DNA from: Georgenia muralis
GTDB lineage: Bacteria > Actinomycetota > Actinomycetes > Actinomycetales > Actinomycetaceae
Assembly: GCF_003814705.1 (NCBI RefSeq)
Contig: NZ_RKRA01000001.1
Span: forward strand, 3,292,776-3,356,775
Length of the DNA stretch: 64,000 nt
Reading direction: 5' to 3'
In this document: piece by piece, positions 1 through 64,000 of the stretch
How positions within the stretch are numbered: position 1 is the first letter of the stretch
How the letters are laid out: every line of letters begins with the position of its first letter
Notes under the pieces: model-generated
Database searches by the model: none
Told to the model about the DNA's origin: nothing
Seen by the model: only the letters and a program-made list of their open reading frames with translations
Translations under genes and position numbers: made by a program

Positions 1-2943
1 CCGGTTGACCGGGAAGATGATCGATCGCTTGTCCCTGTCCGCGACCGAGACGAACACCCGCCCCGTCGTCGGCAGACCGCCGTACGCCGCGGACTGGGAC
101 TTGGCGAACGCGCGCGGGAAGTCCACGTCGAAGCCCATGACCTCGCCCGTCGAGCGCATCTCGGGCCCGAGGAGGGTGTCCACGATCGTCCCGCGGGCGG
201 TGGCGAACCGCTTGAACGGCAGCACGGCCTCCTTGACCGCCATGGGCGAGTCGAGGTCGAGCACCCCGCCGTCGTCGACGGGCAGGATCCCCCGCTCGCG
301 CAGCGAGGCGATGCTCTCCCCCGCCATGACCAGCGACGCGGCCTTGGCCAGCGGGACGCCGGTGGCCTTGGCGACGAAGGGCACCGTCCTCGACGCCCGC
401 GGGTTCGCCTCGATGACGTAGAGGACGTCGGAGACGAGCGCGAACTGGATGTTGATGAGGCCGCGCACGCCCACGCCCTCCGCGATCGCCTCGGTGGAAC
501 GGCGGATCCGGGCGATCTCCGTCTGGGAGAGCGTCACGGGGGGCAGGACGCACGCGGAGTCGCCGGAGTGGATGCCCGCCTCCTCGATGTGCTCCATGAC
601 CCCGCCGAGGTAGAGCTCGGTGCCGTCGTAGAGCGCGTCGACGTCGATCTCGATGGCGTCGTCGAGGAAGCGGTCGATGAGCAGGGGGGCCACCCGCCGG
701 GTGGCGTCACCGGCCTCGACGGCCGAGCGCGCGATGTAGTCCCGCAGCCCCGGCTCGTCGTACACGATCTCCATCCCCCGACCGCCCAGGACGTAGCTCG
801 GGCGCACGAGGACGGGGAAGCCGATGGACGCGGCAACCTCGAGGGCCTGCTCGGGCGAGGTCGCGGTCCCGAACGCCGGCGCCGGCAGCCCGGCCCGTCC
901 CAGCACCGCGCCGAATGCCCCGCGGTCCTCGGCGAGGTCGATCGACTCCGGCGAGGTGCCCATGATGGGCACCCCCGCGTCGGCGAGGCGCTGGGCCAGC
1001 GACAGCGGGGTCTGACCGCCCAGCTGGACCACGACGCCGGCCACGGGACCGGCGGCGAGCTCGGCGTGGTAGATCTCCAGGACGTCCTCGAACGTCAGCG
1101 GCTCGAAGTAGAGCCGGTCGGAGATGTCGTAGTCCGTCGAGACGGTCTCCGGGTTGCAGTTGACCATCACGGTCTCGTACTTCTCCGCCAGCGCCAGGGC
1201 GGCGTGGACGCAGGAGTAGTCGAACTCGATGCCCTGCCCGATGCGGTTCGGCCCGGAGCCCAGGATGATCACGGCCTCGCGCTCGCGCGGGGCGACCTCG
1301 GTCTCGAGGTCGTACGCCGAGTAGTGGTACGGGGTGCGTGCGGCGAACTCGGCGGCGCAGGTGTCGACCGTCTTGTACACCGGGCGCAGTCCGTAGGCGT
1401 GGCGCACCTCGCGCACCGCCTCCTCCCCCAGCCCGCGCAGCCGGCCGATCTGCAGGTCGGAGAAGCCGTTGCGCTTGGCCAGGCGCAGCACCTGCTCGGT
1501 GAGGGCCGGCGCGGTGCGCACCGCCTCGGCGACCTCCTCGATGAGGACGAGCTGGTCGAGGAACCACGGGTCGATCGCCGTCGCCTCGAACACCTCCTCG
1601 ACGGTGGCGCCGCCGCGCAGCGCCTGCTGGACGTCGACCAGGCGCGTCTCGGTGGGGGTGCGCACCGACTCCAGGAGGGCCGCCGTCGTCTCCGCGTCGG
1701 GGGCCGGGCCGTCCCAGTGGAAGCTCGTGCCGCGCTTGTCGATCGAGCGCTGCGCCTTCTGCAGGGCCTCGGTGAAGTTGCGGCCCATCGCCATCGCCTC
1801 CCCCACCGACTTCATGGTCGTGGTGAGGGTGGGGTCGGCGGCAGGGAACTTCTCGAACGCGAACCGCGGGACCTTGACGACGACGTAGTCGAGCGTGGGC
1901 TCGAAGCTGGCCGGGGTGGAGCCGGTGATGTCGTTGGGGATCTCGTCGAGGGTGTAGCCCACGGCGAGGCGGGCGGCGATCTTGGCGATGGGGAACCCGG
2001 TCGCCTTCGACGCCAGCGCCGAGGAGCGCGAGACGCGCGGGTTCATCTCGATGACGACGACGCGCCCCGTCGCCGGGTCGACCGCGAACTGGACGTTGCA
2101 GCCGCCGGTGTCGACACCGACCTCGCGGATGATGGCGATGCCGACGTCGCGCAGCCTCTGGTACTCGCGGTCGGTGAGCGTCAGGGCCGGCGCGACGGTG
2201 ATCGAGTCGCCGGTGTGCACGCCGACGGGGTCGACGTTCTCGATCGAGCACACGACCACGACGTTGTCCGCCTTGTCGCGCATGAGCTCGAGCTCGAACT
2301 CCTTCCAGCCGAGGATGGACTCCTCGAGCAGCACCTCGGTGGTGGGCGAGTAGTGCAGGCCCGCGCCGGCGATCCGGGTGAGGTCCTCGGGCGTGTACGC
2401 GATGCCGGAGCCGAGGCCCCCCATGGTGAAGGAGGGCCGCACGACGAGCGGGTAGCCCAGCTCCTCCGCGGCGGCGTGGCACTCCTCGAGGCTGTGCGTG
2501 ATGACCGACCGGGCGCTCTCCGCCCCGCACCGCTCGACGACGCCCTTGAACGCCTCCCGGTCCTCGGCGAGGTTGATCGCGTCGATGGACGCGCCGATGA
2601 GCTCGACGCCGAACTCATCCAGCACACCGGCCTCGTGCAGGGCGATGGCCGTGTTGAGGGCCGTCTGCCCGCCCAGGGTCGGCAGCAGGGCGTCGGGACG
2701 CTCCTTGGCGATGATCGTGGCGACGACCTCAGGGGTGATGGGCTCGACGTACGTGGCGTCGGCCATCTCCGGGTCGGTCATGATCGTGGCCGGGTTGGAG
2801 TTGACGAGGATGACCCGCATGCCCTCCTCGCGCAGCACCCGCACGGCCTGGGTGCCGGAGTAGTCGAACTCGGCGGCCTGGCCGATGACGATCGGCCCGG
2901 AGCCGATCACCATGACGCTGGCGATGTCGGTGCGCCGGGGCAT
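1..2943 (-). CDS. carB: carbamoyl-phosphate synthase large subunit (C-terminus cut by window edge)
   Basis: Makes carbamoyl phosphate from bicarbonate, ATP and the ammonia released by CarA, for pyrimidine and arginine synthesis. The visible 981 codons start [20 protein letters not shown], the usual CarB N-terminus with its first ATP-grasp/pre-ATP-grasp motif [17 protein letters not shown], and run through both duplicated synthetase halves. The last roughly 120 residues (the C-terminal allosteric domain) lie beyond base 1, so regulation by UMP or ornithine cannot be judged. The ATG at 2941-2943 overlaps the carA stop codon as ATGA, so it is translationally coupled as the last visible gene of the pyr operon. 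Identity is very secure; only the end is missing. Confidence 0.97.
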
Positions 2944-4205
2944 CAGCTGTTCTCGCTCTCGTCGGTGGGGCCGCCGGCGGCGCCGGTGCGGGGGTGGTCG
3001 TGCATGAGCCGGACGAACCGGTCGAAGAGGTGCTCCGCGTCGTGCGGGCCGGCCGCCGCCTCGGGGTGGTACTGCACCGAGAAGGCGGGGATGTCCATGG
3101 CGCGCAGGCCCTCCACGACGTTGTCGTTGAGACCCACGTGCGAGACCTCCACGCGGCCGTACCGCCCACCCTCGAAGGGGGCGGTGGACGGCTCGCCGAT
3201 GGGGGCGTCGACGGCGAAGCCGTGGTTGTGCGCGGTGATCTCCACCTTGCCGGTCTCGCGGTCCAGGACCGGCTGGTTGACCCCGCGGTGGCCGTACTCG
3301 AGCTTGTACGTGCCGTACCCGAGCGCCCGGCCGAGGAGCTGGTTGCCGAAGCAGATGCCGAAGAACGGCAGCCCGGCGTCGAGGACGCCGCGCAGGAGGT
3401 CCACCTCGTGGGTGGCGGCCTCGGGGTCGCCGGGGCCGTTGGAGAAGAACACCCCGTCGGGCTTCAGGGCCAGGACCTCGGCGAGGGTGACCGACTGCGG
3501 GACCACGTGGACCCGTACCCCCCGCGCGGCGAGCTGCTGCGGGGTGCGGGACTTGATGCCGAGGTCGACGGCGACGACGGTCGCGACCGGGTCGCCGGCG
3601 TGGTCGTCGGTGGGCTCGACGGTGTACGCGGCCTCGGTGCTGACCTCGCGCGCCAGGTCGGCGCCGAGCATCTCCGGGGACTCGCGGACGACGTCGAGGA
3701 GCACCTCGGTGGCCTGCTCGGTGAGGTTCTCGGCGCCCGCGGGCAGGGCTGCGCCGGAGAAGATGCCGGCGCGCATGACCCCGCGTTCGCGCAGGTGCCG
3801 GGTCAGGGCCCGGGTGTCGACGTCGCAGATCCCCACGACGCCCTGCTCGGCGAGCTCGTCCTCCAGCTCGCGCTGGGAGCGCCACGACGAGGCGCGGCGG
3901 GCGGCGTCGCGCACGACGAAGCCGGCCACCCAGATCCGGTGCGACTCCGGGTCCTCGTCGTTGACGCCGGTGTTGCCGATGTGCGGGGCGGTCATGACGA
4001 CGATCTGGCGGTGGTAGGAGGGGTCGGTGAGGGTCTCCTGGTATCCGGTCATCCCGGTGGAGAAGACGATCTCGCCGACCGTGCGGCCGGTGGCGGCGTA
4101 GGCGCTGCCGCGCAGGACGAGACCGTCCTCGAGGACGATGAGCGCGGGCTCGCGCAGGGCGCCGCGGGGGGCGGTGCCGGACGCCTGGCTGGTGGGGGCG
4201 CTCAT
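2943..4205 (-). CDS. carA: carbamoyl-phosphate synthase small (glutaminase) subunit
   Basis: Hydrolyses glutamine and passes ammonia to CarB. The 420-residue length is normal. The N-terminal CarA domain ([20 protein letters not shown]) is followed by a class I glutamine amidotransferase domain with nucleophile motif [10 protein letters not shown] and the His-Glu pair in QYHPEA. The family often has GICLGHQ; the Asn in place of His next to the nucleophile region is, from memory, common in actinobacterial CarA and not a sign of decay. Start ATG overlaps the pyrC stop (ATGA) and its own stop overlaps carB, so carA sits in a coupled pyrC-carA-carB chain. The extra small gene found between pyrC and carA in mycobacteria is absent here. 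Confidence 0.97.
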
Positions 4206-5518
4206 GCGCCTGCCTCCTCACGCGCCACGGGGGCGCCGTCGACAACGGTGGGACGTCCCCGCAGGAACGTCGCGACCACCCGACCGGGGAGCTCCCGGCC
4301 GGCACAAGGGGTGTTGCGGCTGCGGGTGGCCTGGGCGGCCGGGTCGACGACCCGGCGCGCGGCGGGGTCGACCAGGGTGAGGTTGGCCGGCTCGCCGACG
4401 GCGAGGGGCCGGCCGTGGCCGGTGACACGGCCGATCCGGGCCGGCGCCTCGGACATGACGCGCGCGACGTCGGCCCAGGTCAGCCGGCCGCTGTCCACCA
4501 TGACCTCCTGGACCACCGACAGGGCGGTCTCCAGGCCGGTCATGCCGAAGGCCCCGGCCGCCCACTCGCAGTCCTTGTCCTCGGCCGCGTGCGGGGCGTG
4601 GTCGGTGCCGACGGTGTCGATGGTGCCGTCGGCCAGGCCTGCCCGGACCGCCTCGACGTCCTCGGCGGTGCGCAGCGGCGGGTTGACCTTGAACAGCGGG
4701 TCGTAGCTGCGGGCGAGCTCGTCGGTGAGGAGCAGGTGGTGCGGGGTGACCTCCGCCGTCACCGCGATGCCGCGGGCCTTGGCCCACCGGACGATGTCGA
4801 CCGAGCCGGCGGTGGACAGGTGCAGCACGTGGAGCCGGGAGCCGACGTGCTCGGCGAGGAGGACGTCCCGGGCGATGATCGACTCCTCCGCCACCGCCGG
4901 CCAGCCGGCGAGGCCGAGCTCGGCCGAGACCGCGCCCTCGTGCATCTGGGCGCCCTCGGTCAGGCGCGGCTCCTGGGCGTGCTGGGCGATGACGCCGTCG
5001 AGGCCCTTGACGTACTCCAGGGCGCGCCGCATGAGCACGGGGTCCGCGACGCACCGGCCGTCGTCGGAGAACACCCGCACGCGGGCGGCGGACTGGGCCA
5101 TGGCCCCGAGCTCGGCCAGGACCTTGCCCTCGAGGCCGACGGAGACGGCACCGACGGGGTGGACGTCGACCCAGCCGGCCTCGCGGCCGAGGTTCCACAC
5201 CTGCTCGACGACGCCGGCGGTGTCCGCGACCGGGGAGGTGTTGGCCATGGCGTGCACCGCCGTGAAGCCGCCCAGCGCCGCGGCACGGGTCCCGGTCGCG
5301 ACCGTCTCGGTGTCCTCCCGGCCCGGTTCGCGCAGGTGGGTGTGCAGGTCGACCAGGCCGGGCAGTGCGACCAGGCCGTCGGCGTCGACGACGACGGCGT
5401 CGCGCCCGGCCGCACGGGAGGCGTCGGCGCCGACGGCGGCGATGCGGCCCCCGCGCAGGAGCAGGTCGGCCGGGTCGCCGCCGAGCAGGCGTGCGCCGCG
5501 GACGAGGTGGTCGGTCAT
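4202..5518 (-). CDS. pyrC: dihydroorotase
   Basis: Cyclises carbamoyl-aspartate to dihydroorotate, step three of pyrimidine synthesis. The 438-residue protein starts [20 protein letters not shown]. Zinc-ligand motifs are intact: HTHLREPG near residue 60, the QHAQEPRL and VLHLSTAGS histidines mid-protein, and GTDHAPH near residue 305. The open frame continues upstream into pyrB, but the ATG at 5516-5518 overlaps the pyrB stop as ATGA and begins exactly at the family N-terminus, so that start is chosen. It belongs to the class I, stand-alone zinc amidohydrolase type. Confidence 0.96.
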
Positions 5519-6522
5519 GAGATCCCTCCGTCGGTGCCCCCGGACAGGAGCAGGTACAGCACGGCCATGCGGACCGAGACGCCGTTCGCGACCTGCTCGA
5601 CGATGGTCGAGCGCGGGGAGTCGGCGGCCTCGGCGCTGATCTCCAGGCCGCGGTTCATCGGTCCCGGGTGCATGACGATGGCGTGCTCGGGCAGGGCGCG
5701 CAGCCGCGGGCCGTCCAGGCCGTAGCGGCGGTGGTACTCCTGCGGCGAGGGGAAGAACCCGCCGCCGGCGCTGGACATCCGCTCGCGCTGGACGCGCAGC
5801 ATCATCACCGCGTCGGGGGCGTCGGCCTCGACGGCCTCGTCGAGGTCGTAGCGGACCGTCGCGGGCCAGCCGTCGATGCCGACCGGGAGCAGGGTGGGCG
5901 GGCCGACGAGGGTGACCCTGGCCCCCAGGGTGGAGAGGAGCTGGACGTTCGACCGGGCGACGCGGGAGTGGAGGACGTCGCCGACGATGACGACCGACGT
6001 CCCGGCGAGGTCGGAGCCGGTCGGGGCGGGGGTGGCGCCGGCGACCCGCCACGCGGTGATGACGCCGCGGGCGTGGAGGTGGCGGCGCAGGGTGAACGCG
6101 TCGAGCAGGGCCTGGGTGGGGTGCTGGTGCGTGCCGTCGCCGGCGTTGAGGACGGGGACGTCGATCCAGCCCGAGTGGGCGAGCCGGTGCGGGGCGCCGG
6201 AGGCCTGGTGGCGGATGACGACGCCGTCGGCGCCCATCGCCTGCAGGGTCTGGGCGGTGTCCTTGAGGGACTCGCCCTTGGACACCGAGGAGCCCTTGGC
6301 GGAGAAGTTGATGACGTCGGCGCTCAGGCGCTTGGCGGCCGCCTCGAAGGAGATCCGCGTGCGGGTGGAGTCCTCGAAGAAGAGGTTGACGACCGTCCGC
6401 CCGCGCAGGGTGGGCAGCTTCTTCATCGTCCGGCCCTGGGTGGCGGCCATCGCCTCGGCGGTGTCGAGGACGCCGACGGCCGCGTCGTGGTCGAGGTCGG
6501 CGGCGGAGAGGAGGTGCCTCAT
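5515..6522 (-). CDS. pyrB: aspartate carbamoyltransferase catalytic subunit
   Basis: Condenses carbamoyl phosphate with aspartate. The 335-residue chain has the carbamoyl-phosphate motif [12 protein letters not shown] near residue 50, the K loop [11 protein letters not shown], the HPTQALLD motif and the C-terminal [11 protein letters not shown]. No pyrI-like regulatory chain is nearby, so this is a catalytic-only enzyme with control at the pyr leader. A short insertion (around [15 protein letters not shown]) lies before the aspartate domain beta-strand and is probably a surface loop. Coupled by ATGA to both pyrR upstream and pyrC downstream. Confidence 0.96.
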
Positions 6523-7070
6523 CGTGCCTCCCCCGCGATCGTCACGGCGTCGGCGGCGCCGTCGATCTCCGACAGCTGCACGCTCACCCGCTCGCTGCGG
6601 GCGGTGGGCAGGTTCTTCCCCACGTAGTCGGCGCGGATGGGCAGCTCGCGGTGGCCGCGGTCGACGAGGACGGCGAGCTGGACGGCCCGGGGGCGCCCGA
6701 GGTCCTGGAGGGCGTCCAGGGCGGCGCGGACCGTCCGGCCGGAGAACAGGACGTCGTCGACGAGGACGACGACCTTGTCGTCGATCCCGCCCGCCGGGAG
6801 CGACGTCGGGCCCAGCGGCCGGGTGGGGTGGGACCGCAGGTCGTCGCGGTACATGGTGATGTCGAGGGACCCGACCGGGATCTCCCGGCCGCCCTCGGTG
6901 CCGGCCATGCGTCGGGCGACGCGCTCGGCGAGCGGTACGCCGCGGGTCGGGATGCCCAGGACGACGACGTCGTCGCTGCCGTGGTTGCGTTCGAGGATCT
7001 CGTGCGCGATCCGGGTGAGGGACCGGGAGACGTCGGCGTCGGAAAGGACCTGTCGGGGCGTGCTGGTCAC
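6519..7070 (-). CDS. pyrR: pyr operon regulatory protein / uracil phosphoribosyltransferase
   Basis: RNA-binding attenuator/repressor that senses UMP and also has uracil phosphoribosyltransferase activity. The 183-residue protein has the PRPP loop [18 protein letters not shown] and the conserved [11 protein letters not shown] and DITMYRDDL segments. The start is GTG at 7068-7070 with a perfect AAGGAGG seven bases upstream (7077-7083); no ATG fits. A consensus PyrR-binding hairpin ends two bases before that ribosome-binding site, which points to autogenous translational repression, the mechanism described for Mycobacterium smegmatis. First gene of pyrR-pyrB-pyrC-carA-carB, all overlapping. Confidence 0.96.
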
Positions 7071-7076
7071 GATGGA

Positions 7077-7102
7077 CCTCCTTCCCCGCCTCACGGGACG
7101 GG
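7077..7102 (-). promoter_or_regulatory. PyrR-binding hairpin abutting the pyrR ribosome-binding site
   Basis: On the minus strand the arms CCCGTC and GGCGGG (7085-7102) pair over six bases with one G-U and enclose the hexaloop CCGTGA, which fits the known PyrR loop consensus CNGNGA flanked by UC and GG. The AAGGAGG ribosome-binding site follows at 7077-7083. No terminator hairpin separates it from pyrR, so block of ribosome access, not transcription attenuation, is the likely mode. Motif match is direct; mechanism is inference from mycobacterial pyr leaders. Confidence 0.8.
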
Positions 7103-7195
7103 TGTTAAAGGATGTCGGACAGCGCCGATGGTACGCCCTGGCCCGGGGCGGTCCTCGCGCTGTCCGCGGGTCGGCGCCGTGGCGACGCTCACGCC

Positions 7196-7675
7196 TCAGG
7201 CCTCGTCGAGCAGACGCCGCAGCATCTCCAGCGCGCGCAGCACCGTGCCGGTGAGGACGTCCTCGGGGTCGCCCGGCAGGTGGTGCTCCTCGTGACGGGC
7301 CGTGCCGCGCAGGTGCCCGCCGACGAACACCGTGCCGGCGGGCCGTCCCTCCTGCGGCCCCGGACCGCCGACGCCCGTGACCGAGACCGTGACGTCGGCA
7401 CCGGTGAGGCGGGCGACGCCGTCGGCCATCTGCTCCGCGCACCGCGCCGTGACCACCGGGCCCGGGTCCACGCCCAGGACCGTGAACTTGACCTCGTCGA
7501 GGTAGGACACCACGCCGCCGGCGAACCAGGTGGACGCCCCCTCGGCGGCGCCGAGCTGGGTGGCCAGGAGCCCGGCCGTGAGGGACTCGGCCACCGCGAC
7601 CCTCACCCCCGAGGTCCGCGCCCGGGCGGCGATGTCGTCGAGGAGCGGCTGCGCGCCGTCGATGAGCGTGGTCAT
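7196..7675 (-). CDS. pncC: nicotinamide-nucleotide amidohydrolase (CinA C-terminal domain protein)
   Basis: Deamidates nicotinamide mononucleotide to nicotinate mononucleotide in the NAD salvage (pyridine nucleotide) cycle. The 159-residue protein is the stand-alone CinA C-terminal domain: [16 protein letters not shown] near residue 30, [15 protein letters not shown], and [20 protein letters not shown] near residue 110 match the family in order. The open frame extends far upstream, but ATG 7673-7675 gives the expected length and the upstream part has no family similarity. It is not coupled to pyrR (about 125 nt lie between) and is divergent from aroD. Confidence 0.88.
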
Positions 7676-7792
7676 GGAGCCAGATGATGCCCGGGCGCCC
7701 GGCGGCCTGCACGGTGGACGTCCCCTCCCGGGACCCGCCCCGCCGATACGCTCGGCGGGCCGGGACGTCCGGCCCAGCGGCGGAGGAGCACG

Positions 7793-8566
7793 GTGCGCAC
7801 GGTCCGACTCAAGAACGTCGTCCTCGGCGAGGACCCGACGAAGGTGATCGTCCCGATCACCGGTGCCGACGCCGCGACCCTCGTCGAGGAGCTGCGCGCG
7901 GTGCGGGCCGTCGCCGGCGTCGTCGACGTCGTGGAGTGGCGGGCGGACCACCTGACCCGGGTGGCCGGGCCCGACGTGCTCGCGGCCGACGTGCTCGCGG
8001 CCGGACGGCTCGTCGCCGCCGAGGCCGGCGACCTGCCCGTGCTCTTCACCTTCCGCACCGCCGAGGAGGGCGGTGCCGCGGCGATCGCCGACGAGGACTA
8101 CGCCGACCTCACGATCGCGCTCGCCCGGTCGGGCGTCGTCGATGCCGTCGACGTCGAGCTGTTCCGGGACGAGCAGCAGGTGCGGCGGGTGGTCGCGGCC
8201 GCCCACGAGGCGGGTGTCGCCGTCGTCATGTCCACCCACGACTTCGCCGGCACCCCGGCGACGCAGGAGATCCTCGACCGCCTGGGCCGGATGGTCGAGC
8301 TCGGCGCGGACGTCGCCAAGCTCGCCGCGACACCCCGGGACGCCGGGGACGTGCTGACCCTGCTCGACGCCACGTGGACCATGAGCCGTCGCACGGACCG
8401 CCCGCTCATCACCATGGCGATGGGCCAGGTGGGTGTGGCCTCGCGGCTCGTGGGCGGGGTGTTCGGCTCGGCCGCCACCTTCGGGAGCGTCGGCGCGGCG
8501 TCGGCACCCGGCCAGGTGCCGGTGGGCGAGCTGAGCCGGGTCCTGCGAGTCCTCGGCGGCGGGTAA
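7793..8566 (+). CDS. aroD: 3-dehydroquinate dehydratase, class I
   Basis: Third step of the shikimate pathway: dehydrates 3-dehydroquinate through a Schiff base. 257 residues with the class I signatures: KVIVPITG at the N-terminus, VVEWRADHL (substrate-binding Glu and Arg), STHDF with the catalytic His, and AKLAATPRD with the Schiff-base Lys. Start GTG at 7793 follows GGAGGA about five bases upstream; a -10-like TACGCT lies about 45 bases before. It is one of the few plus-strand genes here and is convergent with nusB (22 nt apart). Many actinobacteria carry the unrelated class II enzyme (AroQ) in the aro cluster instead. Confidence 0.92.
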
Positions 8567-8588
8567 GGCTACGGGGCGCCAGCCGAGC

Positions 8589-9014
8589 TCAGAGGGTGGG
8601 CTTGATCTCCATGAGCCGTGCGAGCAGCCCGTTGACAAACGACGGGGACTCGTCCGTGGACAGCTCGGTGGCGAGGTTGACCGCCTCGTCGACGGCGACC
8701 GCGTCGGGGACGTCGTCGTTGTAGAGGAGCTCCCACGCGCCCAGGCGGAGGATGGCCCGGTCGACCGCCGCCATCCGCTCGAGCGACCAGCCCTGGGAGT
8801 AGGTGCGCAGCAGCTCGTCGATCTCCCCGCCGTGGGCGGCGACACCGGTGACGATCTCCGCCGCGTACGGCGGGAACGGGCCCTGCGCGACCGTGATCTG
8901 CTTGCGCTCCTCCAGCAGGGCGAGCAGGTCGTCGGCCGTGTCACCACGGCCCTTCTGGTCGGCCTCGAACAGGACGTCCAACGCCCGGCGTCGGGCCTTG
9001 GTGCGTGCGGCCAC
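8589..9014 (-). CDS. nusB: transcription antitermination factor NusB
   Basis: All-helical partner of NusE (S10) in rRNA antitermination complexes. The 141-residue protein begins with the family N-terminus ARTKARRRALDVLFEADQKG, the arginine-rich boxA RNA-binding helix, and ends with SFVNGLLARLMEI. Start is GTG at 9012-9014 with GAGGA upstream. It follows efp (75 nt gap), the usual efp-nusB pairing of actinobacteria, where nusB is normally downstream of efp. Confidence 0.95.
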   Translation of the reverse strand: MAARTKARRRALDVLFEADQKGRGDTADDLLALLEERKQITVAQGPFPPYAAEIVTGVAAHGGEIDELLRTYSQGWSLERMAAVDRAILRLGAWELLYNDDVPDAVAVDEAVNLATELSTDESPSFVNGLLARLMEIKPTL

Positions 9015-9088
9015 GGAGGTCCTCTCTGGTGCTCGTGCTCCTGGTCGTGCGTGTGGTCGCGATCAGCCCGGTCGGCCCGGGCGGCCGG

Positions 9089-9649
9089 TCAGCTGACGCG
9101 ACCGAGGTAGTCGCCCGAGCGGGTGTCCACCTTGACCTTGGTGCCGATCTCGAGGAACAGCGGGACCTGGATCTCGTAGCCGGTCTCCACGGTGGCGGGC
9201 TTGGTGCCGGCCGAGGAGCGGTCGCCCTGGAGACCCGGCTCGGTGTAGGTGATCTCGAGGACGACCGAGGCGGGCAGCTCGACGAAGAGCACCGTGCCCT
9301 CGTGCGTGGCGACGATGGCCTCCTGGTTCTCCAGGAGGAAGTTCGCGGCGTCGCCGACCGTCTCGGCCGGGACGTGGATCTGCTCGTACGTCTCGGAGTC
9401 CATGAAGACGAAGTCGGTGCCGTCCTTGTACAGGAACTGCATGTCGCGGCGGTCGACCGTCGCGGTCTCGACCTTGATGCCCGCGTTGAAGGTCTTGTCG
9501 ACGGTCTTGCCCGACATGACGTTCTTGAGCTTGGTGCGGACGAAGGCGGGGCCCTTGCCCGGCTTGACGTGCTGGAACTCGACGACCTGCCAGAGCTGTC
9601 CGTCGATGTTGAGCACGAGGCCGTTCTTCAGGTCGTTCGTCGTCGCCAC
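9089..9649 (-). CDS. efp: elongation factor P
   Basis: Binds the ribosome E-site region and relieves stalling at polyproline stretches. 186 residues, three beta-barrel domains as usual. The tip of domain I reads [14 protein letters not shown]; the PGKGP palindrome is the hallmark of the actinobacterial subfamily reported to work with an unmodified lysine, and no epmA/epmB/earP-like gene is seen nearby. Start GTG at 9647-9649 gives [14 protein letters not shown], the family N-terminus. Several proteins in this window have proline-rich linkers (AroKB, DUF349 protein) that would be natural EF-P clients. Confidence 0.96.
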
Positions 9650-9717
9650 GTTTCTCTGCCGTTCCTGTCGTCGAGTGCTGGTCGCGCCACCGGTCGCCGG
9701 GCGCCGGGCAGCGCCGG

Positions 9718-10098
9718 TCAGGATACCGCGCCGAGCACCAGCACGCCGACGACGCCGAGGAGGGCGGCCCAGATGTAGCTCGCCAGCGTGCCGATGATGA
9801 ACCGTTCCGCGGCGGGGCTGCGCTTGTCGGGGTGGGCCTCACGCAGCTCGGGGTAGCGGCCGAGCCCCTTGACGGCGAGCACGACGGCGACCGTCTCGGG
9901 GTAGCCGGCCAGGACACCGCCGGTGATCGCGAAGCGCTCGAGCATGCCGATCCAGGTGCCCCCGCGGAGCACGCCGGGGATGACCGGCCCCGGCTCCACG
10001 CGCCGCAGGGTGGCACCGACGATCACCCGGCCCAGCAGGGCCGAGAGCAGCAGCACGGCGAGGACGACGCCCGCCTGGAGGCCTGTGGTCGAACTCAC
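9718..10098 (-). CDS. small membrane protein, partner of the SatD-like protein (DUF3307 C-terminal-like)
   Basis: 126 residues with about three membrane segments (roughly 7-27, 50-70 and 100-124) and a conserved-looking core: [33 protein letters not shown], and [19 protein letters not shown]. From memory this resembles the C-terminal half of DUF3307 membrane proteins, which lie next to satD in some Firmicutes; no function is known. Start GTG (10096-10098) overlaps the stop of the SatD-like gene as GTGA, so the two are co-translated. No signal peptide other than the first helix. Function not assigned; the family link is tentative. Confidence 0.7.
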
Positions 10099-10805
10099 CT
10101 GTTCTCCTTCGAGGGTGGGACGCGTGCGGTGTCGTCCGCGGCGCCGGTCCGGGAGGGTGTCTCAGCGCCGGTCCGGGACGGTGCGGCGGGTTCGGTCCGG
10201 GACACCTCCTCGGCGCCGGTGAGGAGCTCCGCCGCCAGGGGCCGGGCGGCGCGCTCCTCCTCGATCATGGCCGAGCGCACGCGCTGGCTCACCGCCTGCT
10301 CGCTGATGCCCAGCGCCGCGGCGACGTCCTTCTGGAGGGTCCCGCCCACGAGCCGGTCCGCCACCTCCCAGCCGGGCGCCGAGCGACGGCGCACCACGGC
10401 GGCGAGGAGCTGCAGGAGGGCGGTGGCCCGCTCGGCGGCCGCGGCGTCCTCGCCGGTGACGACCACCGGTTCCGGCACGGCCCGGCCCCGAGCCCGCTCG
10501 ACGGCGGTACGGGCGTGGACGAACGCCGGTCCCGAGCTGGCCCGGGAGGTCTGCGCCAGTGCGTCGGTCGGACCGGCGCCGATCCCGACGGCCCACTCGC
10601 CCAGCCGCATGAGGTGCAGCGCCAGGTCGACGGCGGCGGAGGCGTCCGACAGGACGATCTGGACCTCGTCGCCCACGGTCCGTTCGAGGGGCAGCACGAC
10701 GGCGTCCGCGTGGGCGCGTGCCCACCCCTCCTGCGCGTCGAGCAGCGCGGCGACCTTGTCGCCACGGACCTTGCTCGCGTGCTGGTCTGCGGTGAGCACG
10801 AACAT
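10095..10805 (-). CDS. SatD-family-like protein with C-terminal helix-turn-helix
   Basis: 236 residues. Residues 1-105 match the SatD pattern: a first strand with an acidic residue (VLTADQHASK, Asp7), then ERTVGDEVQIVL (GDE at 45-47), a helix, and VGIGAGP at 73-79 followed by a SSGPAFVHARTAVERA helix. The order and spacing also recall the class III nucleotidyl cyclase core (first metal Asp, KxxGD, VGI-GP, late helix). Residues 148-180 form an HTH (LQKDVAAALGISEQAVSQRV), and the tail is a low-complexity Thr/Glu/Ala/Pro repeat. Start ATG at 10803-10805 has no ribosome-binding site but a good promoter seven bases upstream, so the mRNA is likely leaderless. Probably a nucleotide-sensing DNA-binding protein; ligand unknown. 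Confidence 0.72.
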   Translation of the reverse strand: MFVLTADQHASKVRGDKVAALLDAQEGWARAHADAVVLPLERTVGDEVQIVLSDASAAVDLALHLMRLGEWAVGIGAGPTDALAQTSRASSGPAFVHARTAVERARGRAVPEPVVVTGEDAAAAERATALLQLLAAVVRRRSAPGWEVADRLVGGTLQKDVAAALGISEQAVSQRVRSAMIEEERAARPLAAELLTGAEEVSRTEPAAPSRTGAETPSRTGAADDTARVPPSKENR

Positions 10806-10855
10806 GGAATCAAGCCTAGGGGCTAGACTATAGGAGGTCAAGGTTTCAGGCTTGA
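10806..10855 (-). promoter_or_regulatory. leaderless promoter of the SatD-like gene, spanned by an inverted repeat
   Basis: Minus strand reads TTGACC (10836-10841), a 17-nt spacer, TAGGCT (10813-10818), then seven bases to the ATG. This is the best sigma-70-type promoter in the window. The perfect inverted repeat TCAAGCCT / AGGCTTGA sits at 10810-10817 and 10848-10855, 38 nt centre to centre, one arm on the -10 box and the other just upstream of -35. Such placement suits a dimeric repressor, plausibly the HTH protein itself. Confidence 0.65.
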
Positions 10856-11102
10856 TTGATGCGTGGGTGCTCGGGACAGGACCAGGATGCGCCATGCTCC
10901 AGACCGGACCCCGGGCTGCGCGCGCTCGACGCCCGACCGAGGGTGCACGCAGACGACGGCCCGAGGGCACATCCCCCGATGATCAAGGGTGATCGCTTGA
11001 TGCGCCGCCATCGCGTCCACGGCCTTGTTCGAACCAGCTGCCGTGCCGCCATGCACCGCGATCTCCGCGGTTGACGCGGCGCCATGGCCACACGGACCGC
11101 CC
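10856..11102. other. intergenic region between satD-like promoter and aroK
   Basis: About 250 bases with no convincing gene. It holds an imperfect hairpin with arms ATCAAG and CTTGAT (10982-11001), which share the TCAAG core of the satD-like operator; this may be chance. No U-rich terminator follows the aroK stop at 11103. Confidence 0.5.
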
Positions 11103-11636
11103 TCAGCCGCGCAGGACCGCCAGGACCGCCTCGGCAACCTCGGTCGGACTGAGGGACGAGGTGTCGACGACGGCGTCGGCGGCCGCTGCGTAGACGGGCC
11201 GGCGTGCGTTCGCCATGGCGGCGTACTGGGCGCGCGGGGAACCCACGACGACCGCCCGCGGGGCGTTGAGGCCGACGCGCGGCATCGCCGCCGCGAGCGA
11301 GACGTCGAGGAAGACGACCGTCCCGCCGTCGCCGCGGTAGGCCTCCAGACGCTGTGCCACGCCCGGGACGGCTCCCCCGCCCAGCGCGACCACGCCGGGC
11401 CGGCCGAGCGCGGCCGCGGCCACCTCGGCCTCGACCTCGCGGAACCGCTCCTCGCCGGCATCGAGGAAGTAGTCCCCCACGTCCGTGCCCACCCGCGCCG
11501 CGAGGAGGTCGTCGGTGTCGAGGAGCTCGACCCCCAGCCGGTCGGCGAGGAGCGCGCCGACCGTGGACTTCCCGGCACCGGGGGCACCGAGGAGGACGAG
11601 CGTGGGGATCTGGGTCACCGGGGAACCGTACGTCAT
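11103..11636 (-). CDS. aroK: shikimate kinase (second, stand-alone copy)
   Basis: Phosphorylates shikimate at O3. 177 residues with Walker [10 protein letters not shown] near residue 20, the DTDD shikimate-binding acid, FREVE (Arg contacting shikimate), LGGGAV (Walker B-like glycine motif), lid Arg in NAPRAVVVG and ANARRPVY near the end, so no key residue is missing. Chosen ATG 11634-11636 overlaps the stop of the upstream AroK-AroB fusion (ATGA). It is less like the classical enzyme than the fused copy (lid APRAVVVG in place of RPLL), so it could have a shifted substrate or be a back-up. Part of the aroC-aroKB-aroK unit. Confidence 0.85.
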
Positions 11637-13351
11637 CCCCGCACCGCGGCCCATGCGGCCTCGAGCTGCTCCGGGGCCGGGCCGCGCAGGATCGTGGGCC
11701 GGCCGACGGCGTCGAGCACGACGAAGCGCAGGGTGGACCCGCGGACCTTCTTGTCGCTCGCCATCGCGTCGAGGAGGTCCGGCCAGCGGTCCTCGCCGTA
11801 GGCGGTGGGTAGGCCCAGCGCCTCGAGCACCCCGCGGTGGCGCCGGACGTCCGTCTCGTCCAGGTGCCCGGCCGCGCGGGCGAGCTCGGCCGCGAAGACC
11901 ATCCCCACGGCGACGGCGTCGCCGTGGCGCCAGGTGTAGCCCTCGGTCCGCTCGATCGCGTGGGCGAAGGTGTGGCCGTAGTTGAGGATCTCGCGCAGAC
12001 CGGCCTCGCGCAGGTCGGCCCCGACGACACGCGCCTTGACCGCCACGGCGCGCTCGACGAGCTCACGCAGGACGGGTGACCCCGGACGGAGCGCCGCCGC
12101 GCCGCCGTCGGCCTCGACCAGGCGGAGGATCTCCTCGTCGGCGATGAAGCCGCACTTGACGACCTCGGCGAGGCCGGCGCGCAGGTCCACCGCGGGCAGT
12201 GTCCCGAGGGAGTCCAGGTCGCACACGACACCGGCGGGCGGGTGGAAGGACCCGACGAGGTTCTTGCCCGCGGCGGTGTTGATGCCGGTCTTGCCGCCGA
12301 CCGCGGCGTCGACCATGCCGAGCAGGGTGGTCGGCACGTTGACGAGCCGGATACCACGCAGCCACGTCGCGGCCACGAAGCCGGCCATGTCGGTCGTGGC
12401 GCCCCCGCCGAGGGCGACGACCGCGTCGTCGCGACCGAAACGCCGCTCCCCCAGCAGGTCCCAGCAGCCGGCGACGACGTCGAGGGTCTTCGCGGACTCG
12501 GCGTCGGGCACCTCGTGGGTCAGGGCCGTGCGGCCGGCGGCGGCCAGCTCAGCCCGCAGCGCCTCCGCGCGGCCCGCCAGGGCTGCGGGGTGGACGAGGA
12601 GGACGCGGGAGGCGTCGGGGCCGACGAGGTCGAGGACCTCCCCGTCCAGCCCATGGCCGACGACGACGTCGTACGGGGCGGCGCCCGTGACCGTGATCCG
12701 GGTGGCCGGTGCCGCGGGTGCCGTCGGTGCGGGTGCTGAGGCTGGTGCGGGTCCTGGGGCTGGTTCGGCTGACGACGCCGGTGCCTGGGGTGCCGCCGGT
12801 GCGGGTGATGTGGCTGGTGCGGCTGACGACGCCGGTGCCACGAGGGTCCGCAGGACGTCGGCGGCGACGTCCTCGGCGGTGCGTCCGCCGGTGCCCACCC
12901 GCGCCGTCGCGACCCGTTCGTACACCGGACGACGTGCGGTCATGAGTGCCTCGAAGCGCGCGGCCGGGTCGCCCTCGAGGAGGGGGCGGGCACCTGAACG
13001 GGCAACCCGGGCCACGGCGTGGTCGGCGTCGACGTCGAGGAAGACGACGTGGTGCCCGGCGAGGGCCGCCTGGGTGCCGGGGTGCAGGACGGCGCCGCCG
13101 CCGAGGGCCAGCACGCCGTCGTGCTCGGACAGCAGGCGGGTGACGGCGTCGTGCTCGAGCACCCGGAACTCGCTCTCGCCACGGGTGCGGAAGATCTCCG
13201 GGACGGTCGTCCCCGCGAGCCGCTCCACCTCGGCGTCGGAGTCGCACAGCGGCACACCCAGGGTGGCGGCGACGAGCTCACCGACGGTGGTCTTGCCGGC
13301 CCCCGGGGGGCCGACGAGGATGAGGCGGGGACCGGTTCCGGAGTGAGCCAC
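11633..13351 (-). CDS. aroKB: bifunctional shikimate kinase / 3-dehydroquinate synthase fusion
   Basis: One open frame joins two shikimate-pathway enzymes. Residues 1-165 are a complete shikimate kinase: [35 protein letters not shown], lid ARPLLEG and ARRPVYE. Residues about 170-215 are an Ala/Pro/Ser linker built from DNA repeats. Residues 220-572 are Aro[39 protein letters not shown], the zinc/active-site segments [18 protein letters not shown] and [10 protein letters not shown]. The steps catalysed are second and fifth in the pathway, so direct channelling is not obvious. A TTG nine bases further up overlaps a -10-like TAGCGT, so GTG at 13349-13351 is preferred, probably leaderless. No stop or frameshift between domains was seen. 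Confidence 0.88.
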
Positions 13352-13359
13352 GAGGCGCA

Positions 13360-13365
13360 ACGCTA
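13360..13365 (-). promoter_or_regulatory. candidate -10 box for aroKB
   Basis: TAGCGT on the minus strand lies eight bases before the GTG start of aroKB, in the 76-nt gap after aroC. No ribosome-binding site is seen, which fits a [15 protein letters not shown] here. No clear -35. Confidence 0.4.
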
Positions 13366-13427
13366 CCGCCGGCGCCGGGCGCGACGCGGCCCGTGCTGCG
13401 GACCGAGACGTGCGGTCGAGGACCCCG

Positions 13428-14645
13428 TCAGCGCTGGTGCTCGGGGATGGCCTCGAGGTAGCCGCGCAGGTTGCGGGCGGACTCGCTCACCGAGTCCCCG
13501 CCGACCTTCTCCAGCAGGGCGTCGGCCAGGACCAGGGCCACCATCGCCTCGGCGACGACGGCGGCCGGCGGCACCGCGCAGACGTCGGACCGCTGGTGGA
13601 TGGCGCGCGCCTCGGCGCCGGTGGCGACGTCGACGGTGGCCAGCGCGCGGGGCACGGTGGAGATGGGCTTCATCGCGGCGCGCACGCGCAGCGGCTCGCC
13701 GTTGGACATCCCGCCCTCGGTGCCGCCGGCCCGGTTGGTGGCGCGGCGGATCCGGCCGTCGGCCCCTCGGACGATCTCGTCGTGCGCGGCGGAGCCGCGG
13801 CGGGTCGCGGTGCGGAACCCGTCGCCGATCTCGACGCCCTTGACGGCCTGGATGCCCATGACCGCTCCAGCGAGCCGGGAGTCCAGGCGCCGGTCGGACG
13901 AGACGTGCGAGCCCAGGCCGGGGGGCAGGCCGTAGGCGAGAACCTCCACGACGCCGCCGAGGGTGTCGCCGTCCTTCTGGCAGGCGTCGATCTCGGCGAC
14001 CATGGCCGCCGAGGACGTCGCGTCGAGGCAGCGCACGGGGTCGGCGTCCAGCGCCGCGACGTCGTCGGGCCCGGGCACCGGAGCGTCGTCGGGGACGGCG
14101 ACGGGGCCGATCGCCACGACGTGCGAGACGAGACGGACACCCGCGACCTGCTCCAGGAGCGCGGCGGCCAGCGTGCCCAGGGCGACCCGGGCGGCGGTCT
14201 CGCGCGCGCTGGCCCGCTCGAGGATCGGCCGGGCGTCGTCGAGGTGGTACTTCTGCATCCCGACGAGATCGGCGTGGCCGGGCCGCGGACGCGTGAGGCG
14301 CCGGTTGCGGGCGATCTCCCGCTCGTCGCCGGTGCCGGCGTCGACGAGGAGCGCCTCGCGAGGCACCGGGTCGGCGGCCATGACGGTCTCCCACTTGGGC
14401 CACTCGGTGTTGCCGATCTCGATCGCGACCGGGCCGCCCATTGTCAGGCCGTGCCGCACGCCGGAGAGCACTCGGACCTCGTCCTGCTCGAACGACATCC
14501 GAGACCCGCGCCCGTGCCCGAGCCGGCGCCGGGCGAGGGCGTCGCGCACCTGGCCGGTGGTGATCCCGACCCCGGCAGGCAGGCCCTCGAGCACCCCGAC
14601 GAGAGCCTGGCCGTGCGACTCGCCTGCGGTCATCCATCTGAGCAT
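13428..14645 (-). CDS. aroC: chorismate synthase
   Basis: Last step of the shikimate pathway: removes phosphate from EPSP using reduced FMN. 405 residues starting [20 protein letters not shown], the family signature at the extreme N-terminus. Other family blocks follow: [60 protein letters not shown] is seen in pieces, and [16 protein letters not shown]. The start ATG 14643-14645 has GGGAGGA upstream; longer upstream frames have no similarity. It leads the aro run aroC, aroKB, aroK, all on the minus strand. Confidence 0.96.
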
Positions 14646-14716
14646 GGCCCGATCCTCCCACGCGGCGGCGGGGCTCGTGCGGGGGTGTCCACGGCATGCG
14701 CCGGGGCGCGGGTGGG

Positions 14717-14842
14717 TGCGTTCGCGGCGCAGGAGGCCGCCACGTGGTGGGGATCGGGTGCGTTCGCGGCGCAAGGGGAACGGGTGTGGCGCGGGCGGAG
14801 AGCGTTCGCTGCGCGAGTGTCGGGGGTGGGTTCGGGTCAGGC
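14717..14842. repeat. three-copy 42-nt tandem repeat between aroC and the prepilin peptidase
   Basis: The 15-nt core TGCGTTCGCGGCGCA occurs at 14717-14731 and 14759-14773 exactly, and as AGCGTTCGCTGCGCG at 14801-14815: a strict 42-nt period with only the core conserved. The last unit reaches the stop of the prepilin peptidase gene. Function unknown; it fills most of the gap upstream of aroC. Confidence 0.6.
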
Positions 14843-15325
14843 CGGCGCGGGCCCGGCGAGGTGTGCCACCGTGGCGAGCGCCGCCCCGAGCACCAGCCAG
14901 GGCCCGAGGGGGACGGCGTCGTCACGTCGGGCGCGGCCGGCCAGAAGTCGCGCGGTGGTCCAGGCGCCGCCCAGCACGACCGCCGCGAGGAGTCCCGTGG
15001 CGACCACCAGCCAGCCGAACCACCCGAGCCAGAGTCCCAGCACGCCGGCCAGCTTGACGTCCCCCAATCCCAGCCCGGTCGCCCGCGGGAGGGCGAGGAG
15101 CAGGGAGCCGGCGGTGACCGTGCCGGCGGCCAGGACCGCCCGGGCCAGGTCCGTCCACTGGCCGGTGGTGAGCGCCGCGACGGTGAGGAGCGCGAGCACT
15201 CCAGCCGCTGCCGCCCCGACGAGGCGGTCCGGGAGCCGGTGGCTGCGCACGTCGGTGACGATGAGCGCCGCCGACACGGCGGCCAGCCAGGCGCCGGCCG
15301 CCAGCACGGCCGCCGGGAGGCTCAC
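14837..15325 (-). CDS. A24-type prepilin peptidase (single-domain, membrane)
   Basis: Aspartic membrane protease that trims type IV/Tad prepilin leader peptides. 162 residues with about five membrane helices and the two active-site motifs: [13 protein letters not shown] (first Asp) near residue 25 and [12 protein letters not shown] (GxGDxK) near residue 85. The N-terminal methyltransferase domain of PilD-type enzymes is absent, as in CpaA/TadV-like forms. Start GTG overlaps the aroE stop (GTGA). No pilin or assembly gene is in the window, so its substrates are encoded elsewhere. Confidence 0.85.
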
Positions 15326-16272
15326 GCCGGGAACGGCGCCGGCGACGCCCCCACCTCTCCCCCGCCCCGGCGCCGGGCCAGCTCGGCGAGGAGGGCCGCG
15401 CGCATCACCTCGACGTCGGGGGTGCGGCCGGTCATGAGACGGACCTGGGCCTCCGCCTGGTGCAGGAGCATCGACCAGCCCGGCACGACGACGCCGCCGG
15501 CCGCCTCCCACGCGGCCGCCAGCGGGGTGGGGGACGGTTCGTAGACGACGTCGAGGAGCACCGCGCCGCCGAGGACGCCGAGCCGGACGAGCTCGGCGGC
15601 GGTGTCGTCCGCGGCGCCCGCCGGGACGGTGGAGATGACGAGGTCGGCGCCGGCCGCGGTCTGCGCCGCGACGGCCGGGGAGGTCCACGTCACGTGCTCG
15701 ACGGCCACACCCATCCGGACCGTGGCCGCGGCGGCGGCGGGTGGTACGCGGCGGGCCACGAGGGTGGAGCGGGTCAGGCCGAGCTCGGCCACCGCGGCCT
15801 GCGCGGAGGAGCTGGTGGCACCCGCGCCGAGGATGACGGCCCGCCGCGGAACCCAGCCGGGCGCGGCTGCCTCGCGGACCGCCGCGACGATTCCGTGCAC
15901 GTCGGTGTTGAACCCGACGAGGGGGCCCGCCGCCCCGCCCGGTCCGGGCTGGACGACGACCGTGTTGACCGCCCCGGTGACCTCGGCGAGCGGGTCGACC
16001 GCGTCGAGCAGGCCCATGACGGCGTGCTTGAGCGGCATGGTCAACGACAGGCCCGCCCACGAGCCGTCGAGCCGGGCGATGACGCCGGGCAGCTCCTCGG
16101 CGGTGACGTCCTGGAGGCCGTACGCCCAGCCGTCGAGGCCGAGCTGGGCGTAGGCGGCCCGGTGGAGCGCCGGCGAGAGGGAGTGGGCGACGGGGTGGCC
16201 GAGCACGGCCGCGCGCCGGGTCACCCCCGGGGCGGCGAGGTCCTGGCCAGGGGCACCGGCGCCGACCCCCAT
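15322..16272 (-). CDS. aroE: shikimate dehydrogenase
   Basis: Reduces 3-dehydroshikimate with NADPH. 316 residues, slightly long for AroE because of an N-terminal extension of about 18 residues and a C-terminal Gly/Arg-rich tail. Motifs: VLGHPVAHSLSPALHRAAY (shikimate site), LTMPLKHAV (catalytic Lys), NTVV, NTDVHGI (catalytic Asp), ILGAGATSSSA (NADP loop). ATG 16270-16272 overlaps the mltG stop by one base. Its location after mltG/ruvX matches mycobacterial gene order. Confidence 0.93.
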   Translation of the reverse strand: MGVGAGAPGQDLAAPGVTRRAAVLGHPVAHSLSPALHRAAYAQLGLDGWAYGLQDVTAEELPGVIARLDGSWAGLSLTMPLKHAVMGLLDAVDPLAEVTGAVNTVVVQPGPGGAAGPLVGFNTDVHGIVAAVREAAAPGWVPRRAVILGAGATSSSAQAAVAELGLTRSTLVARRVPPAAAAATVRMGVAVEHVTWTSPAVAAQTAAGADLVISTVPAGAADDTAAELVRLGVLGGAVLLDVVYEPSPTPLAAAWEAAGGVVVPGWSMLLHQAEAQVRLMTGRTPDVEVMRAALLAELARRRGGGEVGASPAPFPA

Positions 16273-17435
16273 CAGCCCTGCGGGTTCTCGGCCAGCCACG
16301 CGCGGAGCTCGGCGACGTTGGCGTTGTGCTCGTCGAGGGTCGCGGCGAACTTCGTCTCCCCCGTGTCGAGGTTGACGGTGGCGAAGTAGAGCCAGTCCCC
16401 CTCGGGGGCGTTGATGACCGCGTCGAGGACCGCCTCGCCCGGGGCGCCGATGGGCGTCGGCGGCAGACCGGGGTTGAGGTAGGTGTTGTACGGGTTGTCG
16501 TCGTCGAGGTCGGCCTGGGTGGGCACGCCGCCGACCTTGCCCACGCCGTACAGGACGGTGGAGTCCATCTGGAGGCGACCGTTGACGTCGTCGTCGTCGG
16601 TGAGCCTGTTCTCGATGACCCGGGCGACCTGGCCGTAGTACTCGGGCAGGTTCACCTCGCGCTCGACGATCGAGGCCTTGGTCAGGACCGCCTGGCGCTG
16701 GTCGGCCGGCACGTCGAGGGCGTCCAGGCGCGAGACGGTCTGGGCGACCATCGTCGAGAGCATGGTCGCGGCGTCGTCGCCCGGCTCGAAGGAGTACGTC
16801 GCGGCGGCGTACCACCCCTCGGGGTTGCCGTCCGCCTCGGCGGGCAGCCCGATCGCCTCGGTGTCCTCGGCCGCGGCCTGGACGTCCTCGAGGGGGATGT
16901 CGGCGACGTTCGCGATGCGCTCGTACACCTGCGCGGCGTGGAAGCCCTCCGGCACCGTGATGGTGACCTCGGCCCGCGAGGCCGGGTCGAGCAGCGCGGC
17001 GACGGCGTCGCTCGCGGCCATCTCGTTCATGAGCGTGTAGGTGCCGGGCTGGATGCGTCCGGCGTTGACGTTCTCGCCGAACGCGTCGACGAACGCGCGC
17101 TGCGAGGCCACGACACCGGCCTCCTCCAGGACCGAGCCCATCTCGGCGCCGGAGGCGCCCGCGGGGATCACCACCTGGACCTCGCCGCTGCCGGGGCCGG
17201 GGAAGTCCTCGGCCGCGGCCGAGGGCCGGTCGGAGACGGCGTCGCGCACCGTCGGGTACGCCCAGAGGGCGAGCGCGCCGACGACCGCGACGACCACGGC
17301 GAGGACGAGCAGCGTGCGGCGGCGCCGCCGGCGGCGGCGGTCCTCGCGGGCGCGCCGCTGCTCGCGGCGGACGCGTCGGAGGTCGTCCTCGTGCGCCGGC
17401 TCGGCGGTCGTGCCATGGGCAAACAGGTCGTTCAC
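16272..17435 (-). CDS. mltG: endolytic murein transglycosylase MltG
   Basis: Inner-membrane lytic transglycosylase that cleaves nascent glycan strands and helps set their length. 387 residues: an Arg-rich cytoplasmic head (about 20-40), one membrane segment (about 41-62), LysM-like region, then the YceG catalytic domain with LTKASIVERE (catalytic Glu) and the C-terminal hallmark NPYNTYLNPGLPPTPIG. Start ATG overlaps ruvX stop (ATGA). Operon alaS-ruvX-mltG-aroE-prepilin peptidase. Confidence 0.95.
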   Translation of the reverse strand: MNDLFAHGTTAEPAHEDDLRRVRREQRRAREDRRRRRRRRTLLVLAVVVAVVGALALWAYPTVRDAVSDRPSAAAEDFPGPGSGEVQVVIPAGASGAEMGSVLEEAGVVASQRAFVDAFGENVNAGRIQPGTYTLMNEMAASDAVAALLDPASRAEVTITVPEGFHAAQVYERIANVADIPLEDVQAAAEDTEAIGLPAEADGNPEGWYAAATYSFEPGDDAATMLSTMVAQTVSRLDALDVPADQRQAVLTKASIVEREVNLPEYYGQVARVIENRLTDDDDVNGRLQMDSTVLYGVGKVGGVPTQADLDDDNPYNTYLNPGLPPTPIGAPGEAVLDAVINAPEGDWLYFATVNLDTGETKFAATLDEHNANVAELRAWLAENPQG

Positions 17436-17935
17436 TGCGAGGTCCCCCCTCGGACGGTCTCCCCCGGCCCGACCGGCTCACCGGCGGGCTGGCCGGTGCG
17501 CCGCTCGACCTCGAGGGCGTGCTCAACGATCATCACGGCAGCCACCTGGTCGACGACCTCCCGGTGCCGGCGTCCGGGGCGGCCGGACGCCCGCAGCGCC
17601 TGGTGGGCGCTGACCGTCGTCAGTCGCTCGTCGACGAGCCGCACCGGGAGAGGTGCCACGGCGGCCGCGACCCGGACAGCGTACCCGCGCGCGGCGTCGG
17701 CGGACTCCCCCTGCCGGCCGGACAGGTGCCGGGGCAGGCCCACGAGCACCTCCATCGCCCCGACCTCCGCGGCGATCGCGGCGATCTCCGCGACGTCACC
17801 GCCGTCCCGGCGCCGGGCGACGGTGCGCACCGGCGTGGCGAGGATGCCCTCGGGGTCGCAGCGCGCGACGCCGACCCGCACCGAGCCGACGTCGACGCCG
17901 AGGCGCACCCCGCGCCGCAGCCCGGCAGCGTTCAC
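17432..17935 (-). CDS. ruvX: YqgF-family putative pre-16S rRNA nuclease / Holliday-junction resolvase
   Basis: RNase H-fold nuclease implicated in 16S rRNA 5' end processing. 167 residues with first-strand motif LGVDVGSVRVGVARCD, the VGLPRHLSGRQG segment and the VRLVDERLTTVSAH motif, which supply the acidic metal ligands. GTG start (17933-17935) overlaps the alaS stop as GTGA. Gene order alaS-ruvX-mltG is conserved widely. Confidence 0.93.
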   Translation of the reverse strand: MNAAGLRRGVRLGVDVGSVRVGVARCDPEGILATPVRTVARRRDGGDVAEIAAIAAEVGAMEVLVGLPRHLSGRQGESADAARGYAVRVAAAVAPLPVRLVDERLTTVSAHQALRASGRPGRRHREVVDQVAAVMIVEHALEVERRTGQPAGEPVGPGETVRGGTSQ

Positions 17936-20628
17936 GCGCCGACCAGCGTCGTCACCTCGGCGCGGACCGCGTCGAGGGCGCTGCCGAGCGCTGCGACGTC
18001 GGTCCCGCCGCCCTGGGCGACGTCGTCCTTGCCGCCGCCGCCCCCGCCGAGGGTGGTGGCCGCCACGCGGACGAGCGCACCGGCCCGCACGCCGGCCTGC
18101 CGGGCGGCGGCGTTGGTGGCGACGACGACGACCGGCCGGTCCTTCGCGACGCCACCGACGGCGACGACGGCGGGCGCGGACTCACCGAGGCGCTGGCGCA
18201 CGTCCAGGGCCAGGGTGCGCAGGTCGTCGGCGGAGGCGACCTCGCCGGCGTCGTGGGTGACGACCAGCGCGGTCCCGACCCGGTGGGCGGAGCCGGCGAC
18301 CTGGGCCGCACCCCCGAGGAGCCGGGCCTGGCGCAGCGCCGCGAGCTCCTTCTCGGCCGCCTTGAGCTTGGTCATGAGCGTGCTGACCCGCTCGGGCAGC
18401 TCCTCCGGGCGCCCGCCCAGGATCGTCGAGACCTGGCTGACGAGGGCGTGCTCCTTGGCCTGGTAGCCGTAGGCGCCGGCGCCGACGAGGGCGTCGACCC
18501 GGCGTACGCCCGAGCCGATGGAGGCCTCGCCGAGGAGGGTGACGAGCCCGAGGTTGCCGGTGGAGGGCACGTGGGTGCCCGCGCACAGCTCCTTCGACCA
18601 GTCGCCGCCGATGGAGACGACACGGACGCGGCGGCCGTACTTCTCGCCGAACAGGGCCATGGCCCCCGCGGCGCGGGCGTCGTCGATGTCCATGATCTCG
18701 TCGGTGACGTCGAGGTTCTCCGCGAGCTGGGCGTTGACGCGGCCCTCGATCTCGGACAGGACGTCGCCGGGCACGGCGGAGCCGTGCCGGAAGTCGAACC
18801 GCAGCCGTGACGGCGCGTTCTCGGAGCCGGCCTGGGTTGCCTGGTCGCCGAGGTGCTCGTGCAGGGCCTTGTGGACCATGTGCGTGGCCGTGTGGGCGCG
18901 GGCGATCGCCCGGCGCCGGTCGGTGTCGATGCTCGCCACGCCCGTCTCGTCCAGGGTGAGGGTGCCCTCGGTGAGGCGCCCGCGGTGCACGGACAGCCCG
19001 CGGACCGGGGCCTGGACGTCGGCGACGTCGACGATCGCCCCGCCCTGGAAGGAGATCGTGCCCTGGTCGGCCAGCTGCCCACCGGCCTCGGCGTAGAACG
19101 GGGTGCGGTCCAGGACGACCTCGACGTCGGCGGGAGCGGTCGCGGCCGGGGCCGCGACGCCGTCGACGAGCAGGCCGACGAGCCGCGCCTCGGCGACGGC
19201 GTCGGTGTAGCCGAGGAACTCCACCGCGCCGCCGAGGCGGCCGAGGACCTCGTTGTAGACCGCGGTGTCGACATGGCCGGACTTCTTGGCCAGGGCGTCG
19301 GCGCGGGCACGCTCACGCTGCTCCTGCATGAGGCTGCGGAAGCCCGCCTCGTCGACGCGCACGCCCTGCTCGGCCGCCATCTCGAGGGTGAGGTCGATGG
19401 GGAAGCCGTAGGTGTCGTGGAGCGCGAACGCGTCGGCCCCGCTGAGGACCGACCCACCCGCGGTGCGGGCGCGGCTCACGGCGCTGTCGAGGATGGTCGT
19501 GCCGGAGGTGAGGGTGCGCCGGAAGGCCTCCTCCTCCTCGTAGGCGACCTGGGAGATGCGGTCGAAGTCGGTGCCGATCTCGGGGTAGGAGTCCTTCATC
19601 GCGTCGCGCGACGCGGGCAGCAGGACGGGCAGCGAGGGCTCGTCCACGCCGAGCAGGCGCATCGAGCGCACCGCGCGGCGGATGACCCGGCGCAGCACGT
19701 ACCCTCGGCCGTCGTTGCCGGGGCGGACGCCGTCGCCGATGAGCATCATCGCCGAGCGCACGTGGTCGGCGACCACCCGCATGCGGATGTCGTCGGGGTC
19801 GGTGGAGTTGCGCCCCAGGCCGTAGGGGCGCCCGCTCATCTCCTGCGCGGCCGCGATGACCGGGTAGACCTCGTCGATCTCGTAGAAGTTCTCCTTCTCC
19901 TGCAGGAGGAACGCGAGCCGCTCGACGCCCAGGCCGGTGTCGATGGCCTTCTTGTCCAGCTCGCGCAGGAGCGGGTAGTCCTTGCCCCCACCCTCACCAC
20001 GGAGGTACTGGTCGAAGACGAGGTTCCAGATCTCGAGGAAGCGGTCGCCCTGCTTGTCCACCTCCGGCCCGCCGTCGGGGCCGTAGGCCGGGCCGCGGTC
20101 GTAGTGGATCTCGGAGGTGGGACCGGCGGGGCCGGGCTGGCCCGTGTCCCAGAAGTTCTCCGCGCGCGGCTGGGTCTGGATCCGCTCGGCGGGCAGGCCG
20201 ATCTTGCGGGCCCAGATGTCACGCGCCTCCTCGTCCTGGTCCCAGATGGCCACCCACAGACGGTCGCCGTCCAGGCCGTAGCCACCCTGGTCGCGCGAGG
20301 CGGTCAGCAGCTCCCAGGCGTAGGTGATCGCCCCCTCCTTGAAGTAGTCGCCGAAGGAGAAGTTGCCGCCCATCTGGAAGAAGGTGCCGTGCCGGGTGGT
20401 GCGGCCGACCTCCTCGATGTCGTTGGTGCGGATGCACTTCTGCACGCTCGCGACCCGCGGCCAGGGCGCCTCCTGGGTCCCGATGATGTACGGGATGAAG
20501 GGGACCATGCCGGCGATGGTGAAAAGGATCGACGGATCCGGGGAGACCAGGGGGACGCTCGGCACGACGGCGTGGTCGTGCTTGGCGAAGTAGTCCAGCC
20601 AGCGGGAGCGGATCTCGGCGGTACGCAT
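17932..20628 (-). CDS. alaS: alanine--tRNA ligase
   Basis: Charges tRNA-Ala. 898 residues, full length. N-terminal class II catalytic core (AEIRSRWLDYFAKHDHAVVPS, FTIAGMVPFIPY, RHGTFFQMGGNFSFGDYFKE), editing domain with the zinc-binding HTATHMVHKALHEHLG and CAGTH motifs, and C-terminal C-Ala/DHHA1 with GGGGGGKDDVAQGGGTD. ATG at 20626-20628 is preceded by GAGGAA. No frameshift. First gene of the alaS-ruvX-mltG-aroE chain. Confidence 0.97.
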   Translation of the reverse strand: MRTAEIRSRWLDYFAKHDHAVVPSVPLVSPDPSILFTIAGMVPFIPYIIGTQEAPWPRVASVQKCIRTNDIEEVGRTTRHGTFFQMGGNFSFGDYFKEGAITYAWELLTASRDQGGYGLDGDRLWVAIWDQDEEARDIWARKIGLPAERIQTQPRAENFWDTGQPGPAGPTSEIHYDRGPAYGPDGGPEVDKQGDRFLEIWNLVFDQYLRGEGGGKDYPLLRELDKKAIDTGLGVERLAFLLQEKENFYEIDEVYPVIAAAQEMSGRPYGLGRNSTDPDDIRMRVVADHVRSAMMLIGDGVRPGNDGRGYVLRRVIRRAVRSMRLLGVDEPSLPVLLPASRDAMKDSYPEIGTDFDRISQVAYEEEEAFRRTLTSGTTILDSAVSRARTAGGSVLSGADAFALHDTYGFPIDLTLEMAAEQGVRVDEAGFRSLMQEQRERARADALAKKSGHVDTAVYNEVLGRLGGAVEFLGYTDAVAEARLVGLLVDGVAAPAATAPADVEVVLDRTPFYAEAGGQLADQGTISFQGGAIVDVADVQAPVRGLSVHRGRLTEGTLTLDETGVASIDTDRRRAIARAHTATHMVHKALHEHLGDQATQAGSENAPSRLRFDFRHGSAVPGDVLSEIEGRVNAQLAENLDVTDEIMDIDDARAAGAMALFGEKYGRRVRVVSIGGDWSKELCAGTHVPSTGNLGLVTLLGEASIGSGVRRVDALVGAGAYGYQAKEHALVSQVSTILGGRPEELPERVSTLMTKLKAAEKELAALRQARLLGGAAQVAGSAHRVGTALVVTHDAGEVASADDLRTLALDVRQRLGESAPAVVAVGGVAKDRPVVVVATNAAARQAGVRAGALVRVAATTLGGGGGGKDDVAQGGGTDVAALGSALDAVRAEVTTLVGA

Positions 20629-20670
20629 GGTTCCTCGGGTTCGTGTCGGTGCTGGGGTGCGGCGGTGGTG

Positions 20671-20790
20671 CGCTCACGTGGTGGTGCGGGTCACGTGGTG
20701 CGGTGGTGTCGAGCGGTCACGTGGTGCTGTGGTGGTGCGGTCGCGTGGTGCTGTGGCCGCGTGGTGCTCTCGGGCGGTGACGTGCTGAGG
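20671..20790. repeat. imperfect tandem repeat rich in CACGTGGTG upstream of alaS
   Basis: About six degenerate units of 17-26 nt of the form (G)GGTCACGTGGTGCTGTGG fill most of the 187-nt gap between alaS and the two small membrane-protein genes. Three units carry the palindrome CACGTG. No gene or classical promoter is clear in it, so the alaS promoter may be inside or obscured by the repeat. Confidence 0.5.
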
Positions 20791-20815
20791 GACGGCGCCC
20801 GCTGCCCCTCACGGG

Positions 20816-21091
20816 CTACAACGCCGATGCCAGGTCGTCGTCTTCCGTGGCGGCCCAGGGCTGCGGTGTCGTGGGGGCGGCCCGGCGCCGGGCCACCTCG
20901 GCCCGGGCGGCGGCGACGGCGTCCTCGTCGGGCAGGAGCGCCGCGCGCAGCTCGGCCTCGCGCTCGTGGTAGGCGGCGGAGAGCTCACCCGGGAGGGCTC
21001 GCAGGCGCTGGAGCAGGGAGGGGGCCCGTGCTGCCAGGACGACGGCGGCGGAGCCGACGACGACGAGCCCGACGACCAGACGCACGCCCAT
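20816..21091 (-). CDS. small single-pass membrane protein, hypothetical
   Basis: 91 residues: an N-terminal membrane helix (about 4-22) followed by a charged helical region (YHEREAELRAALLPDEDAVAAARAEVARRR) and a short acidic tail. Not recognised. ATG overlaps the stop of the DUF948 gene (TGATG). A small gene of this kind lies between the DUF948 gene and alaS in many actinobacteria, so it may work with the DUF948 protein at the membrane. Function unknown. Confidence 0.65.
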   Translation of the reverse strand: MGVRLVVGLVVVGSAAVVLAARAPSLLQRLRALPGELSAAYHEREAELRAALLPDEDAVAAARAEVARRRAAPTTPQPWAATEDDDLASAL

Positions 21092-21441
21092 CAGCGGCCC
21101 TTCCCGGCCAGGACCCGGCGCACCGCGTAGGAGAAGGCGGAGACCTTGATGAGGGGCCCGCCCACCGTGGCGGCGACGAGGGTCGTCAGGGCCGAGACGT
21201 CCTCGGTGACCTGCGCGGCCGAGGTGGTGATGGTGTCGACCTTGGCGAGCTGACCGTTGGCCGCGCGGACGGTCTCCACGGCCTCGTCCAGCGCCGGCAG
21301 GGTGTGCTCGGTGAGCTGGTGGACGGTGCCGCGGGCCTCGTCCAGGACCCGGCCGAGCTTGAGCAGCGGCACGGCCAGGAACCCGACCAGGGCGACGAAC
21401 GCCAGCGCGGCGATCAGTCCGGCGATGTCACCGAGCGACAT
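21091..21441 (-). CDS. DUF948 domain-containing protein
   Basis: 116 residues with one N-terminal membrane helix (about 6-27) and a long amphipathic region typical of DUF948 (LDEARGTVHQLTEHTLPALDEAVETV seen in two pieces), then SAFSYAVRRVL at the end, a conserved family tail. The predicted coiled-coil after a membrane anchor suggests a structural envelope protein, but no function is established. Located between rpsD and alaS, as usual in actinobacteria. Confidence 0.8.
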   Translation of the reverse strand: MSLGDIAGLIAALAFVALVGFLAVPLLKLGRVLDEARGTVHQLTEHTLPALDEAVETVRAANGQLAKVDTITTSAAQVTEDVSALTTLVAATVGGPLIKVSAFSYAVRRVLAGKGR

Positions 21442-21510
21442 GTGTTCTCCTCGTACCGGTGGGCACCGGCGGGTTGGGCCGGTCTGCCGGGGAAGCCTAC
21501 CCGTAGGACG

Positions 21511-21553
21511 ACGACGCCCCGGGCACCGGCAAGCCGGCCGCCCGGGGCGTCGT
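21511..21553 (-). terminator. strong hairpin downstream of rpsD
   Basis: Arms ACGACGCCCCGGGC (21511-21524) and GCCCGGGGCGTCGT (21540-21553) are perfectly complementary; inside them CCGGC-AA-GCCGG pairs again, giving a stem of about 19 bp. It starts 11 bases past the rpsD stop and has no U-run, as is common for actinobacterial terminators. Confidence 0.8.
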
Positions 21554-21564
21554 GAGCGCTGACG

Positions 21565-22188
21565 TCAGCGCGAGTAGTACTCGACGACCAGCTGCTCGTT
21601 GCAGGTCACGGGGACCTCGGCGCGCTTGGGGCGGCGGACCAGCTCGGCGCGGAGCTTGGTGAGCTCGACGTCGAGGTAGGACGGCAGGTTGGGCAGCACG
21701 TCGCGGTGGGCGCCGGCGGCGGCGACCTGGAAGGGCACCATGGCCTGCGACTTGGGCTTGACCTGGATGACCTGGCCGGGCTTGACCCGGAAGGAGGGCC
21801 GGTCGACCAGCTTGCCGTCGACGAGGATGTGACGGTGCACCACGGCCTGGCGGGCCTGGGCGATGGTGCGGGCGAAGCCCGAGCGCAGGACGAGGGCGTC
21901 CAGGCGCATCTCGAGCAGCTCGACCAGCGACTCACCGGTCAGGGCCTGCTCGCGCTTGGCCTCCTCGAACACCCGCTGGATCTGGGCCTCGCGGATGCCG
22001 TACTGGGCGCGCAGACGCTGCTTCTCCTTCAGACGCACCGCGTAGTCGGACTCGGTGCGGCGACGGGCGCGGCCGTGCTCACCGGGGCCGTAGGGGCGCT
22101 TCTCGAAGTACTTGACCGCCTTGGGGGTCAGGGCGATGCCGAGGGCGCGCGAGAGGCGCACCTGACGGCGCGTGCGGGAAACTGCCAT
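21565..22188 (-). CDS. rpsD: 30S ribosomal protein S4
   Basis: Primary 16S rRNA-binding protein and translational accuracy factor. 207 residues starting MAVSRTRRQVRLSRALGIAL, with the S4 RNA-binding domain (LEMRLDALVLRSGFARTIAQ, HRHILVDGKLVDRPSFRV). The cysteine-free N-terminus (no CXXC zinc motif) indicates the zinc-independent form. It is transcribed alone, flanked by a strong terminator downstream. From memory, the stand-alone location next to alaS, away from the rpsM-rpsK operon, is normal in actinobacteria. Confidence 0.97.
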   Translation of the reverse strand: MAVSRTRRQVRLSRALGIALTPKAVKYFEKRPYGPGEHGRARRRTESDYAVRLKEKQRLRAQYGIREAQIQRVFEEAKREQALTGESLVELLEMRLDALVLRSGFARTIAQARQAVVHRHILVDGKLVDRPSFRVKPGQVIQVKPKSQAMVPFQVAAAGAHRDVLPNLPSYLDVELTKLRAELVRRPKRAEVPVTCNEQLVVEYYSR

Positions 22189-22312
22189 GTGTTTCGTCCT
22201 GTCGTGTCGGTGACGTCACCGCGGCGGACGGATGTCCGGGCGGTGCGGGGTCGACCTCGTGGCCATGACCCCAGGTGGCTGCCGACGGCGGGCGCGGAGC
22301 GGCCCGCACGGC

Positions 22313-22326
22313 AACCTCACGAGGTT
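22313..22326 (-). promoter_or_regulatory. small perfect palindrome and -10-like box between rarA and rpsD
   Basis: AACCTC-AC-GAGGTT lies five bases beyond the rarA stop; on the minus strand TAACCT overlaps it and could be the rpsD -10, leaving an rpsD leader of about 125 nt. Alternatively the palindrome is a short terminator for rarA. No -35 is clear. Confidence 0.35.
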
Positions 22327-22330
22327 AGCA

Positions 22331-23686
22331 CTACCGCTCGGTGAGGATCTGACGGATCCGGGTGAGCCGGGCTGTGATGTCGCGCTCGTGGCCGTGGCCG
22401 GTGGGCTCGTAGTACCGCGTGCCGTCCAGCTCGTCGGGGGCGTACTGCTGGCCGACGATCCCGTGCGGGTAGGAGTGGGCGTAGCGGTAGCCGTCCCCGT
22501 GGCCGTGCTGCTTGGCCCCGGCGTAGTGGGCGTCGCGCAGGTGGGCCGGGACCGGCCCGGCCTTGCCGGCGCGGACGTCGGCGATCGCGGCGTCGACGGC
22601 GGCGTAGGCGGCGTTGGACTTCGGTGCGGTGGCCACGTGCACCACCGCCTCGGCGAGGATGATCCGTGCCTCGGGCATCCCGATGAGGGCCACGGCCTGC
22701 GCGGCGGCGACGGCGGTCTGCAGCGCGGAGGGGTCGGCCATGCCGACGTCCTCGGCCGCCGCGATGACGATCCGCCGGGCGATGAACCTCGGGTCCTCCC
22801 CCGCGACGACCATGCGGGCGAGGTAGTGCAGGGCGGCGTCGACGTCCGAGCCGCGCATGGACTTGATGAAGGCGGAGATGACGTCGTAGTGCTGGTCGCC
22901 GGCCCGGTCGTACCGGACCGCCGCGACGTCGATGGCCCGTTCGACGGCCTCGAGGGTGATGGCGTCCTCGCCGGCGGCGTCGGCGGAGCCGGCGGCGGCC
23001 TCGAGGATGGTCAGCGCCTTGCGCGCGTCGGCCCCGGCGAGGCGCACCAGGTGGTCCTCGGCCGCCTCGTCAAGGGCGAGGGAGCCGCCGAGCCCGCGCT
23101 CGTCGTCGAGGGCGCGGCGCACGAGGGCTCGCACGTCCTCCTCCGCGAGCGGGCGCAGCGTGAGCAGGAGCGAGCGGGACAGCAGCGGCGAGATGACCGA
23201 GAAGCTGGGGTTCTCCGTCGTCGCGGCCACGAGCGTGACCCACCGGTTCTCCACGCTGGGCAGCAGCGCGTCCTGCTGGGACTTGGAGAAGCGGTGGACC
23301 TCGTCGATGAAGAGGACCGTCTCCTCCCCCGAGGTCACCAGACGTCGGCGGGCGTCCTCCACGACGGCGCGGACGTCCTTGACGCCGGCGGTGACGGCGG
23401 AGAGCTCGGTGAAGCGCCGGCCGGAGGCGTGCGCGACGAGGTAGGCCAGCGTCGTCTTCCCGGTGCCGGGCGGCCCCCACAGCACCACCGACGACGGCGC
23501 GATCCGGCGGCGCCCCTCGGGGACGGGCTCGACGAGGCGGCGCAGCGGCGAGCCCGGCTCGAGCAGGTGCTCCTGGCCGAGCACCTCCTCCAGGGAGGCC
23601 GGGCGCATGCGCACGGCCAGGGGCGCCCCGCTGCCGACGGCAGGGACGCCGGCGTCGTCGGCTCCGGCCGCCTCGAACAGGTCCAC
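22331..23686 (-). CDS. rarA: replication-associated recombination protein A (MgsA/RarA AAA+ ATPase)
   Basis: AAA+ clamp-loader-like ATPase acting at stalled forks. 451 residues: [20 protein letters not shown] at the N-terminus, Walker [11 protein letters not shown] near 75, Walker [15 protein letters not shown], sensor TTENPSFSV, and the C-terminal tetramerisation domain ([42 protein letters not shown], ending [19 protein letters not shown]). Start GTG 23684-23686 gives VDLFEAA, the family N-terminus; a -10 box lies seven bases upstream and no ribosome-binding site is present, so the transcript is likely leaderless. Divergent from the MMPL gene. Confidence 0.94.
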
Positions 23687-23693
23687 GCCCCGG

Positions 23694-23699
23694 AGCCTA
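23694..23699 (-). promoter_or_regulatory. -10 box of a leaderless rarA promoter
   Basis: TAGGCT on the minus strand, identical to the -10 of the SatD-like gene, ends seven bases before the rarA GTG. No good -35 match. Confidence 0.5.
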
Positions 23700-23753
23700 C
23701 GCAACGTCGCGCCCGTGGCCGGGAGGACCTCCCCGCGGTGGAAGACTGGGCGC

Positions 23754-26015
23754 GTGTTCGACCGCCTCGGCCGCCTCGTCACGCGGCACCCACGCTCCGT
23801 GGTCCTGCTGTGGACCCTCGTCTCGCTGGCCGCGCTGCTCGTGGCGTTCACGGGGCTGGGCGGCGACAGCCTCTTCGACCGGCTCCGCACGGGCGAGCCC
23901 ACCGTGCCGGGATCGGAGAGCCAGCGGGCCCGCGAGATCCTCGAGGGGGACCGCGAGAGCGGGGACCAGGTCACCCTCCTCGTCGAGGGGGCCGACCTCA
24001 CCGACACCGAGCGGACCGCCGCGATCGCCGAGGCCCTCGCCCCGGCACACGCCGATCTCACCGCCATCGACGGCGTCGACCAGGTCGTCGACGCCTTCCT
24101 CCTGCCCGAGGGGCTCGCCAACCCCGCCGCGGCCGGCCTCGTCTCGAGCGCGCAGGACGGCTTCCTCGTCGCCGTGACCCTGGACCCGGGCCTCGACGAC
24201 GACGAGGCCGCGCTCGCCCACGACGCCGTCGTCGAGCGCCTCGAGCAGGTGCCGGCAGACCTGGCCGGCGTCGCGCCCGACGCCCGCGGGACGACCAGCT
24301 CGAACGAGATCATCGCCGGGGAGATCGTCGAGCAGGTCGAGGAGGACCTCGTCACCGGCGAGGCGGTGGCCCTGCCGGTCTCCCTGCTCATCATGGTGGT
24401 GGTCTTCGGTGGGTTCCTCGCGGCGAGCCTGCCGCTCATGGGCGCCGTCGCCTCGATCTTCGCCGGGCTGGGCGTCCTGCTCGTCATGAGCTACGGGGTC
24501 GACATCGACTCGTTCGTCATCAACGTCGTCACGGTCCTGGGCCTGGGCCTGTCGATCGACTACGGCCTGCTCATCGTCTCCCGCTTCCGGGAGGAGGCGC
24601 ACCGGCTCGTCGGCGACGGCGCGGAACCGGTCGCGGTGCAGGCACGGCGGCGCCGGCACCGGCGCAACCCCCTCGTGGTGCAGGCGGTGCGCGCGACCGT
24701 GGCCACGGCCGGGCGCACGGTGCTCTTCTCCGCGGTCACGGTGGCCTTCGCGATCTCCGGGCTGCTGCTCCTGCGGCCCGACGTGCTGCGCTCGATCGGG
24801 GCCGCCGCCGTGGCCGTGGTGATCCTCGCCGTCTTCACCGCCGTGGTCTTCGTCCCTGCCGTCATCGTGCTGCTCGGGGAGCGGCTCCTGCGACCCTCCG
24901 CCCTGCGGCGGGTCCCCGGCCTGCGGGTGCTCGTGCGGGGACTGGGCGACGTGGCACCCGCGGAGGGCTTCTTCTCCCGGCTCGCCCGCGGCGTGCACCG
25001 CCACCCCTGGCTGGTGCTCATCGGCGTCGTCGCCCTCCTCGCGACGCTCGCCTCCCCCGTGCTGGGGCTGACGATGCGCAACTCCACCACCGAGCTGCTG
25101 CCCTCGGACTCCGACCAGCGCGACTACATCGCGGTCCTCGGTGAGGACTACCCCGCCGCGGCGGCGGCGGACGTCCTCGTCGTCGCCGACACCGAGGCCG
25201 CCGGCGCCGCGGGTCTCGCCGAGGACGTGGGCGGGCTGCCCGGCGTGACCGAGGTCCGCGGCCCGGTCCCGGTCGACGACCGCGCCGTGCTCGAGGTGTT
25301 CGTCGACGCCGAGGACGCCGGCGGGCCGGAGGCGACGACGGTGGTGCGGGACATCCGTGCGCTCGACCCCGGGTTCGAGACGTGGGTCGCCGGGCAGGCG
25401 GCCAACCAGGCCGACTTCAACGACGCCATCGTCGAGGGGCTGCCGCTGGCCGGTGGGATCATCGTCCTGGCGATCTTCGTCCTGCTCTTCCTCATGACCG
25501 GCTCGCTGCTCGTCCCGCTCAAGGCGCTGGTCATCAACCTCTTCTCCCTCGCCGCCTCCCTCGGGGTGACCGTGTGGGTCTTCCAGGAGGGCCACGGTGC
25601 CGACCTCCTGGGGTTCACGCCCGTGGCCGGCCTGGAGTCCTACGTCGTGGCCATCGCGGTGGCGTTCGGGTTCGGCCTGGCCATGGACTACGAGGTGTTC
25701 CTGCTCTCGCGCATCAAGGAGTTCTGGGACCTGGGCTACGACAACGACGCCGCGGTCGAGCACGGGCTGCAGCGCTCGGGCCGGATCATCACCTCGGCCG
25801 CCCTCGTGATCATCTCGGTGTTCGCGGGCTTCGCCGCGGGCGACCTCATCGTCATCAAGCAGGCCGGCGTCGCGCTGGCCCTGACGGTCCTCATCGACGC
25901 CACGCTCGTGCGGATGCTCCTCGTCCCCGCGACGATGACGCTGCTCGGTCGGTGGAACTGGTGGGCGCCCGCGCCGATGCGGGCCCTGTACGACCGGCTC
26001 AAGATCGTCCACTGA
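23754..26015 (+). CDS. MMPL/RND-family membrane transporter
   Basis: 753 residues with two repeats, each of one helix, a large extracytoplasmic domain and five further helices, as in MmpL proteins. The paired Asp-Tyr proton-relay motifs are present in both halves: [16 protein letters not shown] near residue 265 and [18 protein letters not shown] near 645. It likely exports lipids or small amphiphiles using the proton gradient; the substrate is unknown. The GTG start (23754) has only a weak AAGACT -10-like box and no ribosome-binding site, so its exact start is less certain. Convergent with yciO across a hairpin repeat. Not part of the core backbone order, so likely accessory. Confidence 0.9.
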
Positions 26016-26019
26016 CCGA

Positions 26020-26082
26020 GAGGCGCGCCGACCGCCTCGCAAGCCGCGCCGACCGCCTCGCGAGGCGCGCCGACCGCCGTCA
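26020..26082. repeat. three 21-nt tandem hairpin units between convergent genes
   Basis: Units at 26020-26040, 26041-26061 and 26062-26082 read GAGGCGCGCCGACCGCCTCG(C), with few changes. GAGGCG pairs with CGCCTC across a 7-nt loop inside a unit, and arms can also pair between units. It lies exactly between the MMPL stop and the yciO stop and could act as a bidirectional terminator. Confidence 0.65.
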
Positions 26083-26697
26083 GAAGCGCGAGGGGTCGCC
26101 CGCGCCCTCCCGCAGCACCTCGGGTGTCCCGGACGTGAGGTCCACGACCGTGGTCGGCGCCGCGTCGTCGACGTCGGCGTCCACCACGGCGTCGAGCAGG
26201 TGCCCGAGGTGCTCGGCGACCTCCCAGCCGGAGGTCATCGGCAGCTCCTCGCCGGGCAGGATGAGCGTGCTCGAGACCAGCGGCTCCCCCAGGTCGGCGA
26301 GGATCGTCTGGGTGATCCGGTGGTCGGGGATGCGGGCGCCCACGGTGTGCTTCTTCGGGTGCAACATCCGCCGCGGCACCTCCTTGGTGCCCCTGAGGAT
26401 GAAGGTGTAGGGCCCGGGGGTCGCGGACTTGACGAGGCGGAAGGCGCGGTTGTCGACGATGACGAACTGCCCGAGCTGGGCGAAGTCACGGCACATGAGC
26501 GTGAAGTGGTGGGTGTCGCCGAGCTGGCGGATCGCGCGGATCCGGTCCAGTCCCGCCTTGTTGTCCAGGGTGCAGCCCAGGGCGTAGCCGGAGTCGGTCG
26601 GGTAGGCGATGACACCCCCGCCCCGCAGCGCGTCGACGACCTGCCCGACGAGCCGGGGCTGCGGGTCGACCGGGTGGATCTGCAGGGTGCGGGCCAT
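26080..26697 (-). CDS. yciO: YciO-family (Sua5/YrdC-like) protein
   Basis: 205 residues matching YciO along its whole length: QIHPVDPQPRLVGQVVDALR, GGVIAYPTDSGYALGC, FTLMCRDF, TPGPYTFILRGTKEVPRR, ARIPDHRITQ, and the C-terminal TTVVDLTSGTPEVLREGAGD. The Sua5/YrdC fold binds ATP and RNA; in YrdC it makes threonylcarbamoyl-AMP for tRNA t6A, but YciO itself is only weakly active in this and its role is unsettled. ATG 26695-26697 is chosen; an in-frame GTG at 26712 overlapping the GNAT stop (GTGA) would add five residues. Operon aspS-GNAT-yciO. Confidence 0.88.
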   Translation of the reverse strand: MARTLQIHPVDPQPRLVGQVVDALRGGGVIAYPTDSGYALGCTLDNKAGLDRIRAIRQLGDTHHFTLMCRDFAQLGQFVIVDNRAFRLVKSATPGPYTFILRGTKEVPRRMLHPKKHTVGARIPDHRITQTILADLGEPLVSSTLILPGEELPMTSGWEVAEHLGHLLDAVVDADVDDAAPTTVVDLTSGTPEVLREGAGDPSRF

Positions 26698-26708
26698 GAG
26701 GGAAGTGT

Positions 26709-27479
26709 TCACCACCGCGGCGCGGCGTGCAGGTTCTCCAGCTCCGCGGCGACGGTGTACCCGAGGGAGAGGTACAGGGCCCGCGCGGCGTCGTTGTCGG
26801 CCCAGGTGCCCAGGTGCACCAGGCCGCTGCCCACCAGGGCGCGCCGGGTGACCTCGCTGGTCATCGCCGAGGCGACCCCGCGCCGTCGCCAGGCGGGATC
26901 GACCGCCACGGCCGAGAGGTGGACGCCGCCCGGGAGCGCCAGGGCGGAGAGCACGCCGGCGAGGCCGCCGGCGCCGTCGTCGAAGCCCACCCAGGTCCTC
27001 CTGGCGTCGTCCGCGCGCGCCTCGCGCTCGGGGTAGGCGCGGTCGAGCACCTCCTGCGCCCGGGCGGCGGCCGCCGGTCCCGGACCCAGGTCGCGCACCC
27101 GTCCGGCGTCGGGGTGACGTGGCGGCGCGGCGCTGCACGTGAGCCAGTCCCAGGGGCGGCCGGGCCGCAGGCCGATCCGCTTCCGTGCGGCGGGGTCGAC
27201 GGCGTCCCACGTCCCGCGCGGGAGCAGCGCGCTGACGACGGCGGGAGCGCTCACCTCGGTCAGGAGCGCGGCGAGGTCGGCGGGCCGTCCCACGCCGACC
27301 AGGGCCGTGCCGCCCCCTCGCTCGACGTGCGCGACCGCCGGCGCGGGCGCGGCGGCGGCCGGGGACGTCGTGGCCCACACGTGGAGCAGGCGGAACCGCC
27401 CTGCGTTGGCGCGCCAGAACGGCCAGCGGTCCAGGACGTCCTGGCCGCCGGCCGTCAGCGGGTCCGTCCGTGCGCTCAC
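26709..27479 (-). CDS. GNAT-family N-acetyltransferase
   Basis: 256 residues. The C-terminal GNAT domain shows motif [20 protein letters not shown] (acetyl-CoA loop RRxGxA) near residue 195, followed by [23 protein letters not shown]. The N-terminal 120 residues resemble a degenerate first GNAT repeat ([17 protein letters not shown]) as in two-domain actinobacterial GNATs. Substrate cannot be told from sequence. GTG start overlaps the aspS stop (GTGA). Confidence 0.82.
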
Positions 27480-29269
27480 GCCACCGGGGACGCGGGACCC
27501 CCGGGCGCCGGCTCGGCCGGTGCGTCCACGCCGGCCTCCTTGCGCTGCTCGGGGGTGATGGGCGCGGGCGCCCGCGTGAGCGGGTCGTACCCGCCGCCGG
27601 ACTTGGGGAAGGCGATGACGTCGCGGATGGAGTCCGAGTGCGTCAGGAGCGAGACGATCCGGTCCCAGCCGAACGCGATGCCGCCGTGCGGCGGGGCCCC
27701 GAACTTGAACGCGTCGAGGAGGAAGCCGAACTTCTCCTGCGCCTCCGCCTCACCGATGCCCATGACCGCGAAGACCCGCTCCTGGACGTCGCGGCGGTGG
27801 ATACGGATGGAGCCGCCACCGATCTCGTTGCCGTTGCAGACGATGTCGTACGCGTACGCCAGGGCCTCCCCCGGGCTCTCCTCGAACCGGTCGACCCACT
27901 CCGGCGTCGGGGAGGTGAAGGCGTGGTGGACGGCGGTCCAGGCGCTGTGGCCCAGGTCGACGTCGTCGTCCTCGCCCGTCGGCTTGAACAGGGGGGCGTC
28001 GACGATCCACACGAAGGACCACGCGTTCTCGTCGATGAGCCCGACCCGCCGGCCGATCTCCAGCCGGGTGGCGCCGAGGAGCGCCCGGGCGTCGGAGGCG
28101 CGGCCCGCGGCGAAGAAGACGTTGTCACCCGGCTGGGCGCCGACCGCCTCGGCCAGCCCCGTCCGCTCGGCCTCGGAGATGTTCTTGGCCACGGGCCCGC
28201 CGAGGGTGCCGTCCTCGCCGATCGTCACGTACGCCAGACCCTTGGCGCCGCGGGACCTGGCCCAGTCCTGCCACGCGTCGAAGGTCCGGCGCGGCTGCGA
28301 GGCGCCGCCCGGCATGACGACGGCGCCGACGTAGGGGCTCTGGAACACCCGGAACGGGGTGTCCTTGAAGTACTCGGTGAGGTCGGTCAGCTCCAGGCCG
28401 AAGCGCAGGTCCGGCTTGTCGGTGCCGTAGCGGCGCATGGCCTCGAGGTAGGTCATCCGCGGGATGGGGCGGTCGATCTCGTGGCCGACGAGGCGCCACA
28501 GCTCGGCCAGGACCTGCTCGGCAACGGCGATGACGTCGTCCTGGTCCACGAAGCTCATCTCGACGTCGAGCTGGGTGAACTCGGGCTGGCGGTCGGCGCG
28601 GAAGTCCTCGTCGCGGTAGCAGCGCGCGATCTGGTAGTAGCGCTCCATGCCGGCGACCATGAGCAGCTGCTTGAACAGCTGCGGCGACTGCGGCAGGGCG
28701 TACCAGGAGCCCGGCGAGAGTCGCGCCGGCACGAGGAAGTCGCGCGCCCCCTCCGGGGTGGACCGCGTCAGCGTGGGTGTCTCGATCTCGACGAAGCCCT
28801 GGTCGTCCAGGACCCGGCGGGCGGCCTGGTTGACCTTGGCGCGCAGCCGCAGCGCGTGCGACGGCGCCTTCCGGCGCAGGTCCAGGTAGCGGTAGCGCAG
28901 GCGCGCCTCCTCCCCCACCTGACCGGCGTCCTCGGCGTGCTCGGAGACCTGGAAGGGCAGCGCGGCGGCGGTGTTGAGGACCTCGACGTCGGCCGCGATG
29001 ACCTCGATCCCGCCGGTGGGCAGGTTGGGGTTCGCGTTGCCCTCGGGCCGCCGGGCGACCTCCCCGGTCACCTGGAGGACGAACTCGCTGCGCAGCTCGT
29101 GGGCGACCGCCTCGTCACGGATGACCACCTGCGCGATGCCCGAGGCGTCGCGCAGGTCGATGAAGGCGACGCCGCCGTGGTCGCGGCGGCGGTCGACCCA
29201 GCCGGCCAGGGTCACGGTGGTGCCGATGTCGGAGGCGCGCAGGGATCCTGCCGCGTGGGTGCGGAGCAC
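27476..29269 (-). CDS. aspS: aspartate--tRNA(Asp/Asn) ligase, probably non-discriminating
   Basis: Charges tRNA-Asp. 597 residues of the bacterial type: OB-fold anticodon domain, class II core ([39 protein letters not shown] visible in pieces), GAD insertion domain, and [10 protein letters not shown] near the end. In the anticodon domain [15 protein letters not shown] puts His at residue 31; His at this site marks non-discriminating enzymes that also charge tRNA-Asn, whereas discriminating ones such as E. coli have Leu. That implies a GatCAB amidotransferase elsewhere in the genome. GTG start (29267-29269) with GGAAGGA upstream. Confidence 0.95.
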
Positions 29270-29322
29270 GGGGTTCCTTCCGGGTAGACGGGCGCACCGC
29301 TAGACGGGCGGGCGCTCCGACG

Positions 29323-29328
29323 ATCCTA
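29323..29328 (-). promoter_or_regulatory. candidate aspS -10 box
   Basis: TAGGAT on the minus strand, about 53 bases before the aspS GTG. Unlike several neighbours this gene then has a normal leader and ribosome-binding site. No clear -35. Confidence 0.45.
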
Positions 29329-29374
29329 GTGTCGGCGGCCGGGGGTGCCAGGCCGCGGCGGCGACGTGCCGCGG

Positions 29375-29475
29375 GAGCCTCGGTTCCGTGTGTGCCTCGC
29401 TTCCGCGTGCGCCTCCGTTCCGCAGGCGCCTCCGTTCCGCGGGCGCCTCCGTTCCGCAGGCGCCTCGGCGTCCGT
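29375..29475. repeat. 17-nt tandem repeat upstream of the MFS gene
   Basis: Consecutive 17-nt units GCGCCTCCGTTCCGCAG at 29409-29425, 29426-29442 and 29443-29459 are nearly identical, with more degenerate copies on both sides (29375-29408 and 29460-29475). The array fills the aspS/MFS divergent gap just before the MFS start. Confidence 0.65.
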
Positions 29476-29487
29476 CATGATTCCCCG

Positions 29488-30954
29488 GTGAGCGAGCGGC
29501 GGCCGGCTACGGCGACGACGACGGGCGGCCCCGACGTCGTGCGGCTGCTCCTGGTCGCCTCCGTCTCGCTCATCACCCTGGTCGCGTTCGAGAACCTCGC
29601 GGTGACCACGGTGATGCCGAGCGTCGCGGCGGACCTCGACGGGCTCCGGCTCTACGCGGTGGCCTCCGGCGCGCCGCTGGCGGCGCAGCTCGTCGCGACC
29701 GCCGTCGGGGGCGCGTGGTCCGACGCCCGCGGTCCGCGCGGCGCGCTCGTCGGCGGGGTCCTGCTGTTCTGCGCGGGGCTGGTCGTGGCCGGCCTGGCGC
29801 CCGGCATGGAGGTCCTGGCCGCCGGCCGGGCCGTACAGGGGTTCGGCGGCGGGCTGCTCATCGTCCCGCTGTACGTGCTGGTCGGCTCGATGGTGCCGGC
29901 GCCGCGGCAGCCGAGGTTCTTCGCCGCCTTCGCCGTGGCCTGGGTGTTCCCCGGCCTCGTGGGTCCGGGGATCGCGGGGTTCGTCGCCCAGGAGTGGTCG
30001 TGGCGATGGGTCTTCCTCGCCGTGCCGGTGCTCACCCTCGGTGCCTCGGTCGTGCTCCTGCCGCTGCTGCGGCACCTGCCCGGTCAGCCCGACCGGCCCG
30101 ACGAGGCCCGTCCGCGGGCACGGCGGCTGGTGGTCGCCGCCACCGGGGCGGGGCTCGCGGCGGCGGCCCTGCAGGTCGCCGGTGCCGACGGCGGCGCGGC
30201 GGGCCTGCTCCTCGCCGTCGCCGGGGGGGCGGTCCTCGTCCTCACGCTCCCGGTCCTCCTGCCGGCCGGGACGGTGCGGCTGCGCGCCGGGGTGCCCTCC
30301 GCCGTCGCGACCCGCGGGCTCCTCAACGCCACGTTCCTCAGCGCCGAGACGTTCCTGCCGCTGCTCCTCGTGCGCGAGCACGGGTGGTCCGTGGCCCAGG
30401 CCGGCCTGGTCCTCACCGTCGCGTCGGTCACCTGGGCGACCGGCTCGTGGATCCAGGGCCGGGTCAGCGACGAGGAGCTGCGCCGCCGTCTGCTCTGGGT
30501 GGGGCCGCTGACGCTCGCCCTGGGCACCCTCGTCACCGCCGGGGCCACGGTCGAGGGGGCACCGGGGTGGGTGGTGGTCGTGGGCTGGACGATCGCCGGG
30601 GGCGGGATGGGCCTGGTGTTCCCCGCGGTCAGCGTCCTGGTCCTCCAGCGCACGCCCGCGCACCGGCACGGCCGGATCAGCTCCTCGCTCCAGGTCGCCG
30701 ACGCCCTCGGGGCCGCGCTGGGGCTGGCCGCGTCGGGCGGGCTGTTCATCGCGCTCGTGGGGCGGGGCGGCACGCTCGCGTACCTCGCTGGGCTCCTCCT
30801 CGCCGTCGTGGTGGCGCTCCTGGCCACGCTGGCGGGGGCACGGGCTGGGCAGCGCGGCGAGGACGAGACCGACGACCCGCCCGGCGGGTCCGAGCGGCGC
30901 GTCGCCGACGACGCGGACCTCCCCGCGGACGGCGCCCCGCTCCCGGGCGGCTGA
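29488..30954 (+). CDS. major facilitator superfamily transporter, drug-export type
   Basis: 488 residues, about 14 hydrophobic segments. The first helix (LITLVAFENLAVTTVMPSVAADL) and loop motif A-like GAWSDARGPRGALVGG fit the DHA2/EmrB-like multidrug exporter group. PALWGPGIAG-type motif C is replaced by FPGLVGPGIAGFVAQEWSWRWVF, normal for the group. GTG 29488-29490 is chosen; upstream sequence is the 17-nt repeat array. CATGAT six bases before the GTG may be a -10 of a leaderless mRNA. Substrate unknown. Ends in an acidic/charged tail of about 35 residues. Confidence 0.87.
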   Translation: MSERRPATATTTGGPDVVRLLLVASVSLITLVAFENLAVTTVMPSVAADLDGLRLYAVASGAPLAAQLVATAVGGAWSDARGPRGALVGGVLLFCAGLVVAGLAPGMEVLAAGRAVQGFGGGLLIVPLYVLVGSMVPAPRQPRFFAAFAVAWVFPGLVGPGIAGFVAQEWSWRWVFLAVPVLTLGASVVLLPLLRHLPGQPDRPDEARPRARRLVVAATGAGLAAAALQVAGADGGAAGLLLAVAGGAVLVLTLPVLLPAGTVRLRAGVPSAVATRGLLNATFLSAETFLPLLLVREHGWSVAQAGLVLTVASVTWATGSWIQGRVSDEELRRRLLWVGPLTLALGTLVTAGATVEGAPGWVVVVGWTIAGGGMGLVFPAVSVLVLQRTPAHRHGRISSSLQVADALGAALGLAASGGLFIALVGRGGTLAYLAGLLLAVVVALLATLAGARAGQRGEDETDDPPGGSERRVADDADLPADGAPLPGG

Positions 30955-31171
30955 GCAGCCAGGACGGGTGCGGGACCTTGTGCCCAAGGTCACCGCTGCT
31001 CGCTCCTGCGGTCTCGAGGGGCCTCCGGGTAGGCTGGGACCTCCTGGAGTGCTCTCCCGCCCAGGCCCTGAAGCGGATGTTGTCGCAACTGTGTGGGCCC
31101 ATCGCGGAGGGCTCGCCGCCGACCTGGCGGTGCCGCCCCACTCCGTTCGACGATGGGTTTCCCCTGTGACG
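30955..31171 (+). other. long leader or intergenic region before the DEAD-box helicase gene
   Basis: 217 bases with no gene. It holds a TAGGCT (31030-31035) that matches the -10 seen elsewhere, without a -35. If used, the helicase mRNA would have a leader of roughly 130 nt, in line with the long regulated leaders of cold-shock helicases. The frame is open through this region but lacks helicase similarity. Confidence 0.4.
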
Positions 31172-33106
31172 ATGAACGACTTTGCCCTTTCGCGCCCCGA
31201 GGCGGCTGACGACGCCCTGTTCGAGGCGCTGGAGATCTCCGACGCCGTGGCGTCCGCCGACCAGGCCGGTGCTCCCGCCGAGGCCGCTCCCGCCGAGACC
31301 GCTCCCGCGGCGGCGGCACCGCTCGCCAAGGCGGCGGTGACCTTCGCCGACCTCGGCCTGCCGGACGACCTGCTCGCGGCGATCGAGGACCTCGGCTTCA
31401 CGGTGCCGACCGACATCCAGGCCGAGGCCATCCCGGTGCTGCTCTCCGGCCGCGACGTCGTCGGCGTGGCCCAGACCGGCACGGGCAAGACCGCCGCCTT
31501 CGGGCTGCCGCTGCTCGAGGCGGTCGACGCGTGGGAGCGCTCGGTGCAGGCCCTGGTGCTCACGCCCACCCGCGAGCTCGCCATGCAGGTCTCGGACGCC
31601 ATCGCGTCCTTCGCCCACCGCACCAAGAACCTCACCGTGCTGCCGGTCTACGGCGGCTCGAGCTACATCCCGCAGCTGCGCGCCCTCAAGGACGGCGCGC
31701 AGGTCGTGGTCGGCACCCCCGGCCGCGTGATGGACCTCATCGAGCGCCGCAGCCTGGACCTCTCGGGCGTGCGGTTCCTCGTCCTGGACGAGGCCGACGA
31801 GATGCTGCGCATGGGCTTCGCCGAGGACGTCGAGCAGATCGCCTCCCACGTCCCGGCCGGCCGCCGCACCGCGCTGTTCTCCGCCACCATGCCCGCGGCC
31901 ATCAAGCGCGTGGCCGACACCCACCTCACCGACCCGGTGCGCGTGGCCGTCACCCGGCCGGCGTCCACCACAGCCACCGTGCGCCAGACGTACGCCGTCG
32001 TGCCGTTCCGCCACAAGGTGGGTGCGCTCGCCCGCGTGCTGGCCACCACCGAGGCCGACGCGGCGATCGTCTTCGTCCGCACCAAGGGCACCGTCGAGGA
32101 CGTCGCCATCGAGCTCGCCGGCCGGGGGATCTCCGCCGCCGGTCTGTCCGGCGACGTCCCGCAGAAGGAGCGCGAGAGGCTCGTCGAGCGGCTGCGCAAC
32201 GGCACGCTGGACGTCCTCGTGGCCACCGACGTCGCTGCCCGCGGCCTCGACGTCGAGCGCATCGGCCTGGTCGTGAACTTCGACGTGCCCCGTGAGGCCG
32301 ACTCCTACGTCCACCGCATCGGCCGCACCGGCCGCGCCGGTCGGACCGGGACGGCCCTGACCTTCCTCACCCCGCGTGAGCGCGGGCAGCTCCGCCAGAT
32401 CGAGAAGCTCACCGGCTCCACCCTCGAGGAGGTCACGCTCCCGACGCCGGCGGACGTCTCCGCGCACCGAGCCGGCAAGCTCTTCGGCCAGGTCGCCGAA
32501 CGCCGCGGTGCCGGCCGCCTGGAGATGTACCGCGAGGCGCTGAGCGCGCACGTCGAGGAGACCGGTGCCGACCTGCTCGAGGTCGCCGCCGCTCTCGTGG
32601 CCCTGTCCGTCGGTGACGAGGGTCCGCAGCGCCGTGACGACGAGGACGACCGCCCGCGCACTCGTCGCGAGGAGGCCGTGGACGACGAGGGCACCTTCGT
32701 CGCCGCCCGCTTCGACGAGGGCCACACGTCCAAGCACGGGACCCGCGGCCCGGCCGAGCGTGGCGGCCGCCGCCAGCGCATCGCCGGTACCCGCTACCGC
32801 GTCGAGGTCGGGCACAAGGACGGCGTCCAGCCCGGCGCGATCGTCGGTGCGATCACCGGTGAGGGCGGCCTGCGCGGCTCCGACCTGGGCAAGATCGACA
32901 TCTTCCCCAGCTTCTCGCTCGTGGAGATCTCCGGGGACCTCTCCCCCGAGTCGGCCCGTCGCATCGGGGCCGCCAAGGTGGCCGGCCGGCCGCTGAAGAT
33001 CCGCCCGGACGACGGCCCGCGCGCCGCCCGGCCAGCGAAGCGGGAGCACGACCGTCCCGAGCGTCGGCCCTCGCGGCCGGTCGGCCCCGCCCGCCGCCCC
33101 CGCTGA
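31172..33106 (+). CDS. deaD: DEAD-box ATP-dependent RNA helicase (DeaD/CsdA type)
   Basis: Unwinds structured RNA in ribosome assembly and cold adaptation. 644 residues: Ala/Glu-rich N-terminus, Q-motif VPTDIQAEAI, AQTGTGKT, PTRELAMQ, TPGRVMD, DEADEMLRMGF, SATMP, VATDVAARGLDVE and HRIGRTGRAGR, then a charged linker, a DbpA-type RNA-binding domain (YRVEVGHKDGVQPGAIVGAI, IDIFPSFSLVEI) at about 535-605, and a basic Arg/Pro tail. ATG at 31172 is taken; GTG at 31166 would add two residues. Neither has a clear ribosome-binding site. Followed by a very strong terminator. Confidence 0.95.
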   Translation: MNDFALSRPEAADDALFEALEISDAVASADQAGAPAEAAPAETAPAAAAPLAKAAVTFADLGLPDDLLAAIEDLGFTVPTDIQAEAIPVLLSGRDVVGVAQTGTGKTAAFGLPLLEAVDAWERSVQALVLTPTRELAMQVSDAIASFAHRTKNLTVLPVYGGSSYIPQLRALKDGAQVVVGTPGRVMDLIERRSLDLSGVRFLVLDEADEMLRMGFAEDVEQIASHVPAGRRTALFSATMPAAIKRVADTHLTDPVRVAVTRPASTTATVRQTYAVVPFRHKVGALARVLATTEADAAIVFVRTKGTVEDVAIELAGRGISAAGLSGDVPQKERERLVERLRNGTLDVLVATDVAARGLDVERIGLVVNFDVPREADSYVHRIGRTGRAGRTGTALTFLTPRERGQLRQIEKLTGSTLEEVTLPTPADVSAHRAGKLFGQVAERRGAGRLEMYREALSAHVEETGADLLEVAAALVALSVGDEGPQRRDDEDDRPRTRREEAVDDEGTFVAARFDEGHTSKHGTRGPAERGGRRQRIAGTRYRVEVGHKDGVQPGAIVGAITGEGGLRGSDLGKIDIFPSFSLVEISGDLSPESARRIGAAKVAGRPLKIRPDDGPRAARPAKREHDRPERRPSRPVGPARRPR

Positions 33107-33190
33107 GCCGTCGGCACCGGTCCCGAGCTCTGCTCGTCTGGTCGCTCGTAGCAGCCACCTGAGCAGACTCGTCGAGGGACGGACGGCGCC

Positions 33191-33242
33191 CGGCACGACG
33201 ACGAAGGCCCACCCGACTGGGTGGGCCTTCGTCGTCGTGCCG
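33191..33242. terminator. bidirectional terminator between deaD and the GTPase pair
   Basis: Perfect 24-bp inverted repeat (33191-33214 with 33219-33242) around the tetraloop GACT; the arm begins CGGCACGACGACGAAGGCCC. It lies 85 bases past the deaD stop and 87 past the GTPase stop on the other strand. No U-run on either side. Confidence 0.9.
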
Positions 33243-33328
33243 GGGCGGTCCGTGCACGGACGCCGCTGGTTGCGAAGCGCGAGCCTGCAGATTCCGACAC
33301 CGCGCCGCCGACGCCCGGTCCGGCAGTG

Positions 33329-35011
33329 TCAGCGCGCGAGCGACGTCAGCTCGCGCCAGAACCGCGCGAAGTCGGCGAGCTCACCCTCGAGGGGCTCGAC
33401 CACCTGCTCACGCACGGTCGCGGCGACCACCTCGCGCAGGCGTCGGGCCACCCGGCGGGACCGCCTGCGCGCCCCGACACGCGCGGCGACGCCGCCCACG
33501 AGCGCGAGCAGCAGTCCCACGACCACCCCGCCGCCGAGCAGCACGGTCGGCCACGGCAGCGGGCCGGCCACCGGGGTCTCCGGCGCCGGGAGCTGGAGGT
33601 AACCCATCACAGCGAGCGCCGCCAGCCACAGGCCGCCGGCGATGGCCGCGGCGAGGAAGAGCCACTGGAGGAACCCCAGCACCCGCCACCAGGCGGGGCG
33701 CCGGGTCTGCTCGAGCTCGGCCGCGCCGACCTGCTGGTCGAGGGAGTCCACGAGCGCCGGTACGCGGGCCTCGGTGTCCTGCAGGACGTCCGCCCGCCAG
33801 GAGTCCGGCAGGTGCCGCGTGGCCGTGGACGCCATCGCGTGCGCGGCCGAGCGCACCGCGGCCTCCTGCACCGGCGTCGGTCCGGGCAGGGAGGTGCGCG
33901 CCAGGCGCGCCTCGGGCGCCTGCTTCTCCAGGTGCAGGCGGCGCATCGGGTCCGGCCGCAGCCGGGCCAGCCAGCGCACGGGGGGCCAGCCCACGTGCCG
34001 GCGCGCGGCCCTGACGTAGCTGCCGCGGACGGCGTCCTGCACGGCGTCCACCCCGGCGGCGCGGGCCGCGGCCTCGATGAGCCGGGCGCTCTGGCGCGGC
34101 TCCACGCCCGTCACGGGCTCCCCGTCCGGGGTCACCTCGGCGGCGCGGAGCAGGTGCGCCGCGGCCGTGCGCACGTCCGCGGCCAGGCGCAGCTGGGCGG
34201 CCCGGGTCGAGGCGACGACGGAGTCGATCCGCTCGCGCAGCTCGGCCACCCCCTCGCCGGTGCGTGCGGAGACCGGCAGGACGGGCACCCCGCGCAGACC
34301 GTCGCGCGCGAGGATGCCCGCGAGGTCGCGGAGGATCCCCTCCCGCTCCCCCGGCTCGAGGGTGTCCACCTGGTTGAGGACGACGACGGTGACGTCGGCG
34401 TGCGCGGCCATCGGGGCGAGGTAGTCGCGGTGGACGATCGCGTCGGCGTACTTCTGCGGGTCCAGGACCCACACAAGGACGTCGACGGCCGAGGCCATGC
34501 GCGAGGCGATGCGGCGGTGGTCCTCCGCGGTGGAGTCGATGTCGGGCAGGTCGAGGAGCACCAGCCCGTCCGGGCTCGCCGTCGACGCGCGCCGGGCGGG
34601 CAGACGGCGCAGGGCCGCGTCGGCGTCGGCGGCTCCGTCGCCGGCACGGGTACGGTCGGGCACGCCGAGCCAGTCGAGCAGGTCGCCGGCGTCGTCCGGG
34701 CCCCACACCGCCGCCAGCGGCCGGGCCGTCGTGGGCCGGGTGGCCGCGACCCGCGAGACCGGCCGCCCGACGAGGGCGTTGAACAGCGAGGACTTCCCCG
34801 ACCCCGTCGCGCCGAGCAGGGCCACGACCGTCCGGCCGGCGGCGAGGTTCTGGCGCTGGTCGGCGCGCAGGACGAGGGACCGGGCGCCCTCGACGACGTT
34901 CGAGGGCAGGTGCGGCTCACCGATGCCGACGGCGGAGCGCAGCGTGGCGAGGTCCTGCGGGAGCGTCGCGGCGTGGTCGACCTCGCGGCGCCGGCGGAGC
35001 ATCGCGCTCAC
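33329..35011 (-). CDS. dynamin-like / 50S-GTPase-fold membrane GTPase (second of pair)
   Basis: 560 residues. G1 LLGATGSGKSS at 66-75, switch threonines in TRPTT (91-95), G3-like DLPDID (154-159), G4-like VLNQVD (211-216), then a helical region, two membrane helices near 440-465 and 480-505, and a basic C-terminal helix. G3 has DxPD where most GTPases have DxxG, and G4 is NQxD in place of NKxD. The pairing with another GTPase and terminal membrane segments recall bacterial dynamin-like pairs (DynA/DynB of Streptomyces), but the true subfamily is uncertain. Start overlaps the first GTPase stop (ATGA). Confidence 0.78.
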   Translation of the reverse strand: MSAMLRRRREVDHAATLPQDLATLRSAVGIGEPHLPSNVVEGARSLVLRADQRQNLAAGRTVVALLGATGSGKSSLFNALVGRPVSRVAATRPTTARPLAAVWGPDDAGDLLDWLGVPDRTRAGDGAADADAALRRLPARRASTASPDGLVLLDLPDIDSTAEDHRRIASRMASAVDVLVWVLDPQKYADAIVHRDYLAPMAAHADVTVVVLNQVDTLEPGEREGILRDLAGILARDGLRGVPVLPVSARTGEGVAELRERIDSVVASTRAAQLRLAADVRTAAAHLLRAAEVTPDGEPVTGVEPRQSARLIEAAARAAGVDAVQDAVRGSYVRAARRHVGWPPVRWLARLRPDPMRRLHLEKQAPEARLARTSLPGPTPVQEAAVRSAAHAMASTATRHLPDSWRADVLQDTEARVPALVDSLDQQVGAAELEQTRRPAWWRVLGFLQWLFLAAAIAGGLWLAALAVMGYLQLPAPETPVAGPLPWPTVLLGGGVVVGLLLALVGGVAARVGARRRSRRVARRLREVVAATVREQVVEPLEGELADFARFWRELTSLAR

Positions 35012-36768
35012 AGGCCCGCCTCCGCCCGGCGGGCGGCCCGCACGGCGGTGACCGCCGCGCCGATCCGGTCCGTCGCCGACGGGTCGATCTCCAGCGTGGC
35101 CAGCGCCTGCCGGTACGCCTCGGCCTGGTCGGCGAGGAACTGGCCGGCACGGGTGTGGAGGTCGTCGCGGGCGTTCTTCGTCATCTTCCGCACCGCGTCG
35201 TCACCGAAGACCGCCTCCAGGAGCTTCTGCGCCACGACGGCGGTGCCGCCGGCGATGGCGATCTCGGCGCCGGTCAGGCCGGCCGTCGAGGCGAACATGA
35301 CGATCATGAGCGCGATGCCCAGGCCGTTGACGCCGAAGGAGAGCATCCGGGCGGTGAACCGCTTGTCGGCGCCCTCGTCCCGCACCATCGCCAGCAGCCC
35401 CGACTGCCAGCCGCGCACCTGCGCGGAGGCGGCGTCGTAGAGCTCGGCCTCGGGGGCGAGGGACGCGGTCGCGGTGGCGAGGACGCCGCGGGCGCCCGGC
35501 TCGCGGCGCCACGCGTGGTCGACGTCGGCGGCGGCCCGTTCGGCCTCGGCCACGAGGACGGTCTGCAGACCCGTCTCGATGGCCTCCTCGACCTGCTCGG
35601 TGGGGACCGGCCGGCCCCGGAAGAAGCTGCCGATCCGGTCGCGCAGGCGGCCCACCTGGGCCTCGACGGACCGGAAGAACTCACCGGTGCCGACGAACTC
35701 CTGCCACCGGGCCAGGACCTCGCCGCGGAGCATGGCCCCGTCGGCGGTGGCGGTCATGATGCGGTGGTGCGCCTGGGCGTAGGCCTCGTCGACCCGCCCG
35801 GCGAGCTGGACGAGGGCGGCGGTCTGGGCGTGCGTGCCCTCCGCGACGAGGGTGGCGCGGCCCAGCGCGGCGTCGACGGCGCCGCCGAGGGTCTGACGCG
35901 CGACGGAGGCCCGCGATCCGGCGTCGGCGGCGATGCCGTGCAGCCACCCCTGCAGGGCGGCGACGTCGGCGCCGGGGAGGAGGCCGTCCGGGCCGAGCAC
36001 GGTCTCGCCGATGACGAAGAGCGGGGCCCGGCCCAGGCCCTCCTCCTCCAGCCGCTCGGCCAGGTCGTGGCGCACCTCGGCGCTCACGCCGGCGGGGACG
36101 CGGTCCAGGACGACGGCCACGACGATCCGGCGGTCGGCGGCCTCGGTGAGCAGCGCCCACGGGACCGCGTCGCCGTAGCGCGCAGCCGTCGTGACGAAGA
36201 CCCACAGGTCGGCCGCCGCGAGGAGCTGGCCGGCGAGCTGGCGGTTCTCGCTGACGACGGAGTCGATGTCCGGGGCGTCGAGCAGTGCCAGGCCCGGCGG
36301 CAGGGCGGCGGAGGCCCGCAGCTCGATCTCGTGGCCGGCCGTCCCCGTGGCCGGGCTCGGCGGGGCGCCCGGTCCCACGTGCACGCGGGCGAGGCCGGGC
36401 AGGATCCGGTCGTCGGTGAACCAGGCGGCGTCGTCGGGGTGGTGGACGAGGAGCGGCCGGCGGGTGGTGGGGCGGATCGCGGAGGCCGCCGTGACCTGCT
36501 CGCGCAGGAGCGCGTTGACGAGGGTCGACTTCCCCGCCCCGGTGGACCCGCCGACGACGGCGAGCAGCGGCGCCTCGAGCTGCTCGTAGCGCGGGATGAC
36601 GTAGTCGGAGAGCTGGTCGAGCACCTCCTGGCGGTCCTGTCGCGCGAGCGCGGCGCCCTCGACGTCGAGCGGCAGGTGCACGCCGCGCAGGATCTCGCGC
36701 AGCTCGCCCAGGGCGCCGAGGACCGCGCGAGCGCCGTCGCCCGTCCCCGAGGGCAGGGTCAGGCTCAT
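35008..36768 (-). CDS. dynamin-like membrane GTPase (first of pair)
   Basis: 586 residues. G1 VVGGSTGAGKSTLVNALL at 71-88, RPTTRRP near 99-105, G3-like LLDAPDIDSV at 162-171, and at the expected G4 site VVLDRVPAG (219-227), which lacks the NKxD signature. A long helical middle leads to a hydrophobic pair (about 470-510, GLGIALMIVMFASTAGL) and a C-terminal helix. It likely binds GTP, cooperates with its neighbour and acts at the membrane, but loss of NKxD could relax base choice. ATG overlaps the hisS stop (ATGA), so the order is hisS then the two GTPases. Confidence 0.78.
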   Translation of the reverse strand: MSLTLPSGTGDGARAVLGALGELREILRGVHLPLDVEGAALARQDRQEVLDQLSDYVIPRYEQLEAPLLAVVGGSTGAGKSTLVNALLREQVTAASAIRPTTRRPLLVHHPDDAAWFTDDRILPGLARVHVGPGAPPSPATGTAGHEIELRASAALPPGLALLDAPDIDSVVSENRQLAGQLLAAADLWVFVTTAARYGDAVPWALLTEAADRRIVVAVVLDRVPAGVSAEVRHDLAERLEEEGLGRAPLFVIGETVLGPDGLLPGADVAALQGWLHGIAADAGSRASVARQTLGGAVDAALGRATLVAEGTHAQTAALVQLAGRVDEAYAQAHHRIMTATADGAMLRGEVLARWQEFVGTGEFFRSVEAQVGRLRDRIGSFFRGRPVPTEQVEEAIETGLQTVLVAEAERAAADVDHAWRREPGARGVLATATASLAPEAELYDAASAQVRGWQSGLLAMVRDEGADKRFTARMLSFGVNGLGIALMIVMFASTAGLTGAEIAIAGGTAVVAQKLLEAVFGDDAVRKMTKNARDDLHTRAGQFLADQAEAYRQALATLEIDPSATDRIGAAVTAVRAARRAEAGL

Positions 36769-38120
36769 CGGGCCGCCGCGGGGTCGGCCCGGACGACGCG
36801 GGGCAGGAGGTCGTTCTCGGGCGGGGCCCAGGTGCCGGCGTCGGCCGGGACCTGCTCGCCCGAGCGGATGTCCTTGACCTCGTCGCCGTCGGCACCGGGG
36901 AACCAGACGAACGGGATGCCGCGGCGGTCGGCGTAGCGGATCTGCTTGCCGTACTTGGCCGCCACGGGCGCGACGTCGGTGGGGATCCCCCGGGCGCGCA
37001 GCCGGCGGGCCACCCGGTCCGAGCCCCGGCGGTGCTCCTCGTCGGTCACGGCGACGAGGACGGCGCTCGGCACCGGTCGCGTCGCCGTCGCCAGGTCGTC
37101 GCGCAGGAGCCGAGCCAGCAGCCGGGAGACCCCGATGGACAGGCCCACCCCCGGGTAGGTGCGCCGGCCGTCCGAGGCGAGGGAGTCGTAGCGTCCCCCG
37201 GAGCAGATGGAGCCGAGGTCCTCGTGGCCCAGGAGCGTCGTCTCGTAGACGCTGCCGGTGTAGTAGTCGAGCCCGCGCGCGATCTTCAGGTCCGCCACCA
37301 CGGTGCCCGGGGAGAGCTCGTGCGCGGCCTCGAGAAGGGCCACGAGCTCACCGAGGCCCTCGTCGAGGAGGGGCGAGCGGGCCCCGAGCGCGAGGACCTG
37401 GTCGGCGACCGAGGCGTCCGTCCCGGAGATGTCGGCCAGCTCGAGGGCGTGCGCAGCCTGCTCCGGCGTGGCGCCGACCTCGTCCATGAGCAGCCGGGCG
37501 ACACCTTCGGGGCCGACCTTGTCCAGCTTGTCGATGGTGCGCAGGGTCCCCTCGACGTCCTCCAGCCCGATGGCCTCGTAGAAGCCCTGGGCGACCTTGC
37601 GGTTGTTGACGCTCACCCGGACAGGAGGGATCGGCAGCGCCGTGAGGGCCTCGGCCATCACCAGCGGCAGCTCGACCTCGTAGTGGAAGGGCAGGGTGTC
37701 GGCGCCGACGACGTCGATGTCGGCCTGCGTGAACTCGCGGAACCGGCCGTCCTGAGGGCGCTCGCCTCGCCACACCTTCTGGATCTGGTAGCGCTTGAAG
37801 GGGAACGCGAGCTGTCCGGCGTGCTCGAGCACGTACCGGGCGAACGGGACGGTGAGGTCGAAGTGCAGGCCGAGGCGGCGCTCGGCGTCGACCTCGCCCG
37901 CGTCGTCGGACTCCTCCTGGAGGCGCTGGAGGAGGTAGACCTCCTTGGACGTCTCACCCTTGCGCAGCAGCTGGGACAGCGGCTCGACGGCGCGCGTCTC
38001 GATGCCGGCGAACCCGTGGAGCTCGAAGGTGCGGCGGAGCGAGTCGAGCACGTGCTGCTCGACGACCCGGCCGTCGGGGAGCCACTCGGGGAAGCCGGAG
38101 AGGGAGGACGTGCGTGCCAT
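36765..38120 (-). CDS. hisS: histidine--tRNA ligase
   Basis: 451 residues, class II synthetase. Motif 2 VWRGERPQDGRFREFTQADIDV is visible (in two parts), histidine-binding GLDYYTGSVYE and SGGRYDSL follow, and the C-terminal anticodon domain ends about residue 425. Start ATG 38118-38120 is preceded by GGAAGGA. The open frame continues upstream but the FPEWLPDGRVVEQHVLDSLR N-terminus sets the start. Immediately downstream of the MBL hydrolase, a standard actinobacterial pairing (Rv2580c-Rv2581c). Confidence 0.95.
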   Translation of the reverse strand: MARTSSLSGFPEWLPDGRVVEQHVLDSLRRTFELHGFAGIETRAVEPLSQLLRKGETSKEVYLLQRLQEESDDAGEVDAERRLGLHFDLTVPFARYVLEHAGQLAFPFKRYQIQKVWRGERPQDGRFREFTQADIDVVGADTLPFHYEVELPLVMAEALTALPIPPVRVSVNNRKVAQGFYEAIGLEDVEGTLRTIDKLDKVGPEGVARLLMDEVGATPEQAAHALELADISGTDASVADQVLALGARSPLLDEGLGELVALLEAAHELSPGTVVADLKIARGLDYYTGSVYETTLLGHEDLGSICSGGRYDSLASDGRRTYPGVGLSIGVSRLLARLLRDDLATATRPVPSAVLVAVTDEEHRRGSDRVARRLRARGIPTDVAPVAAKYGKQIRYADRRGIPFVWFPGADGDEVKDIRSGEQVPADAGTWAPPENDLLPRVVRADPAAAR

Positions 38121-38149
38121 GGGCCTGATCCTTCCATCCCCGCCACGCT

Positions 38150-38167
38150 GCGGGCGATTCGGCCCGC
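38150..38167 (-). terminator. short hairpin after the MBL hydrolase gene
   Basis: GCGGGC (38150-38155) pairs with GCCCGC (38162-38167) over a 6-nt loop in the 64-nt gap before hisS. Weak, but hisS has its own ribosome-binding site, so partial termination is plausible. Confidence 0.35.
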
Positions 38168-38184
38168 CGCTGTCCGCTGGGTTT

Positions 38185-38931
38185 TCAGCCGGTCGCCCGG
38201 CGGAGGTAGGGGTTGGTGGCGAGCTCGGCGGACAAGGTGGTGGACGGGCCGTGGCCGGGCAGCAGGACGGTCTCGGGCGGCAGCGCGCTGGCCAGCGTGC
38301 GCAACGTCGAGAGCATCTCGCGCTCGTCCCCGCCGGGCAGGTCCGTGCGGCCCATCGAGCCGGCGAACAGCACGTCCCCGCACAGCCCGAGGAGGACCTC
38401 CGTCGGGCCGTCGGGGGCGAGGACCCCGCGGGGCAGGATGTCGGCCGGCCGCACGTCCGTCGGTGCCAGCGTGGCCCGGACGAGGAGGACGGCACTGCCC
38501 TCGGTGTGCCCCGGCGCGGGGACGGCCCGGACGACGACGCCCGGGACGACCTCGTCCCCACCGCCCTCGAGCCAGCCGGCCGGGAAGGGCCGGGTGGTCT
38601 CCGGCTCGCGCCACGCGGTGCCGGTGAGCCGACGGAAGTACTCCCCCAGCTCGCCCAGCGCGCCCGCGGGGTCGCTCATCCGGTAGAGGTCGGGGCCGGC
38701 CAGGTGCACCGGCGCCCCGCCCGCGACCTCGGCCGCGTCCCAGAGGTGGTCGGCGTGACCGTGGGTCACGACGACGGCACCGACAGTGAGGCCGTGCTCG
38801 GCGAGCAGCGGTGGCAGCGACTGGCCCGCGCCCGCACCCGGGTCGACCACCACCGCTGGGCCACCTGCCCCTGCGGCGAGCACGTAGCAGTGGGTCTCGA
38901 GGGCGGTGCGGGAGGTTCGCAGCAGCAGCAC
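38185..38931 (-). CDS. metallo-beta-lactamase-fold hydrolase (glyoxalase II-like)
   Basis: 248 residues. Metal motif THGHADHLWDA (HxHxDH) near residue 57, PAPGHTEGSAVLL, GDVLFAGSMGRTDLPGGDE (bridging Asp) and LLPGHGPST give a complete binuclear site. It is similar to hydroxyacylglutathione-hydrolase-like proteins found next to hisS in mycobacteria; as actinobacteria use mycothiol, a glutathione substrate is unlikely. GTG start at 38929-38931; a -10 box lies six bases before, overlapping the stop codon of the cation transporter gene. Confidence 0.88.
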   Translation of the reverse strand: MLLLRTSRTALETHCYVLAAGAGGPAVVVDPGAGAGQSLPPLLAEHGLTVGAVVVTHGHADHLWDAAEVAGGAPVHLAGPDLYRMSDPAGALGELGEYFRRLTGTAWREPETTRPFPAGWLEGGGDEVVPGVVVRAVPAPGHTEGSAVLLVRATLAPTDVRPADILPRGVLAPDGPTEVLLGLCGDVLFAGSMGRTDLPGGDEREMLSTLRTLASALPPETVLLPGHGPSTTLSAELATNPYLRRATG

Positions 38932-38937
38932 CGCGCC

Positions 38938-38943
38938 AGGCTA
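38938..38943 (-). promoter_or_regulatory. -10 box of a leaderless promoter for the MBL hydrolase
   Basis: TAGCCT on the minus strand, six bases before the GTG. Its TAG is also the stop codon of the upstream cation-diffusion gene (38941-38943). No ribosome-binding site is present. Confidence 0.5.
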
Positions 38944-40197
38944 CCGGTGCGGGTGGGTGTGCCCGCGGGACGTCGGACGCGACCGTGGAGCAGGGCGGCC
39001 GGGGCCGGGTGCGACCTCAGGTCGGTCGGGTCCGGGCGCCACACCGGTGGCACGCCCGTCGGGCGCCGGCACGACGTCCGTGGCCGCCGCGGCCGGGGCG
39101 ACGACGACGTGGCCCACGCCCGGCAGCGCGGCCCGCAGCGCCGCGGTGGCCGAGCCCTGCAGGGCGAGGAAGTCGGTCATGGTCGCCCCGGGCGCCGGCT
39201 CGATCTCGGTCCCGACATCCAGCCGGTGCCCCGCCCACCGCAGCCGCAGCCCGCGGACGGCGTGGACGCCGGGAAGGGCGGTCAGCGCCTTCTCGGCGCG
39301 GTCGACGAGGTCCGGCTCGACGCCGTCGAGGAGCCGCCGGCCGACGTCGCGCGCCGTCCCCCAGAGCAGGACGGCGATCATCGCGGAGATGAGCAGGCCC
39401 ACGAGCGGGTCGGCGGCCGGGACGCCCAGCCAGACACCGACCACGCCGAGGACCACGGCGAGGGAGGTGAAGCCGTCGGTGCGTGCGTGGATGCCGTCGG
39501 CGACGAGGGCGGCCGAGCCGATCCGGCGCCCGGTACGGATGCGGTACCCGGCGACGAGCTCGTTCCCGGCGAAGCCGATGACACCCGCGGCGAGGACCCA
39601 CTCGAGGTTCTGCAGCGGCTGCGGCTCGAAGAACCGGTGGACCGACTCGTACGCCGCGACGACCGCGGAGAGGGCGATCATGACGACGACGAACAGGCCG
39701 GCGAGATCCTCGGCCCGGCCGTAGCCGTGGGTGAAGCGCCGGTCCGGACGGCGCCGACCCAGGACGAAGGCGATCCACAGCGGCACCGAGGTGAGGGCGT
39801 CGGAGAAGTTGTGGATCGTGTCCGCCGCCAGGGCGACCGAGCCGGAGACGGCCACGACCACCAGCTGCAGCAGCGCCGTCGCCCCCAGCACGACCAGGCT
39901 GATCTTGACCGTCCTGATGCCCTGGCTCGAGGCCTCGAGGGCGTCGTCGATCGAGTCCGCGGCGTCGTGGCTGTGCGGGACGAAGAGGTGGTGGAGGAAG
40001 CCCCGGACACCGCCGTGGGGATGGGTGTGGGCGCCGTCGGAGTGGTCGTGGCCGGGTTCGTGGCCGTGGTCGTGAGTGTGGCGGCGGTCGTGGTCGTGGT
40101 CGTGGCCCTGGTCGTGGCCGGGCTGGTGAGCGTGATCGCGGTCGTCCCCGGCCAGGTGGAGCCGGTCGGTCGAGCCGCCCTCAGGTGATCTACTCAT
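38941..40197 (-). CDS. cation diffusion facilitator family zinc/metal exporter
   Basis: 418 residues. The N-terminal about 65 residues are a His/Asp-rich tail (repeats of H-D-H), then six membrane helices with both metal sites, HNFSDALTSVPLW (HxxxD) in helix II and HARTDGFTSLA in helix V, then a cytoplasmic domain and a short tail ending GHTHPHR. This fits a CzcD/ZitB-like Zn(II), Cd(II) or Co(II) exporter. Start overlaps the ArsR stop (ATGA), so regulator and pump are co-translated. Metal specificity is inferred from His content only. Confidence 0.93.
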   Translation of the reverse strand: MSRSPEGGSTDRLHLAGDDRDHAHQPGHDQGHDHDHDRRHTHDHGHEPGHDHSDGAHTHPHGGVRGFLHHLFVPHSHDAADSIDDALEASSQGIRTVKISLVVLGATALLQLVVVAVSGSVALAADTIHNFSDALTSVPLWIAFVLGRRRPDRRFTHGYGRAEDLAGLFVVVMIALSAVVAAYESVHRFFEPQPLQNLEWVLAAGVIGFAGNELVAGYRIRTGRRIGSAALVADGIHARTDGFTSLAVVLGVVGVWLGVPAADPLVGLLISAMIAVLLWGTARDVGRRLLDGVEPDLVDRAEKALTALPGVHAVRGLRLRWAGHRLDVGTEIEPAPGATMTDFLALQGSATAALRAALPGVGHVVVAPAAAATDVVPAPDGRATGVAPGPDRPEVAPGPGRPAPRSRPTSRGHTHPHR

Positions 40198-40565
40198 CGC
40201 CGCACCTGCTGGGCCGGGCGGACAGCGCTCACCTGGTGGTGCCGCGGCGTGCCGCCGATGCTGTGCTCGGCCTGGTGCAGCGCGTCGGTAACCAGGCTGT
40301 GCGCGTGCTCGTCGAGGAGCCGATACAGCACCCGGGTCCCCTCGTGGCGTGCGGCGACGATCCGGGCGAGTCGGAGCTTCGCCAGATGCTGGGAGACGGC
40401 GGACGGTGCCTTGCCGACGGTCGCGGCCAGCTCTCCCACGGAGCGCTCGCCGTCGCCGAGGGCGAGGACGAGCCTGACCCGGGTCGGCTCGGCGAGCATC
40501 GCGAAGACCTCTGCCGCCACGTCGACCAGATCGTCGTCGACCAGTCCGTCTGTATCTGCGTACAT
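40194..40565 (-). CDS. ArsR/SmtB-family metal-responsive repressor
   Basis: 123 residues, winged HTH: LAEPTRVRLVLAL, SVGELAATVGKAPSAVSQHLAKLRLARIV, then TRVLYRLLDEHAHSLVTDALHQAEH, whose Asp/His-rich alpha-5 resembles the SmtB/CzrA metal site though the His spacing is off by one from CzrA. The Cys metal-binding box of ArsR is absent. It should repress its own operon until zinc or a similar metal binds. The start ATG lies inside the operator palindrome; leaderless. Confidence 0.92.
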   Translation of the reverse strand: MYADTDGLVDDDLVDVAAEVFAMLAEPTRVRLVLALGDGERSVGELAATVGKAPSAVSQHLAKLRLARIVAARHEGTRVLYRLLDEHAHSLVTDALHQAEHSIGGTPRHHQVSAVRPAQQVRR

Positions 40566-40577
40566 GTGCAGATAATA
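40554..40577 (-). promoter_or_regulatory. ArsR operator palindrome over the -10 and start codon
   Basis: ATCTGC-GTACATGT-GCAGAT (40554-40573) is a perfect 6-bp-arm palindrome whose spacer contains the arsR start codon (40563-40565). The minus-strand -10 TATTAT (40572-40577) is six bases before the ATG, so a bound repressor would cover the transcription start. The shape (A/T edge, GTGC core) fits ArsR/SmtB operators. Confidence 0.7.
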
Positions 40578-40644
40578 GCGGTTCGCCCTCGGCGGCCGAC
40601 GCGCGGCGCTCGAAAACCGGTGTGTGCCCGCTTGCGCCTGTCCC

Positions 40645-40650
40645 TAGACT
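40645..40650 (+). promoter_or_regulatory. candidate -10 box of the DUF349 gene
   Basis: TAGACT, about 134 bases before the GTG start. The DUF349 gene has a normal AAGGAG ribosome-binding site. The 80 nt between this and the arsR promoter form a divergent promoter region. Confidence 0.4.
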
Positions 40651-40783
40651 GATGGTCTCGCGCGCGCGGCGGCAGACCTTTGCGTGCAGGCGCGACGAGG
40701 CACCGGCGGAGACGTCGGGCCGAATGGCCGAGAACGGTGTGGCGTCCCCGCCAACCCCGTCATCCCGAAGGAGTGACCACGAC

Positions 40784-42910
40784 GTGACCGAGCAGCCGGG
40801 AACCAGCGAGAACGAGGACAGCGCATCGACCGCCCAGGACCAGGTTGCGACGGGAGAGCACCGCGGCGCAGCGGGCTCCCCCGCCGGCGCAGCCGAGAAG
40901 CCGCCGGTCGAGTCCGCGGCGGTGCCTCCCGGAGGGGCGGGCGACAAGCCGCCGGTTGAGTCCGCGGCGATGCCGCCGGTCGAGGCGGCCGAGAAGCCGC
41001 CGGTCGAGTCCGCGGCGATGCCGCCGGTCGTGTCGGACACGTCCGGGTCGACGGCGTCGGTCGACGACGCGTCCACCGGCGACGCACTGGTCGCCGAGCC
41101 GGTCGTCGAAGCTGAGTCGGTCGTCGAGGTTGAGTCGGTCGCCGAGGCTGAGCCCGGTGCTGAGCCCGCTGCTGAGCCCGCTGCTGTGACCGAGCCGGTC
41201 GCCGAGGCTGAGCCCGCTGCTGAGCCGGTCGCGGAGGCTGAGCCCGCTGCCGAGGCCGAGCCGGTCGCCGAGGCTGAGCCCGCTGGTGAGCCCGCTGCTG
41301 TGACCGAGCCGGTGGCCGAGGCTGAGCCCGCTGCCGAGTCGGTCGTCGAGGCTGAGCCCCCTGCCGAGGCCGAGCCGGTCGCCGAGGCTGAGCCCGCTGG
41401 TGAGCCCGCTGCTGTGACCGAGCCGGTCGCCGAGGCTGAGCCCGCTGCCGAGGCCGAGCCGGTCGCCGCGGCTGAGCCGGTCGCGGAGGCTGAACCCGCC
41501 GCTGAGCCCGAGCCAGTTGCCGAGGCTGAGCCCGCCGCTGAGCCCGAGCCGGCCGCAGCGCCTTCACCCCGACCGGTTCCTCGGCCCGCCCCGCGCCCAC
41601 TTCCCCGCAAGGCGGCGCCGTCGGTTGCTGCTGCCACGCCGCCGGCCCCGCCGGTGGACGCGCACGACGCCGCCGAGGCCGCGGCGTGGGGGCGGGTCGC
41701 GGAGGACGGGACCGTGTACGTCCGGGAGGCCGCCGGTGAGCGGGTCGTCGGGCAGTACACCGGTGCCGACACCGAGGAGGCGCTCGGTTTCTACGTGCGC
41801 CGCTTCCTCGACCTCCAGGCTCAGGTCGCCCTGTTCGAGGCGCGCCTGCCGCAGCTGGCTCCGAAGGAGATCGACCAGACGCTGCAGACCCTCACGGAGG
41901 CGCTCGCCGAGCCCGCTGCCGTGGGCGACGTCGATGCACTCCGGGCTCGCCTGGACAAGCTCCGCGAGATCGGTGAGGAGCGCCGGCGCGAGGCCGCCGC
42001 GGAGCGTGAGGCGGCGCGGGCCGTCGCCGTGGCCGAACGGACCGCGATCGTGGAGAAGGCCGAGGCGATCGCGGAGCAGGACCCGTCTCGCACGCAGTGG
42101 AAGCAGTCCGGCGAGCGGCTGCGCGAGCTGCTCGACCAGTGGAAGACCGCGCAGCGTTCCGGTCCTCGCCTGGACCGGCCGACCGAGGACAAGCTCTGGA
42201 AGCGGTTCTCCCACGCGCGCACGGCCTTCGACCGACACCGCCGGCAGTACTTCTCCGAGCTCGACTCTGCCCAGAGCACCGTCAAGGCCGCGAAGGAAAA
42301 GCTCATCGCCCGCGCGGAGGAGATGTCGTCGTCGACGGACTGGGGCCGCACCGCAGCGGCGTACCGGCAGCTCATGGACGAGTGGAAGGAGGCCGGCAGG
42401 GCCTCCCGCAAGGACGACGACGCCCTCTGGGCACGCTTCCGCGCGGCGCAGCAGCGCTTCTTCGACGCCCGCAGCGCCCAGAACGCCGAGGTGGACGCCG
42501 AGTACGGCGACAACCTCAAGGTCAAGCTCGCAATCCTCGAGGAGGCGGAGGCGCTCGTCCCGGTCACCGACCTCAAGGCCGCCAAGGCGGCCCTGCGCCC
42601 GCTCCAGGACCGGTGGGAGGCCGCCGGCAAGGTCCCCCGCGCCGACGTCCAGCGTGTCGAGGGCCGGATGCGCGCCGTGGAGCAGGCCGTCCGCGACGCC
42701 GAGCAGGCCGTGTGGAAGCAGTCCAACCCCGAGACCCGGGCCCGGGCCGAGGGGGCGGCCGCCCAGCTCGAGTCGGCGATCGGCCAGCTCGAGGACCAGC
42801 TCGAGGCCGCGCGGGCCACCGGCGACGCCGACGCCGTGGCCCGGGCGCAGGCTGCGCTGGACGCCCGGCGTGCCTGGCTGGACCAGATCCAGCGCACCGC
42901 CCAGGGCTGA
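40784..42910 (+). CDS. DUF349 domain-containing protein with long acidic Ala/Pro/Glu repeat region
   Basis: 708 residues. Residues 1-105 are Ser/Ala/Pro-rich; 106-260 are a low-complexity repeat of EPVAEAEPAAE-type units; about 285-330 form a small folded segment (AWGRVAEDGTVYVREAAGE); the rest (about 330-705) are helical DUF349 repeats (WKQSGERLRELLDQWKTA, YRQLMDEWKEAGRASRKDDD, LKAAKAALRPLQDRWEAAGK). DUF349 proteins are conserved near relA/hisS in actinobacteria but have no established function; the repeats look like helical hairpins that may bind nucleic acid or ribosomes. GTG start at 40784 has AAGGAG ten bases upstream. Confidence 0.9.
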   Translation: MTEQPGTSENEDSASTAQDQVATGEHRGAAGSPAGAAEKPPVESAAVPPGGAGDKPPVESAAMPPVEAAEKPPVESAAMPPVVSDTSGSTASVDDASTGDALVAEPVVEAESVVEVESVAEAEPGAEPAAEPAAVTEPVAEAEPAAEPVAEAEPAAEAEPVAEAEPAGEPAAVTEPVAEAEPAAESVVEAEPPAEAEPVAEAEPAGEPAAVTEPVAEAEPAAEAEPVAAAEPVAEAEPAAEPEPVAEAEPAAEPEPAAAPSPRPVPRPAPRPLPRKAAPSVAAATPPAPPVDAHDAAEAAAWGRVAEDGTVYVREAAGERVVGQYTGADTEEALGFYVRRFLDLQAQVALFEARLPQLAPKEIDQTLQTLTEALAEPAAVGDVDALRARLDKLREIGEERRREAAAEREAARAVAVAERTAIVEKAEAIAEQDPSRTQWKQSGERLRELLDQWKTAQRSGPRLDRPTEDKLWKRFSHARTAFDRHRRQYFSELDSAQSTVKAAKEKLIARAEEMSSSTDWGRTAAAYRQLMDEWKEAGRASRKDDDALWARFRAAQQRFFDARSAQNAEVDAEYGDNLKVKLAILEEAEALVPVTDLKAAKAALRPLQDRWEAAGKVPRADVQRVEGRMRAVEQAVRDAEQAVWKQSNPETRARAEGAAAQLESAIGQLEDQLEAARATGDADAVARAQAALDARRAWLDQIQRTAQG

Positions 42911-42918
42911 CGCTCCAC

Positions 42919-42966
42919 AACGCCGCCGGCCCGCCCCGCGTCCACAGGGGGCGGGCCGGCGGCGTT
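42919..42966 (+). terminator. terminator of the DUF349 gene
   Basis: Perfect 19-bp stem: AACGCCGCCGGCCCGCCCC (42919-42937) with 42948-42966, loop of 10 nt, eight bases after the stop codon. Ends in TT without a longer U-run. Confidence 0.85.
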
Positions 42967-42998
42967 CCTGGGCCGGGTGGGAACGGCACGCTCGGGGC

Positions 42999-43559
42999 AT
43001 GACGACGACGGCGCTGCGGTGGTTGGAGCCGGGACACCCCGAACCGGTGCGTGCGGTGGAGCTGCCCGGCGGCGGCGGCCCCCGGGGGGATGCCCTGCTG
43101 GCCGGGGCGCGGCTGGACGGGCTGCTCTGCCCGGGACCGGACGGCCGGGCGGCCACGCTCGACCTCGCCGGCTCGGCGGCCGCGCGCGCGTCCTCGCTCG
43201 CCGGCCGGGTGCCCGGGACCGGCGCGGTCTGCCTGGGCACCGCGGTGTGGGTCCACACCGGCCTGTCGCACCCGGGTCACCTCCAGGTGTGTCCGGCGCC
43301 GGGCGCCGGTCGGGTGGGCACCGTGGCCCTGACGCTCGTCGAGGACGACGTCGTCGTCCTGGAGTCCCTGACCGTGACCACGCCGCTGCGCACCGCGTGC
43401 GACGTCGCCCGGCTGGCGCCCCTCGACCGGGCGGCGGCGGGCCTGCTGGCCCTGCGCCGCGCCGGGCTGGACCTCGCCGAGGTGTCCGCCGCGCTCGCCC
43501 TGCAGCGCCGTCGCCCCTTCGTCCAGCGCGGTCGGGACCTGGTCGCCCTGCTGCTGTGA
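42999..43559 (+). CDS. orphan AbiEi/DUF559-group-like protein
   Basis: 186 residues. The middle reads CLGTAVWVHTGLSHPG and then VLESLTVTTPLRTACDVARLAPLDRAAAGL, the conserved 'TTPxRTAxDxxR' element of actinobacterial AbiEi-antitoxin-like proteins that also precede DUF559 nucleases. No HTH like that of true AbiEi is clear at the N-terminus, no AbiEii nucleotidyltransferase lies nearby, and no nuclease domain follows. So it is an orphan of unknown role. Start ATG 42999 has a poor ribosome-binding site. Its stop is three bases from the relA stop (convergent). Confidence 0.65.
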   Translation: MTTTALRWLEPGHPEPVRAVELPGGGGPRGDALLAGARLDGLLCPGPDGRAATLDLAGSAAARASSLAGRVPGTGAVCLGTAVWVHTGLSHPGHLQVCPAPGAGRVGTVALTLVEDDVVVLESLTVTTPLRTACDVARLAPLDRAAAGLLALRRAGLDLAEVSAALALQRRRPFVQRGRDLVALLL

Positions 43560-43562
43560 GCG

Positions 43563-45893
43563 TCAGGCGTTGGGCTCGGGGGTGCGCGAGCTCTTCGTCC
43601 CCGTGACCCGGTAGGCGTCGAAGACACCGTCGATCCGGCGCACCGCGCTGAGGACGGCGCCGAGGTGGGAGGGCTCGGCCATCTCGAAGACGAACTTGCT
43701 CAGCGCCACGCGGTCCCGCGAGGTCGAGACCGCGGCCGAGAGGATGTTGACGTGGTTCTCGGACAGGACGCGCGTGACGTCCGACAGGAGCGCGTTGCGG
43801 TCCAGCGCCTCGACCTGGATCTGCACGAGGAACGTGCTCTGGCCGCGCGGCGCCCAGCTGACCGAGACCATCCGCTCGGGCTGGGCGCGCAGGCCCTCGA
43901 CGTTGCCGCAGTCCGCGCGGTGCACGGAGACTCCCGAGCCGCGGGTGATGAACCCGACGATCGGGTCGCCCGGGACGGGGGTGCAGCACCGGGCGAGCTT
44001 GACCCAGATGTCGGTGTCCGCCATGCCCTCCACGACGACCCCGGAGTCCCCGGTGCGGTGCCGGATGCGCTGCTCCCCCGGCATCGTCGCCTCGGCGAGG
44101 GTCTCCTCGGCGCCCGGCTCCCCACCCATCGACTGAACGAGCCGGTGGACGACGTTGGAGGCGGAGACGTGGTTCTCGCCGACCGCTGCGTAGAGCGAGG
44201 ACACGTCGGCGTAGCGCATCTCGGTGGCGAGGGCGCTGAGCGACTCGTGGTTCATGAGGCGCTGGATGGGCAGGTTCTGCTTGCGCATCGCCTTCGTCAG
44301 CTGGGTCTTGCCCAGCTCGATGGCCTCCTCGCGCCGTTCCTTCGTGAACCACGCCTTGATCTTGTTGCGCGCCCGCGGGCTCTTGACGAAGGTCAGCCAG
44401 TCCTGGCTGGGGCCGGCCCCCTCGGCCTTGGAGGTGAAGACCTCGACGTTGTCACCGTTCTCCAGCGCGGAGTCGAGCGGCACGAGACGGCCGTTGACAC
44501 GCGCCCCGACCGTGCGGTGCCCGACCTCGGTGTGGACGGCGTAGGCGAAGTCGACGGGGGTGGCCCCGGCGGGGAGGGCGATGACGTCGCCCTTGGGGGT
44601 GAAGACGTAGACCTGCGAGCCCGACATCTCGTAGCGCAGCGAGTCGAGGAACTCGCCGGGGTCCGCGGTCTCGCGCTGCCAGTCCACGAGCTGGCGCAGC
44701 CAACCCATCTCGCTGGGGGGAGCCTCGCCCGACTTGGCGCCCTTGGCGCCGGGGTTCTCCTTGTACTTCCAGTGGGCGGCGACGCCGTACTCGGCCCGGC
44801 GGTGCATGTCGTGGGTGCGGATCTGGATCTCGACCGGCCGCCCGCCCGGCCCGACGACGGTGGTGTGGAGGGACTGGTACAGGTTGAACTTCGGCATCGC
44901 GATGTAGTCCTTGAACCGCCCCGGGAGGGGCGTCCAGCGGGCGTGCATCGCGCCGAGCGCGGCGTAGCAGTCGCGCACCGAGTCCACGAGGACGCGCACC
45001 CCGACGAGGTCGAAGATGTCGTCGAAGTCGCGGCCGCGCACGATCATCTTCTGGTAGATCGAGTAGTAGTGCTTGGGCCGGCCGGTGACCACCCCGCGGA
45101 TCTTCGCGCTGCGCAGGTCCGACTCGATCTGCTGGCTCACCTGGTCGAGGTACTCGTCGCGGGCCGGTGCGCGCTCGGCGACGAGGTGCTCGATCTCCTC
45201 GTAGACCTTGGGATACAGGGTGGCGAAGGAGAGGTCCTCCAGCTCCCACTTGATCGTGTTCATGCCCAGCCGGTGCGCGAGCGGGGCGTAGATCTCCAGG
45301 GTCTCGCGCGCCTTGCGCTGGGCGGAGGCCGCGGGGACGTACTTCCAGGTGCGCGCGTTGTGCAGCCGGTCCGCGAGCTTGATGACGAGGACGCGGATGT
45401 CCTTGGCCATCGCCACGACCATCTTGCGGACGGTCTCGGCCTGGGCGGCGTCGCCGTAGGTGACCTTGTCGAGCTTGGTGACGCCGTCGACGAGCAGGGC
45501 GATCTCCTCGCCGAACTCCTTGCGCAGCGCCTCGAGGGAGTACCCGGTGTCCTCCACGGTGTCGTGCAGCAGCGCCGCGGCCAGGGTGGGCGGGGTCATG
45601 CCCAGCTCGGCGAGGATGGTCGCGACGGAGACCGGGTGGGTGATGTAGGGGTCGCCGCTCTTGCGGACCTGCCCGCGGTGGGCCTCCTCGGCGACCTCGT
45701 AGGCGCGCACCAGGAGCTGGACGTCGGCCTTGGGGTGGTTCGCCCGGACGGCGCGCAGCAGCGGCTCGATCGCCGGCGGGCTCGTGTGGCCGCGGGAGCC
45801 GAGCCAGACAAGGCGAGAGCGCACCCGCGACCCGGGGACGACCGTGTCGGTCGCGCCCGTCTCTCCCGGCGCCGGGATCCGTTCGCCCGCCAT
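43563..45893 (-). CDS. relA: bifunctional (p)ppGpp synthetase/hydrolase Rel
   Basis: Makes and degrades the alarmone (p)ppGpp. 776 residues: HD hydrolase domain with [22 protein letters not shown] and [12 protein letters not shown]; synthetase domain with [23 protein letters not shown] (in pieces) and [25 protein letters not shown] domain [23 protein letters not shown]; helical/zinc-finger region with [10 protein letters not shown]-terminal ACT domain. All catalytic motifs are intact, so a true bifunctional Rel. ATG at 45891-45893 has no ribosome-binding site but a -10 six bases before. Confidence 0.96.
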
Positions 45894-45899
45894 TGGAGA

Positions 45900-45905
45900 A
45901 TCCTA
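45900..45905 (-). promoter_or_regulatory. -10 box of a leaderless relA promoter
   Basis: TAGGAT on the minus strand, six bases before the relA ATG in the 50-nt gap after apt. No TTGACA-like -35. Confidence 0.5.
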
Positions 45906-45943
45906 CGGTGCGCCCGGAGGGCCGGACGACCGGCGACGCCGCC

Positions 45944-46495
45944 TCAGTACACGAGCACCGCGTCGACGTCGTGACCCTCGAGCTTCGAGCGCCCCCCGAG
46001 CGCGGCGAGCTCGAGCAGCATGGCCAGGGCGACGACCTCGCCGCCGCTGCGCTCGATGAGCTTGACGGCCGCCGCGCCCGTGCCCCCGGTGGCGAGGACG
46101 TCGTCGATGATGAGGACGCGCTGGCCGTCGCGGACGGTCTCGGGCCGCAGCTCCATGCGAGCGGTGCCGTACTCGAGGGCGTAGTCGACACCGATGACGG
46201 GCCCGGGGAGCCGCCCGGCCTTGCGCACGGTGATCATGCCGACGCCCAGGGCGTTCGCCAGCGGTGCCGCGAGGATGAAGCCACGGGACTCCAGGCCCGC
46301 GACGGCGTCGACCCGACCGCGGTACTTCTCCGCCAGGCCGTCGACGAGGGCCCCGAAGGCGGGCCCGTCGGCGAGGAGCGGGGTGATGTCACGGAACAGC
46401 ACGCCGGGCGCCGGGAAGTCCGGGATCTCCCGGATGTGCCCACGGACCAGGTCGGTGAGCGAGGTCGGGAAAGCGGTCTGCGGTGCGGCGGTCAT
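45944..46495 (-). CDS. apt: adenine phosphoribosyltransferase
   Basis: Salvages adenine to AMP with PRPP. 183 residues with HIREIPDFPAPGVLFRDITPLLAD, ESRGFILAAPLANALGVGM and PRPP loop VLIIDDVLATGGTGAAAVK. Start overlaps secF stop (ATGA), so translated with the sec operon. The order secD-secF-apt-relA matches mycobacteria and Streptomyces. Confidence 0.95.
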   Translation of the reverse strand: MTAAPQTAFPTSLTDLVRGHIREIPDFPAPGVLFRDITPLLADGPAFGALVDGLAEKYRGRVDAVAGLESRGFILAAPLANALGVGMITVRKAGRLPGPVIGVDYALEYGTARMELRPETVRDGQRVLIIDDVLATGGTGAAAVKLIERSGGEVVALAMLLELAALGGRSKLEGHDVDAVLVY

Positions 46496-47601
46496 CGTCG
46501 GCCCTTCTTGCGTCGTCTGGGCTGGGCGTCGTGGCCCTGGTGGTGGCCGGCGACGACCCCCACGCCGGTGAGGTCCTCGGTACGGGCGGCGACGTCCTCG
46601 CCGCCCTGCCCCTCACCGGCCGCGGCGCGGCTGCGCGCCCGGTGCTCGAGCACCGAACGGGTGTGCCGGCGGATGGGCTCCGAACGCTCCCGCAGCGTGA
46701 CCTCGAGGGGCGTGGCGATGAAGATCGAGGAGTAGGTCGACAGCAGCATCCCGACGAACAGTGCCAGCGCGATGTCGCGCAGCGTGCCCGCGCCGAGGAG
46801 GAACGCCCCGACGAAGAGGATCGAGGCGACCGGCAGCAGGCCCACGACCGAGGTGTTGATCGACCGCACGAGCGTCTGGTTGACGGCGAGGTTGGCGCCC
46901 TCGGCGTAGGTGCGCCGGTGCTGGGTGTACAGGTCCGCGTTGTTCTCGCGGACCTTGTCGAAGACGACGACCGTGTCGTAGAGGGAGTAGCCCAGGATGG
47001 TGAGGAAGCCGATGACGGAGGCGGGGGTCACCTCGAACCCGACGAGCGCGTACACCCCGACCGTGGCGACGAGGTCGTGCAGGAGCGCCACGATCGCCGC
47101 GACCGACATCGTCCACGTGCGGAAGTAGGCCGCCATGACGAGCGAGACGAGCACCAGGAAGATCACCAGGCCCTGAAGGGCCTTGGCGGTGACGTCCTGG
47201 CCCCACGACGGACCGACGAACGTCGCGGTGACGTCCTCCGCCGGTACGCCGTACGCCTCGGCCAGGCCGTCCCGGAGCTGCTGGGTCTCCTCGCTGGTCA
47301 GCTCGGCGGTCTGCACCCGCAGCGAGTCGGTTCCGACCGTGGAGATCCGCGGCGGCTCGCCCGACAGCTCGGCGACGACATCGGCCGCGGGCTGCTGGTC
47401 GAGGTTGGCGGCGCCCGAGACGGTGAATTGCGAGCCGCCGCGGAACTCGATGCCGAGGTTCATGCCCTTGACCGCGAGAATGAGGACCGAGACGACCACG
47501 AGCGCGAGCGCGATGGTGAACCAGGTCCGGCGTCGTCCGACGATCTGGACGGACCGGCGTCCGGTGTAGAGCTCGTTGCCGAGGGAGGACAGGCCGCGCA
47601 T
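46492..47601 (-). CDS. secF: protein-export membrane protein SecF
   Basis: 369 residues, six-helix RND-like subunit of SecDF, which pulls secreted proteins out using the proton gradient. Motifs: IVGRRRTWFTIALALV (first helix), GMNLGIEFRGGSQF (SecF signature), VIGFLTILGYSLYDTVVVFDKVREN (helix IV, conserved Asp), and NQTLVRSINTSVVGLLPVASI. A basic C-terminal tail of about 50 residues (RRKKGRR) is extra but common in actinobacteria. Start overlaps secD stop by one base (TGATG). Confidence 0.95.
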   Translation of the reverse strand: MRGLSSLGNELYTGRRSVQIVGRRRTWFTIALALVVVSVLILAVKGMNLGIEFRGGSQFTVSGAANLDQQPAADVVAELSGEPPRISTVGTDSLRVQTAELTSEETQQLRDGLAEAYGVPAEDVTATFVGPSWGQDVTAKALQGLVIFLVLVSLVMAAYFRTWTMSVAAIVALLHDLVATVGVYALVGFEVTPASVIGFLTILGYSLYDTVVVFDKVRENNADLYTQHRRTYAEGANLAVNQTLVRSINTSVVGLLPVASILFVGAFLLGAGTLRDIALALFVGMLLSTYSSIFIATPLEVTLRERSEPIRRHTRSVLEHRARSRAAAGEGQGGEDVAARTEDLTGVGVVAGHHQGHDAQPRRRKKGRR

Positions 47602-49901
47602 CAGCGCTCACCGCCTTCCGTGGTGCGGGTGTCGGTGCCCGTGCCGGGCAGGTCGGTGGGGGGTCCGGCGTCCGGCGGTACGCCGGTGTCCGGCCGGGTG
47701 TCCTCCGAGCCGGTCCCCTCCCGGGCGGCGGCCCGGGCGCGCGCGGCCGCGCGGCGCTCGGCGATGGTCAGACGGCGGCCGTCCGGTGCGTAGAGCTCGT
47801 CGTCGTGAGCGCCGTCGACGTCGTGCGTGGCCCCTGTCGCGGAGGCCGGCGGCACCACGCCCGCCCCGGCGGCGCTCCGGCTGCTCGCGGTGGGAGTCGT
47901 CGTCCCGGCGGAGCCCGTCCCGGCAGACCGCGGCTCACCGCCAGCGGCCGAGCCCGTGGAGCCTGCGCCCACCCCCGCCCCCACCAGGGTCCTCTCGGCC
48001 GGACGCGCCGCCGTCGCCGGTCGCGCGGCCCGGTCGAACCGGCCCCGGCCGCGGTAGGTCACCGAGCTGGCACCGAGCCGGACGGGGTCCAGACCGGAGA
48101 GTCGGTGCCCCTGGCCGAAGAACTGCGTGCGGATGAGCACCCGCATGAGCGGGTGCGTGAAGAGCATGACCACGAGGAGGTCGATGAGGGTCGTGAGGCC
48201 GAGGGTGAAGGCGAACCCGCGGACGCCGCCGACGGCCAGGTAGTACAGGACGAGCGCAGCGAGGAAGTTCACCGCGTCGGAGGCCAGGATGGTGCGACGC
48301 GCGCGGGCCCAGCCGTGCTCCACCGCGTCGACGAGGAGCCGGCCCTCACGGACCTCGTCCCGGATGCGTTCGAAGTAGACGATGAACGAGTCCGCCGTGA
48401 TGCCCACCGCGACGATCATGCCGACGACGCCGGGCAGGGACAGGCGGTACCCGACCGTCCACGACAGGATGGTGATGACGAGGTAGGTAAGCAGCGCCGC
48501 GATGAGGAGGCTGGCCACGGAGACCAGGCCCAGCCCGCGGTACTGCCAGAACATGTAGAGGATGACCAGGCCGGCACCGATGAGGCCGGCGAGGACGCCG
48601 CGCTGGAGCTGCTCGGAGCCGAGCGTCGCGGAGATCTGGTCCTCGGACTGGACCGTGAAGTCCAGCGGGAGCGACCCGAAGTTCAGCTGGTTGGCGAGCG
48701 ACGCCGCGGTCTCGCGGGTGAAGTCGCCGGAGATCTGGGCCCGGCCGTCGAAGATGGCGTTCTGCATCACCGCGTTGGAGATCACCAGGCCGTCCAGGAC
48801 GATGCCGAACTGGTTCTGCGGCTCGGGCAGGTCGAGCAGGCGCTGGCTGAACTCGGCGAAGACGTCGGCGCCCTCACCGTCCATCTCGAGTGAGACGACC
48901 CACTGCCCCGTGCTGACGCCCTGCTGGTTGACGCCCATGCCCGAGGTGGCGGAGTCGACGTTCGTGCCCTCGAGGGCGGTGGGGCCGAGGATGAACTTCG
49001 TGGCACCGTCGTCCGAGCACGCCACCAGCGGGGCGGCGGGGTCGTCCTCGACGCCCCCGGTGAGATTCGCCGGGTCGGTGCAGTCGGTGGTGTAGAAGTC
49101 GTAGCTGACCTGCTCGGTGATCCACGCGAGGTCGGAGGACGACGTCGGCTCGGTCGCGGGGTCCGCGGAGAGCTGACCGTCGCCGTCGGCGTCCGACGCG
49201 GCGCGGGCCGCGGCCTCGATCTCCTCCTGGGTCGGCGGCGCCGTCGGCTCCTCGGTGGCGGCGTCGGTCGGCTGCTCGGTGGCGGCGTCGGTCGGCTGCT
49301 CGGTGGCGGCGTCGGTCGGCTGCTCGGTGGCGGCGTCGGTCGGCTGCTCGGTGGCGGCGTCGGTCGGCTGCTCGCCGGCGGCGTCGGCGGGCGCCTCGGT
49401 CTGCCCGTCGGTGAGCTGCTCGGCGGCGGCGTCGGTCGGCTCCTCGGCGGGCTGCTGGGACTCCTCGAAGGCGACCGGGTCGATCGTGCCGGGACCGGCG
49501 AGCGTCAGCACCGGCCGGAACCGCAGCTGCGCGGACCGCCGCACGAGGTCGAGGGTCTCCTGCGACGGGGTCCCGGGGAGGGCGACGACGATGTTCTGCC
49601 CGCCCTGGCTCGTGATCTCGGCCTCGGTGACGCCGGAGGCGTCCACCCGCTGGCGGATGATCTCGATCGCCTGGGTGATGTCCTCCTCCGTCACCTCCGA
49701 CCCGTCGGTGGTGGTGGGCGTGAGGATCAGCTGCGTGCCGCCCTCGAGGTCCAGCGCCAGGCGGGGCGCGAAGGACGCCCCGTCCTCCTCGTCGCCGGTG
49801 AGCTGGACGCCGGCCACCAGCGATCCGGTGAGGAGGAGGACCAGCAGGGCCAGCAGGCCGAGCGACCGGCCGGGACGGTTCTTCTTCGGGCGTTGCGCCA
49901 C
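47601..49901 (-). CDS. secD: protein-export membrane protein SecD with repeat linker and long tail
   Basis: 766 residues, long for SecD. Helix I (about 12-30), LDLEGGTQLILTP, the P1 head, a low-complexity insert at about 175-214 made of five TDAATEQP units plus related Thr/Glu/Pro/Ala sequence, then the conserved ISGDFTRETAASLANQLNFGSLP and five helices with ADSFIVYFERIRDEVREGR. The C-terminal about 160 residues are disordered Gly/Ala/Thr/Ser-rich sequence rich in Arg and Asp. Insert and tail are unlike other SecD proteins known to me. GTG start at 49899-49901. Confidence 0.94.
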   Translation of the reverse strand: MAQRPKKNRPGRSLGLLALLVLLLTGSLVAGVQLTGDEEDGASFAPRLALDLEGGTQLILTPTTTDGSEVTEEDITQAIEIIRQRVDASGVTEAEITSQGGQNIVVALPGTPSQETLDLVRRSAQLRFRPVLTLAGPGTIDPVAFEESQQPAEEPTDAAAEQLTDGQTEAPADAAGEQPTDAATEQPTDAATEQPTDAATEQPTDAATEQPTDAATEEPTAPPTQEEIEAAARAASDADGDGQLSADPATEPTSSSDLAWITEQVSYDFYTTDCTDPANLTGGVEDDPAAPLVACSDDGATKFILGPTALEGTNVDSATSGMGVNQQGVSTGQWVVSLEMDGEGADVFAEFSQRLLDLPEPQNQFGIVLDGLVISNAVMQNAIFDGRAQISGDFTRETAASLANQLNFGSLPLDFTVQSEDQISATLGSEQLQRGVLAGLIGAGLVILYMFWQYRGLGLVSVASLLIAALLTYLVITILSWTVGYRLSLPGVVGMIVAVGITADSFIVYFERIRDEVREGRLLVDAVEHGWARARRTILASDAVNFLAALVLYYLAVGGVRGFAFTLGLTTLIDLLVVMLFTHPLMRVLIRTQFFGQGHRLSGLDPVRLGASSVTYRGRGRFDRAARPATAARPAERTLVGAGVGAGSTGSAAGGEPRSAGTGSAGTTTPTASSRSAAGAGVVPPASATGATHDVDGAHDDELYAPDGRRLTIAERRAAARARAAAREGTGSEDTRPDTGVPPDAGPPTDLPGTGTDTRTTEGGER
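49258..49377 (-). repeat. 24-nt exact tandem repeat coding (TDAATEQP)n in secD
   Basis: About five near-identical 24-nt units (GCGGCGTCGGTCGGCTGCTC-GGTG on the plus strand) lie in frame in secD; one codes an edge variant (EEP). Nucleotide identity is higher than protein drift would need, so copy number may vary between strains. Confidence 0.85.
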
Positions 49902-49964
49902 CGATGTCTTCTCTCGTGCAGGGCGGCGAGGGGCCGCAGGTGCTCGCCCGGACCGGGCGGCAGG

Positions 49965-50396
49965 TCAGGGGCGCGGGTTCTCGCGGTCGCCGTCGGGTCC
50001 GCGGTCGGCCGGGGGCAGCCCGCCGGTCCCGGTGGTGCCCGTGCCGTCGATGGCCGTCGGCGTGCCACCCAGGGCACCGGCGTCGTCGGGGACGACGACG
50101 CCGTCGATCTCGCCCTCGTCCTCGTCGGCCGAGGCGTACGGGGGCTCCTTGGCCTCGCGGATCGCGGTCCGGTTCCAGATGGTCTCCACGCCGGAGGGGC
50201 TCTCCAGGGTGATGACGTCGCCGTCGATGTCGACGATCTTCCCGAGGAAGCCGCCGATCGTCATGACCCACGTGCCCGGGACGAGCGCCTCCTCGAGCTT
50301 CTGCCGGGCGGCGGCCTGCTGCTTCTTCCCGCGTGAGCTGATGAACCACATCATGCCGAGCATGAGGGCGAGGAAGATCAAGATCGAGGGATCCAT
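49965..50396 (-). CDS. yajC: preprotein translocase accessory subunit YajC
   Basis: 143 residues: one membrane helix (about 4-19), then the conserved KKQQAAARQKLEEALVPGTWVMTIGGFLGKIVDIDGD region (in pieces) with SH3-like turns. A C-terminal disordered tail of about 45 residues is Gly/Thr/Asp-rich. ATG 50394-50396 gives MDPSILIFLALMLGMMWF, the usual N-terminus. Upstream of secD-secF; together they form the SecDF-YajC complex. Confidence 0.93.
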   Translation of the reverse strand: MDPSILIFLALMLGMMWFISSRGKKQQAAARQKLEEALVPGTWVMTIGGFLGKIVDIDGDVITLESPSGVETIWNRTAIREAKEPPYASADEDEGEIDGVVVPDDAGALGGTPTAIDGTGTTGTGGLPPADRGPDGDRENPRP

Positions 50397-50436
50397 CGGG
50401 AGATGCTCCGGTCGTGTCGAGGACGATGGCCACCTG

Positions 50437-50442
50437 AGTCTA
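50437..50442 (-). promoter_or_regulatory. candidate yajC -10 box
   Basis: TAGACT on the minus strand, about 40 bases before the yajC ATG. Likely start of the yajC-secD-secF-apt transcript. Confidence 0.4.
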
Positions 50443-50495
50443 GGCCACGCCCCGCCGCCGGGGGGAACTCCGCCGCGCGCGTCCGGTGGGTTCCT

Positions 50496-50538
50496 CGGCA
50501 CGCGGACGCGCGGTTCGTCCGGCGGGGGCCGCGTGCCG
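50496..50538 (-). terminator. hairpin directly after ruvB
   Basis: CGGCACGCGG (50496-50505) pairs perfectly with CCGCGTGCCG (50529-50538), loop of 23 nt, one base beyond the ruvB stop codon. The minus strand has no U-run, but stem and place fit a terminator for the ruv operon before yajC. Confidence 0.6.
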
Positions 50539-50539
50539 C

Positions 50540-51562
50540 TCAGACGAAGAGCAGGCCGTCGCCGGGCCGGTCGAGCCCGAGGTGGTCGTACGCGGCCGGC
50601 GTGGCCATCCGGCCCCGGGGCGTGCGCACGATCAGACCCTCGCGCACGAGGAACGGCTCGGCGACGGTCTCGACGGTCTCCGGCTCCTCACCGACGGTCA
50701 CGGCGAGGGTGGTCAGGCCCACCGGGCCGCCGCCGAAGCGGTTGCACAGGGCCTGCAGCACGGCACGGTCGAGCCGGTCCAGGCCGAGCCGGTCGACCTC
50801 GAACACGTCCAGCGCCCCGTGGGCGGCAGCGAGGTCGAGCTCGCCGCTGCCGCGCACCTGGGCGAAGTCCTGCACCCGGCGCAGGAGGCGGTTGGCGATC
50901 CGCGGGGTGCCCCGCGACCGGGAGGCGAGCTCGGTGGCGGCGTCGTCGTGCAGCGGCGCGCCGAGCAGGCCCGCGCTGCGCCGCAGCACCCGCTCCAGCT
51001 CGGCGGGTGAGTAGAACTCGAGATGGCCGGTGAACCCGAACCGGTCCCGCAGCGGGGCCGGCAGCAAGCCGGCGCGGGTGGTGGCGCCGACCACCGTGAA
51101 CGGCGGGAGGCTGAGCGGGATCGACGTGGCGCCGGGCCCCTTGCCGACGATGACGTCGACCCGGTAGTCCTCCATCGCCAGGTACAGCATCTCCTCGGCG
51201 GGCCGGGCGAGGCGGTGGATCTCGTCGATGAACAGCACGTCGCGGTCCTGGAGGGACGACAGGATCGCGGCCAGGTCACCGGCGTGCTGGATGGCGGGCC
51301 CGGACGTCAGCCGCAGGGACCCCTCGACCTCGGCGGCGATGATCATCGCCAGGGTGGTCTTGCCCAGCCCCGGCGGGCCGGACAGCAGGACGTGGTCGGG
51401 CGGGCTCTGGCGCGCGTTCGCGGCGTCCAGGAGGAGGGAGAGCTGGTCTCGCACGACCTCCTGACCGACGAAGTCGGCCAGCCGCCGCGGGCGCAGCGCG
51501 GCCTCGGCGGCCCGTTCGAGGTCGTCCGCCGCGGCGTCGACCACCTCTCGGGCGTCAGCCAC
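50540..51562 (-). CDS. ruvB: Holliday junction branch migration helicase RuvB
   Basis: AAA+ motor of the RuvABC resolvasome. 340 residues with [20 protein letters not shown], Walker [42 protein letters not shown], and C-terminal winged helix [17 protein letters not shown] 51560-51562 ([14 protein letters not shown]) is chosen; it overlaps the ruvA stop by eight bases. Frames further upstream have no similarity. Confidence 0.96.
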
Positions 51563-52163
51563 GGCGCTGCCCGCCGAGGCTCTGCAGCGCCGCCCGCAGG
51601 ATCGCCGGGACATCCGAGGGGGCGTCGTCGGCGGTCAGGACGGACTCGACGGCCCCGGCGGCGACCTTCTCGGTCCAGCCGAGCTGGACGAGGGCCTCGA
51701 CGACGTCGGGGGCCCCGTCGGCCGCAGCCGGTGCCGGGGCCGGCTCCGCGCCCGTCCCGCCCGGGGTGCCGAGCTTCGTCCCGACCTCGAGGACGATGCG
51801 CTGGGCACCCTTGCGGCCGATGCCGGGCACCCGCTGGAGGGCGGCGAGGTCCTCCGCCGCGACGGCGCGACGCAGACCGTCGGGGGTGTGCACGGCCAGC
51901 ATGGCCAGCGCCAGGCGCGGCCCGACTCCGGAGACCGTCTGGAGGGTCTCGAAGACCTCACGCTCGTCGTCGTCGGCGAAGCCGAACAGGGTGAGGGAGT
52001 CCTCGCGCACCACCAGCGTGGTCGCCAGGCGGGTCCGGTCCCCCACGCGCAACCCGGCCAGCGTGGTGGGCGTGGCGTGGACGAGCATGCCCACCCCGCC
52101 CACGGTGACCACGGCTCGGTCGAGCGTGACGCTCTCGACGGTGCCGGTGACGGCGGCGATCAT
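51555..52163 (-). CDS. ruvA: Holliday junction branch migration protein RuvA
   Basis: Binds four-way DNA junctions and docks RuvB. 202 residues: OB-fold ([29 protein letters not shown]), two HhH motifs ([36 protein letters not shown]), and domain III ([18 protein letters not shown]). Sits between ruvC and ruvB. Confidence 0.95.
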
Positions 52164-52226
52164 CGGTGTGGTTCCTCCCGGCGGGCTGCCCGCTCGGCGT
52201 GCGGGACGTACAGGTGTACGACCAAC

Positions 52227-52844
52227 CTACAGCTTGGGTGCGACGGCGCCGGCCCGGCGCGCCGACCGCTCGGCCTCGGCCCACGCGCGCTGGGCCGGCG
52301 TGAGGCCGGCCCCGGTGGCGCGGGGCAGGGTGTCCGCGCCGCCGTACTGGGCGCGCACCGCCGAGCCCGCCCCGCCGCCGCGCCAGGCGTGGCAGATGGC
52401 CAGGGCGAGGGCGTCGGCGGCGTCGGCGGGGCGCGGCCGCTCGGCGAGGCCCAGGATGCGCATGACCATCTCCTGGACCTGCGCCTTCTCGGCACGGCCG
52501 TTCCCCGTCACCGCGGCCTTGACCTCGCTCGGCGTGTGCAGCGCCAGCGGCAGGTGCGCGCGGGCGGCCGCGAGCATGGCCACGCCGGCCACCTGGGACG
52601 TCCCGGTGACCGAGCGCACGTTCGCCTGGGCGAAGACCCGCTCGACCGCGACGACGTCCGGGCGCAGCGTCGTCAGCCAGCGCTCGATCTCCTCGGCGAC
52701 GGCGAGCAGGCGCAGGTGCGGGGAGAGCTCGGCGGCCGTGCGCACCACGCCGACCTCGACGAGGTGCACCCGCCGCCCGGCGGCGGTGTCCACGACGCCG
52801 AGACCGCAGCGGGTCATGCCGGGGTCGACTCCGAGGATGCGCAC
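52227..52844 (-). CDS. ruvC: crossover junction endodeoxyribonuclease RuvC
   Basis: Resolves Holliday junctions. 205 residues: RNase H-like [17 protein letters not shown] (first Asp), [20 protein letters not shown] (catalytic Glu), [16 protein letters not shown], and the C-terminal acids in [15 protein letters not shown]. The C-terminal tail of about 35 residues is longer than in E. coli. GTG 52842-52844 is chosen because [11 protein letters not shown] is the family N-terminus and GGGGAG precedes it. Confidence 0.94.
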
Positions 52845-52931
52845 CCGCCTACTCTCCCCCGCGGCCCGCCGCCGCGGCGGCACCGGCGCGCCGGGGTGTG
52901 CGCGGGGCGGCGGCCACTGCGGCGGTGGACC

Positions 52932-53693
52932 TCAGTCCTCCTCGTCGAGCGCCGCCATGACCTCGTCGGAGGCGTCGAAGTTGGCGAAGACGTTCTGGAC
53001 GTCGTCGCTGTCCTCGAGGGCGTCGATGAGGCGCAGGACCTTGCGGGCGCCGTCGAGGTCCACCTCGACCTCCATGGAGGGCACGAACTGCGCCTCGGCG
53101 GAGTCGTACTCGATCCCCGCGTCCTGCAGGGCGGTCCGCACGGCGACGACGTCGGTGGCCTCGGAGAGCACCTCGAAGGAGTCGCCGAGGTCGTTGACCT
53201 CCTCGGCGCCGGCGTCGAGGACGGCGGCGAGGACGTCGTCCTCGCTGAGCCCGCCGGTCTTGGGCAGGGTGACCACGCCCCGGCGGTTGAACAGGTACGA
53301 CACCGAGCCGGGGTCGGCGAGGTTGCCGCCGTTGCGGGTGAACGCCACGCGGACGTCGGAGGCGGCGCGGTTGCGGTTGTCGGTGAGGCACTCGACGAGG
53401 ACCGCGACGCCGCCGGGGGCGTAGCCCTCGTACATGATGGTCTCGTAGTCGGCGCCGCCCGTCTCCGCGCCGGAGCCGCGCTTGACGGCGCGGTCGATGT
53501 TGTCGGCCGGCACGGACGACTTCTTCGCCTTCTGGATGGCGTCGAAGAGTGTGGGGTTGCCGGCCGGGTCACCGCCGCCGGTGCGCGCGGCGACCTCGAT
53601 GTTCTTGATCATCCGCGCGAAGAGCTTGCCCCGCTTGGCGTCGATGGCCGCCTTCTTGTGCTTGGTGGTGGCCCACTTGGAGTGACCGGACAC
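52932..53693 (-). CDS. yebC: YebC/PmpR-family (TACO1) protein
   Basis: 253 residues starting [32 protein letters not shown] (seen in pieces), the family signature. Family members act as transcriptional regulators or as translation factors that relieve ribosome stalling at proline-rich sequence; the latter would fit the proline-rich proteins of this region. GTG start (53691-53693) has GAGGAG upstream. Acidic C-terminus. Confidence 0.95.
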
Positions 53694-53731
53694 TGTGTGC
53701 TCCTCGGAGGTTGCGTGTGCATGGCGAGCGG

Positions 53732-54361
53732 TCAGGCCGCGTCGCGGACCATGCCCACGAAGTATCGGTGCACCCGCCCGTCCCCCCCGATCTCCGGATG
53801 GAAGGCGGTGGCGAGCAGCCTGCCGTGCCGAACCGCGACGATCTTACCGTCGCCGGTGCCGGACGCGCCCGGGGCGCCGGTGCGGGCGAGGACCTCCACG
53901 TCCGCCCCGACCTGCTCGACCCACGGGGCGCGGATGAACACCGCGTGCAGGGGGCCCTCCCCCGCTTCGGAGAGCGCCGGCACGGCGAGGTCCTCCTCGA
54001 AGGAGTCGACCTGGCGCCCGAAGGCGTTGCGCCGCACGGTCATGTCGATCCCGCCCAGCCCCTCCTGGTCGGCGGTGGCGCCGGCCACCCGGTCGGCCAG
54101 CAGGATCATCCCCGCGCAGGAGCCGTACACCGGCAGGCCGGCGGCGATGCGCCCGCGCAGGGGCACGTACAGCTCGAAGGCCTTGAGGAGCTTCTCGATC
54201 GTCGTCGACTCCCCACCGGGCAGCACGAGGGCGTCGACGGCGGCGAGCTCGGTCGCCCGTCGCACCGTGACCGGTCGGGCGCCGGCCGCCGCGAGCGCGG
54301 CGACGTGCTCGCGCACGTCGCCCTGCAGCGCCAGGACGCCGATCGTGGGGGAAGAAGTCAC
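53732..54361 (-). CDS. pdxT: pyridoxal 5'-phosphate synthase glutaminase subunit
   Basis: Supplies ammonia to PdxS for de novo vitamin B6 synthesis. 209 residues: [34 protein letters not shown] (nucleophile Cys), and [17 protein letters not shown] (His-Glu). Complete triad. GTG start at 54359-54361 has a TAGGAT -10 eight bases before and no good ribosome-binding site. Separated from pdxS by a NUDIX gene, so the two subunits are not directly coupled. Confidence 0.95.
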
Positions 54362-54369
54362 GGCGGGGG

Positions 54370-54375
54370 ATCCTA
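54370..54375 (-). promoter_or_regulatory. -10 box of a leaderless pdxT promoter
   Basis: TAGGAT on the minus strand, eight bases before the pdxT GTG; TATAGG two bases upstream is an alternative. No clear -35. Confidence 0.45.
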
Positions 54376-54410
54376 TACCGGGCTCGGACGGACCCGGCCG
54401 GTCGTCCCGC

Positions 54411-54962
54411 TCACACCGACGACTCGTCGAGGTGCTCGGCCGTCCCGTCCCAGCCGCGCAGCAGCCGGGCGACGATGGCGGGCAGCCCTGCGGGGTAGAC
54501 GACGACCCCGGCGCCCACCGCCTCCTCCAGCTCGGCCACGTGCCACCAGCGCACCTCGTCGAGGACCTCGCGCTCGAGCTCGGTCCAGCCGGCGTGGCTG
54601 ACCTCCGTGGCGGTGACGCGCACGAAGAAGAAGTCCTCGTCCTGCCGGCAGGTCACCCGGGCGAAGTCGAACAGGGCGCTGCGGGTCAGGACCGGCCCGA
54701 GGAGCTCCTCGGGGCCGACCACCAGCCCGGTCTCCTCGGCCAGCTCGCGCACCGCACCGGCGCGCCCGTCCTCGCCGGCGTCCACGCCGCCGCCGACGGT
54801 GAACCACCACGAGCGGGTCACCTCGCCGGAGTCGTGCCCACGGACGAGGAGGACCCGGTCCTCCTCGTCCGCGACGATCACGCGGGCGGCGCGACGGTAC
54901 GGGATGCCGTCCGGCCCGGGCACCCAGTCGGGGCTCAGCCCGTAGGTCTGCGGGTCAGGCAT
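54411..54962 (-). CDS. NUDIX hydrolase
   Basis: 183 residues with a perfect Nudix box [20 protein letters not shown] plus TGL near residue 60 (GX5EX7REUXEEXGU). N-terminus [22 protein letters not shown]. Substrate unknown. It sits 12 bases after pdxS and 50 before pdxT, and may clean oxidised or coenzyme nucleotides; the position between pdxS and pdxT is not usual. Confidence 0.85.
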
Positions 54963-54974
54963 GCGCCCGGGCGG

Positions 54975-55895
54975 TCACCAGCCGCGCTCGGCGAGACGGT
55001 GCGGGACGGGGATGTCGTCCACGTTGATGCCGACCATGGCCTCGCCCAGCCCGCGGGAGACCTCGGCGATGACATCCGGGTCGTCGTAGAAGGTCGTCGC
55101 CCGCACGATCGCCGCGGCCCGCTGGGCGGGGTTGCCGGACTTGAAGATGCCCGAGCCGACGAACACGCCCTCGGCGCCGAGCTGCATCATCATCGCGGCG
55201 TCGGCCGGGGTGGCGATGCCGCCGGCGGTGAAGAGTACCACGGGCAGCTTGCCGGACCCGGCGACCTCCTTGACGAGCTCGTACGGCGCCTGGAGCTCCT
55301 TCGCGGCGACGAAGAGCTCGTCCTCGGGCAGGTTCTGCAGGCGGCGGATCTCCTGGCGGATCTGGCGCATGTGCGTGGTGGCGTTGGAGACGTCCCCGGT
55401 GCCGGCCTCGCCCTTGGAGCGGATCATCGCGGCGCCCTCGGTGATGCGGCGCAGCGCCTCGCCCAGGTTGGTGGCCCCGCAGACGAAGGGGACGGTGAAG
55501 CGCCACTTGTCGATGTGGTTGGCGTAGTCGGCGGGGGTGAGGACCTCGGACTCGTCGACGTAGTCCACGCCGAGCGCCTGGAGGACCTGGGCCTCGACGA
55601 AGTGGCCGATGCGGGCCTTGGCCATCACGGGGATGGAGACGGCGGCGATGATGCCGTCGATCATGTCGGGGTCGCTCATGCGCGAGACCCCGCCCTGCGC
55701 GCGGATGTCGGCGGGCACCCGCTCGAGGGCCATGACGGCCACGGCGCCCGCGTCCTCGGCGATCTTGGCCTGCTCGGGGGTGACGACGTCCATGATGACG
55801 CCGCCCTTGAGCATCTCGGCCATCCCGCGCTTGACGCGGGCGGTGCCCTGCTGGGGCGCGGCGGCCGGCTCGGTGGCGAACTCGTTCTCAGACAC
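54975..55895 (-). CDS. pdxS: pyridoxal 5'-phosphate synthase lyase subunit
   Basis: Builds PLP from ribose-5-phosphate, glyceraldehyde-3-phosphate and ammonia. 306 residues: [23 protein letters not shown] (first Schiff-base Lys region), [39 protein letters not shown] (second Lys), [37 protein letters not shown] in pieces. Ends RLAERGW, the family C-terminus. GTG start 55893-55895. Confidence 0.96.
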
Positions 55896-55930
55896 GGTGA
55901 CCTCGGGGGAAGGGCGGATGGAACCTCACC

Positions 55931-55936
55931 AGTCTA
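55931..55936 (-). promoter_or_regulatory. candidate pdxS -10 box
   Basis: TAGACT on the minus strand, about 35 bases before the GTG, overlapping the PrsW gene's last codons. With GAGG in between as a ribosome-binding site this looks like an ordinary leadered promoter. Confidence 0.45.
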
Positions 55937-57115
55937 GTCGCGGCGCGCGGCGAACCCCGCCCGCGCCGAGACCACCTGCTCGAGCAGGTGCTGCTCGTCC
56001 AGGCGCGCACCGATGTCGTACCGGCCGGTCAGGGCCCGCTGTCGTGCGAAGGCCAGGGAGGTGGCGGTCCGCTGGAAGTCCTTCATGGCGCCGGCGGCGC
56101 CGCGCCGGGCGGCCCAGGCGCGGGCGTCGCGACGGGCGGGCATCGAGGTGAGCATCTCCACCTCGAAGGGGGCGAACCAGCCGGCCCGGGCGTACTCCCC
56201 CAGCCGCCGCGCGATGGTGCGCTGCTCCGCGCGGCGGAGCGCCAGGACGAGCAGGATCGCGACGGCGAAGAGCGGCACCTGGATGGTCCAGTACACGCTC
56301 TCGTGGACGGCCATGACGGCCGACCCGTTCCACAGGGCGTGCAGGGCGACGGCGCCGGCCCACCCGAGCGGGGCGAGCCACACCCACGAGCCGCGGCTGC
56401 GGGTACGGCTGGCCAGGCCCAGCGCCAGCCCGGTACAGGCCGTGAAGGTGACGTGGGCGAAGGGGCCCTGGATCGCCCGGGCGAAGAAGACCTGCCCGAG
56501 CGCCTGCTCGTACTGGACGAAGTAGAGGATGTTCTCGGTGAAGGCGAACCCGGCGGCCACGACCGACCCGTAGACGATGCCGTCCACCGGGCCGTCGAAG
56601 TAGCGGCGGCGCAGCAGGAAGATGAGGAGGACGCCGACGCCCTTGGCACTCTCCTCCACCAGGGGCGCACCCACGACGGCGCCGAGGACCGAGGCGGTGG
56701 TGTCGTCGCCCGTGGTGGACAGGACCGAGAAGGTGAACAGCTCGTTGAACACGAGCGAGACCGCGGTGGAGACCCCGGCGCCCCACATCAGGGCGGTGAG
56801 CAGCAGGCTCCGTGGCTCGGGCTCCCAGCGGTCGACCCAGCGCACGGCGCCGAGGACGACCAGGAGGGGCACGAACGCCAGCGCCCCGGCCATGGCCGTG
56901 GAGGTCGCCCCGCCCACCCCCATGATGAGGGTGATCATCCAGTAGACGCCGGCCAGGCCGAGGGCGATGCCGAGGACCTCGACGACGAGCAGGGTGCGGC
57001 CCGGGGGCCGGCGCGGCGTCCAGCCACCGACCGTGGGCGGTGCGCCCGGCGCGGGGGCGATCGCCGGACGGCCTGGCCTGCCCGGCGGGATCTGCTGTGG
57101 CCCGCTCGTCGTCAT
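55934..57115 (-). CDS. PrsW-family intramembrane metalloprotease
   Basis: 393 residues. A Pro-rich cytoplasmic start, then about eight membrane helices with the family motifs in order: DRWEPEP after helix 2, VVGAPLVEESAKG (EExxK), GFAFTENILYF, QGPFAHVTFTACTG (HxxxT) and ALHALWNGSAVMA (HxxWN). These form the likely zinc site. B. subtilis PrsW starts anti-sigma-factor cleavage; no sigma/anti-sigma pair lies in this window. ATG 57113-57115 is preferred over the GTG two codons upstream because a -10 box ends six bases before it. Confidence 0.9.
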   Translation of the reverse strand: MTTSGPQQIPPGRPGRPAIAPAPGAPPTVGGWTPRRPPGRTLLVVEVLGIALGLAGVYWMITLIMGVGGATSTAMAGALAFVPLLVVLGAVRWVDRWEPEPRSLLLTALMWGAGVSTAVSLVFNELFTFSVLSTTGDDTTASVLGAVVGAPLVEESAKGVGVLLIFLLRRRYFDGPVDGIVYGSVVAAGFAFTENILYFVQYEQALGQVFFARAIQGPFAHVTFTACTGLALGLASRTRSRGSWVWLAPLGWAGAVALHALWNGSAVMAVHESVYWTIQVPLFAVAILLVLALRRAEQRTIARRLGEYARAGWFAPFEVEMLTSMPARRDARAWAARRGAAGAMKDFQRTATSLAFARQRALTGRYDIGARLDEQHLLEQVVSARAGFAARRD

Positions 57116-57121
57116 GGCCAC

Positions 57122-57127
57122 ACCCTA
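57122..57127 (-). promoter_or_regulatory. -10 box of a leaderless prsW promoter
   Basis: TAGGGT on the minus strand, six bases before the ATG. No ribosome-binding site precedes the ATG. Confidence 0.5.
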
Positions 57128-57132
57128 GGTCT

Positions 57133-57150
57133 CCGGCCCCGCAGGGCCGG
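57133..57150 (-). terminator. hairpin after the LemA-like gene
   Basis: CCGGCCC (57133-57139) and GGGCCGG (57144-57150) pair perfectly over a 4-nt loop, one base past the LemA-like stop codon. It separates the pim operon from the leaderless prsW promoter. Confidence 0.6.
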
Positions 57151-57151
57151 C

Positions 57152-57754
57152 TCAGCGCTGCGGCAGGACGTCGTCCATGTCGAAGGGCTCCGGCAGGGGC
57201 GCCCGGCCGGCGAGGTGGAAGACCCGCACGACCGGGTCGGTGCGCAGCCGCCGGACCTGCTCGACGTGGGCGTTGTGGAAGCGGCGCGCCAGCTGCAGCC
57301 GGTACCAGGCGTGCTCGAGCCGCTCGAGCGGTTCCGCGGCACGCGGGTCGGCCGCGAGCTCGGCCCGGTCGGCCGGCTCCCCCAGCACGGCCCGGAGGGT
57401 GCGGCTGAGCTCGCTCTCGACCAGACCGCGGTCGGCCGCGGCGTCCCGCGCGTCGGCGCCGGTGAGGACGTCCGCCTCCGGGAAGCCCTCGAGACCGTCG
57501 GCGACCACCCCGCCGGGGGCGGCGTCGGCGGCCCGCAGCGCCACGTCCGTCACGGCGAGGGCCTCGGCGGGGTCGAGCGCCCCGCACGCGGCCAGCTCGC
57601 TGGCCGCCGCGGCGCGGCGCGCCAGCTGGGCGTCGAGGGTGACCCGTGAGCGCAGGACGGTGCGGTGGAGCCGGTCGACGCGCGCCGCCAGGCGCAGCAG
57701 CGCCACCCCCGCCAGGACGACCAGCAGGACGCCGACGAGCACCCACTCGGTCAC
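57152..57754 (-). CDS. LemA-like membrane-anchored helical protein
   Basis: About 200 residues: an N-terminal membrane helix (about 4-24) then a coiled helical domain with RVDRLHRTVLRSRVTLDAQLARRAAAASEL and, near the end, LARRFHNAHVEQVRRLRTDP, which recall LemA (idvqlkrR, rryyNdav). In Mycobacterium the same slot (Rv2609c) is a larger membrane protein with a NUDIX domain, absent here. GTG at 57754 overlaps the pimA stop as GTGA; GTG at 57760 is an alternative with two more residues. Function unknown. Confidence 0.65.
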   Translation of the reverse strand: MTEWVLVGVLLVVLAGVALLRLAARVDRLHRTVLRSRVTLDAQLARRAAAASELAACGALDPAEALAVTDVALRAADAAPGGVVADGLEGFPEADVLTGADARDAAADRGLVESELSRTLRAVLGEPADRAELAADPRAAEPLERLEHAWYRLQLARRFHNAHVEQVRRLRTDPVVRVFHLAGRAPLPEPFDMDDVLPQR

Positions 57755-58947
57755 ACCCACGCGTCCTCACCGCCCGTCGTGGCGGCCCGCAGGCGGCCGA
57801 ACATCGTGCGCGAGCGCGGGTCCTCCCGCACGCGGGCGTGCGTGGTGGACATCGCCATCTCGTACACGGCGAGGATCTGGTCGGTGACCGTGGACCAGTC
57901 GTACCGGCGCGCCGCGACCGCCCCGCGGGCCGCCAGCTCCCGCGCGGCCGACCGGTCGGAGAGGACGTCGACGAGGGCGTGGGCGAGGCTGTCGGAGTCG
58001 CCGCGGCGGAAGAGCCGACCGTGCGCCCCGCCGTCAAGGACGGCCTGGAACGCCGGGATGTCGGAGGCGACGACGAGCGTCCCGGCGCTCATGGCCTCGA
58101 CCAGGACGATGCCGAAGCTCTCCCCGCCGGTCTGCGGTGCGACGTACGCGTCGACCGAGGCGAACAGGGCCGCCTTCTCGGCGTCGCTCACACCGCCGAG
58201 GAACTCCACGGACTCCCCCGCGGTGGCGAGCAGGGCCCGCTCGTCCTCGGCGTCGCCGCGGCCGGCGACGAGGAACCGGGCGCCCGGCACCCGCGCCAGC
58301 ACGGCCGGGACGGCGGCGGCGAGCACCGGCAGGCCCTTGCGCGGCTCGTCGAGGCGGCCGAGGAACGCCACGGTCGGACGCTCGTCGGTGCCGGTCCAGC
58401 GCGGGTCGGTCGGCGCGCCGGCGAACCGGTCGACGTAGACCCCGTTGGGGACGACGACGGCGTCACCGCCCAGGTGCTGGACGAGGGTGCGGCGGGCCTC
58501 CTCCGACACGGCGATGCGGGCGGTGAGCTTCTCGAGCATGGGGCCGACGACCGGCGAGACGGCCTGGAGCGCGCGGGAACGCTCCATGGAGCTGTGGAAG
58601 GTGCCCACGACCGGGCCGTCCGCCACCCACAGCGCGAGCATGCTCAGGGAGGGGTTCATCGGCTCGTGCAGGTGGAGCAGGTCGAAGTCGCCCTGCTGCA
58701 CCCAGCGCCGCAGCTTCGCACCCGCTACGGGCCCGAACGTCACCCGCGCGACGGAGCCGTTGTACGGGATGGGGATCGAGCCGCCGGCGGGGACGACGTA
58801 GTCGGGGACCTCGGTGTCCTCGTCGGCGGGTGCCAGGACGCTGACGACGTGGCCGCGCGTGGTGAGCTCCTCCGCGAGGTCGCGGACGTGGAACTGCACG
58901 CCCCCGGGGGCGTCGAAGGAGAACGGGCAGACGATGCCGATGCGCAT
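57751..58947 (-). CDS. pimA: phosphatidylinositol alpha-mannosyltransferase PimA
   Basis: GT4-family enzyme that adds the first mannose (2-position) to phosphatidylinositol. 398 residues: RIGIVCPFSFDAPGGVQFHVRDLAEEL, FDLLHLHEPMNPSLSMLAL, GTFHSSMERSRALQAV, VAFLGRLDEPRKGLPVL, and the nucleotide-sugar EX7E motif GGESFGIVLVEAM. Start overlaps patA stop (TGATG). Order thrS-HIT-pgsA-patA-pimA is the actinobacterial PIM operon. Confidence 0.94.
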   Translation of the reverse strand: MRIGIVCPFSFDAPGGVQFHVRDLAEELTTRGHVVSVLAPADEDTEVPDYVVPAGGSIPIPYNGSVARVTFGPVAGAKLRRWVQQGDFDLLHLHEPMNPSLSMLALWVADGPVVGTFHSSMERSRALQAVSPVVGPMLEKLTARIAVSEEARRTLVQHLGGDAVVVPNGVYVDRFAGAPTDPRWTGTDERPTVAFLGRLDEPRKGLPVLAAAVPAVLARVPGARFLVAGRGDAEDERALLATAGESVEFLGGVSDAEKAALFASVDAYVAPQTGGESFGIVLVEAMSAGTLVVASDIPAFQAVLDGGAHGRLFRRGDSDSLAHALVDVLSDRSAARELAARGAVAARRYDWSTVTDQILAVYEMAMSTTHARVREDPRSRTMFGRLRAATTGGEDAWV

Positions 58948-60008
58948 CAGCGCCCGCCTGCCGCTGGTGCGCCGTCAGCGGGTGTCTCGTTCTCGCGGCC
59001 GTCCGGGGGCGTCTCGTTCCCACGGCCGTCCGGCGGTGTGGCGGTCCCGCCGTCCGGCGTCGGCCGGGGAGCCGCCTGACGCGCGAGCCGGTCCGGGTCG
59101 AGGTCGGCGAGGAAGACCTTCTGGAGCATGTGCCACTGGTCGGGGTGCGCAGCGACGCCCGACGCCACCGCGTCCACCCAGCGCTGGGTCAGCTCCGCCA
59201 CGGAGGGCCGGGGCGCGCCGGGGGCCGAGCCCGGCCAGACCTCGACGAACTCGATGGCGATGCCCCACCCCGTGCCGGCCGCACGGCGGCGGGCGCCCCG
59301 GAGCCGCTCGTGACGGATCGTCGCCACGAACAGCGGACGCCCGGTGGCCAGGGCGAGGGCGGCCGGACCCGGGGCGAACCGGGCGCGGTGGCCGAGGAGG
59401 TCGACGTCGACGCCGGTCCGGGAGAGGTCGCGGTCCGCCAGGAGGGGGACCACGCTGGCCGAGCCGCGGGTGTGGCGCAGCAGCTCGCGGAAGGTCGAGC
59501 CGTCCTTCTCCAGCGGGATGATCGTCATTCCCAGGGAGGTCCGGAACTCGAGGAAGCCCTGGAAGATCTCCTCCGGCTCGAGGTGCTCCGCCACGGTGAC
59601 CACCGGCCCGAGGAACTTCGTCGCCCACGCGCCTGCGAGGTCCCAGTTCCCGGTGTGACCCAGCGCCAGGACCGCCGACCCCATGGTGAGGGCCTCCCGG
59701 ATCGCCCCGTCGCCGGTGGCACGCACCCGCGCCGCGAGGTCGTCCGGTCCCAGGGCGGGCAGCCGGAAGGACTCGCAGTAGTACCGCATGTACGCCCGCA
59801 TGCCGGCCAGGGACAGGCGCAGCAGCCCCGCACGCCCGACGTCGGGGCGGACGCGGGACAGGTTGCGCTCGAGCTGACGGACCCCGCCGACGCGCGCCGC
59901 CCAGGCGCCGATCGCTACGAGGTCGAACGCGGCGCGGGCGACCGGCTCCGGCAGGGCCCGCACGCCGGCGTCGGCGAGGACGAAGAGCCGGACGACGTCG
60001 AGCCTCAT
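58947..60008 (-). CDS. patA: phosphatidylinositol mannoside acyltransferase
   Basis: Acylates the mannose of PIM1/PIM2 from acyl-CoA. 353 residues: N-terminal helix, LALGHTGNWDLAGAW (catalytic HX4D) near residue 120, VVTVAEHLEPEEIFQGFLEFR, PLLADRDLSRTGV. Residues about 321-350 are a low-complexity tail with near repeats of (N)ETPPDGR. ATG 60006-60008 overlaps the pgsA stop (ATGA). Confidence 0.93.
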   Translation of the reverse strand: MRLDVVRLFVLADAGVRALPEPVARAAFDLVAIGAWAARVGGVRQLERNLSRVRPDVGRAGLLRLSLAGMRAYMRYYCESFRLPALGPDDLAARVRATGDGAIREALTMGSAVLALGHTGNWDLAGAWATKFLGPVVTVAEHLEPEEIFQGFLEFRTSLGMTIIPLEKDGSTFRELLRHTRGSASVVPLLADRDLSRTGVDVDLLGHRARFAPGPAALALATGRPLFVATIRHERLRGARRRAAGTGWGIAIEFVEVWPGSAPGAPRPSVAELTQRWVDAVASGVAAHPDQWHMLQKVFLADLDPDRLARQAAPRPTPDGGTATPPDGRGNETPPDGRENETPADGAPAAGGR

Positions 60009-60646
60009 GCGCCGCTCCGGGGCCTGGCCCCGCCCACGGCCTGGACGTAGACGGTCCGCATGCGCTGGACCACGGTGACGGCGCTGGCGACGGCGAGCAG
60101 TGCCAGCGCACCCGTCATGACGGCCGCCGGGAGCCCGAGCCCGACGAGCAGGGTGGCCACCAGGACGACGAGGAGGCGGTCCGCGCGCTCGGCGAGGCCG
60201 ACGTCGGCGGTCATGCCCAGGCCCTCGGCCCGCGCCTTGGCGTAGGGCACCACGGACCCCAGGACGAGCGCGGCCAGGGCGAACCCCGCGGTCCACGCCC
60301 GCAGCGGGCCCTCCAGGTGGGTCAGGGACCACAGCAGGACGCCCGAGAAGATCGCGGCGTCGGCGATGCGGTCCATGGTGGAGTCGAGGAACGCACCCCA
60401 CCGGCTCGCCCGGTTCAGCAGGCGGGCCATCTGACCGTCGAGGTTGTCGGCCAGCACCAGCGCGCCGAGCAGCAGGGCGCCGGACGTCAGCCGCCCGGAG
60501 GGGAGGAAGGTCAGTGCCACGGTGGTGGACAGGACCGTCCCGCCGACCGTGACGACGTCGGGACTGATCCCGCGCCTCACGAGGCCGCGGGCCGCGGGGC
60601 CGAAGACGGCGGTGGCGAAGCCCCGCCCGTTTCGCGAGAGCACCAT
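60005..60646 (-). CDS. pgsA: phosphatidylinositol-phosphate synthase (CDP-alcohol phosphatidyltransferase)
   Basis: Joins CDP-diacylglycerol and inositol phosphate. 213 residues, about six helices, with the exact CDP-alcohol motif D-N-L-D-G-Q-M-A-R, then G-AFL-D-STM-D (DX2DGX2ARX8GX3DX3D) in helix 2-3. From memory it corresponds to Mycobacterium pgsA1. ATG 60644-60646 overlaps the HIT stop by one base. Confidence 0.93.
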   Translation of the reverse strand: MVLSRNGRGFATAVFGPAARGLVRRGISPDVVTVGGTVLSTTVALTFLPSGRLTSGALLLGALVLADNLDGQMARLLNRASRWGAFLDSTMDRIADAAIFSGVLLWSLTHLEGPLRAWTAGFALAALVLGSVVPYAKARAEGLGMTADVGLAERADRLLVVLVATLLVGLGLPAAVMTGALALLAVASAVTVVQRMRTVYVQAVGGARPRSGA

Positions 60647-61200
60647 CAGCGCGCCACCGACCCCGCCCACGAGGCGGCGATGAGGTCCCGGGTCTCGCCG
60701 AGGACCTGCGGCAGGGCCTTGGTGCCGGCGATGATCGGGAAGAAGTTGGCGTCCCCGCCCCAGCGCGGCACGACGTGCTGGTGCAGGTGCCCGGCGATCC
60801 CGGCGCCGGCGGCGGGTCCTTGGTTCATCCCCAGGTTGAAACCGTGCGGGGCCGAGACGTCCCGCAGGACCCTCATCGCGGCGGCGGTGAGGGCCCCGAC
60901 CTCGTCCCGCTCGGCGTCGGTGAGCTCGGTGAGGTCCGCGACGTGACGGTACGGGCACACCAGGACGTGGCCGGGGTTGTAGGGGTAGAGGTTGAGGACG
61001 ACGTAGCCCGTCACGCCGCGGTGGACGATGAGGGACTCGGCGTCCTCGCGGCCGGGTGCCGTGCAGAACGGGCACGCCGCCTCGCCGTCGTCCTCCGGCT
61101 TGTCCTGGCCGCCCACGTAGACCATCCGGTGGGGCGTCCAGAGGCGCGCGAAGGCGTCCGGCACGCCGGCGTGGTCGCTCGCCCGCTCGGCGTCGGTCAC
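60646..61200 (-). CDS. HIT-domain hydrolase/phosphorylase (AP4A phosphorylase-like)
   Basis: 184 residues with the histidine triad [11 protein letters not shown] (HxHxH) near residue 135, a zinc-type pair CPFC at about 45 and the conserved [19 protein letters not shown]. This is the HIT protein always next to thrS in actinobacteria (Rv2613c, AP4A phosphorylase). ThrRS makes AP4A as a side product, so the pairing is suggestive. GTG start overlaps thrS stop (GTGA). Confidence 0.93.
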
Positions 61201-63215
61201 ACCTGCTCCCGGCTGGCGATGGCGGCGAGGATCTCCTCGATCGCCTCCGGCACGGGGACGCCGTTGCGCTGGGTGCCGTCGCGGTAGCGGAAGGACACCG
61301 CCCCCGCCTCGACGTCCTCGCCACCGGCGATGAGGACGAACGGCACCTTCTCCTTGGCGGCGTTGCGGATCTTCTTGCCGAACCGGTCGTCGGAGGCGTC
61401 GAGCTCGGTGCGCACACCTCGCGCGCGGAGCTGGTCCAGGACGCCGCGGAGGTAGTCGTCGAAGACGTCGGCGACGGGCACGCCCACCACCTGGACCGGC
61501 GCGAGCCACGCCGGGAACGCGCCCGCGTAGTGCTCGAGGAGCACGCCGAAGAAGCGCTCGATGGAGCCGAAGAGCGCCCGGTGGATCATGACCGGCCGCT
61601 GCCGCGAGCCGTCCGGGGCGGTGTACTCGAGCTCGAAGAGCTCGGGCTCGAAGAAGTCGAGCTGGATCGTCGAGAGCTGCCAGGTCCGGCCGATCGCGTC
61701 CTTGGCCTGGACGGAGATCTTGGGACCGTAGAACGCCGCACCGCCCGGGTCCGGCACCAGCTCGAGGCCCGACGCCGTCGCGACCTCCTCGAGGGTGCGG
61801 GTCGCCTCCTCCCAGGTGGCCTCGTCACCGACGGACTTCTCGGGGTCCCGGGTGGACAGCTCGAGGTAGAACTCCTCGAGCCCGTAGTCCTTGAGGAGCT
61901 CGAGGACGAACGAGAGCAGGCCGGCGAGCTCGTCCTTCATCTGCTCGCGGGTGCAGTAGATGTGGGCGTCGTCCTGCGTGAAGCCGCGCGCCCGGGTCAG
62001 TCCGTGCACGACCCCGGACTTCTCGTACCGGTAGACGCTGCCGAACTCGAACAGGCGCAGCGGGAGCTCGCGGTAGGACCGGCCGCGGGAGTTGTAGACG
62101 AGGTTGTGCATGGGGCAGTTCATGGGCTTGAGGTAGTAGTCCTGGCCCTGCTTGGTGACGTTGCCCTCGGCGTCGCGCACCTCGTCCAGGTGCATGGGCG
62201 GGTACATCCCCTCCGCGTACCACTCCAGGTGGCGGGAGGTCTCGAAGAGCTGCGCCTTGGTGATGTGCGGGGTGTTGACGAAGGAGTAGCCCGCCTCGAC
62301 GTGGCGACGGCGCGAGTACTCCTCCATCTCCATGCGGATCATGGCGCCCTTGGGGTGGAAGACGGGCAGGCCGGAGCCGATCTCGTCCGGGAAGGAGAAC
62401 AGGTCCAGCTCCGAGCCGAGCCGGCGGTGGTCACGCCGCTCGGCCTCGGCCAGGCGGTCGGTGTAGGCCCTGAGCTCGTCCTTGGACGGCCACGCCGTGC
62501 CGTAGACGCGCTGGAGCTGCGGGTTCTTCTCGCTGCCCCGCCAGTAGGCCGCCGCCGAGCGCATGAGCGCGAAGCCGTTGCCGATGAGCCTGGTCGAGGG
62601 CAGGTGGGGCCCGCGGCACAAGTCCTTCCAGGCCACCTCTCCCCCACGGCGGACGTTGTCGTAGATCGTCAGCTCGCCGCCGCCGACCTCCACCGAGGCC
62701 CCCTCGGCGACCTCGCCGGCGCCGGCCGGCCCCTTGAGCCCGATGAGCTCGAGCTTGTAGGGCTCGTCGGCCAGCTCGGCGTGCGCCTCCGCCTCGGTCA
62801 CCACACGGCGCCGGAAGGTCTGCCCCTCGCGCACGATCCGGTTCATCTGCTTCTCGAGATCCTTGAGGAGCTCGGGCGTGAAGGGCACCTCGACGTCGAA
62901 GTCGTAGTAGAAGCCGTCGGTGATCGGCGGGCCGATCCCCAGCTTGGCGTCGGGGTCGACCTGCTGGACGGCCTGGGCGAGGACGTGGGCGGCGGAGTGC
63001 CGCAGGATCGCCAGGCCGTCCGGGCTGCCGATCGTCACGGACTCCACGACGGCGCCGGCCGGCAGCGCGGCGAGCTCGGTGTCGAGGTCCCTGAGCTCGC
63101 CGTCGACCCGGAGGGCGACGACGTCGCGCCGGTCGGTGAACAGCTCGGTGCCCGTGGTGCCACCGGTGACCGTCCGCGGGGTGCCGTCGATGGTCAAAGG
63201 GTGGTCGGTACCCAC
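61197..63215 (-). CDS. thrS: threonine--tRNA ligase
   Basis: 672 residues with the full architecture: TGS domain ([11 protein letters not shown]), N2 editing domain ([20 protein letters not shown], the HxxxH zinc site, and [13 protein letters not shown]), class II core ([29 protein letters not shown] in pieces, MNCPMHN zinc ligands, [11 protein letters not shown]) and anticodon-binding domain ([16 protein letters not shown]). GTG 63213-63215 has AGGAG seven bases upstream. Operon head for HIT-pgsA-patA-pimA-LemA. Confidence 0.96.
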
Positions 63216-63475
63216 GGTGTGCTCCTGCTCGTCCTGCGGAAAAGGTCGTCTCGATCGTACCGACGCCGGGGACCTGCACGGGCGGTCGCCGCGGCGCCGT
63301 GGCGGATGCGTGCCGGCGGGGCTTGTCGGAGAGCACCGCGGTAGGGCGTGTGCCGGCGGGCCGCCTCCGGGACCTCCGTGGGCCTCTGGTGGGCCTACGT
63401 CCCGCCTCTTGCCGGGCGCGAACTCGACGGACTGGAGTCCCACGCGCGGTCTGCGCTGGAACCGAGACCAGTCTA
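63216..63475 (-). other. thrS leader region
   Basis: About 255 nt between a -10-like TAGACT (63470-63475; an imperfect CTGACC lies 15 nt before it) and the thrS start. It contains several GC-rich inverted segments such as GGACT-CC-AGTCC. No T-box or other riboswitch consensus and no Thr-rich leader peptide was found. The minus frame stays open but has no similarity. Confidence 0.4.
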
Positions 63476-63726
63476 CCGAGGAGCGGTTCGGGTCAGCGAG
63501 AATGGAGTCTGCGCCCCCTTGACCCCCAGATCAAGGCGCCCCATCCACACCCGTCCGGACCAGTACATGACCGCAGGTCGATGTTGATGACCGACGCCGG
63601 CCGACGCTCCCGAACGGCGGCGACCGATGCCTCATGGTTACATTTTCGGCTACACGCACCTCCTGCCCGAGGCCACCGTCCCCACTCGCCTGCCGTTGAA
63701 GAGAGACCTTGGCCAGCGCACACCAC
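63476..63726. other. intergenic region of lower G+C near the right edge
   Basis: About 250 bases with stop codons in most frames and an AT-richer stretch (GGTTACATTTTCGGCTAC at about 63636-63653). No coding evidence, repeat or RNA gene found. Confidence 0.4.
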
Positions 63727-63858
63727 ATGGTCGGCCGAGCCATGGCCCTGGGGAATCTCCATGTGCTCGTCGCCGAGCGTTTGCGCACGTACGCGCGGGC
63801 GAGAGCCCGCGAAGAGCGGGATGGGGCTCCGCCGCTGATTCGCACCCGCCCTGGATGA
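63727..63858 (+). CDS. possible small protein, 43 residues
   Basis: ATG at 63727 opens a frame MVGRAMALGNLHVLVAERLR that ends in TGA at 63856-63858. The middle is helical and rich in Ala, Arg and Leu. The TGA overlaps the next ATG (63855) as ATGA, the coupling pattern of this genome. No clear ribosome-binding site and too short for family assignment, so this may be chance. Confidence 0.3.
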   Translation: MVGRAMALGNLHVLVAERLRTYARARAREERDGAPPLIRTRPG

Positions 63859-64000
63859 CTGCTACCACGACCGAAACGCCGAAGTCGCCGGTACCTATGA
63901 CCGCGCCTGACTCTCGCCGCCCGGGACCACCGGGAGGCCGCCGCCGCGATCCTGGGCGCCCGGGCCAGCTGCCGCTGGCCGCCGACGACGACACTCGCGA
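63855..64000 (+). CDS. possible N-terminus of a gene running off the right edge
   Basis: From ATG 63855 the frame reads MTATTTETPKSPVPMTAPDS then Arg/Pro/Gly-rich sequence with no stop to the window end (48 codons). Such Thr/Pro/Ser-rich, disordered starts are common in actinobacterial proteins. Coupled by ATGA to the small frame before it. Identity unknown. Confidence 0.35.
   Translation, partial: MTATTTETPKSPVPMTAPDSRRPGPPGGRRRDPGRPGQLPLAADDDTR

Follow-up and report, generated by a model that had tools for sequence, protein, structure and literature searches.

A SatD-like protein with a predicted class III cyclase-like palm in Georgenia muralis, its co-translated membrane partner and putative operators with a 28-bp period

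Organization of the satD-like locus

The window, i.e. the whole stretch of 64,000 nucleotides of Georgenia muralis DNA that was analysed, contains a satD-like gene followed by a gene for a small membrane protein (Table 1). Both genes were found where the preliminary description had placed them, with the GTGA overlap and the length of the membrane protein given there, and they are flanked by aro genes, encoding an SKI-type kinase and an AroK-AroB fusion, and by efp-nusB. The protein-synthesis gene efp adjoins satD in 47 fetched loci, repeated fetches being counted. In the aro cluster, the stand-alone shikimate-kinase-family (SKI) protein adjoins the fusion, giving two SKI domains in one cluster, and among the fetched loci the stand-alone copy was confined to members of the genus and one close relative.

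Table 1. Features of the satD-like locus, numbered from the first nucleotide of the window
Feature	Position	Strand	Remarks
satD-like CDS	10095-10805	minus	ATG start; 236 aa; palm, helical linker, HTH, long C-terminal helix, disordered tail
Domains of the SatD-like protein	residues 1-118 (palm), 158-178 (HTH)		class III cyclase-like palm (predicted)
Membrane partner CDS	9718-10098	minus	GTG start; 126 aa; four long helices (predicted); overlaps satD stop by 4 bp (GTGA)
Proximal putative operator array	10809-10856		one half-site per 14 bp
Proximal half-sites	10809-10814, 10823-10828, 10837-10842, 10851-10856		ATCAAG, CTAGAC (degenerate), GTCAAG, CTTGAT
Distal perfect putative operator	10982-11001		ATCAAG-N8-CTTGAT; unique as an exact copy in the genome (4.14 Mb)
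Putative promoter	10813-10841	minus	TTGACC (10836-10841), 17 bp, TAGGCT (10813-10818); weak; read from sequence
Stand-alone SKI protein	11103-11654	minus	shikimate-kinase family
AroK-AroB fusion	11633-13360	minus	

Family membership and distribution of the gene pair

The motifs listed in the preliminary description are all present in the SatD-like protein (D7 in strand 1, ERTVGDEVQ, VGIGAGP at residues 73-79, and G92-P93 followed by a helix), with ERTVGDEVQ occupying residues 41-49 rather than 42-49. Assignment to SatD held only in part at the level of the single sequence, as the window protein scored 16.5 bits with the Pfam SatD profile (PF16264), below the curated cut-off of 29, whereas matched relatives of the same order exceeded it (79.4 bits for L029 and 38.4 bits for L098). 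The window protein is linked to clear members of the family through such intermediates as L029 and falls into a single tree with canonical SatD. It shares the motif order of the family (D..S, TxGDExQ, GIGxG, GPxxxxAR and HTH) and has a DUF3307-type neighbour, but lacks the DGxxWW segment of canonical SatD.

SatD matches with conserved motifs were obtained in 200 of the 297 genomes of the order, and satD is single-copy in most related genomes. The partner adjoins SatD in 27 of 30 loci of a first set and accompanies it in 79 of 80 loci of a second, in one of which (L094) it lies about 2 kb away. A 4-bp overlap is usual among loci with placed starts, and the two genes are arranged head-to-head in L030, L098, L099, L103 and L106. 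Co-occurrence across genomes, on which the preliminary description had staked its proposal, was strong: both genes were found in 176 of the 297 genomes, SatD only in 24, the membrane protein only in 2 and neither in 95 (Fisher p 9e-52, kinship uncorrected). The homologues with conserved motifs in 200 genomes, together with a partner that is adjacent nearly everywhere, argue that the pair is real and not a product of chance.

The scan of genome contigs returned mainly Actinomycetota, and the pair was also found in Acidobacteriota, Alphaproteobacteria, Fusobacteriota and Halobacteria, so that the conservation across phyla claimed earlier extends to archaea. In Lactococcus lactis, both the SatD and the DUF3307 families match, this being the sole indication of pairing in Firmicutes. 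Plasmid-borne pairs occur in Halobacteria (L113, L114 and L116), Sphingomonas (L112), Agrobacterium pAt (L117) and Arthrobacter (L115); some of these plasmids are conjugative, and the Sphingomonas and Agrobacterium plasmid partners are short, like that of the window. A phage origin of SatD was considered and rejected, since a SatD query (L102) gave 0 matches in 50,697 phage records and a Foldseek search against viral proteins returned mainly HTH-type matches, none below 1e-3.

A predicted class III cyclase-like palm

The AlphaFold2 model of the SatD-like protein, built with 25 relatives (pLDDT 90.5), has a palm of b-a-b-b-a-b-a-b topology (strands 2-8, 36-42, 47-52, 71-77 and 114-118; helix 93-106), followed by a helical linker, the HTH (helices 158-165 and 169-178) and a long helix. 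The prediction of a cyclase-like fold, put forward from the sequence, agreed with this model. The first six Foldseek ranks in the PDB were all class III adenylyl cyclase Ma1120 (best E 2.7e-3, prob 1.00), followed by Rv1264, Rv1900c and then GTP cyclohydrolase III, with zero matches passing E 1e-3, and hhalign of SatD against a profile of cyclases from genomes of the same order gave 91% (score 43.6), whereas 20 column shuffles scored no higher than 19.0 and the reversed control 11.6. In contrast, the score with GGDEF was 27.8 (27%), and PucR GGDEF_2 gave 0.1%; neither was retained as a homologue. These comparisons link the predicted palm to class III cyclases rather than to GGDEF domains.

Class III cyclases have two metal-binding aspartates, a transition-state Asn and Arg in the helix that follows strand 4, and a substrate Lys in KxxGD. 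The hhalign alignment places D7 on the first metal aspartate and G45-D46 on the second, and the modelled protein would thus have both the palm and the two aspartates of this class (PF00211; Ma1120, Rv1264 and Rv1900c). SatD does not conserve the catalytic Asn and Arg or the lysine of KxxGD: the lysine position is R or variable, and a low-confidence extension of the alignment sets cyclase GPTVNLASR against SatD GPAWWAARE, so that the Asn has no counterpart and the Arg is displaced by one position. The term degenerate, used previously for this core, therefore fits the missing Asn, Arg and Lys but not the metal site, both aspartates being invariant when the partner is present. SatD further differs from the cyclases in its added HTH and attached small membrane gene. 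Regulators of the PucR/CdaR type with a GGDEF-like domain, such as Rv2242 and BAD_0249, combine a palm-like domain and an HTH in one protein; they resemble SatD in this respect and gave weak Foldseek matches, but SatD has no GGDEF_2 profile similarity and those regulators have no membrane partner.

The membrane partner

The partner is predicted to consist of four long helices (pLDDT 92.8, with plasmid copies left out of the folding input), comprising helices only and no ligand-binding domain; a search for a known fold gave no PDB match below E 1.8. Pfam had no match on the window partner, including PF11750, which describes the N-terminal region of DUF3307. Its core nevertheless aligns with the unnamed C-terminal domain of full-length DUF3307 proteins, in line with the resemblance noted before, and shares with them GxxIGxLER...AxKxxxR...ExxxIGTxxS, although it lacks the N-terminal region. 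The DUF3307 C-terminal domain adjoins SatD in Fusobacterium and Halobacteria. In Halorientalis, for example, the gene next to that of SatD (112.6 bits), and overlapping it, encodes a 252-aa protein of which residues 15-115 are PF11750 and the C-terminus aligns with the window partner. Residues G47, G51, E54, K77, R81 and G103 are invariant in 48 partner sequences from Actinomycetota, Acidobacteriota, Pseudomonadota, Fusobacteriota and Halobacteria.

Putative operators upstream of satD

Upstream of satD we found palindromic sites, proximal and distal (Table 1), which the preliminary description had overlooked. The proximal array is overlapped by the putative promoter, which a consensus promoter scan did not call and which ends 7 nt before the ATG, suggesting that the satD mRNA is probably leaderless. 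In the short-type clade, to which such arrays are common, ATCAAG and CTTGAT half-sites alternate at a spacing of 14 bp, whereas canonical actinobacterial satD genes are preceded by ATGAAG and CTTCAT half-sites at 13 and 15 bp. A 6-mer recurs in direct orientation at a distance of exactly 28 bp in 30 of 41 short-type and 29 of 48 canonical satD promoters, and this peak was absent from the upstream regions of orphan satD genes and from control stretches inside genes. Comparable arrangements were seen in Natronosalvus (TACAAC/GTTGTA half-sites at -66, -52, -37 and -23), in Halorientalis (CCGAAC/GTTCGG half-sites spaced 14-15 bp) and, as palindromes with a 28-bp repeat, in the alphaproteobacterial plasmid copies of Sphingomonas and Agrobacterium. 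Tandem palindromic half-sites with a 28-bp period, the letters of which differ by lineage while the spacing persists into archaea, thus form a putative operator type that is new here.

Exact ATCAAG-N8-CTTGAT occurs 49 times in the 297 genomes, and 28 of these sites closely precede satD, in most cases at a distance of exactly 31 or 3 bp from its start; in the G. muralis genome, 1 was observed against 0.006 expected from base composition. A conserved putative operator therefore lies at the promoter of satD itself, which is consistent with an autoregulatory transcription factor and lends support to the DNA binding proposed earlier. A wide regulon was rejected, the exact site being unique in the window genome. 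The sites track satD, although they could be bound by another regulator. One exact palindrome (L265; G024 C3:36027-36046) lies away from the satD of its genome. In addition, at one locus with no detectable satD (L295, genome G181), a perfect SatD-type operator pair 28 bp apart (1677-1724) precedes a solo membrane gene (1787-2191), in which the usually conserved KGLGR motif is altered (KVLAHW).

The metal site and the presence of the partner

We found that the metal motif of SatD tracks the presence of the partner, a relation that is new here and has three to four independent losses behind it. Position 7 is Asp in 147 of 147 readable partnered copies versus 3 of 32 orphans, and GDE is intact in 147 of 147 versus 10 of 33, in a set that includes some repeated fetches; the HTH core is retained by the orphans. 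Two satD copies occur together in 11 genomes, which share one duplication history, and there position 7 is D in the copy with the partner and N in the orphan. The SatD tree contains four changes of partner state, three of them with motif loss and never the reverse, and a paired sign test on partner loss and motif loss gave p >= 0.25, the events being too few to reach significance. The pattern of the link is therefore strong, but few independent events stand behind it, namely three to four losses. Exceptions that keep the metal motif without a partner are L231 and the recent orphan L091, downstream of which a search for a partner pseudogene remnant found none. The orphans of family f11 occupy the original efp-linked place, indicating that the partner was lost in situ. 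These efp-linked orthologues (L221-L230) have lost partner, metal motif and operator while retaining the HTH, and are candidates for a new role.

Possible function of the SatD-membrane protein module

On balance we think that SatD is probably, if by no great measure, autoregulatory, with its metal/nucleotide palm coupled to the membrane partner. As an autoregulating DNA-binding protein, it would occupy, through its HTH, the tandem palindromes of 28-bp period at its own promoter, and operator occupancy would set the amounts of SatD and of the co-translated membrane partner, presumably by repression. The cyclase-like palm, which retains the metal site (D7 and D46), would most likely bind a Mg-nucleotide. 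Palm and membrane domain may work together, most simply as a direct complex, since the partner is small, has no ligand domain and is translationally coupled; the state of the membrane protein and that of the bound nucleotide would then alter DNA binding by SatD.

An alternative that we consider unlikely is that SatD is catalytically active as a nucleotidyltransferase or cyclase and controls the membrane protein through its product, with autoregulation like that of a toxin-antitoxin operon. A palm enzyme fold with both metal aspartates, the constraint on these only when the membrane gene is present, and a two-gene operon with a small membrane protein, on plasmids too, are all in keeping with it, as is the report that satD of S. 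pyogenes is essential yet accessory (PMC11323703), which would be expected if SatD restrained something toxic. Its precedent is Panoptes, in which the palm enzyme mCpol restrains the toxic membrane effector 2TM-beta (PMC12657230) and, as in the SatD pair, a palm protein is encoded beside a small membrane protein; this likeness is one of layout, and the SatD partner has no beta-barrel whereas SatD has an HTH. A known defence system of the Panoptes/Pycsar type was rejected, as PADLOC families gave only weak HTH-region matches (E 0.007-0.03). The absence of the class III Asn, Arg and lysine, a four-helix partner with no ligand-binding domain, and the distribution of satD, which is chromosomal, single-copy and found widely rather than patchily in the order, also argue against a signalling enzyme.

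Equally unlikely, in our judgement, is that SatD is an ordinary repressor whose palm serves a structural purpose, and that the membrane protein has an independent transport or envelope task and is joined to SatD only through repression. The HTH with its putative operators, the operator pair before the solo membrane gene of one genome and the orphans that keep the HTH without the metal site would all suit such a repressor, but the invariance of D7, D46 and E47 in all partnered copies, from Actinomycetota to archaea, and their change in orphans are unexpected of a purely structural palm. That the coupling reflects shared ancestry only, two old SatD clades happening to have lost both, accords with the few changes on the tree and the sign test, but appears quite improbable given that the motif disappeared in three of the four losses, with no case of the reverse, and that the two-copy genomes differ at position 7, albeit through one duplication.

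Beyond the autoregulator coupled to its partner, SatD and the DUF3307 C-terminal domain might form a new module for nucleotide signalling that is very widespread in bacteria and archaea, in which a cyclase-fold enzyme represses its own operon through the 28-bp-spaced operators, a membrane effector is held in check by the metal-dependent product of this enzyme or by its nucleotide-bound state, and loss of SatD is harmful; we regard this wider proposal as rather unlikely. In streptococci, SatD is the name of an acid-tolerance operon, and no function for the SatD fold or DUF3307 was found in the literature searched, which was mostly without subscription papers and whose silence is not proof. Both SatD and DUF3307 have family names but no assigned function, although satD is reported as essential in screens of S. 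pyogenes, and their pairing, found in bacteria and archaea, had never been explained. Both families now gain a testable anatomy, namely a predicted cyclase-type metal site, putative operators whose letters and spacing are defined, and a partner in which E54, K77 and R81 are invariant; the putative operators may represent a rare case of a 28-bp spacing that persists between domains of life although the letters of the half-sites differ.
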